Source: a virus. From it: DNA of 41,459 nucleotides. Shown here piece after piece: positions 1 to 41,459 of this stretch. How positions within the stretch are numbered: the stretch's first letter is position 1; every line of letters begins with the position of its first letter. The notes under the pieces are model-generated. The model saw only the letters and a program-made list of their open reading frames with translations. It was not told the DNA's origin and did no database searches. Where the stretch lies: the IMG/VR virus record IMGVR_UViG_3300008448_000204, positions 1 through 41,459 of that record, one strand, 5' to 3'. The position numbers and the translations under genes were made by a program.

Positions 1-426
1 CGTTATGATGAAATTAAAATGATGTGTGAAATGTTTAAAGCAAGAGCTTATATTCATGTTCAAAAACAAAATCATAAAGATGTTTCATTAAATATGATGG
101 TTGCTTTAGCACAACGTATTCAAGACGGTAATCATGAACAACAAAACCTATTTGACTCAGTTGTAGGACAATTAAAAACACATGAGAAGAGATGGATTGT
201 TGATATTGATACTAAAGATGAGATTGTTAGAGAAGATATCAGAGCATTTATTAATAGCCTAAGACCTGTAGGTTATAAATGTATCTGTGAAATACCAACT
301 AAAAATGGATATCATTTAATTACTGAAAGATTTGATGTAATGGAGTTTATAAAACAATATCCTGAAATTGATATTCAAAAGAAAAATCCAACTTTACTCT
401 TCTTGCCTGAAAGTTTGGAAAATTAA
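1..426 (+). CDS. Partial protein with possible primase-like (AEP) signature
   Basis: The reading frame is open from the first base of the window, so the 5' end is missing and 142 residues are visible. I do not recognise the family firmly. Two features recall the archaeo-eukaryotic primase/PrimPol fold: a hydrophobic strand ending in a DxD pair (WIVDIDTKD, about residue 65 of the visible part) and a later GYHLI segment that resembles the glycine-histidine motif. This is weak pattern evidence with no search behind it. The next promoter (TTGG at 415-418) lies inside the last codons of this gene, so the following gene is transcribed independently. It could equally be an unrelated phage protein. 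Confidence 0.4.
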   Translation, partial: RYDEIKMMCEMFKARAYIHVQKQNHKDVSLNMMVALAQRIQDGNHEQQNLFDSVVGQLKTHEKRWIVDIDTKDEIVREDIRAFINSLRPVGYKCICEIPTKNGYHLITERFDVMEFIKQYPEIDIQKKNPTLLFLPESLEN

Positions 427-445
427 AAAAGGGTTCGTATATTTA
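415..445 (+). promoter_or_regulatory. Bacteroidetes-type promoter for the lipoprotein gene
   Basis: The -33 box TTGG (415-418) and the -7 box TATATTTA (438-445) are separated by exactly 19 nt. The -33 box overlaps the end of the upstream coding region. The sequence continues into CCATAATAAA, the initial transcribed sequence seen at other promoters here. Confidence 0.75.
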
Positions 446-468
446 TACCATAATAAAAAATAAGAGTT

Positions 469-708
469 ATGAAATTAGTATTAGTTTTATCTTTATTGTT
501 TCTAATTGGATGTAAACCTGACCCAGAATTTTACATCAATGGTAAACCATATTACACTTGTAGTCGTTGTGTTAAATCACACACCATACGTGAATGTGGA
601 TATCATTATGGGTATAACCCTTTTCGAGGAAAATTTGAGTATCACTTTGGTAATTATTCGAAAACCATTTGTGATGAATCTAAAGTAGATACAATTGAAA
701 TTAAATAA
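469..708 (+). CDS. Small predicted lipoprotein
   Basis: This is a 79-residue protein. Its N-terminus has a lysine, a leucine-rich hydrophobic segment and the lipobox LIGC at about residues 12-15, so it is predicted to be processed by signal peptidase II and lipid-anchored. The mature part has several cysteines (CSRC, ECG, CDE) and many aromatic residues, suggesting a small disulfide-stabilised domain. No family recognised. The start is preceded by AGAGTT, a context shared with several genes here. A phage lipoprotein made early often acts at the host envelope, for example in superinfection exclusion, but that role is only inferred. Confidence 0.75.
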   Translation: MKLVLVLSLLFLIGCKPDPEFYINGKPYYTCSRCVKSHTIRECGYHYGYNPFRGKFEYHFGNYSKTICDESKVDTIEIK

Positions 709-741
709 TGAATTTTTACAATCTAAAGTTAAATAAAAGTT

Positions 742-1158
742 ATGATTCCATACATACATGCTGAACTATCTGCTAAAAGATTTGGTGGTATTCCTGAGGA
801 TTATTTAGATATCCATGAATTGATGGATTCATCTAAAGCAGCTTATCCTAACAACGCTCATAGGGTATTAACTCACAACTCATGGTTTGTTGTTACTATC
901 TTACCTAAAGTTTTTGGACATCAAAGAACAAACTCAGACGGTAAAAAGTACAATGTAAAAGATATTGGGGAGTATCACTGTCTTGAAGACTTTAAAATGA
1001 AATTTATACCTTCCGTACAAGACTATTTAGAAAATCTAGTAGTTCAACCGTGGATGAATAATGGTGGTGGATCTCCCAACCGCTGTAAATTAATGTTTAA
1101 AAACAAAGAAGAGTATGAATCTTTTGTTAATAGGGGAGAGGAAACAGTAATAGACTAA
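742..1158 (+). CDS. DUF6915-like conserved phage protein
   Basis: The product is 138 residues. The N-terminus (IPYIHAELSAKRFGG, then IHELMDSSK) and the central HRVLTHNSWFVV and DIGEYH segments match my recollection of the DUF6915 family, which occurs in phages and bacteria and has no known function. Histidines and acidic residues are conserved-looking (H7, H25, H41, H46 region), which could fit metal binding, but I cannot show it. It lies 33 bp after the lipoprotein gene with no promoter of its own visible and is probably co-transcribed with it. The ATG is preceded by AAAAGTT. Confidence 0.7.
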   Translation: MIPYIHAELSAKRFGGIPEDYLDIHELMDSSKAAYPNNAHRVLTHNSWFVVTILPKVFGHQRTNSDGKKYNVKDIGEYHCLEDFKMKFIPSVQDYLENLVVQPWMNNGGGSPNRCKLMFKNKEEYESFVNRGEETVID

Positions 1159-1174
1159 AAATAAACACATACAT

Positions 1175-1732
1175 ATGACAAACCCAGTTTTAGAAAAAAT
1201 CAAAGCAGAACTAGCTGCATTCGAAGAAAAGAAAAAAGTAATGTTAGCTGAAATTCAAAAAGAATTTCCGGTAATGTTTGTAGACTTATTTAAACAAGCA
1301 CCAAACCTTAAGTCTTTCGGATGGACACAGTACACTCCTTATTTTAATGATGGAGATACATGTGAATTTTCCGTTCATTTAGATTACCCTTATTTTAACG
1401 GTATTGATAGTGAGGACTATGATGATGATGAAGTTAAAATTAGCATCAATATGCACAGTTATAAAAAACTTGAAACATCCGAAGATGTTCGTATCAATGA
1501 GGAATTAGCTGAGAAAGTAGGTTATAATTGGTACAAAGGAAGATCTATAGGGCAAGATGGCCTTTACTATGACCCTAAATATGATGCTGATGCAGCTCGT
1601 GTAGTAGAAGAAATCCAATCAATATTAGAAACTATCCCAGAAGAATTCTTTAAAGATATGTTCGGAGATCACTGCAAGGTTACATTGTATGCTAATGGAA
1701 TTGTTGAAGTAGAAGAGTACGACCACGATTAA
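1175..1732 (+). CDS. Acidic hypothetical protein
   Basis: This is a 185-residue acidic protein of unknown family. The N-terminal 30 residues are a charged helix likely to be coiled coil (KIKAELAAFEEKKKVMLAEI). The middle is rich in aspartate, glutamate and tyrosine (DSEDYDDDE). It follows the DUF6915-like gene by 16 bp and is the last gene before a strong terminator at 1775-1799, so it probably ends a three-gene operon that began at the 415-445 promoter. Acidic phage proteins sometimes mimic DNA, but nothing specific supports that here. Confidence 0.65.
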   Translation: MTNPVLEKIKAELAAFEEKKKVMLAEIQKEFPVMFVDLFKQAPNLKSFGWTQYTPYFNDGDTCEFSVHLDYPYFNGIDSEDYDDDEVKISINMHSYKKLETSEDVRINEELAEKVGYNWYKGRSIGQDGLYYDPKYDADAARVVEEIQSILETIPEEFFKDMFGDHCKVTLYANGIVEVEEYDHD

Positions 1733-1774
1733 AAAATACTTCACATTTTAAATTTTTTCAAAAAAAGTATAAAG

Positions 1775-1799
1775 GGGGTTGGAATTTCCAATCCCTTTT
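1775..1799 (+). terminator. Rho-independent terminator overlapping next promoter
   Basis: A 9-bp stem (GGGGTTGGA at 1775-1783, TCCAATCCC at 1787-1795, loop ATT, one G-T pair) is followed by TTTT. The TTGG inside its left arm is also the -33 box of the next promoter. Confidence 0.8.
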
Positions 1800-1809
1800 C
1801 GTATATTTA
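1779..1809 (+). promoter_or_regulatory. Promoter for the metallophosphoesterase gene
   Basis: TTGG (1779-1782), 19 nt, TATATTTA (1802-1809), then CCATAATAAAAG before the ATG at 1826. The -33 box is inside the terminator hairpin of the upstream operon. Confidence 0.8.
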
Positions 1810-1825
1810 TACCATAATAAAAGTT

Positions 1826-2482
1826 ATGAAATTAGTATTAGAAAAAAATCAAAACTTATTTTTTACAAGTGATACTCACTACGGTCACTCTAACATTTGT
1901 AGAGCAACTACAAATTGGCCAGATTCCGATAATGTAACTCGTGATTTTAATTCACTTGAGGACATGAACGATACTATCGTTAATAATATTAACGAGACAG
2001 TAGGTGAAAATGATGTATTAATTCACTTAGGTGACTGGTCATTTGGTGGTTTTGATAACATTGCTGAATTTAGAAACCGTATTGTATGCAAGAATATTCA
2101 CCTGGTACTCGGTAACCATGACCATCATATTGACCGTAATAAAGACAACATACAACGTTTATTTACGTCAGTAAATCACTACATTAACCTAGATATTAGA
2201 CGTCCTTCCCTTGTAAACAAAGGACAAATGGATAAATTCAAATTTGTAGTAATGCATTTTCCAATAGCTAGTTGGGACGGTATGAACGACAAAGTTATTC
2301 ACTTACACGGACACGTTCACCTACCTAATCATCTAAGGATTGCCGATGGTAGAGCAATGGATGTAGGTGTTGATGGTAACTTTTTAAAGCCTATTAGTTT
2401 AGACGAGGTAGTGTCTATTATGAAAAACCAACCAATTAAAAAACTATCACTACCTAAAGATCACCATGAGAAGAGAATCTGA
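1826..2482 (+). CDS. Calcineurin-like metallophosphoesterase
   Basis: The 218-residue protein carries the full set of metallophosphoesterase motifs in order: SDTHYGH (about 15-21, DxH), GDWSFGG (about 68-74), GNHDHH (about 95-100), a lone histidine in MHFP (about 144) and GHVH (about 161-164). These residues bind the two metal ions that hydrolyse phosphomonoesters or diesters. Phage members of this family are often annotated as phosphoesterases; the substrate (nucleotide, cyclic nucleotide, RNA end or protein) cannot be told from sequence. The gene has its own promoter and a strong in-phase ATG preceded by AAAAGTT. Confidence 0.9.
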   Translation: MKLVLEKNQNLFFTSDTHYGHSNICRATTNWPDSDNVTRDFNSLEDMNDTIVNNINETVGENDVLIHLGDWSFGGFDNIAEFRNRIVCKNIHLVLGNHDHHIDRNKDNIQRLFTSVNHYINLDIRRPSLVNKGQMDKFKFVVMHFPIASWDGMNDKVIHLHGHVHLPNHLRIADGRAMDVGVDGNFLKPISLDEVVSIMKNQPIKKLSLPKDHHEKRI

Positions 2483-2491
2483 AAAACAGAT

Positions 2492-2522
2492 TTGGTTTTC
2501 TGAAAGATTAATCATATATTCA
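2492..2522 (+). promoter_or_regulatory. Promoter for genes at 2542-4251
   Basis: TTGG (2492-2495), 19 nt, TATATTCA (2515-2522), followed by GGGTATAATAATAAGAGTT and the ATG at 2542. Confidence 0.7.
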
Positions 2523-2541
2523 GGGTATAATAATAAGAGTT

Positions 2542-2784
2542 ATGAAAATATATGACAAAGAGTATTTAGATCCTGCTGTTGGAGAGTTAAAGATAAAAAA
2601 AACACGTAAACTACTTGGGGATTTTAAAATACTTAAAAAGTTAAATTTAATCGAATTTGGTTTAATTGATGCAAAAATTGCAAGAAACTCAGCTAATAAT
2701 AAGCTTGTATTTATATACCAAGTACCTTCCTCCTGTAATTCATCTGTAAACTACAGTTATAAAACTATAATTGAAGAAATATGA
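2542..2784 (+). CDS. Small hypothetical protein
   Basis: The protein has 80 residues and no recognised family. It is lysine-rich in its first half (KIKKTRKLLGDFKILKK) and more neutral at the C-terminus. It is the first gene after the 2492-2522 promoter and its stop codon overlaps the start of the next gene (ATGA at 2781-2784), so translation of the two is probably coupled. Confidence 0.6.
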   Translation: MKIYDKEYLDPAVGELKIKKTRKLLGDFKILKKLNLIEFGLIDAKIARNSANNKLVFIYQVPSSCNSSVNYSYKTIIEEI

Positions 2785-3680
2785 AAACAATACAAATCAA
2801 CAATAGGCATTACCAAGAGTGTGATATTGTTATGTTAGAGAGTTTAAACGAAAGTGATTTATTTTTAAAAGTAAATGAATTAGAATTTAATAAACGTAGA
2901 CCTTTACATGGTATTAAAGATTTAGGTTGGAAGTATCATCATCTTTATATTCTATCAAATGATGAAATAAAAGATGGTGATTGGTATTACCAATATAATC
3001 CTTTTGGTTCAGTTATAGGTAAGTGTGATGATAAATCTCCATTTGTTGCAAAATCAAGTAGATATATTTGGGAAAATAAGGGTAAAAAAATCATTGCTAC
3101 TACTGATAGTTCTGTTAAGTATCCAGAAAGATTTCCTTCATTTGTTACTTTACCACAAATACCTCAATCATTCATTGAACACTTCATTGGTGAATACAAT
3201 CAAGGTAATGTGATTAATAAAGTTTCGGTTGAATGTTATTTTACACATGAAACAGATGGTGATAAATTTCTTAATTTTAAACTCAACCAAAACAATGAAA
3301 TTTCTATTGTAAATAAACAAACCGAAATTATTCAAGAATTCATTGAAAAACATGGTATAACTGAACAGCAACTTATTGATGGTTATAAACAAGGATTAGA
3401 GTTAATTTTTGAAAATGCTTCTAAAGTTATTAAACAAGAAACACTTGAAGAAATTTGTAATAAAGTTAATTTCATAAATCCTAGAGAAAGAGTTGCTTAT
3501 TACAACGGTTTAAAAAATGGTGCTGAATGGCAATCTAAAAGAATGTATAGTGAGGAAGAAGTCAATATATTATTAGATGCTCTTAAATATTTTATAAATA
3601 GAGTTGAAAATGGGACTATAAAAAGTAAGACCACTTATAAGATGTACAAAGATATTGTTGAACAATTTAAAAAGAAATGA
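2781..3680 (+). CDS. Conserved hypothetical protein of Bacteroidetes phages
   Basis: This 299-residue protein resembles a common but uncharacterised family in Bacteroidetes phages. Recognisable stretches are the N-terminal LYILSNDEIKDGDWYY, the central KKIIATTDSS and the LPQIPQSFIEHFI...YNQG segment. These recur in that family by memory, not by search. The C-terminal third is helical and charged. It overlaps its neighbours by 4 bp at both ends (ATGA), placing it firmly in a four-gene operon with the P-loop kinase gene. Function unknown. Confidence 0.7.
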   Translation: MKTIQINNRHYQECDIVMLESLNESDLFLKVNELEFNKRRPLHGIKDLGWKYHHLYILSNDEIKDGDWYYQYNPFGSVIGKCDDKSPFVAKSSRYIWENKGKKIIATTDSSVKYPERFPSFVTLPQIPQSFIEHFIGEYNQGNVINKVSVECYFTHETDGDKFLNFKLNQNNEISIVNKQTEIIQEFIEKHGITEQQLIDGYKQGLELIFENASKVIKQETLEEICNKVNFINPRERVAYYNGLKNGAEWQSKRMYSEEEVNILLDALKYFINRVENGTIKSKTTYKMYKDIVEQFKKK

Positions 3681-3841
3681 GAAGTCCAGTACTCGATAGA
3701 ATACTAAAGGATATGGAAAAAGATCCTTGGTATGTTAAACTAAAACGTTGGTGGAGAGTACAGGTATGGGTTTGGGTATGTAAAACCCGTTTTATATGGG
3801 ATTTAAATTACCAACATAATATATTTAAAAAGAAAAAATGA
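3677..3841 (+). CDS. Small basic tryptophan-rich protein
   Basis: A 54-residue ORF fits exactly between two neighbours, with ATGA overlaps at its start (3677-3680) and its end (3838-3841). That arrangement strongly supports it being real. The protein is basic and has a tryptophan-rich centre (RWWRVQVWVWV), which may be amphipathic or associate with the membrane, and it ends in four lysines. No family recognised. Confidence 0.65.
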   Translation: MRSPVLDRILKDMEKDPWYVKLKRWWRVQVWVWVCKTRFIWDLNYQHNIFKKKK

Positions 3842-4251
3842 AAGAACTAATATTGTTAAGAGGATTACCAGGGGCAGGTAAAAGTTCATTTGCTAATTTA
3901 ATATGGCAATCAGGAGTTATATTTGAAGCAGATAAATACTTCTATGATAAAGAAGGTAACTACAATTTCGACGCTACTAAATTACATGCTGCTCATAAAT
4001 GGTGTCAGTCTCAAGTTGAAGATGCTATGAAGACTAATTCTAAATCAAATGGACTATACTATAGTGAAATTATAGTATCAAATACTTCAACTACTGAAAA
4101 AGAATTAGAACCATATTTGAAGTTAGCTGAAAAATATGATTATATAGTAATTAGTTTGGTAGTAGAAAATAGACATGGTAACAAATCGGTTCACAATGTA
4201 CCTGAAGAAACTTTAGAGAAAATGAGAAAAAGGTTCGAAATTAAATTGTAA
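3838..4251 (+). CDS. P-loop kinase, N4BP2/polynucleotide-kinase-like
   Basis: The 137-residue protein opens with a Walker A motif, RGLPGAGKSS (about 8-17), followed by the FEADKYF segment (about 30-36) and a C-terminal HGNKSVHNVPEETLEKMRKRFE. That last stretch is typical of the AAA-type NTPases related to the N4BP2 and T4 polynucleotide-kinase kinase domains, which phosphorylate 5' ends of RNA or DNA. No phosphatase domain is present, so it is shorter than T4 Pnkp. With the RNA ligase at 6232 it could form a tRNA repair pair; that link is inference. It is the last gene of the operon starting at 2542. Confidence 0.8.
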   Translation: MKELILLRGLPGAGKSSFANLIWQSGVIFEADKYFYDKEGNYNFDATKLHAAHKWCQSQVEDAMKTNSKSNGLYYSEIIVSNTSTTEKELEPYLKLAEKYDYIVISLVVENRHGNKSVHNVPEETLEKMRKRFEIKL

Positions 4252-4256
4252 AAGAT

Positions 4257-4287
4257 TTGGCTTCATCAGATCCTATTCGTATATTTA
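4257..4287 (+). promoter_or_regulatory. Leaderless-type promoter
   Basis: TTGG (4257-4260), 19 nt, TATATTTA (4280-4287). The ATG at 4292 begins exactly 12 nt after the first base of the -7 box, the expected position of transcription start. Confidence 0.75.
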
Positions 4288-4291
4288 CATT

Positions 4292-4513
4292 ATGAAAAAA
4301 ATAAATAAGGAAATGTTTCTACCCTTAACATCAATGATGGTGGGTAATGAATTCACAGAGGAAGCCAAACAAGTATTAGAATCATTTGATTGGAGTGAAT
4401 TTAATTATCATGTAAATCCTTCAACTCCTAAAGGTCCAATGAATAAAAAACAAGTTAAATCAAGAGCTAAATCAAAAGCAGCACGTAAAGCACGAAAGAA
4501 AAACAGAAAATAA
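4292..4513 (+). CDS. Small protein with highly basic tail
   Basis: The protein has 73 residues. The first two thirds are mixed, and the last 23 residues are almost all lysine, arginine, alanine and serine (KSRAKSKAARKARKKNRK), a tail likely to bind nucleic acid or be disordered. No family recognised. Its ATG is 12 nt from the start of the -7 box, suggesting a leaderless mRNA. It lies 3 bp upstream of the secreted T9SS-like protein gene and is probably co-transcribed with it. Confidence 0.65.
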   Translation: MKKINKEMFLPLTSMMVGNEFTEEAKQVLESFDWSEFNYHVNPSTPKGPMNKKQVKSRAKSKAARKARKKNRK

Positions 4514-4516
4514 AAT

Positions 4517-5506
4517 ATGAAAAAACAAATCACAATTGGTCTTCTTCTATTATCAAGCATTAGTTTGTTTGGTTCTTACAACAAGGCCACAACAGTTGCA
4601 AATGGCAGTATTACAACTACAACAAATTGGTCTTATCTACCTACAAGTCCAGCAGATCCAACTAACAAAGATACATTGTTCATTGAACATGACATGTATT
4701 GGGATGCTACTATAGACTGGTCAGCTTCTTCAATTAAAGTTGTTATCATCAGAAATGGTGGTTCTTTAGGTCCTAAAGGAAACAACAATGTATTTACTTT
4801 ACCTTCTACCACTCAAATTTATATTGATGCTTTGAGTTATATAGGAGATAAATCAGGAAATAACTCTAACCATAAACTTATTTTAGGTACAGTATGTGTT
4901 TGGGGAAAAGGGTGTGGATGTAGTGGAGGTAATGCTTCAATAAATGGTCCTATAAACTTGAATGCTTCTAATCCTTGTGGTTTTATAGTTTTACCTGTAA
5001 ACGTTACCTCTATTTATACAAAAAATACAGGTTCTTCTATTGAATTGAACTGGTCTGTGTCTGAAGAACAGAATATTGCTTACTATCTTATTGAAAAGTC
5101 TAACAATGGTATTAATTTTGAAACTATAGGAACAGTTACAGCTTCTGGTGGGTTGGAATCTAAAACTTATAGTTTTGAAGATCGTAGTTCAAATAATCCA
5201 CTAGTATATTACAAATTGGTTGCTGTTTCCTCTAACGGTGAGGCCTCATATTCAAGTATACTACCTGTTCATTCTAAAATAAATGTTGGTATATCTCAAA
5301 ATAATGGTGAAATCACTATCAACCCAGAAAATATTGAAGGTGACTTTGAATATGAAATTTTAGACCTACAAGGAAAAACCATTATATCAGGTACTACAAA
5401 TAATATTACTCCAGTAAATGTGTCTAACATTAATAAAGGAGGAATTTATGTATTGAGATTGTCTATATTGGGACAAACAATCAATTGTGAAAAAATCCTT
5501 ATTTAA
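4517..5506 (+). CDS. Secreted protein with T9SS-like C-terminal sorting domain
   Basis: The 329-residue protein has an N-terminal signal peptide (KKQITIGLLLLSSISLFG, about 2-19). A beta-rich region follows with a Cys/Gly cluster (GKGCGCSGG, about 134-142), then a fibronectin-III-like domain (about 165-250: LNWSVSEEQNIAYYLIEKS and YYKLVAVSSNG). The last ~75 residues (EYEILDLQGKTI, then INKGGIYVLRL, ending KILI) match the pattern of type A T9SS sorting domains (TIGR04183 style). This domain directs export across the outer membrane of Bacteroidetes. The protein is therefore predicted to be secreted or surface-attached by the host's own machinery. The molecular target is unknown. Confidence 0.8.
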   Translation: MKKQITIGLLLLSSISLFGSYNKATTVANGSITTTTNWSYLPTSPADPTNKDTLFIEHDMYWDATIDWSASSIKVVIIRNGGSLGPKGNNNVFTLPSTTQIYIDALSYIGDKSGNNSNHKLILGTVCVWGKGCGCSGGNASINGPINLNASNPCGFIVLPVNVTSIYTKNTGSSIELNWSVSEEQNIAYYLIEKSNNGINFETIGTVTASGGLESKTYSFEDRSSNNPLVYYKLVAVSSNGEASYSSILPVHSKINVGISQNNGEITINPENIEGDFEYEILDLQGKTIISGTTNNITPVNVSNINKGGIYVLRLSILGQTINCEKILI

Positions 5507-5511
5507 ATAAT

Positions 5512-5542
5512 TTGGCTTTTTAAAATCCTGTTCGTACATTCA
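5512..5542 (+). promoter_or_regulatory. Promoter for the gene at 5568
   Basis: TTGG (5512-5515), 19 nt, TACATTCA (5535-5542), followed by GTCATAATAAAAG. The block is nearly identical to the promoter at 10409-10439. Confidence 0.75.
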
Positions 5543-5567
5543 TGTCATAATAAAAGAAATAAAGGTT

Positions 5568-6191
5568 ATGTATAGAATTAATGAAAATCTAAGCAAAGAA
5601 GAAAATTTAGAATTAGCTAAAGCTTACAGTGAAAAAGCTAGTGAATTATTAGCTAGATTTAAAGATATTGTTGATGAAGCAAATAAACAATTCCCAGGTG
5701 TTACATTTGGATTGTCTAAAGCTAGATTAGAAAAACACAAATCTCCAAACGAGGCATACCAACGTGTTATTAATGCCACCAGAACATTATATAATACAAA
5801 ATCTTTTTATGAAAATAGAGAAAGAATGGCCAAAGAAAAAGCCGACAAGGAAGCCGCGATTGAAAGAACCAAAAAGTTGGAAGCCGAAAAATCACAGTTA
5901 CTAAACGAGGCTATCGAGTTTTGTTTAAACAACGGTAAGTTGTTTGGAACTGATTTCACTATTGAAAATGCCATCCATGTAGCAGATGACATTGCTTTCC
6001 AAAACGAAGTTAAAAAACGCAACGAGGAAATCGGAGATGATTATATTAGCTTTAGTGGTCAAAATTGTGAAGATGAATGTGCTGGATGGAACCCAAGCGA
6101 TAGGAGATGTGAATGTGGTAATAGAAGAGTAGCTTGGAATAATGATTATTCTGATTTTAGGAACATGGAAATTTATGCTGAGGCTTGGTAA
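5568..6191 (+). CDS. Coiled-coil hypothetical protein with Cys-rich C-terminus
   Basis: The protein has 207 residues. Residues about 85-125 form a strongly charged predicted coiled coil (RMAKEKADKEAAIERTKK). The C-terminal region contains five cysteines in CEDECAGWNPSDRRCECG (about 166-183), which could bind zinc. A histidine-poor, acidic tail follows. I do not recognise the family. It is a single-gene unit between its own promoter and that of the RNA ligase gene. Confidence 0.65.
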   Translation: MYRINENLSKEENLELAKAYSEKASELLARFKDIVDEANKQFPGVTFGLSKARLEKHKSPNEAYQRVINATRTLYNTKSFYENRERMAKEKADKEAAIERTKKLEAEKSQLLNEAIEFCLNNGKLFGTDFTIENAIHVADDIAFQNEVKKRNEEIGDDYISFSGQNCEDECAGWNPSDRRCECGNRRVAWNNDYSDFRNMEIYAEAW

Positions 6192-6196
6192 GGGAT

Positions 6197-6227
6197 TTGG
6201 AAATTTAAAATAAAGATATTATATTAA
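6197..6227 (+). promoter_or_regulatory. Leaderless-type promoter of the RNA ligase gene
   Basis: TTGG (6197-6200), 19 nt, TATATTAA (6220-6227). The ATG at 6232 is exactly 12 nt from the first base of the -7 box, with the same CATTATG junction as at 4292 and 8670. Confidence 0.75.
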
Positions 6228-6231
6228 CATT

Positions 6232-7398
6232 ATGGAAAATCAAAACAGTGTTTGCTTTGTAGCAAAAATTAGTGAAATTAAACCTATTGAAGGTGCTGAT
6301 AACATTGAATTGGGTGTTATTGGTGGATGGAATTGTATTATTAAAAAAGGTGAGTATAAAGTAGATGATTTAGTTGTAGTAGCAACTACAGACGCAGTTA
6401 TACCTCAAGAATTATCAGACGCAATGAACGTAACTAATTACTTACGTAAAGGTGGACGTGTGCGTACTGTTAAGTTGAGAGGTGTTTATAGTGAATGTTT
6501 GATTATACCAACCCAAGTTGCTAGACAGTGGGCTGCAAGTAACCCTAAAGGAAAACATACTGAGGTTAGACAATTGGATAGACCTACAGAAGGTCAAGAC
6601 TTAATGGAAATATTAAGTATCTTCAAATACGAACCACCAGCAGTTCAAGTACAACTTACTTCAGGTCGTAAAATTAGATACAGTCAGAATCCAAACTTTG
6701 GTATTTACTATAAATTCCCTAACATTAAAAACGTTAAAGGAATGTTTAACGAAGAAGATGAAGTTATAGTAACTCGTAAAATTCACGGTACTAATGCTCG
6801 TTACGGTATTGTTAAAAAACGTAAACTATCTATTTGGGATAAAGTAAAACGTTTCTTCGGAGACAAATGGGTTGAATACGAATATGTTTACGGTTCTCAT
6901 AACGTAGAAAAAGGTTCTGACTCCCAAGGTTTCTATGATACTGATGTTTGGAGAACAATTGCCAAAAAATACAATATTAGAGAAAATCTTTGGGAACTCT
7001 TTAAAACATATAAAAATCATTATGAAATTGAAGAAGGTATTGTAATCTATGGAGAAATTTATGGTCCTGGTATTCAAAAGAACTATGATTATGGATTGAA
7101 AGAAATCGAATATGCTGGTTTTGATACTACTATTAATAGTCAATACTGTGATATAGGTAGAAGTTACGATATTCAATGTAATGTTTTAGGATTACCTTAT
7201 GTACCTGTTCTGGCTAACGAAATGTGGTCTCAAGAATTGCAAGATAGGTATTTATTTGATAAAATCAAAGATACTAAAGTACCACACGAAGGTGTTGTTA
7301 TTAGCAGAGTTGATGGAGACAGACATAAAGTAGCTAAAGTTATTAACCCAGACTATTTGATTTACGGAGAAAAACATAATGTAGGAGACTCACACTAA
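6232..7398 (+). CDS. ATP-dependent RNA ligase, Rnl5/DraRnl-like
   Basis: The 388-residue protein has the nucleotidyltransferase motifs of RNA ligases. Motif I is KIHGTN with the adenylated lysine at about 183, a YGEIYG segment (about 283) corresponds to motif IIIa, EGVVI (about 354) is motif IV, and KVIN (about 368) is motif V. The ~150 residues before motif I (EIKPIEGADNIELGVIGGW and onward) look like the N-terminal OB-type domain of Deinococcus-type Rnl5 ligases rather than the Rnl1 or Rnl2 layout. The enzyme seals 3'-OH/5'-phosphate RNA ends using ATP. Together with the kinase at 3838 it could repair tRNAs cleaved by host anticodon nucleases; the large tRNA array gives that idea weight. 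Start chosen from the promoter geometry. Confidence 0.88.
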   Translation: MENQNSVCFVAKISEIKPIEGADNIELGVIGGWNCIIKKGEYKVDDLVVVATTDAVIPQELSDAMNVTNYLRKGGRVRTVKLRGVYSECLIIPTQVARQWAASNPKGKHTEVRQLDRPTEGQDLMEILSIFKYEPPAVQVQLTSGRKIRYSQNPNFGIYYKFPNIKNVKGMFNEEDEVIVTRKIHGTNARYGIVKKRKLSIWDKVKRFFGDKWVEYEYVYGSHNVEKGSDSQGFYDTDVWRTIAKKYNIRENLWELFKTYKNHYEIEEGIVIYGEIYGPGIQKNYDYGLKEIEYAGFDTTINSQYCDIGRSYDIQCNVLGLPYVPVLANEMWSQELQDRYLFDKIKDTKVPHEGVVISRVDGDRHKVAKVINPDYLIYGEKHNVGDSH

Positions 7399-7413
7399 TA
7401 AAAAAATAAAAAA

Positions 7414-8250
7414 ATGAAAAAACTATTAACACTTTTAATGATGGTTCTTACAACAGGGTTTGTAAGTGCTAGAGGTTGTGATTGGAGTACCGTAAAACTC
7501 CAACAATGGAATCAGGGAGTTTATTACAAATGGTATCTTTCAGGATGGGAAACAGATTCTTGTAAATCAATGACTTTCCTATTATTTGATTATCAAACTC
7601 AAAAAATTGATACTCTAGTTAGCTTTAGAGGTATTGTTGAAATTGCATTTAACGCTCCTGGTGCTTATAAACTTTATGCTAAGCTATCTGACAAATGTAA
7701 TAAATGTGATACTTCATTGTACCGTGTAGTAGAAATCCAAAAATGGTATCCTAAAGCAATGTATACTAGTAAGTTTATTACTTGTGATAGTTTAGTTGGT
7801 GAAATGGGAATGTTAGCTGGTGTTAAAGATACTTGTTATAGTTATTACTACACAGTATATCATGGTAATGAATTGGATGAATTAACTAAAGACGATTGGG
7901 ACACTATGAATGATTGGGATTTGATTAATTATTATTCATTTAACATGGATGATATTCATTATTCTTCCTCTAACTCCAGATCAATTAGGTATAAATTTCC
8001 TCATGAAGGAAGGTTTTTGATGGTAACTCAATACTATAACAAATGTAATGGTCAAGACACGTTCTTTTTAGTACGATACAATATTGATTGCACTATAAAC
8101 GGTATTACAACGTCTATTAAAAACGAACCCAAACTAATCGGTATGTACGATGTTTTAGGTAGACCCGTTTATAATATAAAAGAAAACGATATTGTGATTT
8201 ATCTTTATGATAACGGAACAACTCGTAAACAAATCTTTATAAAACAATAA
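7414..8250 (+). CDS. Secreted Cys-rich protein with T9SS-like tail
   Basis: The 278-residue protein begins with a clear signal peptide (KKLLTLLMMVLTTGFVSA, cleavage likely after VSA at about 19). The mature part is rich in cysteine (about ten) and aromatic residues and probably beta-structured. The last ~40 residues (GMYDVLGRPVY, then IYLYDNGTTRKQIFIKQ) resemble a shortened T9SS type A sorting domain. This is the second such protein within 4 kb. The two do not look homologous outside signal peptide and tail. No promoter is visible in the 15 bp before it, so it probably follows the RNA ligase transcript. Confidence 0.75.
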   Translation: MKKLLTLLMMVLTTGFVSARGCDWSTVKLQQWNQGVYYKWYLSGWETDSCKSMTFLLFDYQTQKIDTLVSFRGIVEIAFNAPGAYKLYAKLSDKCNKCDTSLYRVVEIQKWYPKAMYTSKFITCDSLVGEMGMLAGVKDTCYSYYYTVYHGNELDELTKDDWDTMNDWDLINYYSFNMDDIHYSSSNSRSIRYKFPHEGRFLMVTQYYNKCNGQDTFFLVRYNIDCTINGITTSIKNEPKLIGMYDVLGRPVYNIKENDIVIYLYDNGTTRKQIFIKQ

Positions 8251-8606
8251 TGGAAATAGCATTTATTACTCTAAGTGAAACCGAAACACTAATTTATAAA
8301 CAATACCCATCATACTTTGAACTATATAGCATGCATGATGGAACTTCCAATGAGGTTAAGATTGGAACGTATTCAGCAGGAAAATGGGTATTTGATGATC
8401 GTTCCCAACGTAACTTGTTTTTTATATTATTTAATGCTTATAAAAGACAATTTGGGAAAGTAATAAAATTATACAATAGTTATATTAACAGTAAAAATCG
8501 TCCTAAAAATTACGTGTTTACTTGTGCTAGAAGAAAAGTTAATATAAAAGTAACAAAGATGAAACGTAGCTGTTTTAATTTTATAGCCGATATATTTTCG
8601 GTGTAA
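8250..8606 (+). CDS. Hypothetical protein
   Basis: The gene encodes 118 residues of unknown family. It overlaps the preceding secreted-protein gene by one base (TAATG), so translation is probably coupled. The C-terminal half is basic (CARRKVNIKVTKMKRSC). It is followed by a strong terminator at 8631-8656 that closes the RNA ligase operon. Confidence 0.6.
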   Translation: MEIAFITLSETETLIYKQYPSYFELYSMHDGTSNEVKIGTYSAGKWVFDDRSQRNLFFILFNAYKRQFGKVIKLYNSYINSKNRPKNYVFTCARRKVNIKVTKMKRSCFNFIADIFSV

Positions 8607-8630
8607 CAGAGTAAAACCTTTTTTCACATA

Positions 8631-8656
8631 GGGCTTGGATTTCCAAGCCCTTTTTT
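8631..8656 (+). terminator. Terminator fused to downstream promoter
   Basis: A perfect 8-bp stem (GGGCTTGG at 8631-8638, CCAAGCCC at 8643-8650, loop ATTT) is followed by six T. The TTGG of the left arm is the -33 box of the promoter for 8670. Confidence 0.88.
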
Positions 8657-8665
8657 GTACATTTA
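8635..8665 (+). promoter_or_regulatory. Leaderless-type promoter inside terminator
   Basis: TTGG (8635-8638, in the terminator stem), 19 nt, TACATTTA (8658-8665). The ATG at 8670 lies 12 nt after the first base of the -7 box. Confidence 0.78.
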
Positions 8666-8669
8666 CATT

Positions 8670-9095
8670 ATGAATAAAATAGAGTATAGAAATCGTTACG
8701 GAGACCTTTTTACTTTTACTAAAACCGAGGATGGAAACATCTTATGGGAAGGTAATTTTGGGTATGGACGTATTGGTTATCCAAACATGTATGATAAAGC
8801 TTATGCACAATACATTGAAGATGGAGGTAGTCTAGAATTGGAAACATTTAAAAAACAAGTACATGAAGCCATTTATGATGAAAATGGAAAATACTTAGGT
8901 ATGAGTGAGTTAGCTCATCTGTACAGTAAACTAGTTTATTCAGATACAAACACAATTGATATGGTAGATCCTTCAGGTGGGCCATACATATGTGCTGGTT
9001 TTGATATGGAATATCTTAATGAAGAATTTGAGGGTTTAGTTGTTCAAAAATTTGAACCCATAAATGGTAGTTATAAAATTATTATTAAGAAATAA
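8670..9095 (+). CDS. Hypothetical protein
   Basis: The protein has 141 residues and no recognised family. I place the start at ATG 8670 rather than an in-frame TTG at 8655 because the latter lies inside the terminator/promoter. The sequence is acidic and rich in tyrosine and glycine (EGNFGYGRIGYPNMYDKAY). It overlaps the methylglyoxal synthase gene by one base (TAATG) and heads a three-gene unit with that enzyme and the patatin. Confidence 0.65.
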   Translation: MNKIEYRNRYGDLFTFTKTEDGNILWEGNFGYGRIGYPNMYDKAYAQYIEDGGSLELETFKKQVHEAIYDENGKYLGMSELAHLYSKLVYSDTNTIDMVDPSGGPYICAGFDMEYLNEEFEGLVVQKFEPINGSYKIIIKK

Positions 9096-9466
9096 TGAAT
9101 AGTGAAAAATATCTAGCTTGCATAGCTCATGATGGAAAAAAACCTGAAATGGTCCATTTAGCTATGGAGTATAAAAGTGTTTTTGATAAATACCAACTTG
9201 TAGCCACTGGTACTACAGGCAAACATATTAAACAAACTGGTATTAATGTTATGGAGCTTAAAAGTGGGCCGTTAGGAGGCGACGCACAAATTGCTAGTAT
9301 GGTTGTTAATAACCAAATATTAGGTGTTATATTTTTAGTAGATCCTTTAGACGTACACCCACACCAAGTGGATGTTTCTATGTTATTAAGAATATGTAAT
9401 GTTCATGACATACCTTTAGCTACAAATAAAGCTACTGCAAAAATGTTATTAAATACTTTAAAGTAA
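9095..9466 (+). CDS. mgsA: Methylglyoxal synthase
   Basis: The 123-residue protein aligns from end to end with methylglyoxal synthases, which convert dihydroxyacetone phosphate to methylglyoxal and phosphate. Visible signatures are AHDGKK (11-16), ATGTTG (37-42, phosphate binding), SGPLGGDAQ (57-65) and DPLDVHPHQVD (83-93), then NKATA (111-115). The catalytic aspartate (D63) and the H90/D93 pair keep the spacing of E. coli D71, H98 and D101, so the active site looks intact. The length is slightly below the bacterial ~150 because the tail is short. This would be an unusual auxiliary metabolic gene. Methylglyoxal is toxic, so it could redirect glycolysis or poison cells, but that is inference. 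Confidence 0.9.
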   Translation: MNSEKYLACIAHDGKKPEMVHLAMEYKSVFDKYQLVATGTTGKHIKQTGINVMELKSGPLGGDAQIASMVVNNQILGVIFLVDPLDVHPHQVDVSMLLRICNVHDIPLATNKATAKMLLNTLK

Positions 9467-9483
9467 ATAATATTTATTATCAT

Positions 9484-10380
9484 ATGAAACTGTATAACAT
9501 ATCAGGAGGAGCCACTAAAATTGGTGGGTTATTTGCTAAGTCTGAAAGAATTATTAAAGAGTTTGGTTATAAACCTGATGTTATATCTGGTGTATCGTCT
9601 GGTGCTCTTTTGGCTTTACCCATTGCTTTAGGTAAATGGGATGAACTAAAACAATTGACTTCAGATTTTGATTTAGATACTATATTTGATAATAAACCTT
9701 TTAATGAAAAAGGTAAAATAACAGCAAAAGCTATCTGGAGAGTTATAACAGGTAAACCCTCATTTGGTACTCAGAAAAACCTAGAAAAAGCTTTATCTAA
9801 ACTTATTACTGAAGAAATCTTTCAGGATTATATATTGAAAGCATCTAAAAAAGAATTACCTAAAGTATTTGTTGGAGTTACAAACTTTAATACAGGTAAA
9901 TTCGAACTAATAGACATTACAAAAGTATCTTATAGTAACTATATAAAGTATGTTATAGCCTCTACTTCAATACCTTTAGCTGTTGAAGCAGTTAAAATAA
10001 AAAATAACTATTACTATGATGGTGGAGTATTACACCACACCTGTACTAATTCACTTATTAATAAGTATGGTAGTAAAGTAAGTCACTGTATTACAGTATT
10101 TTCTAGACCTGAAGAACCTGATTTGGCTTATGAAAACTTTAACCAAATAGATATATCTCAGGTATTTAAAGCAACACAGGACCTACAAATAGCTAATATC
10201 AGTATAAGTGACCAACGTATTGAAAAATTACTATGTGAACAGTATAATATAGTAAATAAACAAGTATTTTGCCCTAAAGTACTAACCTCTATGTACGATG
10301 TAGATAAGGTAAGATTACAAAAACTATACTATAAGAGTTATATGACTGAAAACTATATAAACTATATAGACTTTATATAA
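9484..10380 (+). CDS. Patatin-like phospholipase
   Basis: The 298-residue protein has the patatin fold signatures: an N-terminal glycine-rich oxyanion segment (SGGATKIGG, 7-15), the nucleophile elbow GVSSG with Ser38 (36-40), and the catalytic aspartate in DGG (about 179-181). Enzymes of this family hydrolyse acyl chains from phospholipids or other lipids with a Ser-Asp dyad. No signal peptide is visible, so it should act in the cytoplasm or on the inner leaflet. It lies 17 bp after mgsA and an AATATTTATTA sequence just upstream (about 9469-9479) resembles a late promoter, so it may also be expressed late. A role in lysis or membrane remodelling is possible but not shown. Confidence 0.87.
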   Translation: MKLYNISGGATKIGGLFAKSERIIKEFGYKPDVISGVSSGALLALPIALGKWDELKQLTSDFDLDTIFDNKPFNEKGKITAKAIWRVITGKPSFGTQKNLEKALSKLITEEIFQDYILKASKKELPKVFVGVTNFNTGKFELIDITKVSYSNYIKYVIASTSIPLAVEAVKIKNNYYYDGGVLHHTCTNSLINKYGSKVSHCITVFSRPEEPDLAYENFNQIDISQVFKATQDLQIANISISDQRIEKLLCEQYNIVNKQVFCPKVLTSMYDVDKVRLQKLYYKSYMTENYINYIDFI

Positions 10381-10408
10381 AAACTTTTTGAAAGCTTTTC
10401 AAGAAAAT

Positions 10409-10439
10409 TTGGCTTTCGCAAAGACTGTTCGTACATTCA
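10409..10439 (+). promoter_or_regulatory. Promoter of the DUF932 gene
   Basis: TTGG (10409-10412), 19 nt, TACATTCA (10432-10439), followed by GTCATAATAAAA. The AT-rich GAAAGCTTTTC palindrome just upstream may be a weak terminator of the patatin transcript. Confidence 0.77.
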
Positions 10440-10466
10440 TGTCATAATAAAAAAATAATAAGAGTT

Positions 10467-11267
10467 ATGTTAAACATTCAAAACAACGATTTCCTAACCA
10501 AAAGTTCAATCAGAAACATTGCTAGTTCAATTTTTACTGAAACTGGTTCTCCAAATGTAAGTGATAAATATGCTCACATTTCAACTGAAAAGATCATTGA
10601 TGATATGGCTTTGCTAGGTTGGGGAGTAGTAGATGCTAAAGAAGTTAAAGCACGTAAAGGTGCTGGTTTCCAAAAGCACCTAGTTGTGTTCCGTAATAAC
10701 GATATTCAAATCACTGCCGAAGACGGTGATAACGTTTATCCACAAATTCTATTGACTAACAGTCATGATGGTAAAAATGCATTTACTTTCACTGCTGGTT
10801 TGTTCCGTATGGTTTGTGAAAATGGTTTGGTTGTATCTTCCCGTGAGTTTGAAAATATGAAGATCCGTCACTATGGTTATTCATTTGAAGAACTCCAAAA
10901 CACTATTAAGTCAATTGTTGAAAAATTGCCTTTGACAGTTGAATCACTTAATAAGTTTCGTTCTGTAGAATTAGGTCAAGAACAAGCCTTGGATTTTGCT
11001 AAAAAAGCACTTGAGGTTCGTTTTGGTGATGATGTAGAAAATATCAAAGTTGATTTGAATGAACTACTTACCGCTACTCGTTTGGAAGATAAAGGTTCTG
11101 ATTTGTGGAGTGTGTACAATGTAGTTCAGGAAAAATTGACACATGGTATGTTCAGTTATTCTTACGGTACTAAAACACGTAAGGCTCGTAAAATTAAAAA
11201 CTTCCAACAAGATTTGGTTTTGAACGAGAAATTGTATGATTTGGCGCTTGAGTACGTTCCTTCATAA
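10467..11267 (+). CDS. DUF932 family phage/plasmid protein
   Basis: The protein has 266 residues. The central region LLTNSHDGKNAFTFTAGLF (about 93-111) followed by RMVCENGLVVS (112-122) is the hallmark of DUF932, a family found in phages and plasmids and often encoded near DNA metabolism genes. Its function is unknown. Codon use here is somewhat less AT-biased than in neighbours (frequent CGT, GGT, TTC), which may mean high expression. The last codons form the left arm of the terminator at 11251-11280. Confidence 0.85.
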   Translation: MLNIQNNDFLTKSSIRNIASSIFTETGSPNVSDKYAHISTEKIIDDMALLGWGVVDAKEVKARKGAGFQKHLVVFRNNDIQITAEDGDNVYPQILLTNSHDGKNAFTFTAGLFRMVCENGLVVSSREFENMKIRHYGYSFEELQNTIKSIVEKLPLTVESLNKFRSVELGQEQALDFAKKALEVRFGDDVENIKVDLNELLTATRLEDKGSDLWSVYNVVQEKLTHGMFSYSYGTKTRKARKIKNFQQDLVLNEKLYDLALEYVPS

Positions 11268-11280
11268 AGGAATGTACTTT
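11251..11280 (+). terminator. Terminator after the DUF932 gene
   Basis: A 12-bp stem (AGTACGTTCCTT at 11251-11262, AAGGAATGTACT at 11267-11278, loop CATA, one G-T pair) ends in TTT. The left arm overlaps the final codons of the gene. The T-tract is short. Confidence 0.7.
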
Positions 11281-11283
11281 AGC

Positions 11284-11314
11284 TTGGAATTTTAAAAAAA
11301 AGTTCATATATTTA
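11284..11314 (+). promoter_or_regulatory. Promoter of tRNA-Leu
   Basis: TTGG (11284-11287), 19 nt, TATATTTA (11307-11314), 40 nt upstream of tRNA-Leu(TAA). It is the first promoter of the RNA region. Confidence 0.77.
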
Positions 11315-11354
11315 TGTCATAAGCGAGTTGGGATTCATGGTTGTAATCCAATAT

Positions 11355-11440
11355 GCTGTTGTGGTGGAATAGGTAGACACGCAAGACTTAAAATCTTGTG
11401 ACCATAAAAGGTCGTGCCGGTTCGATCCCGGCCAGCAGTA
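11355..11440 (+). tRNA. tRNA-Leu(TAA)
   Basis: Class II cloverleaf: acceptor GCTGTTG/CAGCAGT, Leu-type D arm (GGTGGAATAGGTAGACAC), anticodon loop CTTAAAA, a long variable arm and T arm GCCGGTTCGATCCCGGC. Discriminator A. CCA is not encoded. Confidence 0.92.
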
Positions 11441-11472
11441 CAAAAAGAAGAAACAAATTTTTTCACTTAAAT

Positions 11473-11503
11473 TTGGTTTTTTCAAAAATTTTTGTTATAT
11501 TTA
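11473..11503 (+). promoter_or_regulatory. Promoter of the giant ncRNA
   Basis: TTGG (11473-11476), 19 nt, TATATTTA (11496-11503). Predicted transcription start is about 11508, just before the 5' arm of the ncRNA closing stem at 11519. Confidence 0.8.
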
Positions 11504-11518
11504 TGATATAATAAAAAA

Positions 11519-12362
11519 ACGTTCTTAAAATTATTAGATATCCATTTCAACGTAAGTTGAATAAAAAGATATCGGCAGCCTATGGTCGTTAAATAAACCA
11601 CGAAAGTGGGATAAAGTGAATTGTACAGACAAAGACAATTTGCGGTTTCGAAAGAAACTCGAGTAGGCAAGCGAGATATCATTTAATCTGAAGTAGTGAG
11701 GGCAACGCCGTAATGAAATGATTAGATGACTTAGCGATGTGGGTCGTTAGGTTGAGTTCGGAAGAACAATAAGAATAACTCGTAGAAACAATGCAAAAAA
11801 TACTTCCATCCAGTTGTACTATTGCGTTTTTCAATATCAGAGGATACTTAAAGCCGAAAGGCATGTAGGTGTACAGGTGGTGCTGTTATTTACCTTGTTT
11901 GGGTTCTACCAAGAACCATAACATGAAGTAGTCTTAAAATATGGAGGTAGGGATATCTCAGAGAGTAGTTTAGTATTTTCTCGCTCAAAAGGTGGGGAAG
12001 CTAAAAGGTAAGCCACTACTTTCAATCATCCACGTCAAAAAAACTTTGCAATTAGGAATGCAAAATTCAAAAATTCAAAGCAAGAGTGCTTACCAGTCAC
12101 GGACGAAAGATGCCTACATAGTAATGAGTTGTTCATTGCCACTAGAGGTCGCAAGCCAATAGTGATTTGTTTGAAAGGTCTATAGCACCGCAAGTGCTAA
12201 TCAGCTCGGCAGAGTTGAGTAGAATAAGTAAAACGAGAGTAGTCCAAACATGTGACTTAAAGAGTGGTTCACTTAAAAAACCGGCATTGTTAGAATACAA
12301 GTCAAAAGCTTGTGGATAAGAAGGGAAACAATAATCCAACAAAAGATCTAACACATAAACGT
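11519..12362 (+). ncRNA. Giant structured ncRNA, GOLLD/ROOL-like
   Basis: This ~844-nt stretch has no plausible coding frame and is richer in G and C than the flanking genes. It is dense in short hairpins. Outer ends pair: ACGTT (11519-11523) with AACGT (12358-12362), and TTAGAT (11534-11539) with ATCTAA (12346-12351). Internal hairpins include TTCAAC-GTAA-GTTGAA (11546-11561), CCAC-GAAA-GTGG, GTTTC-GAAA-GAAAC, GTTC-GGAA-GAAC, GCC-GAAA-GGC, GGTTCT-ACCA-AGAACC, AGCAC-CGCAA-GTGCT and ACAAG..CTTGT, plus a longer ATCATTT..AAATGAT pairing. Several end in GNRA tetraloops, the usual docking loops of large folded RNAs. It has its own promoter and lies between phage tRNA genes. Length, ornate structure and tRNA-cluster context match GOLLD RNA (about 800 nt); ROOL (about 580 nt) is the alternative. 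Family membership is inference, the structure is seen. Confidence 0.72.
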
Positions 12363-12365
12363 ATA

Positions 12366-12389
12366 ATCTCAGCGTTTTAAAGCCGAGAT
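12366..12389 (+). other. Hairpin overlapping the 5' end of tRNA-Thr
   Basis: ATCTC (12366-12370) and GC (12372-12373) can pair with GC (12382-12383) and GAGAT (12385-12389), the first bases of tRNA-Thr. It may be an alternative fold in the junction between ncRNA and tRNA, or a processing signal. Confidence 0.45.
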
Positions 12390-12464
12390 CGCATAGCGGT
12401 CGATTGCACCTGACTTGTAATCAGGTTCCTCACGGACACGTCAGTTCGAATCTGACTCTCGGCT
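12382..12464 (+). tRNA. tRNA-Thr(TGT) with class II-like body
   Basis: Acceptor GCCGAGA/TCTCGGC, anticodon stem CCTGA/TCAGG with loop CTTGTAA (TGT), T arm GTCAG/CTGAC, discriminator T. The D arm (TCGCATAGCGG..TTGCA) is nearly that of the tRNA-Tyr at 13125. The variable region is ~14 nt (TTCCTCACGGACAC), as in class II tRNAs, which is abnormal for threonine. G1-C72, C2-G71 and G35-U36 fit threonyl identity. Confidence 0.82.
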
Positions 12465-12471
12465 CAAATAA

Positions 12472-12544
12472 GCAGGTGTCGTATAATGGCTCATTACACT
12501 AGCCTTCCAAGCCTGTGATGACAGTTCGATTCTGTCCACCTGCT
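12472..12544 (+). tRNA. tRNA-Gly(TCC)
   Basis: Acceptor GCAGGTG/CACCTGC, loop CTTCCAA, T arm GACAG/CTGTC, discriminator T. The anticodon stem CTAGC/GCCTG has two non-pairs (T-T, A-C), so it may be weakly structured. Confidence 0.85.
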
Positions 12545-12566
12545 CCAAAAAAAGAAAAGAAAAAAT

Positions 12567-12597
12567 TTGGAATTTTCGAATTCCTTTCATATATTTA
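12567..12597 (+). promoter_or_regulatory. Promoter upstream of a small ORF and tRNAs
   Basis: TTGG (12567-12570), 19 nt, TATATTTA (12590-12597), followed by TAACAAACAAAAAC. Confidence 0.75.
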
Positions 12598-12619
12598 TAA
12601 CAAACAAAAACAACAAAAA

Positions 12620-12715
12620 ATGAAACATTGTCAATCGTATCAGTTTAGTCTTAAAGCATCTTGGATGAATCGTCCGGAGGTGAAAGATATTAGACTGAAA
12701 GGGCTTACAATGTGA
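12620..12715 (+). CDS. Possible 31-residue small ORF
   Basis: An ATG about 18 nt after the predicted transcription start opens a 31-codon frame (begins MKHCQSYQFSLKASW, ends LKGLTM) between tRNA-Gly and a terminator. Position behind a good promoter is the only support. No family recognised. It could also be an untranslated leader of a short RNA. Confidence 0.35.
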   Translation: MKHCQSYQFSLKASWMNRPEVKDIRLKGLTM

Positions 12716-12752
12716 TATTTGTTTAAAAAAACATATTAAAACATAAAGTAAG

Positions 12753-12777
12753 CCCAATCCAAAAGATTGGGTTTTTT
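12753..12777 (+). terminator. Rho-independent terminator
   Basis: Perfect 7-bp stem CCCAATC (12753-12759) / GATTGGG (12765-12771), loop CAAAA, then six T. It has the same loop and form as the terminator ending the tRNA array at 16374. Confidence 0.88.
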
Positions 12778-12790
12778 GTTCTTTGACATA
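12778..12790 (+). repeat. tRNA leader box, copy 1
   Basis: The 13-mer GTTCTTTGACATA recurs exactly at 14288-14300. Both copies are followed by a short A-rich segment containing AGAAA and lie 13-14 nt before a tRNA 5' end (Phe here, Leu there). Confidence 0.6.
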
Positions 12791-12803
12791 TTAGAAAGTA
12801 AAT

Positions 12804-12875
12804 GGATCTTTAGCTCAGTTGGTAGAGCGTTCGGTTGAAGCCCGAATTGCCCAAGTTCGAATCTTGGAGGATCCA
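12804..12875 (+). tRNA. tRNA-Phe(GAA)
   Basis: Acceptor GGATCTT/AGGATCC, D arm with GCTCAGTTGGTAGAGC, anticodon stem TTCGG/CCGAA with loop TTGAAGC, T arm CCAAG/CTTGG, discriminator A. Confidence 0.92.
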
Positions 12876-12884
12876 CAATAATAT

Positions 12885-12960
12885 CGTGAGGTAGAGGAGT
12901 CAGGCTTATCTCATCCGCCTTGGACGCGGAGGCACGTGGGTTCGAATCCCACTCTCACGA
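12885..12960 (+). tRNA. tRNA-Pro(TGG)
   Basis: Acceptor CGTGAGG/TCTCACG, anticodon stem TCCGC/GCGGA with loop CTTGGAC, T arm GTGGG/CCCAC, discriminator A. Confidence 0.92.
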
Positions 12961-12966
12961 CAAAAT

Positions 12967-13040
12967 GACCTTATAGCTCAATTGGCTAGAGCACCGTGCT
13001 TTTAACACGGGGGTTGAAAGTTCGAGTCTTTCTGGGGTCA
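12967..13040 (+). tRNA. tRNA-Lys(TTT)
   Basis: Acceptor GACCTTA/TGGGGTC with two G-T pairs, anticodon stem CCGTG/CACGG with loop CTTTTAA, T arm GAAAG/CTTTC, discriminator A. Confidence 0.93.
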
Positions 13041-13046
13041 CAATTT

Positions 13047-13118
13047 CTTTCCTTAACTCAATGGTAGAGTGCTTCCCTTACATGGAAGAAGTTATTGGTT
13101 CGAGTCCAGTAGGAAAGA
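13047..13118 (+). tRNA. tRNA-Val(TAC)
   Basis: Acceptor CTTTCCT/AGGAAAG, anticodon stem CTTCC/GGAAG with loop CTTACAT, T arm ATTGG/CCAGT, discriminator A. Confidence 0.9.
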
Positions 13119-13124
13119 CAAAAC

Positions 13125-13206
13125 GCCAGTATCGCATAGCGGCAATTGCAAGGGACTGTAAATCCCTCCTCTTCGGAGTTCGTAGGTTCGAGTCCTACTG
13201 CTGGCA
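13125..13206 (+). tRNA. tRNA-Tyr(GTA)
   Basis: Class II cloverleaf: acceptor GCCAGTA/TGCTGGC, anticodon GGGA-CTGTAAA-TCCC, variable arm CTCCTCTTCGGAGTTC, T arm GTAGG/CCTAC, discriminator A. Confidence 0.93.
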
Positions 13207-13213
13207 CTAAAAT

Positions 13214-13287
13214 GGAGATATAGCTCAATTGGTTAGAGCGCCTGCCTGATACGCAGGAGGTTATAGGTTCGAGTCCTGTTTTCTCCA
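13214..13287 (+). tRNA. tRNA-Ile(GAT)
   Basis: Acceptor GGAGATA/TTTCTCC with one T-T mismatch, anticodon stem CCTGC/GCAGG with loop CTGATAC, T arm ATAGG/CCTGT, discriminator A. Confidence 0.92.
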
Positions 13288-13303
13288 CCAAAGGTTTGAG
13301 TCG

Positions 13304-13329
13304 CAGCTGTACCTTATCCAAAACAGCTG
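13304..13329 (+). other. Spacer hairpin between tRNA-Ile and tRNA-His
   Basis: Perfect 7-bp inverted repeat CAGCTGT (13304-13310) / ACAGCTG (13323-13329) with a 12-nt loop and no T-tract. It is more likely a processing element than a terminator. Confidence 0.55.
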
Positions 13330-13335
13330 ACATAT

Positions 13336-13408
13336 GGTGTATGTAGCTCAGAGGAAGAGCATCCGCTTGTGACGCGGAAGGTCGGGATTTCGAAACTCCT
13401 CATACACC
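13336..13408 (+). tRNA. tRNA-His(GTG)
   Basis: An extra G-1 (13336) faces C73, the histidine identity pair. Acceptor GTGTATG/CATACAC, anticodon stem TCCGC/GCGGA with loop TTGTGAC. The T arm GGGAT/CTCCT is atypical and lacks the usual G53-C61 pair. Confidence 0.87.
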
Positions 13409-13413
13409 CTAAA

Positions 13414-13497
13414 GGAGAGTAAAACAGTAAGGTTGCTGTCACCGCCTGCTAAGCGAGTGGTACTTTCGAGTATGAATTTCGATTATTCTACTCTCCG
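13414..13497 (+). tRNA. tRNA-Ser(GCT)
   Basis: Class II: acceptor GGAGAGT/ACTCTCC, discriminator G as expected for serine, anticodon loop CTGCTAA, long variable arm. The anticodon stem (CACCGC/GCGAGTG) seems to contain a bulge and the T arm (GAAT/ATTC) is weak. Confidence 0.83.
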
Positions 13498-13528
13498 CTA
13501 TGTAAAACTATTTATAAAAAAACAGATT

Positions 13529-13981
13529 ATGAACTTCAAAACACTAACAAACAAAAAAACAGTTGACTTAGTTGACTATGTAAAAACGTATCTAATTGCA
13601 AACCCCGATACAGAATTATTAATTGGGTGTGACTCGCAAAACCACGCGTATAATACAACATATGCAACTGTAGTTGCACTTTATAAACCTAATGGCGGTG
13701 CACACGTATTGTTTAATAAAGAGGTTTTACCTGTTGAAAAAGTAAGACAAGTACGTTTAATGAATGAGGTTTGGAAATCTGTTGAAGTAGCAGAATTACT
13801 TAAAAACGCAGGTTTACCCCAAGTTAAGTACATTGACATAGATGTTAACCCTGATAAGAGATATAAATCAAATGAGGTATTAAGAGCAGCAGTTGGTTTA
13901 GTTGAAGGTATGGGATATAAGGTTAGGTACAAATCAATGGGCGTTATGGTAACATATGCTGCTGATATGTTAGTAAAATAA
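13529..13981 (+). CDS. RNase H-like nuclease, YkuK (DUF458) family
   Basis: I start this 150-residue protein at the ATG at 13529. An upstream in-frame ATG at 13433 lies inside tRNA-Ser. The segment LLIGCDSQNH (about 30-39) followed by YATVVALY (about 44-51) and the later IDIDVNPD (about 108-115) fits the YkuK/DUF458 family, which has a predicted RNase H-like fold with conserved aspartates. No activity is established for the family to my knowledge. It is the only clear protein gene inside the tRNA array, so tRNA processing, quality control or degradation is a reasonable but untested idea. A CTATTTATAA sequence ~15 bp upstream resembles the late promoter. Confidence 0.78.
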   Translation: MNFKTLTNKKTVDLVDYVKTYLIANPDTELLIGCDSQNHAYNTTYATVVALYKPNGGAHVLFNKEVLPVEKVRQVRLMNEVWKSVEVAELLKNAGLPQVKYIDIDVNPDKRYKSNEVLRAAVGLVEGMGYKVRYKSMGVMVTYAADMLVK

Positions 13982-13986
13982 CTAAA

Positions 13987-14060
13987 GGTTCCTTAGCTTA
14001 ACGGATTAAAGCACTTCGCTACGAACGAAGAGATTATAGGTTCGAATCCTATAGGAACCT
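13987..14060 (+). tRNA. tRNA-Arg(ACG)
   Basis: Acceptor GGTTCCT/AGGAACC, anticodon stem CTTCG/CGAAG with loop CTACGAA, T arm ATAGG/CCTAT, discriminator T (uncommon for Arg). Confidence 0.9.
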
Positions 14061-14066
14061 CAAAAT

Positions 14067-14136
14067 GTTCAGGTTGGTTTAGGAAGCCGGACAGTCTGCA
14101 AAACTGTTGAAGTAGGTTCGATTCCTACCTTGAACT
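14067..14136 (+). tRNA. tRNA-Cys(GCA)
   Basis: Acceptor GTTCAGG/CTTGAAC, anticodon stem ACAGT/ACTGT with loop CTGCAAA, T arm GTAGG/CCTAC, discriminator T, which is the cysteine identity base. The D arm is short. Confidence 0.9.
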
Positions 14137-14142
14137 CAAAAT

Positions 14143-14213
14143 ACGAGTGTGGTGAAATGGTATCATGATGGTCTCCAAAACCATTGTTATAGGTTCGAAT
14201 CCTTTCACTCGTG
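14143..14213 (+). tRNA. tRNA-Trp(CCA)
   Basis: Acceptor ACGAGTG/CACTCGT, anticodon stem ATGGT/ACCAT with loop CTCCAAA, discriminator G as expected for Trp. The T stem ATAGG/CCTTT is imperfect. Confidence 0.9.
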
Positions 14214-14234
14214 CAAAAGAAATTTAAAATAAAT

Positions 14235-14265
14235 TTGGCTTTATGAAAAATGTTTCGTACATTTA
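14235..14265 (+). promoter_or_regulatory. Promoter within the tRNA array
   Basis: TTGG (14235-14238), 19 nt, TACATTTA (14258-14265), followed by TATCATAATAAAG. It starts a second transcription unit of the array. Confidence 0.78.
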
Positions 14266-14287
14266 TATCATAATAAAGAATTAAAAA

Positions 14288-14300
14288 GTTCTTTGACATA
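14288..14300 (+). repeat. tRNA leader box, copy 2
   Basis: This copy of GTTCTTTGACATA is identical to 12778-12790 and lies 13 nt before the next tRNA. Such a box could act in antitermination or processing. Confidence 0.6.
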
Positions 14301-14312
14301 CGAGAAAAAAAT

Positions 14313-14393
14313 ACCCTGGTGGTGGAAAGGTAGACACACCGGTCTTAGAAACCGGAGCTTAATAGCATGCGAGTTCGAATCTCGCCCTCGGTA
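14313..14393 (+). tRNA. tRNA-Leu(TAG)
   Basis: Class II with Leu D arm (GGTGGAAAGGTAGACAC), anticodon stem CCGGT/ACCGG with loop CTTAGAA, T arm GCGAG/CTCGC, discriminator A. The acceptor ACCCTGG/CCTCGGT has two internal mismatches. Confidence 0.88.
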
Positions 14394-14402
14394 CAAATAA
14401 AT

Positions 14403-14508
14403 AGTCAGGTGGCGTAATGGTAACGTGGCACCTCCCCAAGGTTGAGATTAACAGCTAATGGCACTCTTTATGGCAAAGCAGTCACAGGTTCGAGTCCTGT
14501 CCTGACTA
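14403..14508 (+). tRNA. Irregular tRNA-like element A
   Basis: Ends pair perfectly (AGTCAGG/CCTGACT, then A). D arm (GGCGTAATGGTAACGT) and T arm (ACAGG-TTCGAGT-CCTGT) are good. The anticodon arm around ACCTCCCCAAGGT does not give a normal 5+7 stem-loop, and ~40 nt of extra sequence precede the T arm. If functional the anticodon might be CCC (Gly). It could be a pseudogene. Confidence 0.5.
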
Positions 14509-14511
14509 CAA

Positions 14512-14558
14512 CGCAGTTTTTAGAATCATTTGGTGATTCTACTCCTTGTATTTCTGCG
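14512..14558 (+). other. Spacer hairpin between elements A and B
   Basis: Inner perfect stem AGAATCA (14522-14528) / TGATTCT (14534-14540), enclosed by CGCAG (14512-14516) / CTGCG (14554-14558). There is no T-tract. Confidence 0.55.
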
Positions 14559-14587
14559 GATACTAAATTAAAAACTACAGGGTATTT

Positions 14588-14680
14588 GGTCAGGTGGCGG
14601 AATGGTAGACGCTTTTGGATTCTCTGTCCGATACCTTTGTTAAGGCAAAAAGCTTACAGGTTCGATTCCTGTCCTGACTA
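14588..14680 (+). tRNA. Irregular tRNA-like element B
   Basis: Acceptor GGTCAGG/CCTGACT, Leu-like D arm (GGCGGAATGGTAGACGC), stem TTGGA/TCCGA with 7-nt loop TTCTCTG (formal anticodon CTC), a long variable arm with CCTT-TGTT-AAGG, T arm ACAGG/CCTGT. A class II body with a glutamate anticodon is not expected. Confidence 0.5.
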
Positions 14681-14690
14681 CGAAGCCTGT

Positions 14691-14720
14691 TTAATGGTAA
14701 ATCTCAACGTAATCCATTAA
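14691..14720 (+). other. Spacer hairpin
   Basis: Inverted repeat TTAATGG (14691-14697) / CCATTAA (14714-14720) with a 16-nt loop. Confidence 0.45.
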
Positions 14721-14745
14721 CGTAGAAGGTGTTGAGCAGATTGGG

Positions 14746-14787
14746 AAGCTGTCTTGACATGCAAAGTCGAAAATATCCTGACAGCTT
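14746..14787 (+). other. Spacer hairpin between elements B and C
   Basis: Perfect 8-bp inverted repeat AAGCTGTC (14746-14753) / GACAGCTT (14780-14787) with a 26-nt loop. There is no T-tract. Confidence 0.55.
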
Positions 14788-14804
14788 GGAAAGACAAGCA
14801 AAAT

Positions 14805-14880
14805 AGTCAGGTCGAAGTACAAGACAAATGGAAAAGTAGGGCAGAAATCTTACAAGTAGGTTCGAATCCTGCACTGACTA
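14805..14880 (+). tRNA. Irregular tRNA-like element C
   Basis: Acceptor AGTCAGG/ACTGACT (one mismatch) and T arm GTAGG-TTCGAAT-CCTGC are present. Neither a D arm nor a normal anticodon arm can be drawn; the best inner stem is GTAGG with CTTAC-like bases. It is the third consecutive element with this acceptor stem and is probably degenerate. Confidence 0.4.
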
Positions 14881-14904
14881 CTAATTAGATTGGAAGATTT
14901 AATT

Positions 14905-14939
14905 ACATACGTTTAATAACCTAGGATAAAAGCGTATGT
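14905..14939 (+). other. Spacer hairpin before element D
   Basis: Perfect 7-bp inverted repeat ACATACG (14905-14911) / CGTATGT (14933-14939), one base before the next tRNA-like element. Confidence 0.55.
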
Positions 14940-14940
14940 T

Positions 14941-15015
14941 GGGGCTTAGTTTAGAGGGTGAAAACGCCGGTGCGCATGACTCCGGAGATAGTTGGTTCGA
15001 ATCCAACAGTCCCCA
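14941..15015 (+). tRNA. Irregular tRNA, possible CAT anticodon (element D)
   Basis: Acceptor GGGGCTT/AGTCCCC (one C-T mismatch), D arm GTTT/AAAC, T arm GTTGG/CCAAC, discriminator A. The anticodon arm is two nt longer than normal: CCGG/CCGG encloses TGCGCATGACT. If T-T and G-C extend the stem, the loop is CGCATGA, giving CAT but with G at position 33 instead of U. Confidence 0.6.
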
Positions 15016-15145
15016 CCACGTGTTGTTCCCTTGAGAAAGGAATGCTATTTAAGAAGGAATATGTCGATAGTCGGCTATATGACTAAGGTTAGAAATAACA
15101 TCTGGTGTCTGTCCTTACAACACAGAGATTCTCAACCTCAAATAT
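15016..15145 (+). other. Structured spacer, no gene seen
   Basis: The 130-nt gap has a long-range inverted repeat GTGTTGT (15020-15026) / ACAACAC (15117-15123), enclosing smaller hairpins such as TAGTC/GACTA. I see no tRNA or convincing ORF. Confidence 0.4.
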
Positions 15146-15217
15146 TCACTCATAGCTCAGCGGTAGAGCAAACGACTGTTAATCGTTAGGTCATAGGTTC
15201 GAATCCTATTGAGTGAG
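15146..15217 (+). tRNA. tRNA-Asn(GTT)
   Basis: Acceptor TCACTCA/TGAGTGA, anticodon AACGA-CTGTTAA-TCGTT, T arm ATAGG/CCTAT, discriminator G as usual for Asn. Confidence 0.93.
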
Positions 15218-15227
15218 CAAAATAAAT

Positions 15228-15299
15228 GGCCCGTTCATCTATCGGTTAGGATACCAGGTTTTCAACCTGTAAAGACGAGTTCGATTCTCGTACGGGCTA
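15228..15299 (+). tRNA. tRNA-Glu(TTC)
   Basis: Acceptor GGCCCGT/ACGGGCT, anticodon stem CCAGG/CCTGT-type with loop TTTTCAA, T arm ACGAG/CTCGT, discriminator A. Confidence 0.91.
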
Positions 15300-15312
15300 C
15301 AAATTTTAGGAG

Positions 15313-15355
15313 TAATTAACCTAAAACTGAGAGGTTCGAAACTCTCGATTGATTA
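15313..15355 (+). other. tRNA minihelix-like element
   Basis: TAATTAA (15313-15319) can pair with TTGATTA (15349-15355). Between them lies a complete T arm, GAGAG-GTTCGAAA-CTCTC (15329-15346), with no D or anticodon arm. It overlaps the 5' end of the next element by six bases. Confidence 0.4.
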
Positions 15356-15461
15356 TGGTGTATTGGAGCACAGCAGAACGGAGTATGAATACGAAAAGCA
15401 TTAGGCTTTCGACGGTTCGGAAAGGGGACGCAGGATTAAGGTTCGAATCCTTCTTAATCAA
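15350..15461 (+). tRNA. Irregular tRNA-like element E
   Basis: Ends TGATTAT/TTAATCA and T arm AAGG-TTCGAAT-CCTT are tRNA-like, and GGTGTATTGGAGCAC fits a D arm. The ~60 nt between D and T arms contain a hairpin (CGAAA..TTTCG) but no standard anticodon arm. It may be a tRNA with an insertion, or a pseudogene. Confidence 0.4.
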
Positions 15462-15471
15462 CCAAATAAAT

Positions 15472-15546
15472 TGCGGGGAAGATGAGCCGGTGCACACACG
15501 AGTCTCATAAGCTCGGACTAGGTGGGTTCAACTCCCACCCCCGCAA
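15472..15546 (+). tRNA. tRNA-fMet(CAT), initiator
   Basis: Acceptor TGCGGGG/CCCCGCA with a weak T1-A72 pair, anticodon stem CGAGT/GCTCG with loop CTCATAA, T arm GTGGG-TTCAACT-CCCAC, discriminator A. GCGGGG/CCCCGC and TTCAA in the T loop are typical of initiator tRNA. The usual three G-C pairs of the anticodon stem are missing. Confidence 0.8.
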
Positions 15547-15552
15547 CTAAAT

Positions 15553-15624
15553 TACCCTCTCGTCTAATCGGCAGGACAAAACACTTTGAATGTTAGAATT
15601 GAGGTTCGAATCCTTGGGGGGTAA
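15553..15624 (+). tRNA. tRNA-Gln(TTG)
   Basis: Acceptor TACCCTC/GGGGGTA, anticodon stem AACA/TGTT with loop CTTTGAA, T arm TGAGG/CCTTG, discriminator A. Confidence 0.87.
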
Positions 15625-15631
15625 CAAAAAT

Positions 15632-15706
15632 GGGCTGGCATGTTCCAAGGCTTGGCGATTCTCCCTTGCAAGGAGAGTGTGGTGGGTTCGATTCTCACCC
15701 GGTCCA
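15632..15706 (+). tRNA. tRNA-Ala(TGC)
   Basis: Acceptor GGGCTGG/CCGGTCC contains the G3-U70 wobble that defines alanine. Anticodon stem TCTCC/GGAGA with loop CTTGCAA, T arm GTGGG/CTCAC, discriminator A. Confidence 0.92.
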
Positions 15707-15708
15707 CA

Positions 15709-15828
15709 ATGAGTAAGAGATACTCAGAGTCTTTGATTCAAGACTTAAACAATGAATCCGGTCAATACGGACATCGAGAATGCCGTATCTTAGGGTTAAA
15801 GGTGCAAAACACAGCCCCTCCTTCGTAG
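15709..15828 (+). CDS. Possible 39-residue small ORF
   Basis: An ATG three bases after tRNA-Ala opens a 39-codon frame (begins MSKRYSESLIQDLNNESGQ, ends VQNTAPPS). The composition looks protein-like, but no promoter or family supports it. The rest of the 214-nt gap up to tRNA-Asp shows no gene. Confidence 0.35.
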   Translation: MSKRYSESLIQDLNNESGQYGHRECRILGLKVQNTAPPS

Positions 15829-15920
15829 TGTGACTTTTTAAGCGGTAAGACGCGCAGGGTTATTCAATAGGAAAAAACCAGGAATATCTACTCATCAGTA
15901 ATCTCATGATGGGGAAATAT

Positions 15921-15992
15921 GGTCCATTCGTTCAACGGCTAGGATGCGGCACTGTCTATGCTGAGATAAGGGTTCGATTCCCTTATGGACCG
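15921..15992 (+). tRNA. tRNA-Asp(GTC)
   Basis: Acceptor GGTCCAT/ATGGACC, anticodon stem GGCA/TGCT with loop CTGTCTA, T arm AAGGG/CCCTT, discriminator G as expected for Asp. Confidence 0.9.
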
Positions 15993-16000
15993 CCAAATAC

Positions 16001-16088
16001 GGAAGTTTGGCAGAGTTGGCTGATTGCACCGGTCTTGAAAACCGGCATACCAGAAATGGTATCGGGGGTTCGAATCCCTCATCTTCCG
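16001..16088 (+). tRNA. tRNA-Ser(TGA)
   Basis: Class II: acceptor GGAAGTT/ATCTTCC, anticodon CCGGT-CTTGAAA-ACCGG, variable arm with ATACCAGAAATGGTAT, T arm GGGGG/CCCTC, discriminator G. Confidence 0.93.
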
Positions 16089-16175
16089 CACCTTAAAACC
16101 GATTCGGGTTAAAGAATAAGAGAGAACCTGCGACTATGTCTCGTAAGAGAAATTAGACAAAACTTTACTCTTCAC

Positions 16176-16199
16176 ACTAGGTGGTATCGGTGACCTAGT
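16176..16199 (+). other. Spacer hairpin before tRNA-Arg
   Basis: Perfect 7-bp inverted repeat ACTAGGT (16176-16182) / ACCTAGT (16193-16199), 5 nt upstream of tRNA-Arg(TCT). There is no T-tract. Confidence 0.55.
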
Positions 16200-16203
16200 A
16201 TTT

Positions 16204-16277
16204 GTTTCCATAGCTCAGCTGGATAGAGCAACTGCCTTCTAAGCAGTAGGTCATTGGTTCGAATCCAATTGGAAACA
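16204..16277 (+). tRNA. tRNA-Arg(TCT)
   Basis: Acceptor GTTTCCA/TGGAAAC, anticodon ACTGC-CTTCTAA-GCAGT, T arm ATTGG/CCAAT, discriminator A. Confidence 0.93.
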
Positions 16278-16284
16278 CATAAAC

Positions 16285-16358
16285 GGACCTTTAGCTCAGT
16301 TGGTTAGAGCAGCTCACTCATAATGAGAAGGTCACAGGTTCAAGTCCTGTATGGTCCA
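16285..16358 (+). tRNA. tRNA-Met(CAT), elongator or Ile2
   Basis: Acceptor GGACCTT/ATGGTCC, anticodon stem CTCA/TGAG with loop CTCATAA, T arm ACAGG-TTCAAGT-CCTGT, discriminator A. A CAT anticodon modified to lysidine would read AUA; the acceptor resembles both kinds. Confidence 0.88.
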
Positions 16359-16373
16359 CAAAAAAAAATTAAA

Positions 16374-16397
16374 CCTGTCCAAAAGACAGGTTTTTTT
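16374..16397 (+). terminator. Terminator of the tRNA array
   Basis: Stem CCTGTC (16374-16379) / GACAGG (16385-16390), extendable by A-T pairs, loop CAAAA, then seven T. Confidence 0.88.
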
Positions 16398-16405
16398 GTT
16401 CTAAT

Positions 16406-16416
16406 AATATTTATAA
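16406..16416 (+). promoter_or_regulatory. Late promoter-like site (holin/endolysin)
   Basis: AATATTTATAA ends two bases before the ATG at 16419. No TTGG lies 23 nt upstream of it. The same block precedes several structural genes. Confidence 0.6.
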
Positions 16417-16418
16417 TC

Positions 16419-16649
16419 ATGAGCCAATTTTTTAAAAATATGTTCTCAAATCAAGAAGGAACTTCCCATAAAAGAGTATTAGGTACTATTGGATTTATAT
16501 CATTAGTTGTTTTCATGTTTACTGCTAAAAATGAACATAAAGAAGTAGCAGTTAATGCTGTAGAATATATTACTATAGCTACTGTGTTTGGGACTGTAGT
16601 TGAAAAATTTGCTCCTAAACCAAAACCAATAAATAATCCAGAAATATAA
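16419..16649 (+). CDS. Holin-like small membrane protein
   Basis: I start at ATG 16419, just after a late promoter-like site; the longer frame from 16323 would begin inside tRNA-Met. The 76-residue product has a basic N-terminus, a hydrophobic segment (VLGTIGFISLVVFMF, about 20-34), a polar gap, then a second moderately hydrophobic segment (YITIATVFGTVVEKF, about 50-64). Size, topology and position directly before an amidase endolysin (TAATG overlap) fit a holin or related lysis membrane protein. No family name is certain. Confidence 0.65.
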   Translation: MSQFFKNMFSNQEGTSHKRVLGTIGFISLVVFMFTAKNEHKEVAVNAVEYITIATVFGTVVEKFAPKPKPINNPEI

Positions 16650-17311
16650 TGACAGTTGCACCAAAAACCACTTTAATATCTTTTCCTCAAAACCAATATT
16701 TTCAAGATGTTTTTGAAAAAAGTCAAATTTACTTACACCATACAGCAGGAAATTCTGATGCAAAAGGTGTTTTTGCTGGGTGGGCAAACGATGCAGGTAG
16801 AATAGGTACTTGTGTTTCAATATCAGGTATAGGTAAAAATACAATTGATGGAGAAATAGTTCAAGGTTATTCTTCTAAATTTTGGGCTTATCATTTAGGA
16901 GTAAAAACAAATTACTTCCAAGCCATGAAATTACCTTATAAAGAATTAGATAAATTCTCTATTGGTATTGAAATCTGTAATTGGGGTCAACTAACTTTAA
17001 AAAATGGTAAATTTTACAATTATGTAAATAGAGAAATTCCAACAGATCAAGTATATGAATTGTCAACTCCATTTAGAGGGTATAAATATTATCATAATTA
17101 TACAGATGCTCAAATAGAATCTACAAGAAAACTTTTAGTATATTGGGGAAGTGTTTACAATATTCCTTTAACATACAACGAAGATATATGGGATTTAACC
17201 CCAAGAGCTTTTAAAGGTGAAAAAGGAGTATTTACTCACTGTTCTGTAAGACCAGATAAAGTAGATGTTTATCCTCACCACAAATTAATTGATATGTTAA
17301 AATCATTATAA
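16649..17311 (+). CDS. N-acetylmuramoyl-L-alanine amidase endolysin
   Basis: The 220-residue protein has the Amidase_2 (T7 lysozyme/PGRP) layout: zinc-site histidine in LHHTAGN (29-35), a central AYHLG (about 81-85), SIGIEICNWG (about 108-117) and the C-terminal THCSVRPDKVDVYPH (about 196-210), which supplies the second histidine and an aspartate or the neighbouring cysteine. The enzyme cuts the amide bond between muramic acid and the stem peptide. No signal peptide or separate cell-wall domain is seen, so release to the periplasm likely depends on the holin-like protein encoded just upstream. Confidence 0.9.
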   Translation: MTVAPKTTLISFPQNQYFQDVFEKSQIYLHHTAGNSDAKGVFAGWANDAGRIGTCVSISGIGKNTIDGEIVQGYSSKFWAYHLGVKTNYFQAMKLPYKELDKFSIGIEICNWGQLTLKNGKFYNYVNREIPTDQVYELSTPFRGYKYYHNYTDAQIESTRKLLVYWGSVYNIPLTYNEDIWDLTPRAFKGEKGVFTHCSVRPDKVDVYPHHKLIDMLKSL

Positions 17312-17411
17312 ACGTATATAACAAGTTATTTTTATAAATCAATAAAGTATATGTAAATTAATTGATATATGTTTATATACAAAATAAACAACTATACACG
17401 CACTATAAACA

Positions 17412-17852
17412 ATGGACGTCAATAAAATATTCGGATTATTTGGTAATGATGAACCTGAACCTTTAAAGGAAAGAGTTCAACATGATGGTGTTTTATTAAA
17501 AGATTATAAAAATCATCCTTTGTTTTGGGTTGGAATGTTTAAAAAATTACTTCAAAACCACCAAATATTTAATAAACAATTACTCGATTTCTTTAATAAA
17601 TCTGATGAAAAATTAGATATTGACGATGTAAATAAAGCTGGAAATTTTATTGTATTCTCAAAAGCCTGGGAATTTATTGAAAAAGTAAATCCAGAAGATA
17701 AAGTATGTCAGGAAGCTTTGTATAATTTTGCTGATGGTTCTTTAAAAGAGGTTTTAGAAATGTCAATTCTTTACTTCCAGGAGTGTGAAGAATATGAAAA
17801 ATGTGCACACCTCAAAAAGAATCTCGATTTTGTAAAACTTCTCTTAACTTAA
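17412..17852 (+). CDS. Hypothetical helical protein
   Basis: The protein has 146 residues and looks mostly helical. Its C-terminus (YFQECEEYEKCAHLKKNLDF) resembles the UvrB/UvrC-type UVR helical hairpin by pattern, suggesting a protein-protein contact. It follows a 100-bp AT-rich gap without obvious gene. I cannot assign a function. Confidence 0.6.
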   Translation: MDVNKIFGLFGNDEPEPLKERVQHDGVLLKDYKNHPLFWVGMFKKLLQNHQIFNKQLLDFFNKSDEKLDIDDVNKAGNFIVFSKAWEFIEKVNPEDKVCQEALYNFADGSLKEVLEMSILYFQECEEYEKCAHLKKNLDFVKLLLT

Positions 17853-17854
17853 AC

Positions 17855-17885
17855 TTGGAGTTAGTTTATTCCACCCGTATATTGT
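17855..17885 (+). promoter_or_regulatory. Promoter upstream of the small ORF at 17908
   Basis: TTGG (17855-17858), 19 nt, TATATTGT (17878-17885). The -7 box departs from TAnnTTTA. A CCCGTA..TACGGG inverted repeat (17874-17894) spans it and may be an operator. Confidence 0.6.
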
Positions 17886-17907
17886 GAGTACGGGAAAAGA
17901 AAAAAAT

Positions 17908-18102
17908 ATGAAAAACAGAGAAATAATAATGAGACGAATGGAGAGGGTAGAAGGGGGGATTGAGAAGTTACAGTTAGCGTTGCGACAGAATAATTGGACA
18001 GCGGTTAATGAAATTATCCAAGAAATGAGGGATAATATTAACGATGCTAAAGCATTCGTACAACAAGAACCACTAGGACCAGGAGAAATTAACCCATATT
18101 AA
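17908..18102 (+). CDS. Small helical hypothetical protein
   Basis: I start at ATG 17908 because a GTG at 17884 would overlap the -7 box and start site of the promoter. The 64-residue product is a basic then acidic helix pair (RRMERVEGGIEKLQLALRQ, IIQEMRDNINDAKAFVQQ). Its base composition (AGG, GGG, GCG codons) is unlike neighbours. No family recognised. It lies 3 bp before the HD hydrolase gene. Confidence 0.55.
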   Translation: MKNREIIMRRMERVEGGIEKLQLALRQNNWTAVNEIIQEMRDNINDAKAFVQQEPLGPGEINPY

Positions 18103-18105
18103 TTT

Positions 18106-18888
18106 ATGAACTTAACAGCAGAACAAATCCAACAAAACTGGATGAGATTGATTGGCTTTATTGAAGATCACATTTCATCCCCACGTAAAGAGGCATTAAA
18201 AGCGTTTTATGAAAAATACAGTGAACGTTTGATGCTAATGCCGGCAGCACACAAAAAAGAATACCATAATGCCTTCCCAGGCGGTTATGTAGAACACGTT
18301 AACAGAGTAATTACTTGTGCTCTTCATCTACATGATTTATGGGCTACGATGGGTGCTGATACTACTACTTACACTAAAGAAGAATTAGTATTTTCAGCTC
18401 TAAATCATGACCTAGGTAAAATGGGTTCTGAAGAAGAAGAATCATACATTCCTCAGACAGATAACTGGAGAAAAGAAAAATTGGGTGAAGATTATATGTT
18501 TAATACTAAAGTCCCATTTGCTTCAGTTCCTGATAGAGGATTATTTTTACTTCAATCACATGGTATCCAGTATACTTTCAATGAAATGATTGCTATTCAG
18601 ACACATGATGGTTTATATGATGAGGCTAATAAAAAATATTTAATGACTTATCTTCCAGAACAAAAACCACGTACTTCATTACCTTATATTGTTCACCAGG
18701 CTGATTTAATGGCTGCTCGTATTGAGTTTGAAAGAGAATGGTTACCAAAATTACAAGGTGATGTGGAAAATAAAAAGAAACCATTTACCTTGGATAAAAA
18801 ATCATCCACCACCAATCCAGCTATTAAAACAAAAGCCTTAAGTAGCGTGAAAAGTGAGGGACTTAAAAGCCTATTAGATAATTTATGA
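18106..18888 (+). CDS. HD-domain phosphohydrolase
   Basis: The 260-residue protein shows the HD superfamily pattern: GGYVEHVNRV (about 63-72, first H), NHDLGK (about 103-108, HD), QTHDG (about 165-169) and VHQADLMA (about 197-204, final D). Such enzymes bind metal and hydrolyse phosphate bonds in nucleotides or related substrates. In a phage, nucleotide recycling is most likely, though the substrate cannot be read from sequence. The C-terminal ~50 residues are lysine/serine-rich and probably flexible. It overlaps the next gene by ATGA. Confidence 0.82.
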   Translation: MNLTAEQIQQNWMRLIGFIEDHISSPRKEALKAFYEKYSERLMLMPAAHKKEYHNAFPGGYVEHVNRVITCALHLHDLWATMGADTTTYTKEELVFSALNHDLGKMGSEEEESYIPQTDNWRKEKLGEDYMFNTKVPFASVPDRGLFLLQSHGIQYTFNEMIAIQTHDGLYDEANKKYLMTYLPEQKPRTSLPYIVHQADLMAARIEFEREWLPKLQGDVENKKKPFTLDKKSSTTNPAIKTKALSSVKSEGLKSLLDNL

Positions 18889-19163
18889 TATTAACAATTA
18901 TAATTCTTTCAATATTGGTCGTGACCTTAGGGTATACGACCTTTAATCTTCTTAGAAAAAATGAAAAACAAGAAGACATTTTAGCAGGGTATATGTCTTA
19001 TCTAAACAAAATCTCAGACACTATTGAGGTAGCAGATAAAAAACTAAAAGAAGTAGATCACAGGGGTTCATTTAAAGCCGATGATGAAGTAGGTTTTGTA
19101 TTTGAACAAATTAAAAGTATTCAAACTATTTTGAATACCTTCATCATTAAAGAACTTAAATAA
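18885..19163 (+). CDS. Small membrane-anchored protein
   Basis: The 92-residue protein begins with one transmembrane helix (ILTIIILSILVVTLGYTTF, 2-20), followed by a charged helical domain. A single N-terminal anchor with a cytoplasmic or periplasmic tail is likely. Its start overlaps the HD gene (ATGA) and its end overlaps the sigma factor gene (TAATG), so all three are co-expressed. No family recognised. Confidence 0.65.
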   Translation: MILTIIILSILVVTLGYTTFNLLRKNEKQEDILAGYMSYLNKISDTIEVADKKLKEVDHRGSFKADDEVGFVFEQIKSIQTILNTFIIKELK

Positions 19164-19873
19164 TGGAAGAAACGGTAGTGAAAAAGAAGAAAAAGAATGT
19201 ACAGTATTTTACTCAAGATACTGAAGATTCTATTGTGTTGTATAATAATACCACCAACTCAGAACTAAAAAGTAGAATTTATAATGATAAAATCCATTAT
19301 GCTTTCTTTAAGTTAACCGAAAATATCATCCATACATTTAAATTTTATTACACCGAAGTAAAAAATATTGAAGATTTACAACATGAAGTAATTACTTTTT
19401 TATTATCCAAAATTCATCTTTATGACCAAACAAAAGGTACTAAAGCATATTCTTATTTTGGAACTATTGCTAAACGTTACTTGATATTATCAAACCAAAA
19501 AAATTATAAAAAACGTGTCGATAATGTTACCATAGAATCAATTGAGGAAGATGAAAAACATTCATATGACATGGAAGACTCACCGTATAATGAGCGTTTA
19601 TCTATGTTTATAGACGATTATGTTGAGTATTGCACGGATAATATATTCGAATTATTCCCTAAAGAATACGACGCTCAAATAGCAGATGCCATTCTAGAAT
19701 TGTTTCGTAAAAGAGAAAATTTAGATATTTTTAATAAAAAAGCTCTTTACATTTACATACGTGAACAAATTGATGTTAAAACTCCTAAAATTACAAAAAT
19801 AGCTAATCAGTTATACGATATATTTAAAAAAGGCTATCTATTTTATTTAGAACATGGTTATGCAAAGTTTTAG
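19163..19873 (+). CDS. gp55-like late transcription sigma factor
   Basis: The 236-residue protein looks like a minimal sigma-70 relative. Residues about 38-125 fit region 2: NIEDLQHEVITFLLSKIHLY (core binding) followed by DQTKGTKAYSYFGTIAKRYL (promoter recognition), as in DLxQEGxxGL...FDxxKGxxFSTYAxxxI of sigma factors. No region 4 helix-turn-helix is evident, as in T4 gp55, which drives late genes with a -10 element only. T4 gp55 is 185 residues, so this one is longer. The late sites found here lack a -33 box, consistent with that role. Its position directly before the structural genes supports the call. Confidence 0.72.
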   Translation: MEETVVKKKKKNVQYFTQDTEDSIVLYNNTTNSELKSRIYNDKIHYAFFKLTENIIHTFKFYYTEVKNIEDLQHEVITFLLSKIHLYDQTKGTKAYSYFGTIAKRYLILSNQKNYKKRVDNVTIESIEEDEKHSYDMEDSPYNERLSMFIDDYVEYCTDNIFELFPKEYDAQIADAILELFRKRENLDIFNKKALYIYIREQIDVKTPKITKIANQLYDIFKKGYLFYLEHGYAKF

Positions 19874-19877
19874 TTTT

Positions 19878-19888
19878 AATATTTATAA
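19878..19888 (+). promoter_or_regulatory. Late promoter-like site for the baseplate operon
   Basis: AATATTTATAA (19878-19888), with a second TATATTTA at 19902-19909 overlapping the ATG at 19909. No TTGG is at -33 of either. Confidence 0.6.
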
Positions 19889-19908
19889 TAAACTAATATT
19901 GTATATTT

Positions 19909-20244
19909 ATGTCACAATTCAACAACATAATTTTTGGTAAAAAAAAGTTTTCTGATATTTTAGAGGAAATTTACAATAACCAAAAGAAAAAAGATCAACA
20001 GGTTACTGCCCTTATAAATGAATTAAAACCTCTTATTAATGAAATAGGGGATGCTACCTTAGTAGTTCCTTTAATTAAGGAATACATGGAAATAAGTGTT
20101 AAAAATGATGATATTTTAATTAAAATGGCTGCGTTAGCACAAAGAGCTATGCAAACACAAGCCGCTGATGGTTCACTTACTATTTCTGATGAAGAAAAAG
20201 AACAACTATTATCAGCTATGAATGATTTGAAAGGGAATAGTTAA
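19909..20244 (+). CDS. Hypothetical protein, first gene of tail operon
   Basis: The protein has 111 residues, is mainly helical and has an acidic C-terminus. The middle (LINEIGDATLVVPLIKEYME) is amphipathic. No family recognised. It begins the late operon after gp55 and overlaps the spike gene by one base (TAATG), so it is likely a virion or assembly protein. Confidence 0.6.
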   Translation: MSQFNNIIFGKKKFSDILEEIYNNQKKKDQQVTALINELKPLINEIGDATLVVPLIKEYMEISVKNDDILIKMAALAQRAMQTQAADGSLTISDEEKEQLLSAMNDLKGNS

Positions 20245-21527
20245 TGTTTGGTAATATTAACCCACAAATAAACCAATTCAATAATGATGTTAATTCAGCT
20301 TCACCTAATGGTATTACCTCTACCCCAGTAGCTTTTAAAGCTGGTAGAGTTAAAAATATTATATTAGATGAAAACAATGAAAAATTTCAACAATTTGGTG
20401 AATGGAATGGGTTAGGTATAATTGAATATCAAGATATAACAAATCCTAATTCTAATGTAGCTATAGCTAAACCATATTTTGGAAATATAAAAAATTTTCC
20501 ATTAATAGATGAAATAGTATGGATTGTTACATTACCTAGTAATACATTAAATGGAATACCAGTATCTGGTGTATTAACTAGAGGTTTTACAACAAATGTA
20601 AATGATTATTATATAATTCCTACTTCTTTATGGAATCACCCTCACCATAATGCCTTTCCTTCAAACCCAGGAAATGTACCTGAATCTCAAAGAAAAGATT
20701 ATTTACAAACCCAAATAGGAAATGTTAGAAAAGTAACAGATCAATCTACAGAAATAGATTTAGGAAAAACTTTCATTGAACGTTCTAATATACATCCATT
20801 AAAACCGTTTGAAGGAGATATTATATATGAGGGTAGATGGGGTAATAGTATAAGATTTGGTTCTACTATTAAAACAAAACCACCAACAATAGCTTCTTTA
20901 AATAATTGGTCAACAGGAAATAGTATTTCTGGTGATCCTATTGTTATTTTAAGAAATGGTCAAGGAAAACAAAATGATGAAGGATGGATTCCTATTACTG
21001 AAGATATCAATAATGATGATTCATCTATATATTTAACTTCTACTCAAAAAATACCTTTAAAACCCTCAAGTAATAATTACTCAAGTTATATCTCAAACCC
21101 TCCAGTTGGTCCAAATTTATATGAAGGAAAACAAGTAATTATTAATTCAGGAAGATTGGTATTTAATTCAACTAATGATCATATTTTATTAAGTTCAAAT
21201 AAATCCATAAATTTAAATTCTCAAAACGGATTAAATATTGATACAAATACAGCTGTTTTTCAAACAAAAAATATTTATTTAGGAGATAAAAATGCTACTG
21301 AACCTTTATTATTAGGTAATAAAACAGTTACTTTATTAAAAGAATTAATAGTTAATTTAAAATCTTTTATGCAGATAGCAGCATCTCAAGTATCAACTCC
21401 TACAGGTACTCCTTTAGGACCTTTAAATATGGCTGCTTCACAAATGCAATTAATATTAGAAAATTTAGATGCTGATTTATCATCTAAAGAAGGTGATATT
21501 AGATCTAAAAATAATTTTACAACCTAA
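20244..21527 (+). CDS. Baseplate central spike protein (gp5-like)
   Basis: The 427-residue protein has an N-terminal beta-rich OB-like part (about 25-115: GRVKNIILDENN, GLGIIEYQD), a conserved middle with EGDIIYEGRWGNSIRFGS (about 191-208), and a C-terminal repeat-like beta-prism (about 300-350: NDHILLSSNKSINLNSQNG). This matches the layout of gp5/VgrG-type spikes that pierce the outer membrane. No lysozyme domain is present, unlike T4 gp5 itself. It lies in the baseplate cluster before gp25 and gp6. Confidence 0.75.
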   Translation: MFGNINPQINQFNNDVNSASPNGITSTPVAFKAGRVKNIILDENNEKFQQFGEWNGLGIIEYQDITNPNSNVAIAKPYFGNIKNFPLIDEIVWIVTLPSNTLNGIPVSGVLTRGFTTNVNDYYIIPTSLWNHPHHNAFPSNPGNVPESQRKDYLQTQIGNVRKVTDQSTEIDLGKTFIERSNIHPLKPFEGDIIYEGRWGNSIRFGSTIKTKPPTIASLNNWSTGNSISGDPIVILRNGQGKQNDEGWIPITEDINNDDSSIYLTSTQKIPLKPSSNNYSSYISNPPVGPNLYEGKQVIINSGRLVFNSTNDHILLSSNKSINLNSQNGLNIDTNTAVFQTKNIYLGDKNATEPLLLGNKTVTLLKELIVNLKSFMQIAASQVSTPTGTPLGPLNMAASQMQLILENLDADLSSKEGDIRSKNNFTT

Positions 21528-22405
21528 TGAAAAGAGTACCTGATATAGATGTTAATAAAATATTAAACGCTACTCCTTCAGAATTAAAAGCAGAAGGAAG
21601 TGCTAAATTACCTAATTTATTATTAACTTTAGGGAACCAAATTCCTACTATAATACAACCTTCATTAGAAAATCTTATAACTAAATATAATATTAATGCT
21701 GGAGTTTGTCCTGTAAATTCTGATTTAACTGAATTAATTAATCAAAGAAATAACATAGTAAACCAATTGAATAGAATTGGAGTAAAGTTAAATCAAACAG
21801 GTAATTTATTAACCGGAGTTTCAAATTTTTTAGAAATAACTATAGGAATATTAACTACTATTGATACTGCTGCTATAGTTGTATCTCTTGCTTTAAAAGT
21901 TCCACCATTAGCTACCTTACCTGTTCCAGGAGCTGTAACATCTGGATTAAATGATGTTCAAACTGCTATTAGAAAAGTAACTTTTGATAAATATGGAAAT
22001 TCTAAATTATCAAAAATTTTAGGAACAGTAAGTAATGCAGCTTTAGTTATTTCCATAATTGGCTCTTATATTTTAAAAGCAGTAGAGACATTAAAAGAAA
22101 TAGATTTATTCATTAAACAATGTGATGAATATGCCAATCTAGATTCTACATCCCTAGAGATTGATTTAATTGTTTCAAATCAGGTTCAAGCAAATATAAG
22201 TCAAAACCAAAACACATATAATGGTTTTGTTATTGAAATAGAGGAGGTACCTTATGTACCTAATGTAACTAGAAGAAGAGCTGTTGGTAAAAATCAACAA
22301 GGTATAGTTTTAATTCAAACAGAACTATCATTTACAACAAATAATCAAACATTAATTAATGAACTTAAACTAATGATTGATAAAGACAATTTAAAAGGAT
22401 ACTAA
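21527..22405 (+). CDS. Structural protein with hydrophobic segments
   Basis: The protein has 292 residues. Two long hydrophobic segments stand out (about 104-130 and 165-185). The C-terminal domain (VIEIEEVPYVPNVTRRRAV, then QGIVLIQTELSFT) looks like beta structure. It is locked between the spike and a small gene by a TAATG overlap and a late promoter-like site. Hydrophobic segments in a tail-tip neighbour suggest a membrane-interacting hub or tape-measure-like role. I do not recognise the family. Confidence 0.65.
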   Translation: MKRVPDIDVNKILNATPSELKAEGSAKLPNLLLTLGNQIPTIIQPSLENLITKYNINAGVCPVNSDLTELINQRNNIVNQLNRIGVKLNQTGNLLTGVSNFLEITIGILTTIDTAAIVVSLALKVPPLATLPVPGAVTSGLNDVQTAIRKVTFDKYGNSKLSKILGTVSNAALVISIIGSYILKAVETLKEIDLFIKQCDEYANLDSTSLEIDLIVSNQVQANISQNQNTYNGFVIEIEEVPYVPNVTRRRAVGKNQQGIVLIQTELSFTTNNQTLINELKLMIDKDNLKGY

Positions 22406-22409
22406 TTTT

Positions 22410-22420
22410 AATATTTATAA
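22410..22420 (+). promoter_or_regulatory. Late promoter-like site
   Basis: AATATTTATAA, three bases before the ATG at 22424, preceded by TTTT and lacking a -33 box. Confidence 0.6.
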
Positions 22421-22423
22421 ACA

Positions 22424-22789
22424 ATGAAACCATCAGATTTTAAAAAAATTATTAAGGAAGCTGTAAAAGAAGCCATTCAAGAAGAATTGAAAGATATTCT
22501 ATTGGAAGCTATTAAGGCTCCTAAAATGGTTCCTGCTGGTAATGGTTTTGGTACCGTAACAGAATCAAAAGGAACTTATGCTCAACCACATATTGAATCA
22601 CCTAGAAAACTAACCCCTGCTGAAAGACAAGCAATGTTTGGAGGTATTTTAGAAGAAATGCAAAACGGAGGAGCAGTAAATTCTGCTTATGCAGGAAATT
22701 TCCAACCAAAATCAGTTGATACTGTTAACGGAGCTTTACCTGAAGGACAAGTTGGACTAGACCAAATAATGAATTTAATGGGTAAATAA
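22424..22789 (+). CDS. Small structural protein with amphipathic N-terminal helix
   Basis: This is a 121-residue protein. The first ~30 residues form a lysine/glutamate helix (KPSDFKKIIKEAVKEAIQEE) of the same style as leaders found in genes at 34705-41459. The rest is glycine- and proline-rich (KMVPAGNGFGTV) and probably extended. It precedes the gp25 gene with a TAATG overlap. It may be a baseplate or internal virion protein; no family recognised. Confidence 0.6.
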   Translation: MKPSDFKKIIKEAVKEAIQEELKDILLEAIKAPKMVPAGNGFGTVTESKGTYAQPHIESPRKLTPAERQAMFGGILEEMQNGGAVNSAYAGNFQPKSVDTVNGALPEGQVGLDQIMNLMGK

Positions 22790-23196
22790 TGGCATTTGGT
22801 GCTAAGAAAATATTTCCAGTAGATTTTAAACCAGGTACAGCCGTTGGTGTGGCCTTACCTTTTAATGGTAATGCTGTTTTTAAATCTACCTATACAACCA
22901 AAGATGCTATTAAAAACAACCTAATTAATTTTTTTCTAACAAACCAACCAGAAAGATATTTAAATCCTACTTTTGGAGCTAGTTTAAGATCATTTATTTT
23001 CCAACAAATTTCAGAAGGAAATTTAGAAGGTTTAAAACAAAACATACAATATCAACTTAATACTTATTTTCCTAACGTAATAGTAGCAAGTTTAAACATA
23101 GATTCTATTCCAGATACTAATCAAATTAATGTTGAATTAACTTATAATGTAGTAGATACAGGAATATCAGATAATATCAATATCATTTTCGAATAA
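22789..23196 (+). CDS. Baseplate wedge protein gp25
   Basis: The 135-residue protein matches the GPW/gp25 family in length (T4 gp25 is 132) and pattern: a beta N-terminus, then DAIKNNLINFFLTNQPERYL (44-63) and NPTFGASLRSFIF (64-76), the conserved core with the arginine of the family, and a C-terminal beta pair. gp25 links baseplate wedges to the sheath. It overlaps the gp6 gene by one base. Confidence 0.9.
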   Translation: MAFGAKKIFPVDFKPGTAVGVALPFNGNAVFKSTYTTKDAIKNNLINFFLTNQPERYLNPTFGASLRSFIFQQISEGNLEGLKQNIQYQLNTYFPNVIVASLNIDSIPDTNQINVELTYNVVDTGISDNINIIFE

Positions 23197-25052
23197 TGGC
23201 CATTAAAAGAAATATACAATACATAAATAAAGATTTTACAGAATTAAGAGCTAGTTTAATTAATTATGCTAGAACTTATTTCCCAACAACATATACAGAT
23301 TTTTCACCTACATCTCCTGGTATGATGTTTATGGAAATGGCTGCTTATGTAGGTGATGTTTTATCGTTTTACATGGATAATCAAATCCAAGAAAACTTTC
23401 TACAATATGCTCGTCAACCTAATAATTTATATGAATTAGCTTATATGTTTGGTTATAAACCAAATGTAACTCAAGTTGCTTCAACATTTATTGATTTTTA
23501 TCAACAAGTTCCTGCCTCTGGAAGTACTCCTAATATAGTACCTGATTTTAGTTATTCTTTATTAATTCCTTCTAATTCAACTATTACATCTAATATTAAT
23601 GGTACTTCATTTTTAATTGAAGACCCAGTAGATTTTACAGTTTCAAGTTCAGGAGATCCTACAGAAATTACAGTTTATGAGGTTGATGGAAGTGGAAATC
23701 CATTATTTTTCCTTCTAAAAAAATCCAGAAAAGCTATTTCATCAACTATTAATACTACTCAATTTTCATTCGGTAATCCCGTATCTTTTTCAACTGTTGA
23801 TATTAATGCTGATAAAATTGTTGGTATTTTAGATGTAGTAGATACTGATGGAAATAATTGGTATGAAGTTGATTATTTAGGTCAAGAAATGATATTTAAT
23901 TCAATTAAAAATACCAATACAAACGACCCTAATTTATCTCAATATTCAGGAGACACACCATATTTATTAAAACTAGAAAAGACCCAACGTAGATTTGCTA
24001 CTAGAGTTCTTAATACTGGTTCTCTCCAATTACAATTTGGTGCAGGAACAGCTAATGATACTGATGAAGAAATTATCCCTAATCCAAATAATGTAGGTAT
24101 TGGTTTACCTTTTGAACAAACAAAATTAACAACAGCTTACGCTCCAGATAATTTCTTATATACAAAAACTTATGGTATTGCTCCTTCAAATACAACTTTA
24201 ACTGTTAGATATTTAACTGGAGGAGGAGTAGAAGCTAATGTCCCTGCCAATTCATTAACCCAATTAAATTCTACTGTAACATTTTTAAATACAAATTTAA
24301 CCCCAGTTACAGCAAATTATATATTTAGTTCTTTAGCAGTAACTAATCCTGAAGCAGCAGATGGTGGTGGAGATGGAGATACAATAGAAGAAATAAGACA
24401 AAATTCTTCAGCCAACTTTGCAACTCAATTACGTAACGTAACCCAAAATGATTATTTAGTAAGAACACTTTCAATGCCTGCTAAATATGGAGTTGTTTCT
24501 AAAGCATATATTGAACCAACTAAAGCACAATCATTATCAGCAGGTGAATCACAATCTGTATTAGATTTATATGTATTATCTTATAATCTAAATAATCAAC
24601 TTAGTATAGCTTCACCTGCTTTAAAACAAAATATAACTACATATCTTTCTCAATATAAAATGGTTAATGATTCTGTTAATATTAAAGATGGATTTATTAT
24701 TAATATTGGAGTTAATTTTGATATAATAATATTACCCGATTATAATAGCAATGAAGTATTAACAAAATGTGTTGCTGCTTTACAAGATTATTTTGCTATT
24801 GATAAATGGCAAATAAATCAACCAATTATTTTAAGAGATATTTATGTTCTCTTAGATAGAATTGAAGGAGTTCAAACAGTTAAAACTGTTAACATTACTA
24901 ATTTGGTTGGAGAAAATTTAGGATACAGTAAATATGCTTATGATATTCAAGGAGCAACTCAATCAAATGTGATTTATCCTTCATTAGATCCTAGTATTTT
25001 TGAAGTTAAATATCCAAACCAAGATATTCAAGGAAGAGTAGTACCTTTATAA
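23196..25052 (+). CDS. Baseplate wedge protein gp6 (baseplate J-like)
   Basis: The 618-residue protein (T4 gp6 is 660) begins with the typical segment YINKDFTELRASLINYARTY (9-28) and SPTSPGMMFMEMAAYVGDVL (about 37-56), seen in gp6 of T4-like cyanophages. Downstream come the GGVEANVPAN region (about 348) and the IRQNSSANFATQLRNVTQND segment (about 400-419), typical of the baseplate J/gp47 superfamily. gp6 dimers form the inner ring of the wedge. It follows gp25 directly, the conserved order in such phages. Confidence 0.9.
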   Translation: MAIKRNIQYINKDFTELRASLINYARTYFPTTYTDFSPTSPGMMFMEMAAYVGDVLSFYMDNQIQENFLQYARQPNNLYELAYMFGYKPNVTQVASTFIDFYQQVPASGSTPNIVPDFSYSLLIPSNSTITSNINGTSFLIEDPVDFTVSSSGDPTEITVYEVDGSGNPLFFLLKKSRKAISSTINTTQFSFGNPVSFSTVDINADKIVGILDVVDTDGNNWYEVDYLGQEMIFNSIKNTNTNDPNLSQYSGDTPYLLKLEKTQRRFATRVLNTGSLQLQFGAGTANDTDEEIIPNPNNVGIGLPFEQTKLTTAYAPDNFLYTKTYGIAPSNTTLTVRYLTGGGVEANVPANSLTQLNSTVTFLNTNLTPVTANYIFSSLAVTNPEAADGGGDGDTIEEIRQNSSANFATQLRNVTQNDYLVRTLSMPAKYGVVSKAYIEPTKAQSLSAGESQSVLDLYVLSYNLNNQLSIASPALKQNITTYLSQYKMVNDSVNIKDGFIINIGVNFDIIILPDYNSNEVLTKCVAALQDYFAIDKWQINQPIILRDIYVLLDRIEGVQTVKTVNITNLVGENLGYSKYAYDIQGATQSNVIYPSLDPSIFEVKYPNQDIQGRVVPL

Positions 25053-25061
25053 TAAAATAAA

Positions 25062-26198
25062 ATGGCAGTATTAAAAATATTCCCCGAAAAAGACGCTACA
25101 TTATATTCAGCATATCCTAGTATGAATACAGGATTGGATGAAATTATTGAAGCCTCACTTATCACTGAAGCATATTCTGACCCTAGTCCTCAAGCAAGTA
25201 GATTTTTGATTCAATTTTCTAATGATGATATTAATTCTGCTATTTCTTTAATTCCAACAAACAAATATCAATCAGGTAGTTGGAATGCTGCTTTACAATG
25301 TTTTATAGCTAATGCTCAAGGTTTAAACCTAGATACTACTTTAAAATGTTTTCCTGTAGCAAAATCTTGGGGAATGGGTACTGGAAGGTATTTAGATAAT
25401 CCTATAACAACTAATGGTACCTCATGGATATGGGCTGATTATGCAGGAAATACTCCTTGGACATCAAGTATACCAACAGGTGCAACCTCTTCTTATACAT
25501 CGTCTGTAGATGCTGGTGGAGGTATTTGGTATACAGGTTCACAATATTCTTCCTCTGTAACTTTTACTTACAGATCAGATAAAGATATAAATTTAAATGT
25601 AACCAATACTGTTAGAGCTTGGACAACAAGTTCAGTAGCTGATCAGTTACCTAACTATGGTTTTATTTTAAAACAAGATACTGAATTTGTAAACAGTATT
25701 GATGTTCAACCTCAATTAAAATATTTTTCAGTTGATACTAATACTATTTACCCACCAGATTTACAAATTAGTTGGGATGATTTTTCATGGAATACAGGTT
25801 CTTCAACTCAAACAGTTTTAAATACTCTTCCAGCCACAATAAATCTAGCTGAAAATCCAGGAGTATTTTATAGCCAAAGTATAAACAGATTCAGAATAAA
25901 CGCTAGACCAGAATATCCAATTCAATTATGGCAAACATCTTCTGTTTACTTAAATAATTACTATTTACCTTCAGGTTCAACTACTTATGCTATAAAAGAT
26001 TTAGAAACTAATGAATACATAGTTAATTTTGACAATACTTATACTCAGGTGAGTGCTGATGCTACATCTAGTTATTTTGATGTTTATATGAACTTTTTAC
26101 AACCAGAAAGATACTACACTATTTTAATCAAAACTACTATAAACGGCTCAACAATAGTATTCAACGATCAATATTCATTTAAAGTAATCAACGGATAA
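25062..26198 (+). CDS. Tail/baseplate protein with DNRLRE-like N-terminus
   Basis: The protein has 378 residues. The first ~60 (FPEKDATLYSAYPSMNTG, then SRFLIQF) resemble the DNRLRE-type beta-sandwich seen in secreted and phage structural proteins. The rest is Ser/Thr/Tyr-rich beta structure (about 120-220) and a C-terminal domain (about 290-378) with ATSSYFDVYMNFLQPERYY. It is probably a baseplate or fibre-attachment protein, by location between gp6 and the giant tail protein. The assignment is inferred. Confidence 0.65.
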   Translation: MAVLKIFPEKDATLYSAYPSMNTGLDEIIEASLITEAYSDPSPQASRFLIQFSNDDINSAISLIPTNKYQSGSWNAALQCFIANAQGLNLDTTLKCFPVAKSWGMGTGRYLDNPITTNGTSWIWADYAGNTPWTSSIPTGATSSYTSSVDAGGGIWYTGSQYSSSVTFTYRSDKDINLNVTNTVRAWTTSSVADQLPNYGFILKQDTEFVNSIDVQPQLKYFSVDTNTIYPPDLQISWDDFSWNTGSSTQTVLNTLPATINLAENPGVFYSQSINRFRINARPEYPIQLWQTSSVYLNNYYLPSGSTTYAIKDLETNEYIVNFDNTYTQVSADATSSYFDVYMNFLQPERYYTILIKTTINGSTIVFNDQYSFKVING

Positions 26199-26542
26199 TG
26201 TCAGAAACCGTATTTTTAAATAAACAAATTTACGCTAAAAACCAATATGAAAGGGTTATTGATACTTCCTTTACTCAATTAGTCCAACCTCAAGTTACTG
26301 CTTCTGTAGGACCTACAATAAGCGTTCCTGAATTTTTCCAAAATTACCAAGATATATTCTTTACTATACCTAAATTTGGAGAAACGAATTCTCATGAGTA
26401 TCTTATTAAAACGAGCCAAGCATATGTTGGAGATACGACAATAGAAGATTCAACAATCCAAGCATTAATAGATGAAATAACTTCATTAAGACAAGAAAAT
26501 TTAGATTTACAACAACAACTTTTATCCGGTAGCGTTAAATAA
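26198..26542 (+). CDS. Small structural protein with C-terminal coiled coil
   Basis: The product is 114 residues. The C-terminal 35 residues (IQALIDEITSLRQENLDLQQ) form a clear heptad coiled coil, suggesting an oligomeric connector. It overlaps genes on both sides by one base (TAATG). No family recognised, but it is probably a wedge or fibre chaperone/connector. Confidence 0.6.
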   Translation: MSETVFLNKQIYAKNQYERVIDTSFTQLVQPQVTASVGPTISVPEFFQNYQDIFFTIPKFGETNSHEYLIKTSQAYVGDTTIEDSTIQALIDEITSLRQENLDLQQQLLSGSVK

Positions 26543-29500
26543 TGGCTGAAATAATTAATATACAACCAATAAACCCAATAACTTTTGAACTTCAAGAATA
26601 TTCTATTGAAGATACCTCCCTTATTACTACTTTAGAAGCCCCTTCAGTATTTGATTTTAATAAAGATAAAATAGAATTTTTTATATATGATCTAAATAAT
26701 CAAATACTTTATTCAGATGTAAATGGATACCCTGATTTTAGTGTAACTAATGAAGGTTCTATTGTTTTAGATCCTGGAGCTAATGTATTAAGTCAAGGAT
26801 ATAGAGAAGGGCAATTTAATGTTGTTTATAATTTTGTATCTCCTGTTTTAGCTTCTTCACCAGATTCAAGTTATTTTATATCTGAAATCTCTCCTGACAG
26901 AACAGAAATTAGATTAGATACTACTCAAATTCCAAATGATTTAGTAATATCTTCTTCATTATCATTAACAAATACTATTGCTACTTCTACAGGAAGTTAT
27001 TATGATTTTTATTTAGATTTTGGAAATAATGATCTAGTAATTGGGGTAAATACATTACTTGATACCTCTAGTATTGATAATCCAACAGTACTAGTTAAAT
27101 TATATGAACCATTACCATCTCAATTTACTCTAAAATCAGAATGTTGGGGTGTTGTTAAAGTAGCTGATTCATTAGCTTACAATGTAGATATTAATTTTAT
27201 ATTTGAATTAGCAGATACAAATGTAAATTTAAAAGGTCCAAACTTTAATCTAAGTATATCAGATAAAATAAATAATTCTACTCAATATTTAAGTTATAGT
27301 TCTCTAAAACAAACAACTTCTTCATTATCTCAAGGAACAGGAAGTTTAAATTATCAATTAAACAATATTCTAGCACAAACTGGAATAACTGTAAATATTG
27401 ACTATTCTGATTATTCTAATTTTATTCATTTTTCCTCAGCTCAAACAAGATTAGAAAACTTTTACTATAAATTACAATTATTAGAAAATTATAGTTACAG
27501 TGCTAGTTTATCATCAAATCCTTCAAGTGGTTCTTACTATGTTTCATCTAGTAATATAATATGGCAAGCTAAAATAAATGAAATAATTACAGGATTTGAC
27601 AATTACGAATATTATTTATACTATTCTTCAGGATCTACTGCTTGGCCTAAAACAAATAGTACCCCTCCTTATAATAATGTTTCAACAACATCTGTTACAG
27701 GATTAAATTGGTTATCAAGTCAATTATTAGTAGCTGAAGAATATGACATTGAAAACAATAATGCTTTAACATTAGCTATTCCATCTTATATTATAGAAGA
27801 TCCACAAAATGCTAATTTTGAGTTATTTGTTGAAATGATAGGTCAAATGTTTGATAATATTTTTATTTATTTACAAAATATTACTACAAAATATGATGCT
27901 GATAACCGTTTAACTTATGGTGTATCAAAAGATTTAGTAGCAGACATTTTAAGAGACATGGGTATTAACATATACCAAAACAATTTCTCTAGTAACGATG
28001 TATATCAAGCTTTAATTGGTATTACCCCGTCTGGTAGTTTATATAATTTACCTTATACAACAACTCAATTACCCGTACCATCTGGTACTTTTCTTGATTA
28101 TATAACAACATATATAACTGCTTCTTCAACATCATCTTTAACTCCTACTGATGATATTAATAAAGAGCAATACAAAAGAATTTATCATAACTTACCTTTA
28201 TTATTAAAGAAAAAAGGTTCTGTTACTGGTTTAAGAGATTTAATAACTACTTATGGTATTCCTGATACTATTTTAAGAATTAATGAGTTTGGTGGTAAAG
28301 ATAAAAATTCAAATAGTTATGATAATTGGGAAGATACATATAATTATGCCTTTTATACAAGCGGTTCTGCTTTCATTACTTCTTCTTGGGAATCAAATAA
28401 TACATGGGATATTCCAAGTAACATACCTTATGCAGTAGAATTCAGATTTAAAACAGATGGACTACCTTATAACACTGCTAGTATAGCAACTCAAAGTCTC
28501 TGGTCACTAGATACAGGTGTTTCCTTAACCCTGAAATATACAGGCTCAGGATACACTAGTGGTTCATATTCGGGTTCAACAGTTGATCCATATTATCAGT
28601 ATGCTACTTTAGAACTTGTAATAGATCCGATGGCCTCACCCGTATTATCTGCTAGTGTATATTTACCTTTCTACGATGGAGGATGGTGGTCAGTATTGGT
28701 AAATAACAACGGAGATGACACGTTTACTTTATATGCTAAAAATAAAAATTACGAAGGTTTTGATGGAAATACAATAGGATTTCAAGCATCTTCATCAGTA
28801 TTTGATGGAGGAGGTGGCTGGGTAGCTACTACATCTACTTTTAGTTCAGCCTCTTATAAAATATTTACAGGTTCATTCCAAGAAATAAGATATTACGGAA
28901 CAGGAATTTCAGAAAGTACTTTTGATGCTTACGTAATGAATCCATACTCTATCGAACAAAGTGAATTCCTAATCTTTAGAGCACCTTTAGGAGGTGAATT
29001 ATACACAGGATCTGTTTCTGTTCATCCTAGAGTAACAGGTTCTTGGACACCGATACCTTCTTTTGCTAGTGATGATAGTGATTTCTATATAAGTTCAGGT
29101 GGTGAATTTGTTCCAAATACAGAGGTATTTTTCTTTGATCAAGTTCCAGCAGGTATTCAAAACGCTATTTCTGATAAAATAAAACAACAAAATATTGTTT
29201 TACCTTATAGTACAAGTTTATCTAATATTCCTGATTCAAATGTATTATCTCCGTTTATTTCAGTTCAACAATTTCCTTCAATAAGTTCTAGTTATACTAG
29301 AGACATTGATTATGTTGAAGTAGGATTTTCACCACAAAACGAAATAAATGAAGATATTAATTCACAAATTGGATATTTCAATATTGGAGAAGTAATTGGA
29401 GACCCAAGATTCCAATCTTCATCTTTAGATACTTACCCTGACTTAGATGCTATAAGATATAATTATTTTGAAAAATATACTTCAAATTATGATTATGTAG

Positions 29501-31521
29501 ATTACATAAGATTAATTAAATTCTTTGATAATTCTTTATTTAAAATGTTGCAAGATTTTGTTCCTGCAAGAACAAGTTTAGCATCTGGTATAATAATAAA
29601 AAATACTTTATTAGATAGAAACAGGTATAGAGTTCCTCAAGTAAATACTTCTGAATCAATAGCTAATATAGGTAGTGGTTCTGTAAATATTCCTTATGTA
29701 GTTGAAGATCAAACCATAACAGGTTCAATAGATGTAGGCACAATTTCTGGTGGAAGTGGAGGTTCAATGCCTGATTTATTTGGACAAACCCAATCTTTTG
29801 ATAGATTTGTAAACATTACTCAAAGTTGGTCAGGTACAACACCATCATTAAGTGGTTCTGTTTCATTTACAGATTATTCTCAAACAGAATTTTATGATGG
29901 AGAATTTAGTGGTTCAGCTATTTTAGTAGAAAATGGTGATTTAAATGATTGTAATGTTGAAATAGTACAAGTATATTCTGATTCTAATTCTATAAGTGTA
30001 CCTTATGTAGGTCCTCAAACATATATTGATTTTGATTTTAATGTTGATAAAACATATTATATTAGTTTTACAATATCTAGAGACCCAGTTCCTACCCCTG
30101 GAGGACAATGTGAATTATATGATAATGCAGGAAATTTATTATATACATCCCCTTCCTTAGGTTCAGGAGATACTGCAACAGTTTCTTTTTTACAAGTAAA
30201 TGGTGTATTTCCTAATATATATTTTATTAATACAAGTGCCAATAATATTGATATTTATATTGATAATTTTTCAGTATTTGAATCATATATTGAACCTGAT
30301 TGTCTAGTAGTAGCAAATGACGTTCAATTTGATAGACCAAGTTCAAAATACATGGATGTTGATTTTAACAGTAGTCAAATCCAAGCTGTAAACCAACAAG
30401 TTATTTTAAGTGGAAGTGCTACTAAAGCTACTGTTCCTGATTCAAATTACTCACCTGAAACAGGATGGGCAAATGCAAGATATTATGGTTCTGATTATAC
30501 AGGACAATATAATTATTCACAATCATTTGCTTCATCAAGTTTTCCAACAGGTTATCCAATAGATAATTTCTCTAATTACTTTATGTATTTTGATTGGATT
30601 GGTTCATCTAATCCAGAATATCCAGGAGGAGGAAATATTCATGGACTTTATTTAATAGATATTGAAGGTAATGTTATACCATTAACACCAGATAATTATA
30701 ATTTATTTATAACTGAAAATACTTTTGTTGGAGGACAAACAGCCAATATTTTACCCGCTGTTTATTCTGCTGGAAAAAATAATATTACAGTAAATATAGT
30801 TGATGGTGGAGCCTATTATGATACTATAATGGTAAAAACGGGTTCTATATCTTCTACAAGTGGAATAAAAGTAATATATAATTCCTTTGCTTTATCTACT
30901 AGTAATATAGTATCTTATAGTAATATATTCTTTACATCTTCTAACTCCAGTAACATAATAACAGATTCAGGTTCTTCTCCAGATTATAGAACAGGTTGGT
31001 TAAGTGCTTTATTATCTGGTTCTACAATATCTAGTGGTAGTATTTATGGATTCCAGTTTTTAGACAATACAGTCCAAATAAATAGCCCAACATTAGGAAG
31101 ATATTTTACAGGTACATCAGATTTTATATCATATGAAAATACTTATTTTCCTTTGCAAAACTATGATTTTATAAGAATAGGTACAAGTGATGTGACTTCA
31201 ACCCAACTAGATTATTCTTTCAATTCAGCTGGATTATATAGAATTGCTTCTTCTTCTATAGGAGATGTAAATTCTTCAAGTTCATTATATGTTTCTCCTT
31301 CAGTAGTTTCTCCTTTTAATGATTTCCAAACTCAAACATTATATCAAACGTTTGTTCAATCTACAGAACTATTTAGAATTTTTAGAAGAATACCTAGTGA
31401 AAACTTTGTAGTAATACAAAACCTACCACAATTTACAGACCCAGGATTCTTAGTGCCTTTTAATTTTAATCCTAAATATGATGTTTATAATTTAGCTAAA
31501 AAAGCAGGAATAATTCAATAA
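26542..31521 (+). CDS. Giant tail/baseplate protein with LamG-like domain
   Basis: This is the largest gene, 1659 residues. The region LLLKKKGSVTGLRDLI (about 552-567) and TYGIPDTILRINEFGG (about 570-585) looks like a segment conserved in giant baseplate proteins of T4-like cyanophage relatives. It is followed by a concanavalin/LamG-like domain (about 600-805: YAVEFRFKTD, EIRYYGTGISESTF). Further on, MLQDFVPARTSLASGIIIK (about 1002-1020) is another recognisable block. The rest is Ser/Thr/Tyr-rich repeated beta structure. It could be a wedge protein (gp7-like place) or carry receptor-binding domains. The C-terminal ~150 residues lack obvious motifs. Confidence 0.75.
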   Translation: MAEIINIQPINPITFELQEYSIEDTSLITTLEAPSVFDFNKDKIEFFIYDLNNQILYSDVNGYPDFSVTNEGSIVLDPGANVLSQGYREGQFNVVYNFVSPVLASSPDSSYFISEISPDRTEIRLDTTQIPNDLVISSSLSLTNTIATSTGSYYDFYLDFGNNDLVIGVNTLLDTSSIDNPTVLVKLYEPLPSQFTLKSECWGVVKVADSLAYNVDINFIFELADTNVNLKGPNFNLSISDKINNSTQYLSYSSLKQTTSSLSQGTGSLNYQLNNILAQTGITVNIDYSDYSNFIHFSSAQTRLENFYYKLQLLENYSYSASLSSNPSSGSYYVSSSNIIWQAKINEIITGFDNYEYYLYYSSGSTAWPKTNSTPPYNNVSTTSVTGLNWLSSQLLVAEEYDIENNNALTLAIPSYIIEDPQNANFELFVEMIGQMFDNIFIYLQNITTKYDADNRLTYGVSKDLVADILRDMGINIYQNNFSSNDVYQALIGITPSGSLYNLPYTTTQLPVPSGTFLDYITTYITASSTSSLTPTDDINKEQYKRIYHNLPLLLKKKGSVTGLRDLITTYGIPDTILRINEFGGKDKNSNSYDNWEDTYNYAFYTSGSAFITSSWESNNTWDIPSNIPYAVEFRFKTDGLPYNTASIATQSLWSLDTGVSLTLKYTGSGYTSGSYSGSTVDPYYQYATLELVIDPMASPVLSASVYLPFYDGGWWSVLVNNNGDDTFTLYAKNKNYEGFDGNTIGFQASSSVFDGGGGWVATTSTFSSASYKIFTGSFQEIRYYGTGISESTFDAYVMNPYSIEQSEFLIFRAPLGGELYTGSVSVHPRVTGSWTPIPSFASDDSDFYISSGGEFVPNTEVFFFDQVPAGIQNAISDKIKQQNIVLPYSTSLSNIPDSNVLSPFISVQQFPSISSSYTRDIDYVEVGFSPQNEINEDINSQIGYFNIGEVIGDPRFQSSSLDTYPDLDAIRYNYFEKYTSNYDYVDYIRLIKFFDNSLFKMLQDFVPARTSLASGIIIKNTLLDRNRYRVPQVNTSESIANIGSGSVNIPYVVEDQTITGSIDVGTISGGSGGSMPDLFGQTQSFDRFVNITQSWSGTTPSLSGSVSFTDYSQTEFYDGEFSGSAILVENGDLNDCNVEIVQVYSDSNSISVPYVGPQTYIDFDFNVDKTYYISFTISRDPVPTPGGQCELYDNAGNLLYTSPSLGSGDTATVSFLQVNGVFPNIYFINTSANNIDIYIDNFSVFESYIEPDCLVVANDVQFDRPSSKYMDVDFNSSQIQAVNQQVILSGSATKATVPDSNYSPETGWANARYYGSDYTGQYNYSQSFASSSFPTGYPIDNFSNYFMYFDWIGSSNPEYPGGGNIHGLYLIDIEGNVIPLTPDNYNLFITENTFVGGQTANILPAVYSAGKNNITVNIVDGGAYYDTIMVKTGSISSTSGIKVIYNSFALSTSNIVSYSNIFFTSSNSSNIITDSGSSPDYRTGWLSALLSGSTISSGSIYGFQFLDNTVQINSPTLGRYFTGTSDFISYENTYFPLQNYDFIRIGTSDVTSTQLDYSFNSAGLYRIASSSIGDVNSSSSLYVSPSVVSPFNDFQTQTLYQTFVQSTELFRIFRRIPSENFVVIQNLPQFTDPGFLVPFNFNPKYDVYNLAKKAGIIQ

Positions 31522-31535
31522 AAAACAAAATTTAA

Positions 31536-31546
31536 TATATTTATAA
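31536..31546 (+). promoter_or_regulatory. Late promoter-like site
   Basis: TATATTTATAA within AAAATTTAATATATTTATAAC, the same string as upstream of 35013, before the gene at 31559. No -33 TTGG. Confidence 0.6.
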
Positions 31547-31558
31547 CAAAAAATACAA

Positions 31559-32218
31559 ATGGGATATTTAAATAACACAGTAGTAACAGTAGACGCCATT
31601 TTAACGGATACAGGACGTCAATTACTCGCTCAACAAAACGGTCAATTTAGAATTACTCAATTTGCCTTAGCAGATGATGAAATTGATTATACTCTTTACA
31701 ACCCTAATCACCCATCAGGTTCTGCTTATTATGGTCAAGCAATTGATAATATGCCTTTATTAGAGGCATTTCCTCAATCTACCCAAACCATGAAATATAA
31801 GTTAATTACTTTACCTCGTGGTACAGCTAAATTACCAATTTTGGATATTGGATACTCAACAATTTCACTAACTCAAGGAGCTTCATTAGCAATTCGTCCT
31901 CAAACCTTAAATTATTTGGGTGGAAATACTTTTGAAACTTCAGGATATGCAGCAACAATTTCTGATATAAGAACAATGAAAACTTTTGAAGGAGTTGGTA
32001 TTACAGACCCAGCAGTTACTGCATTAAATTTAGCAAACCAAACAACTACTTTAGGTACTAGTGTATCTAAAACAGTGGTTGGTACTGTGATTAACTTAAC
32101 AGCCACTACCGTAAATACTTTATTTGGTTCAAATAATTTCTTACAAGCAACTCTACAGATTGTTGGTAGAGACAGTGGTGCTCGTATAACTGTTCCTATT
32201 ATTGTAAATAAAGCATAA
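31559..32218 (+). CDS. Conserved virion structural protein
   Basis: The 219-residue protein starts with a conserved-looking block: VDAILTDTGRQLLAQQNGQF (about 11-30) and RITQFALADDEIDYTLYNP (about 31-49). I recall this signature from structural proteins of marine T4-like phages. It has its own late promoter-like site and good codon use for abundant expression. The C-terminal part is beta-rich (TTVNTLFGSNNF). Its place in the virion (sheath-, tube- or fibre-related) cannot be decided here. Confidence 0.65.
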   Translation: MGYLNNTVVTVDAILTDTGRQLLAQQNGQFRITQFALADDEIDYTLYNPNHPSGSAYYGQAIDNMPLLEAFPQSTQTMKYKLITLPRGTAKLPILDIGYSTISLTQGASLAIRPQTLNYLGGNTFETSGYAATISDIRTMKTFEGVGITDPAVTALNLANQTTTLGTSVSKTVVGTVINLTATTVNTLFGSNNFLQATLQIVGRDSGARITVPIIVNKA

Positions 32219-32233
32219 TAAAATATATAAAAC

Positions 32234-33271
32234 ATGTCTTTTGTAAGATTACAACCCGATGATTTTGTAGTAAGCTCTGATGCTATTTCTTCCATTTGTT
32301 GGACAACTGGAAACCCAGCATTAACTTCTTTCTTTACTTCATCAACCCAAATTAATGGTAGTTCAGGTAACTATTATATAAATGTATATGATACCGCAGC
32401 TACTTCTTCAGTTCAATTTGCAATTGCTTATGGTAATTTAAATGGAAGCGGTAGTGCTAACTATAATAATTTAGTAGATGGTAAATCTCCATCTTCAACC
32501 ATTTATGGTCAATGGCAAGATTTAGTAATTGGAGATGAAAACACCAATTTTATATTTGGTACTATTACATCTTCAGAGTTTTTTGCTTTACCTATTGAAA
32601 GAGCTTGTTATAAAGAATCTATTTTCCTAGGTTCAATGACATTAAGACTCTCAGGAAGTACAGGTGCAATTTCATTAACTGATAATAGTAGTTTATATGC
32701 TACAGGAAATGGTTTGGCAGTTCAATTTGGAGCAGCAGGTAGAGTATTCCAATTAGTATCTGGTTCAGCAGGAACTATTAATACAAGTAAAAACTCTAAT
32801 GGTTACTCAGTTAATTCTGGTTCTTATGGTTGGTTATTACCTGATATTGGAACTATTATATTAAATCCATTAGCGTTAGCTGATGTTCCTGCAAGTGGAG
32901 GTATAGGTTTTGTATATAGTGGATCAGCTTCAGCTACAGGATCTATTACTACAAGCCCTAACTTATCATTATTCAGAGCAATTTCAGGTTCAGGTAATTT
33001 CCAATTAAATTCACAAGAAACAATTACTTCTGATTATGTATTTGTAAGACCAAGAAGTTCAGAATTTAATTACTCTGAAAACCCAAGCTTTATTTCTGGT
33101 TCAACAGGTGAAGTATTATATTCTGATTTTATAAATAATCCTCAAACATATATTACAACTATTGGATTATATAATGATTCGAATGAATTATTAGCTGTAG
33201 CTAAATTATCAAGACCATTACCTAAAAACTTTACAAAAGAAGCATTAGTTAGAGTTAAACTAGATTTCTAA
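32234..33271 (+). CDS. Structural protein, paralogue 1
   Basis: The protein has 345 residues and is Ser/Gly/Thr-rich and beta-structured. Its C-terminal ~75 residues (EFNYSENPSFISGSTGEVLY, then TTIGLYNDSNELLAVAKLS) are clearly similar to the next gene's C-terminus. The N-terminus begins FVRLQPDDFVVSSDAISS. Paired structural paralogues suggest a hetero-oligomer or repeated attachment protein. An AAATATATAAAAC sequence upstream is a weak promoter candidate. Confidence 0.68.
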   Translation: MSFVRLQPDDFVVSSDAISSICWTTGNPALTSFFTSSTQINGSSGNYYINVYDTAATSSVQFAIAYGNLNGSGSANYNNLVDGKSPSSTIYGQWQDLVIGDENTNFIFGTITSSEFFALPIERACYKESIFLGSMTLRLSGSTGAISLTDNSSLYATGNGLAVQFGAAGRVFQLVSGSAGTINTSKNSNGYSVNSGSYGWLLPDIGTIILNPLALADVPASGGIGFVYSGSASATGSITTSPNLSLFRAISGSGNFQLNSQETITSDYVFVRPRSSEFNYSENPSFISGSTGEVLYSDFINNPQTYITTIGLYNDSNELLAVAKLSRPLPKNFTKEALVRVKLDF

Positions 33272-33276
33272 AATGA

Positions 33277-34251
33277 ATGGGTGCCTACAAACAATTCCTA
33301 GCTTCAGATATAATAGTTACTCCTTTAACTGTAAATAAATCATTTACCTTTATAGGAAGTGATGCTTTAACAGGATCTAATGTTGGAATTGATAGATTTT
33401 TAGGATTAAATACTAGTTCTTTATTTGATCCATTAGCAGATCCTACCACAGGACAAAATGGTACTCAATATCAAAGACTAATATATGATTCTGTTAAAGA
33501 ATTGTACTATTCAAACTATTTAGAAAACCCATTTGGTTCCCCTGTCAACACATCAAGTATGGTTCCTGGTTTTGATCCATCAGGAGATGTTATTGTAGGT
33601 ACAGGTGGTTCTCCTGGATTATATGATAATTATCAACAATCTACTTTATCTTTTGGAAGATATTTTCCAACCTCATCTGATGCAGTAATTGGAGTTTTAT
33701 CGATTCCTGTAGGATTATTTGGAAATTATATCCAACCAGGTTCTTTTATATGGTCAGCAGATAGTGGTTCAGTTTATGATGATGGGCAAGGTAATTTATT
33801 ATTTTCTGGTACAGATGATATTTGTGGAAATATATTTTACGCTCATGGTATAGCTATAATTACTACTTGTAGTTTTGATGGTGCTTCTTTATATGGAAGT
33901 GCAATTTATGGAACATCAACTTATGGTGCAACTTCAGGAGTTATACTAAATATGATAACTTCTTCAAATGTAACTTGTTCATTTTCTTCTTCATTAACCA
34001 TTTATGAAACACAATATAAATGTACTGCCAGAGAAAATGAATTTAACTTTAGTCAAAACCCATCCATACTTTCAGGCTCAAGCAATGAAGTTTTATATGA
34101 TTTTGCAACAGGTTCTTATTTTACACCATACGTAACAACAATTGGTTTGTATGATGAATTCCAAAACTTATTAGCAGTTGGGAAATTATCTCAACCATTA
34201 CCCCTATCCCCAGTAACAGACACAACAATTTTAGTAAATATAGACAGATAA
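33277..34251 (+). CDS. Structural protein, paralogue 2
   Basis: The protein has 324 residues. Its C-terminus (EFNFSQNPSILSGSSNEVLY, then TTIGLYDEFQNLLAVGKLS) mirrors paralogue 1, while the central region differs (many Ser/Gly/Tyr; a FGNYIQPGSFIW segment). The N-terminus LASDIIVTPLTVNKSFTF also parallels paralogue 1's start loosely. It lies 5 bp after its paralogue. I start at the in-frame ATG at 33277; the ATG at 33273 is in a different frame. Probably a surface tail component. Confidence 0.68.
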   Translation: MGAYKQFLASDIIVTPLTVNKSFTFIGSDALTGSNVGIDRFLGLNTSSLFDPLADPTTGQNGTQYQRLIYDSVKELYYSNYLENPFGSPVNTSSMVPGFDPSGDVIVGTGGSPGLYDNYQQSTLSFGRYFPTSSDAVIGVLSIPVGLFGNYIQPGSFIWSADSGSVYDDGQGNLLFSGTDDICGNIFYAHGIAIITTCSFDGASLYGSAIYGTSTYGATSGVILNMITSSNVTCSFSSSLTIYETQYKCTARENEFNFSQNPSILSGSSNEVLYDFATGSYFTPYVTTIGLYDEFQNLLAVGKLSQPLPLSPVTDTTILVNIDR

Positions 34252-34252
34252 T

Positions 34253-34693
34253 ATGTGGTTATACAACGAACAAGTTATAAATTCAATAGATGACATGCCT
34301 CTAGGTACTTTCGGTTTTATATACATTGTAAAACATGTTCCAAGCGGTAAAGCCTATTTGGGTAAGAAATCGTTATTTCATAACGTAAAGAAAAAATTAA
34401 CAAAAAAAGAATTAGCAGAACAAACAGGACCTGGTAGAAAACCAATTTCAAAAGTGGTTCAAAAAGAATCGGATTGGAAAACGTACTATGGATCTGCTAA
34501 ACCTATTTTAGAACTCATTAAGGAAGGTAAACAAGAGGAATTTACCCGTGAGATTTTACAATGGGTTCCTAATAAAAAACTTTTAACTTACTATGAATGT
34601 AAGTATTTATTTATAAACGGTGTACTAGAAAATCCTGACAAATGGTTTAACGACAACATCCTTGGAAAATTTTATTCAAAAGATTTTTTATAA
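34253..34693 (+). CDS. GIY-YIG-like nuclease family protein
   Basis: The 146-residue protein has a variant of the GIY-YIG signature: GFIYIVKHVPSGKAYLGKKS (21-40) supplies the FIY and YLG elements, followed by DWKTYYGSAKPILE (about 84-97) and an EFTREIL segment. Phage relatives of this kind are often annotated as putative endonucleases. An intact catalytic arginine and glutamate cannot be confirmed by eye. Its position between tail genes and virion-leader genes is typical of a mobile or auxiliary phage gene. Confidence 0.65.
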   Translation: MWLYNEQVINSIDDMPLGTFGFIYIVKHVPSGKAYLGKKSLFHNVKKKLTKKELAEQTGPGRKPISKVVQKESDWKTYYGSAKPILELIKEGKQEEFTREILQWVPNKKLLTYYECKYLFINGVLENPDKWFNDNILGKFYSKDFL

Positions 34694-34702
34694 TATTTAT
34701 AA
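34692..34702 (+). promoter_or_regulatory. Late promoter-like site
   Basis: AATATTTATAA two bases before the ATG at 34705, overlapping the end of the previous gene. No -33 box. Confidence 0.6.
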
Positions 34703-34704
34703 CC

Positions 34705-34977
34705 ATGAATGATTTTGATTTAAAAAAATATCTTATAGAAAATAAGATCACTACTAATTCATTTCCTAAAACCCACAAACTAAAAGAAAACCTAGAATCA
34801 TTCCCAGATGAAGAAGGAACAGGAATCCACATAACATCAGATGAAATGGAAGGTGATTTATTTTTAACTATGGATAAAAATGCCTGGGAAGAAATGAAGG
34901 CAGAAGGTGTTTCTGATGGAAGCGGTAAAATTAAAGCAGGAAATGTTACTATTTATTGGTCATTTGGGTGGGAATAA
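34705..34977 (+). CDS. Small protein with shared leader, copy 1
   Basis: The product is 90 residues. The first 14 residues, MNDFDLKKYLIENK, are identical to those of the next gene, followed by I versus A and TT. After this leader (which holds an L-I-E site), the bodies differ; here it includes ESFPDEEGTGIHITSDEMEG. The pattern suggests a common targeting or processing peptide as in T4 capsid-directed internal proteins. Function of the body unknown. Confidence 0.68.
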   Translation: MNDFDLKKYLIENKITTNSFPKTHKLKENLESFPDEEGTGIHITSDEMEGDLFLTMDKNAWEEMKAEGVSDGSGKIKAGNVTIYWSFGWE

Positions 34978-34994
34978 ATAAATAAAAAACAAAA

Positions 34995-35010
34995 TTTAAT
35001 ATATTTATAA
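34995..35010 (+). promoter_or_regulatory. Late promoter-like site
   Basis: TTTAATATATTTATAA two bases before the ATG at 35013. It is essentially the same string as at 31531-31546. Confidence 0.62.
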
Positions 35011-35012
35011 CA

Positions 35013-35387
35013 ATGAATGATTTTGATTTAAAAAAATACTTAATAGAAAATAAAGCTACTACTCAATCTAAATTAAATGAAAAGTATGAACCTTATGAAG
35101 GAGGAGCTGGTCCTGATGAAAATCAACAGGAAAAAAATACTAAAACTTTAGGTATTTTGTTAAAAAAAGATGGGATTCCATTCATTGAAGATAGAGAATA
35201 TGCTGAAGAATTATGGGGTTCTCCTGATTTAGTATTAAAAATAAAAAATCCAAAAAATAATGATTTTATTTATGTTAGTTATGATAGATTTGGGTATGTT
35301 ATAGATGGTGATGGTGTAGAAGATGATGGTTTAGATCAAGAAGATTTAAAAACTACAATAAAATATATTAGAAATTTATATAAATAA
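35013..35387 (+). CDS. Small protein with shared leader, copy 2
   Basis: The protein has 124 residues. The leader MNDFDLKKYLIENKATTQS is followed by a second possible cleavage site (KLNE, L-N-E) and an acidic body (DREYAEELWGSPDLVLKIKN). Leader identity with the upstream gene and dissimilar bodies point to a modular targeting peptide. No family recognised. Confidence 0.68.
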   Translation: MNDFDLKKYLIENKATTQSKLNEKYEPYEGGAGPDENQQEKNTKTLGILLKKDGIPFIEDREYAEELWGSPDLVLKIKNPKNNDFIYVSYDRFGYVIDGDGVEDDGLDQEDLKTTIKYIRNLYK

Positions 35388-35406
35388 ATAAAAAACTTAT
35401 AAATTT

Positions 35407-35434
35407 AAGCTTGGTCATCCAAGCTTTCTTTTTT
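35407..35434 (+). terminator. Terminator overlapping the primase promoter
   Basis: Perfect 8-bp stem AAGCTTGG (35407-35414) / CCAAGCTT (35419-35426), loop TCAT, then TCTTTTTT. The TTGG is also the -33 box of the next promoter. Confidence 0.82.
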
Positions 35435-35441
35435 ATATTAT
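35411..35441 (+). promoter_or_regulatory. Leaderless-type promoter of primase gene
   Basis: TTGG (35411-35414), 19 nt, TATATTAT (35434-35441). The ATG at 35446 lies 12 nt after the first base of the -7 box, the same spacing as at 4292, 6232 and 8670. Confidence 0.72.
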
Positions 35442-35445
35442 GGTT

Positions 35446-36387
35446 ATGCTCAATCAACAACTGATTGCTTTAGTAAATTCTGTATTGGGAGTAGGTAAAC
35501 CAACTTCAAGAGGCAATTATGCTTATGTATGTCCTTTCCACACATCCAACCCTCCAGGTAAAAAAAATCTGGAAGTTAATATGTCGGAAAATGAAAAAGG
35601 AGAACATAAATGGCATTGTTGGGGTTGTAACGCTAAGGGTAAAAAAATTCACCAAATATTCAAAAAATTAAATGTACATCCTGATAAAATTCTTGAATTA
35701 AGTAAAATAGAAAAATATTTTGATCCACATAATATACAACAATCCACAAATGAGAAAGTTGAACTTCCTAAAGAATTTAAATCATTAACTAATATTCAGA
35801 AATCAGATATTATAGGAAGACATGCTTTATCTTATGCTAAATCTAGAAACATTAGTGAAGAAGATATTTTAAAATACAATATTGGATATTGCGAATCAGG
35901 ACCTTACAAAAACACAATTATAATTCCCTCTTACAATGAAAATGGAGAATTAAATTATTTTACAGGTCGTTCATTTGAAAAAGAAACTCAAAGAAAATAC
36001 AAAAATCCAACAGTTTCTCGTAACATCATACCATTTGAAATATTTATAAATTGGGATTTGCCTATCATATTGTGTGAAGGACCGTTTGATGCCATTGCTA
36101 TTAAGAGAAATGTTATTCCATTATTAGGTAAAAACATACAATCAAATTTGATGAAAAAGATTGTAATGTCTAGTGTAGAAAAAATATATATAGCTTTAGA
36201 TAAAGATGCTCAAAAACAAGCTCTATCATTTTGTGAGCAATTAATGAATGAAGGTAAAGAAATTTATTTAGTAAATATGAAAGACAAAGACCCAAGTGAA
36301 ATGGGATTTGAACATTTTACTAAATTAATACAAGAAACAACTCCCCTAACATTTTCAGAATTGTTAGGAAAAAAGTTATCAATATGA
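35446..36387 (+). CDS. DNA primase (gp61-like, zinc finger plus TOPRIM)
   Basis: I choose ATG 35446, not 35440, because the earlier ATG lies in the -7 box. The 313-residue protein (T4 gp61 is 342) has an N-terminal zinc-binding site, CPFH (about 29-32) with CWGC (about 58-61), then a TOPRIM domain with ILCEGPFDAIAIKR (about 208-221) and IYIALDKDAQ (about 246-255). It synthesises RNA primers for lagging-strand synthesis, normally together with a gp41-type helicase, which is not in this window. It overlaps the nuclease gene by ATGA. Confidence 0.88.
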   Translation: MLNQQLIALVNSVLGVGKPTSRGNYAYVCPFHTSNPPGKKNLEVNMSENEKGEHKWHCWGCNAKGKKIHQIFKKLNVHPDKILELSKIEKYFDPHNIQQSTNEKVELPKEFKSLTNIQKSDIIGRHALSYAKSRNISEEDILKYNIGYCESGPYKNTIIIPSYNENGELNYFTGRSFEKETQRKYKNPTVSRNIIPFEIFINWDLPIILCEGPFDAIAIKRNVIPLLGKNIQSNLMKKIVMSSVEKIYIALDKDAQKQALSFCEQLMNEGKEIYLVNMKDKDPSEMGFEHFTKLIQETTPLTFSELLGKKLSI

Positions 36388-37166
36388 ATAAAAAAAGAAA
36401 CATCAAACATGTAAACAACAGAATATTAGAAATTTCTGAAGATCATAAACAAATTACATTACCTGATTCTCGTTATTATAGAAGAAATGGTGAATATTAT
36501 CCTTCTATAACTCACGTTTTAGGTTCTTACCCTAAAGGTAAACATTTTGAAGAATGGCTTAAAAATATGGGTCGTTCAGCTGACTATATTGTTCGTAAAG
36601 CAGCCGAAGATGGAACCAAAGTTCATGAAATGATTGAAGAATATTTAGAAGGTAAAGAAATGAGTTTTCTAAATGAATGGGGTAATCCCAAATACAATCC
36701 TGACATCTGGCAAATGTTTTTACGTTTTGTTGATTTCTGGGAAACACATAAACCTGAATTAATAGACCAAGAAATACATTTATTCTCAGATACACTTAAA
36801 GTAGCAGGTACAACAGATTTGGTTTGTAAAATTAATAACGAACTTTGGATTATTGATCATAAAACATCAAACCATATTCAAACAACTTATGAATTACAAG
36901 CAGCAGTTTATGCTCATTGTTATGAGGAATGTTTTGGTATTAAACCTGATCGTACTGGTATTTTATGGTTAAAGTCTACAAAACGTAAAGGTTCAAAAGA
37001 TAAAATGCAAGGTAAAGGATGGGAAATGATTTTGCCATCTCGTACACAAGAGGAAAACATTGAAATCTTTAAAACAGTAAAACGATTATTTGATTTAGAA
37101 AACCCTAATGAGGCTCCTGTATTTACAGAATTTAAAACTACAGTAAAAAGAAATTTGGAAATATAA
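36384..37166 (+). CDS. PD-(D/E)XK nuclease, Cas4/RecB-like
   Basis: The 260-residue protein has a conserved nuclease core: EDGTKVHEMIEEYLEG (about 73-88, GTxxH), then KVAGTTDLVCKI (about 139-150) and WIIDHKTS (about 156-163), which give the D...DxK catalytic arrangement, and ELQAAVYAHC (about 171-180). These are hallmarks of RecB/Cas4-family nucleases. No four-cysteine iron-sulfur cluster is visible. Coupling with the primase (ATGA overlap) suggests a role in replication, recombination or host DNA degradation. No CRISPR array is present in the window. Confidence 0.85.
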   Translation: MNKKRNIKHVNNRILEISEDHKQITLPDSRYYRRNGEYYPSITHVLGSYPKGKHFEEWLKNMGRSADYIVRKAAEDGTKVHEMIEEYLEGKEMSFLNEWGNPKYNPDIWQMFLRFVDFWETHKPELIDQEIHLFSDTLKVAGTTDLVCKINNELWIIDHKTSNHIQTTYELQAAVYAHCYEECFGIKPDRTGILWLKSTKRKGSKDKMQGKGWEMILPSRTQEENIEIFKTVKRLFDLENPNEAPVFTEFKTTVKRNLEI

Positions 37167-37185
37167 ACTTTTTTTCATATATTTA
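37155..37185 (+). promoter_or_regulatory. Promoter of the P-loop kinase at 37201
   Basis: TTGG (37155-37158), 19 nt, TATATTTA (37178-37185). The -33 box overlaps the last codons of the nuclease gene. Confidence 0.78.
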
Positions 37186-37200
37186 TGACAAATTGTTTCC

Positions 37201-37962
37201 ATGATTGGACTAGTCTCTCTATTAAAAGAAATACAAGGTAAACCCAAAGCTATTTTTATGGCAGGTCCAGCAGGATCGGGTAAATCAACTATTTCAAAAC
37301 AATTAATCCCATCCAATTTTATAACAATAAATGTAGATGATACCTATGAGGAATTACTCAAATCCTCAGGCATTGGTATGAAGTTAGCTAAAATGTCACC
37401 TGATGAATTAAAAAAAGCAGGTGAATTAATGGGTCAAGCTAGAAAAACTACAGACGTTAAATTCCAAAACGCTACTAAAGATGCTAAAAATTTATTAATT
37501 GATAGCGTAGGAGGTTCACCTAAAACATTATTAAAGAAAAAACAAGAATTAGAAGATTTAGGTTATGATACTTTGATGCTAATGACTTATGTGTCGCCTA
37601 TTACCTCACTAGAACGTAATATGAAGCGAGACAGATCATTGTTGCCGAGTATCGTGATTCGTTCTTGGCGTGATGTAAATAAAAGTATAGACACATATAA
37701 ACAAGTTTTTGGTAATGATTTTATATTATTAAACAATGATCTTAAAGATGCTGATAAAAGCTTTGATGAAGAATACATTTACCAAACTTTTATTAAACCT
37801 TTAGGACAAATAGGTAAAGAAAAATCACCTGAGGAAAAAGCCAAATCAAAAGCAGAATCAGAAAAAATTTATTCAGACATCAAACAATCCCTTAATAACC
37901 AACCAGAGTTTGATACATTAGAACAAGCACAACAAAAAATTACTAAATTTATAAACAAATGA
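37201..37962 (+). CDS. P-loop NTPase, zeta-toxin/kinase-like, with leader
   Basis: The 253-residue protein has a Walker A motif, MAGPAGSGKSTISK (about 20-33), an INVDDTYEELL segment (about 45-55), then RNMKRDRSLLP (about 139-149) resembling the lid arginines of zeta-toxin-type kinases. The first nine residues contain LLKE (an LxE site), fitting the leader family described for this region. The C-terminal 50 residues are lysine-rich and helical. Substrate unknown. It may be a virion-delivered or cytoplasmic kinase. Confidence 0.78.
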   Translation: MIGLVSLLKEIQGKPKAIFMAGPAGSGKSTISKQLIPSNFITINVDDTYEELLKSSGIGMKLAKMSPDELKKAGELMGQARKTTDVKFQNATKDAKNLLIDSVGGSPKTLLKKKQELEDLGYDTLMLMTYVSPITSLERNMKRDRSLLPSIVIRSWRDVNKSIDTYKQVFGNDFILLNNDLKDADKSFDEEYIYQTFIKPLGQIGKEKSPEEKAKSKAESEKIYSDIKQSLNNQPEFDTLEQAQQKITKFINK

Positions 37963-38366
37963 AATTATTAGACTTACTAAACGAAATAGAAGAAAAAGAA
38001 AAACAAGCCAAAAGTTCAATTGAAGAATTAAAATTCTCAACCGAATCTTTTGATGTAATAGATGAAATTAGAAAATTTTTCATAGTTGAAAAACCCAAAA
38101 ATAAAAATTCAACTATTGAAGATATAGTTTTTGAATCTGATGTATTTCATTTTGCTAACCAAATTAGAGGAGGTTTAAAATTCGAAGATATAATTGGTAT
38201 ATATAAACAAAAATCAGATGCACGTAGAGCAGGAATGGAAGCTTTAAAAGAATACGAAATGCAACTTAAAGAAATGGAAGATGCTATGGAAGCTTTCCGT
38301 TCAGCCAAAAAAGATATCGAAGAAAAAAAATCAGCAGCTAAAGAAAAAATCCAAAAACTTAAATGA
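37959..38366 (+). CDS. Coiled-coil protein with leader-like N-terminus
   Basis: The protein has 135 residues. It opens MKLLDLLNEIEEKEK, with an L-N-E site, and ends in a long charged coiled coil (about 88-135: QLKEMEDAMEAFRSAKKDIE). It overlaps both neighbours by ATGA. A scaffold or internal-virion role is plausible. No family recognised. Confidence 0.62.
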   Translation: MKLLDLLNEIEEKEKQAKSSIEELKFSTESFDVIDEIRKFFIVEKPKNKNSTIEDIVFESDVFHFANQIRGGLKFEDIIGIYKQKSDARRAGMEALKEYEMQLKEMEDAMEAFRSAKKDIEEKKSAAKEKIQKLK

Positions 38367-40033
38367 TAGATTCTATTATAGAAATATTATTTGAAGAAGA
38401 CTACTCAAAAAAAGTAATCATTTATGTAGGAGGATTTAAACCACCTACTAAAGGACACTTTGAGGTAGTTAAAAATGCTTTAGAAGACTTTTCTGATGTA
38501 GATGAACTTATCATATATGTTGGAGGAGGTGTAAGGGATAATATTACTCAAGAAGAATCAATTAAAATATGGGACATTTATAAAAAATATCTTTCCCCAA
38601 AAGTTAAAATAGAACCATCTTTTTCACCAATCAAATCAGTTTTTGATTATGCTAAACAAAACCCTGATGAAGAAATTTATTGGGTATTAGGTGTTAGAGA
38701 AGGAAATGAAGATGATTTAGCTGATTTTGAAAGCAGAACCAAATCTTTAGATAAATATCCCAATATTGTAACCAAAATAATTACTACCCCAGGTGGTGTT
38801 AGTGGAACTAAAGCAAGACAAGCTTTAAAATTAAAAGATAAAGAACAATTTTTTAAACTAATCCCAGACATTGAAGAAAAAGAACAAATATGGGATATGG
38901 TTTCTCCTGTTGTTAAAGAAGAAGAAATAACAGAAGTAGGTGAAGCTAATCTTACACCTTATAAATGGGAAGAGGTTAATGCGAATGGTTGGTTTACTTC
39001 AGTTAAATTCATAACCGATAATGAAACTGAATATGATGTAAAATTAGAAAATACTATTTATGTTGACAATGAATTAAATAATTTATTAGCTTTAGAAATC
39101 GAGTTTACAGCAAAACCAAAAGGTACTGAAAGTAAGTCATCTAAAATAATAGTTAATAAAGGGGAAATGTATAAAGTAATGTCTACACTTGTAGATATAG
39201 TTAAAAATTATATTAAAGAATATGAAGCCCAAGCAATTATATATTATCCTTCTAAAAAATCAAGTGAAGAAGATTTTGGAACCCAAAGAGATAATTTATA
39301 TAAAGCCTTCATCTCTAAAGCAATCCCAGATATAAAATTTGAATCTACAAATAACGTTTTATACGATAAAGGTATTGTAGCTATATTACCTGATTCAATC
39401 AATGAAGTAGTAACAGATACAGATATTATTTGTGACAATTGTGGTTGGGATTGGAAAATAGCAGATGGTGGAGATGATTTATATGTTTGCCACAAATGTG
39501 GACACGATAATAATCCTGATTTAGAAGAAGCATCTGACCCACAAGCAGGTACAGCTTTGCCTTATGGTTCAGGTTTTGCTCCTGTAAAAGAAAAATCAGA
39601 TCCTTTTGGATTAAACGAATATGCAAAAACACTTGTAAAAGAAACCTTTGAAGAAACTTCAGATTTAAAAGAAAGTATTTTATCTTTATCAAAATATATG
39701 CTAAAGAATGGTCTAAACATTAAACCATTACCTAAAGTAAAATTTATAAACAATGATGAAGAAAATGCTTCTAAAATACTAGGTAAAACAGCTCATTACA
39801 ACCCAGCTGATAAATCTATTACGTTATATACTTTTGGTAGACACCCAAAAGATATTTTACGTTCATTTTCTCATGAAATGATTCATCACATGCAAAATTT
39901 AGAAGGTAGATTGGACAATATTACTACTACTAACACAAATGAGGATGGAGATTTACCTGAAATTGAAAAAGAAGCATACGAAAAAGGAAACATGATGTTA
40001 CGTAACTGGGAGGATGGTATAAAAAATGTATAG
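38363..40033 (+). CDS. Nucleotidyltransferase / zinc ribbon / metallopeptidase fusion
   Basis: The 556-residue protein combines three modules. (1) About 17-165: a cytidylyltransferase/NMN-adenylyltransferase-like fold with YVGGFKPPTKGHFEVV (TxGH nucleotide motif, about 21-36) and GVSGTKARQAL (about 145-155, the ISxTxxR equivalent). (2) About 357-383: a zinc ribbon, CDNCGW..YVCHKCGHD. (3) About 440-556: a metallopeptidase-like domain with HEMIHHMQNLEGRLD, where H504-E505-x-x-H508 is an HExxH zinc site. A domain at about 190-330 is unassigned. The N-terminus (IIEILFEEDY) contains a possible LxE site. Such a fusion is unusual; it could be a virion-delivered multi-enzyme or a precursor cut into parts. 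Confidence 0.78.
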   Translation: MIDSIIEILFEEDYSKKVIIYVGGFKPPTKGHFEVVKNALEDFSDVDELIIYVGGGVRDNITQEESIKIWDIYKKYLSPKVKIEPSFSPIKSVFDYAKQNPDEEIYWVLGVREGNEDDLADFESRTKSLDKYPNIVTKIITTPGGVSGTKARQALKLKDKEQFFKLIPDIEEKEQIWDMVSPVVKEEEITEVGEANLTPYKWEEVNANGWFTSVKFITDNETEYDVKLENTIYVDNELNNLLALEIEFTAKPKGTESKSSKIIVNKGEMYKVMSTLVDIVKNYIKEYEAQAIIYYPSKKSSEEDFGTQRDNLYKAFISKAIPDIKFESTNNVLYDKGIVAILPDSINEVVTDTDIICDNCGWDWKIADGGDDLYVCHKCGHDNNPDLEEASDPQAGTALPYGSGFAPVKEKSDPFGLNEYAKTLVKETFEETSDLKESILSLSKYMLKNGLNIKPLPKVKFINNDEENASKILGKTAHYNPADKSITLYTFGRHPKDILRSFSHEMIHHMQNLEGRLDNITTTNTNEDGDLPEIEKEAYEKGNMMLRNWEDGIKNV

Positions 40034-40571
40034 ACTTAAGTTAACAAACATATACAAACAAATTAAAGAGGAAGAAACGGCTACTCCTGGACCACAATAC
40101 AAAATTTATTGTGATATGGATGGAGTTTTAGCTGATTTTGATAAACGATTTAAAGATTTAAATCCTGAACACTTATCAGCTGCTCAATACCAAACCAAAT
40201 ATGGTATAGAAAAGTTTTGGAATTTTATTGATGAAGAAAATAAAGTAAAATTTTGGGTTGGTATTCCTTGGATGCCAGACGGAAAACAACTTTGGGACTA
40301 TATTAAAGACAAACAACCAACTTTATTATCAGCCCCATCTAGAAAACCAGCTTCTCGTTTAGGAAAAAGATTATGGGTTAAAAACAACATTCCTGGAACT
40401 CCTTTAATTTTAGCAGCAGCTGATAAAAAACAGAATTATTCTGGAAGAAATAAAATACTTATCGATGACCGTCTTGACAACATTGAACAATGGGTATCAC
40501 AAGGTGGGATAGGAATATTACATACAAGTGCACAAGATACAATAGAACAATTAAAAAAATATGAAATATAA
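40026..40571 (+). CDS. HAD-family 5'-nucleotidase-like phosphatase
   Basis: The 181-residue protein has the HAD motif I CDMDGVLADF (29-38; D30 nucleophile, D32 acid), motif II LLSAPS (about 99-104), a lysine region (about 115-139) and motif IV LIDDRLDNI (about 145-153). This resembles 5'(3')-deoxyribonucleotidases that remove phosphate from nucleoside monophosphates. A 25-residue N-terminal extension (LTNIYKQIKEEE, I-K-E site) precedes the catalytic domain, as for other proteins here. It overlaps the fusion gene by 8 bp and the next gene by 11 bp. Confidence 0.8.
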   Translation: MYRLKLTNIYKQIKEEETATPGPQYKIYCDMDGVLADFDKRFKDLNPEHLSAAQYQTKYGIEKFWNFIDEENKVKFWVGIPWMPDGKQLWDYIKDKQPTLLSAPSRKPASRLGKRLWVKNNIPGTPLILAAADKKQNYSGRNKILIDDRLDNIEQWVSQGGIGILHTSAQDTIEQLKKYEI

Positions 40572-41349
40572 ATTAAGAGAAAACGAAGAAGATTCTCAAT
40601 CTAGATTAGCTTTGGATTATGATATAATTCTGACCCCAAAATCAGACATTGAAAAAGCAGTAGAGGCTTTAGAAAATCTAGATAACTATGGTTCTTATGT
40701 TTCAAATATGAGAAATAAGTCCAATATTGAAAAAGCAATAGAAGATTATTTTGGTCCATCAGTTCCTGTTAAGAAAAAAGCTTTAGAAAAAAAACTAGGC
40801 AAAACCTTCCCTGTTAAAACAAAACAAGCAATTGATGACTTAGTTAAATCACTTACCAGTAAACCTAATTTGTTAAAATATACTGTTAAAGATGATAGTA
40901 TTGTTTTCCCTAAAGAAACTAATCCTGCAAAAGATGTAACTAAAAAAATAATCAAAACTGTAATGGATAATGCTGGTATTGATTTTTCAGTAAAAGAAAA
41001 AGAATCAGTAAGTGAAGATGCTATTACAGATAAAATAAAATCATCTTTTATGCATCAGGTTACTAAAGGTAAAAAAGGACAACCTTATTCTTCAGGTGAA
41101 ACTTTACCACCTAACACTAAAATGAAAAAATCTGAGTTAAAAGAAATGATTAAAGAAGAACTTAAAAGTCTTTTAAAAGAAAATTTTAAATCATTTGATG
41201 ACTTAGAATTTGCTATTAAACAATATGAAAAAGGTGATAGTTATTACGATATGACTAAGATAAAAAACATATTTAATCAACTAGAAGATAGTGACCAACA
41301 AAAAGCAAGAACAAAACATAGCGAATATTTTGGTAAAATAAAAAAATAA
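40561..41349 (+). CDS. Hypothetical protein with internal leader-like helix
   Basis: The protein has 262 residues and starts MKYKLRENEED, with an L-R-E site. A second segment, KMKKSELKEMIKEELKSLLK (about 191-210), is strikingly like the N-terminus of the next gene. The rest is helical and lysine-rich (IEKAVEALENLDN; VKKKALEKKLGKTF). The internal copy suggests either two processed peptides from one precursor or a gene fusion. No family recognised. Confidence 0.62.
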   Translation: MKYKLRENEEDSQSRLALDYDIILTPKSDIEKAVEALENLDNYGSYVSNMRNKSNIEKAIEDYFGPSVPVKKKALEKKLGKTFPVKTKQAIDDLVKSLTSKPNLLKYTVKDDSIVFPKETNPAKDVTKKIIKTVMDNAGIDFSVKEKESVSEDAITDKIKSSFMHQVTKGKKGQPYSSGETLPPNTKMKKSELKEMIKEELKSLLKENFKSFDDLEFAIKQYEKGDSYYDMTKIKNIFNQLEDSDQQKARTKHSEYFGKIKK

Positions 41350-41459
41350 ATGAAAAAATCAGAACTAAAACAAATAATTAAAGAAGAAATCCAAAAATTA
41401 TTAAATGAAGGATTTCAGGGGGATGAACCTGAAGGTGATGGTTTAAGTGGATTTAGAGG
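41350..41459 (+). CDS. Partial protein with KKSELK leader
   Basis: The gene starts directly after the previous stop and runs off the window, with 36 residues visible. The leader MKKSELKQIIKEEIQKLLNE contains an L-N-E site followed by an acidic, glycine-rich stretch (GDEPEGDGLSG). It matches the internal helix of the upstream protein and extends the leader family. Confidence 0.65.
   Translation, partial: MKKSELKQIIKEEIQKLLNEGFQGDEPEGDGLSGFR

Follow-up and report, generated by a model that had tools for sequence, protein, structure and literature searches.

A full-length GOLLD RNA gene with a boxA-like leader motif in the tRNA array of a Bacteroidota phage

The question raised by this locus is what fills the interval 11442-12381, which separates a tRNA-Leu (TAA) gene (11355-11441, plus strand; ARAGORN, Rfam 55.8 bits) from a tRNA-Thr (TGT) gene (12382-12465, plus strand) in the viral record IMGVR_UViG_3300008448_000204, whose 41,459 nt are referred to here as the window. 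A preliminary description, made from the letters of the DNA, had proposed a giant non-coding RNA without coding potential that was GOLLD/ROOL-like and located in a tRNA cluster. Using the Rfam covariance models, we detected GOLLD (RF02032) at 11961-12375 on the plus strand with 278.8 bits (E 1.1e-78), far above the curated cut-off of 150 bits and from end to end of the model (positions 1-416 of 416). The ROOL model produced no match at E≤5 within 11200-12800, and apart from GOLLD the only significant Rfam matches in the window were tRNAs. The proposed kinship with GOLLD was thereby established, whereas that with ROOL was not borne out. The region indeed lies inside an array of 24 tRNAs (ARAGORN). 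Because tRNA-Thr begins 7 nt past the end of the Rfam match, a 3′ limit at 12389, as first suggested, overlaps this gene by 8 nt and had to be withdrawn. RF02032 represents the conserved 3′ half of GOLLD only, and the RNA of the window probably spans about 11515-12380, or ~860 nt.

No conserved reading frame was found in 11442-12381, where the longest ORFs measure 56 aa on the plus strand and 70 aa on the minus strand, and the ORF pattern of the GOLLD region differs from relative to relative. The RNA strand folded better than 20 of 20 shuffled sequences (z −5.7). For the 5′ domain (11577-11960, plus strand; limits approximate), which lies outside the Rfam model, the fold was obtained from an alignment of 34 homologous phage loci that are 59-86% identical to the window. 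It comprises 21 covarying helices with 104 pairs, 79 of which show at least one compensatory change, and 96.8% of the cells at these pairs were paired compared with 78% in shuffles, none of 500 shuffles being as high. When the partner was slid by 1-3 columns, pairing dropped to 35-43%; this control favors a structure derived from the same alignment, though not to the extent seen. For the many internal hairpins noticed at the outset, the 5′ half by itself thus already supplies 21 helices backed by covariation, and GNRA loops were present as GAAA loops, one of which is invariant in the 5′ domain across the 34-locus alignment.

The two halves are also linked. A hairpin loop of the 5′ domain, TGTGGG (11738-11743, plus strand), covaries with TCCACG (12029-12034, plus strand), the segment ahead of a variable linker. 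This pairing was first indicated by a mutual-information list, which also holds other long-range candidate contacts. It occurs in three forms (TGTGG/CCACG, TGTAG/CTACA, and TACCG/CGGTA), and 95.1% of cells were paired compared with 28-54% after sliding. By covariation, therefore, a loop-linker contact joins the 5′ and 3′ halves, either within one chain or between chains. Taken together, the full-length Rfam match, the strong compensatory change among homologous phage contigs, and the lack of conserved coding frames indicate that the region is a full-length conserved GOLLD gene, non-coding, in which selection maintains the fold of both domains. It is a new member of a known RNA family.

The ends of the RNA turned out differently from the complementary 5′ and 3′ termini that had been envisaged, since both 3′ segments pair locally. 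For TTAGAT/ATCTAA, only 42.9% of cells were paired over 34 homologues, no better than in shuffled and slid controls, and the candidate was rejected; ATCTAAC pairs instead with GTTAGA at 12290 (89.8%). The other 3′ segment belongs to a 3′-terminal hairpin, AACG-UAUAAUCUCAG-CGUU (12359-12375, plus strand), which is supported by the Rfam structure and by perfectly covarying pairs at 12359-12375, 12360-12374, and 12361-12373, while the 5′ ACGTT is part of a leader motif described below. We also asked whether GOLLD 3′ ends generally arise by RNase P release at the tRNA that follows. Among 45 non-redundant GOLLD loci, a tRNA lay within 15 nt in only 7 and within 60 nt in 11, so the rule was rejected and such release is a local feature at most.

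Comparison with the published structure of GOLLD env-38 (RF02032; 833 nt, 5′ region 1-420, 3′ region 421-833; PMC12286853) revealed the same architecture. Both RNAs share the full 3′ model, a similar length (~860 nt in the window), a conserved 3′ and a divergent 5′ domain in the same proportions, a linker in the same place, linker-flanking and terminal hairpins, and a setting in a phage tRNA array. The window RNA differs in belonging to a Bacteroidota-phage branch, in a 5′ domain of its own, whose fold we derived from homologues, and in a linker without a tRNA. Its A/T-rich variable linker, delimited by the Rfam and homologue alignments, occupies 12035-12080 (plus strand); in env-38 the linker (nt 497-538) is disordered within the published cage (PMC12286853). 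Two neighboring hairpins at 12184-12216 (plus strand), with loops CGCAA and CGGCA, can be read through the residue numbering of PMC12286853 as candidates for L21a and L21b, the symmetric kissing loops between half-shells. The L21a candidate has a self-complementary inner GC/CG, as CGCAA in the window and GTCGAA in another group. In the close relatives L064, L141, and L142, the two loop types (GCAA and GGCA) appear in reversed order, as if the loops were exchangeable.

Upstream of the RNA, we found a putative Bacteroidota-type promoter at 11475-11505 (plus strand), composed of TTTG (11475-11478) and TATATTTATG (11496-11505). The window has nine copies of its pattern, TATATTTATR, against 1.6 expected, and all of them are on the plus strand; none of 100 shuffles reached this count. 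One of the nine ends 15 nt ahead of the motif GTTCTTAAA at the 5′ end of the RNA. Aligned relatives carry TATATTTA or TAnnTTTG 20-38 nt upstream of the corresponding motif, and the promoter-like sequence travels with the GOLLD cassette. The earlier proposal that the RNA has its own promoter is therefore supported as a prediction.

The leader motif itself, GTTCTTAAA (11521-11529, plus strand), lies in the probable transcript leader and resembles boxA, being a one-base variant of GYTCTTTRA that was recognized by alignment with relatives, which carry GTTCTTTAA or GTTCTTTGA at this position. Since the copy in the window departs from the consensus at one base and is non-significant there by itself, the boxA claim for this phage rests on that alignment. 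In the discovery set, the pattern G[CT]TCTT[AT][AG]A was present in 34 of 35 leaders and 20 of 21 leader clusters, against a background chance of about 1.1-1.5% per leader (1.1% for the discovery pattern); the 34 include GTTCTTAAA variants such as the window's own, and the figure is descriptive, because the pattern was spotted by eye in the same loci and then loosened at one position for the window variant. A later scan gave a fairer test, as it applied the stricter GYTCTTTRA to loci found via the 3′ half of the RNA, independently of the leader, and 71 of 79 further loci contained the motif. When only leaders dissimilar to all earlier loci were counted, 8 of 10 had an exact GYTCTTTRA and the remaining two had GTTCTTTGT. 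No boxA-like match was found in the GOLLD of a 642 kb phage (L002) or in L336 and L337, two GOLLDs inside tRNA arrays.

The same motif was found upstream of tRNA blocks, where 14 of 22 distinct copies lay within 120 nt before a tRNA, compared with 11.7% of positions. In the window, GTTCTTTGAC occurs at 12778-12787 (plus strand), as part of the leader to the following tRNA block, 26 nt before tRNA-Phe, and again at 14288-14297 (plus strand), 25 nt before tRNA-Leu (TAG). Among Bacteroidota 16S leaders, G[AT]TC[AT]TTGA[AC] was present within 400 nt in 17 of 31, as GTTCTTTGA or GTTCATTGA, and the other 14 were without the searched motif; the rRNA leader of a gammaproteobacterial control (Providencia) showed CGCTCTTTAACA. 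The boxA consensus of rRNA leaders in E. coli and other Gammaproteobacteria is GYTCTTTAANA, published by authors who did not examine non-coding RNAs (PMC5725501), and GOLLD leaders have GYTCTTTRA, likewise often after a short hairpin. The motif differs from rRNA boxA in preceding a phage non-coding RNA and not an rRNA. Taken together, these findings make GYTCTTTRA in GOLLD leaders a probable boxA. We found no text linking GOLLD with boxA in the literature searched, outside the scope of which lay the original 2009 and the 2020 mycobacterial GOLLD papers; as far as that literature shows, the boxA-like leader is new with respect to published GOLLDs and a promising hint about their transcription, and in these data the first concrete and testable one for such RNAs.

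We put the probability of the whole reading, a ~860-nt GOLLD gene of a Bacteroidota phage with its own promoter, a boxA-like leader, and a cage-forming product, at roughly 80%. In the proposed pathway, transcription would start from the Bacteroidota-type promoter, and the boxA-like leader would recruit the host Nus antitermination complex as in rRNA leaders, two steps that the motif counts and alignments support well. Antitermination would then keep Rho from stopping the polymerase before the long untranslated RNA is complete, with folding during synthesis, and the 3′ end would be set by the terminal hairpin, by an RNase P cut at tRNA-Thr, or by both. By analogy with the cryo-EM structure of another GOLLD, kissing loops and A-minor contacts would hold the copies together in a self-assembled cage that consists of RNA only and encloses the variable linker. 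If the boxA is real, GOLLD would be made as a stable RNA, which would explain how a long untranslated RNA reaches the levels needed for cage assembly. A broader version of this idea, to which we lean with some confidence, is that GOLLD genes resemble miniature rRNA operons, in which a host-type promoter is followed, often after a short hairpin, by a boxA that loads the host antitermination complex, so that cage RNA and phage tRNAs would both be antiterminated and the Nus complex would aid folding.

As for what such a cage would do, the likeliest role we can name is that of a lytic-phase container linked to translation, with phage tRNAs or parts of ribosomes as its contents, although we hold it only tentatively and would not bet on it. 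It is favored by the many GOLLDs near tRNA genes, by tRNAs in some linkers, and by reported ribosome binding: GOLLD assembles into cages in vitro, rises during lysis, binds ribosomes in pull-downs, and has tRNAs in some linkers (PMC12286853), and we found a linker tRNA in three other loci (L145, L337, and L338). A tRNA-specific role is weakened by the finding that a tRNA lies within 600 nt in only 19 of the 45 non-redundant loci, a proximity that is common but no rule. The linker tRNA of L338 (G084:C1:66407-66833, minus strand, on an 87 kb contig) has the anticodon CTA and would read UAG.

Several other explanations were weighed against this reading. Length and tRNA neighborhood alone would suit ROOL as well, which is likewise a giant, cage-forming non-coding RNA of phages located near tRNAs; however, its sequence and structure are unrelated to those of the window RNA. 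With GOLLD at E 1e-78, no match to ROOL or another family, no conserved frame, and compensatory changes throughout, the notion of a different giant RNA, whether ROOL or an undescribed family, or of a protein-coding region is refuted and deserves practically no weight. That the window GOLLD might be a decaying relic without function gains something from its evolutionary dispensability, as most relatives with the same neighboring gene are without GOLLD here, and from a published note that one L. brevis prophage could do without GOLLD (PMC7567579). We nevertheless regard decay as very improbable: the full-length model match is well over the cut-off, the invariant positions of the 34-locus alignment are retained in the window, other contigs contain near-identical copies (98.9-99.0%), and covariation extends down to close relatives.

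Two further alternatives accept the GOLLD identity and concern parts of the reading. In one, GTTCTTTRA is a conserved element of the RNA's 5′ structure or of the promoter and not an antitermination site, as its presence at the RNA 5′ end in nearly all loci and the variant form in the window would allow. This is unlikely in our judgment, because the motif stands at anything from 37 to 130 nt from the structured core, and because, wherever a -7 element is recognized, the motif follows it by 20-38 nt and is thus transcribed; it also heads tRNA blocks without GOLLD and has a related counterpart in Bacteroidota rRNA leaders. Slightly more weight, although still well short of an even chance, goes to a GOLLD by descent that does not form the 14-mer cage and adopts another subunit number or a complex with protein. 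In the published cage (PMC12286853), the caps are built from the 5′ domain, a part that diverges among GOLLDs, and since it differs between GOLLD groups the stoichiometry may not be 14; on the other side, the loops read as half-shell kissing loops are kept, and the inner GC/CG switch of the published family is also present in our set.

We then considered the host and distribution. By protein, the nearest isolate is a Flavobacterium phage. A phage protein at 4517-5506 has a weak C-terminal T9SS sorting domain (PF18962, E 1e-4, under its cut-off), and many related GOLLD promoters match the Bacteroidota -7 element TAnnTTTG. These observations support the suggestion of a Bacteroidetes phage host, but the window is not the first such case. 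Similar DNA is present in two metagenomic phages, LR756502.1 and LR745206.1 (642 and 634 kb), both with full GOLLD matches, and phages above 634 kb have been predicted to infect Bacteroidetes in a paper whose text does not contain GOLLD (PMC7162821). After a DNA-pattern scan of IMG/VR, GOLLD was found in 43 of 50 contigs searched, and a second scan identified 93 loci with a GOLLD profile match; altogether, the same RNA is present in over 100 IMG/VR viral contigs. Among loci from sequenced bacterial genomes that were chosen by DNA pattern and scanned with the profile, the sole clear GOLLD was in a Mycobacterium sp., and 148 Mycobacterium genomes contained no other. GOLLD was not found in the 121 Bacilli genomes searched, in the plasmids searched, or in the cultured Flavobacterium phage immuto. 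The GOLLD of Mycobacterium sp. D16Q14 (L220/L337) lies in a tRNA array with tRNA-Gln in its linker and no adjacent boxA-like motif. The abundant ~800-nt non-coding RNA of Vibrio phage ICP1 (PMC7567579) is alike in length and phage location; it was rejected as a GOLLD, as it gave no Rfam GOLLD match and its intergenic stretch has no GYTCTTTRA. One contig, IMGVR_UViG_3300042869_000878 (G060), contains two GOLLDs 16 kb apart (19736-20149 and 36280-36673) with 90% identity over the aligned RNA.

Close relatives of the window illustrate how the gene moves. In one of them (L064), the site holds the same cassette preceded by the same promoter-like sequence; in three others (L063, L065, and L066), GOLLD is replaced by a stretch of about 200 nt that contains a small open frame. 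This comparison indicates that GOLLD and its upstream region behave as one unit in gain, loss, or exchange. The tRNA-Leu (TAA) gene at the upstream border of the cassette is also present in relatives without GOLLD, and among relatives of the upstream DUF932 gene 6 of 50 contigs contained GOLLD. For genetic and structural work, material is at hand in close relatives that either have or lack the cassette at one site and in the covarying inter-domain contact.

Other genes of this neighborhood were recorded as well. A patatin-like phospholipase (PF01734, E 2.2e-19) is encoded at 9484-10380, immediately upstream of the DUF932 gene, and an RNA ligase (phrog_968, E 4.6e-58) at 6232-7398, in the region of the 24-tRNA array, might repair cut tRNAs. 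An RNase H-like protein (PF04308, E 4.8e-18) lies within the array at 13433-13981. Long variable arms are typical of Leu, Ser, and Tyr tRNAs. Two tRNA-like genes, at 14403-14508 and 14588-14681, share nearly identical ends, and both have long variable arms; the former was missed by ARAGORN and detected by Rfam, and the latter was called tRNA-Glu(CTC) despite its long arm.
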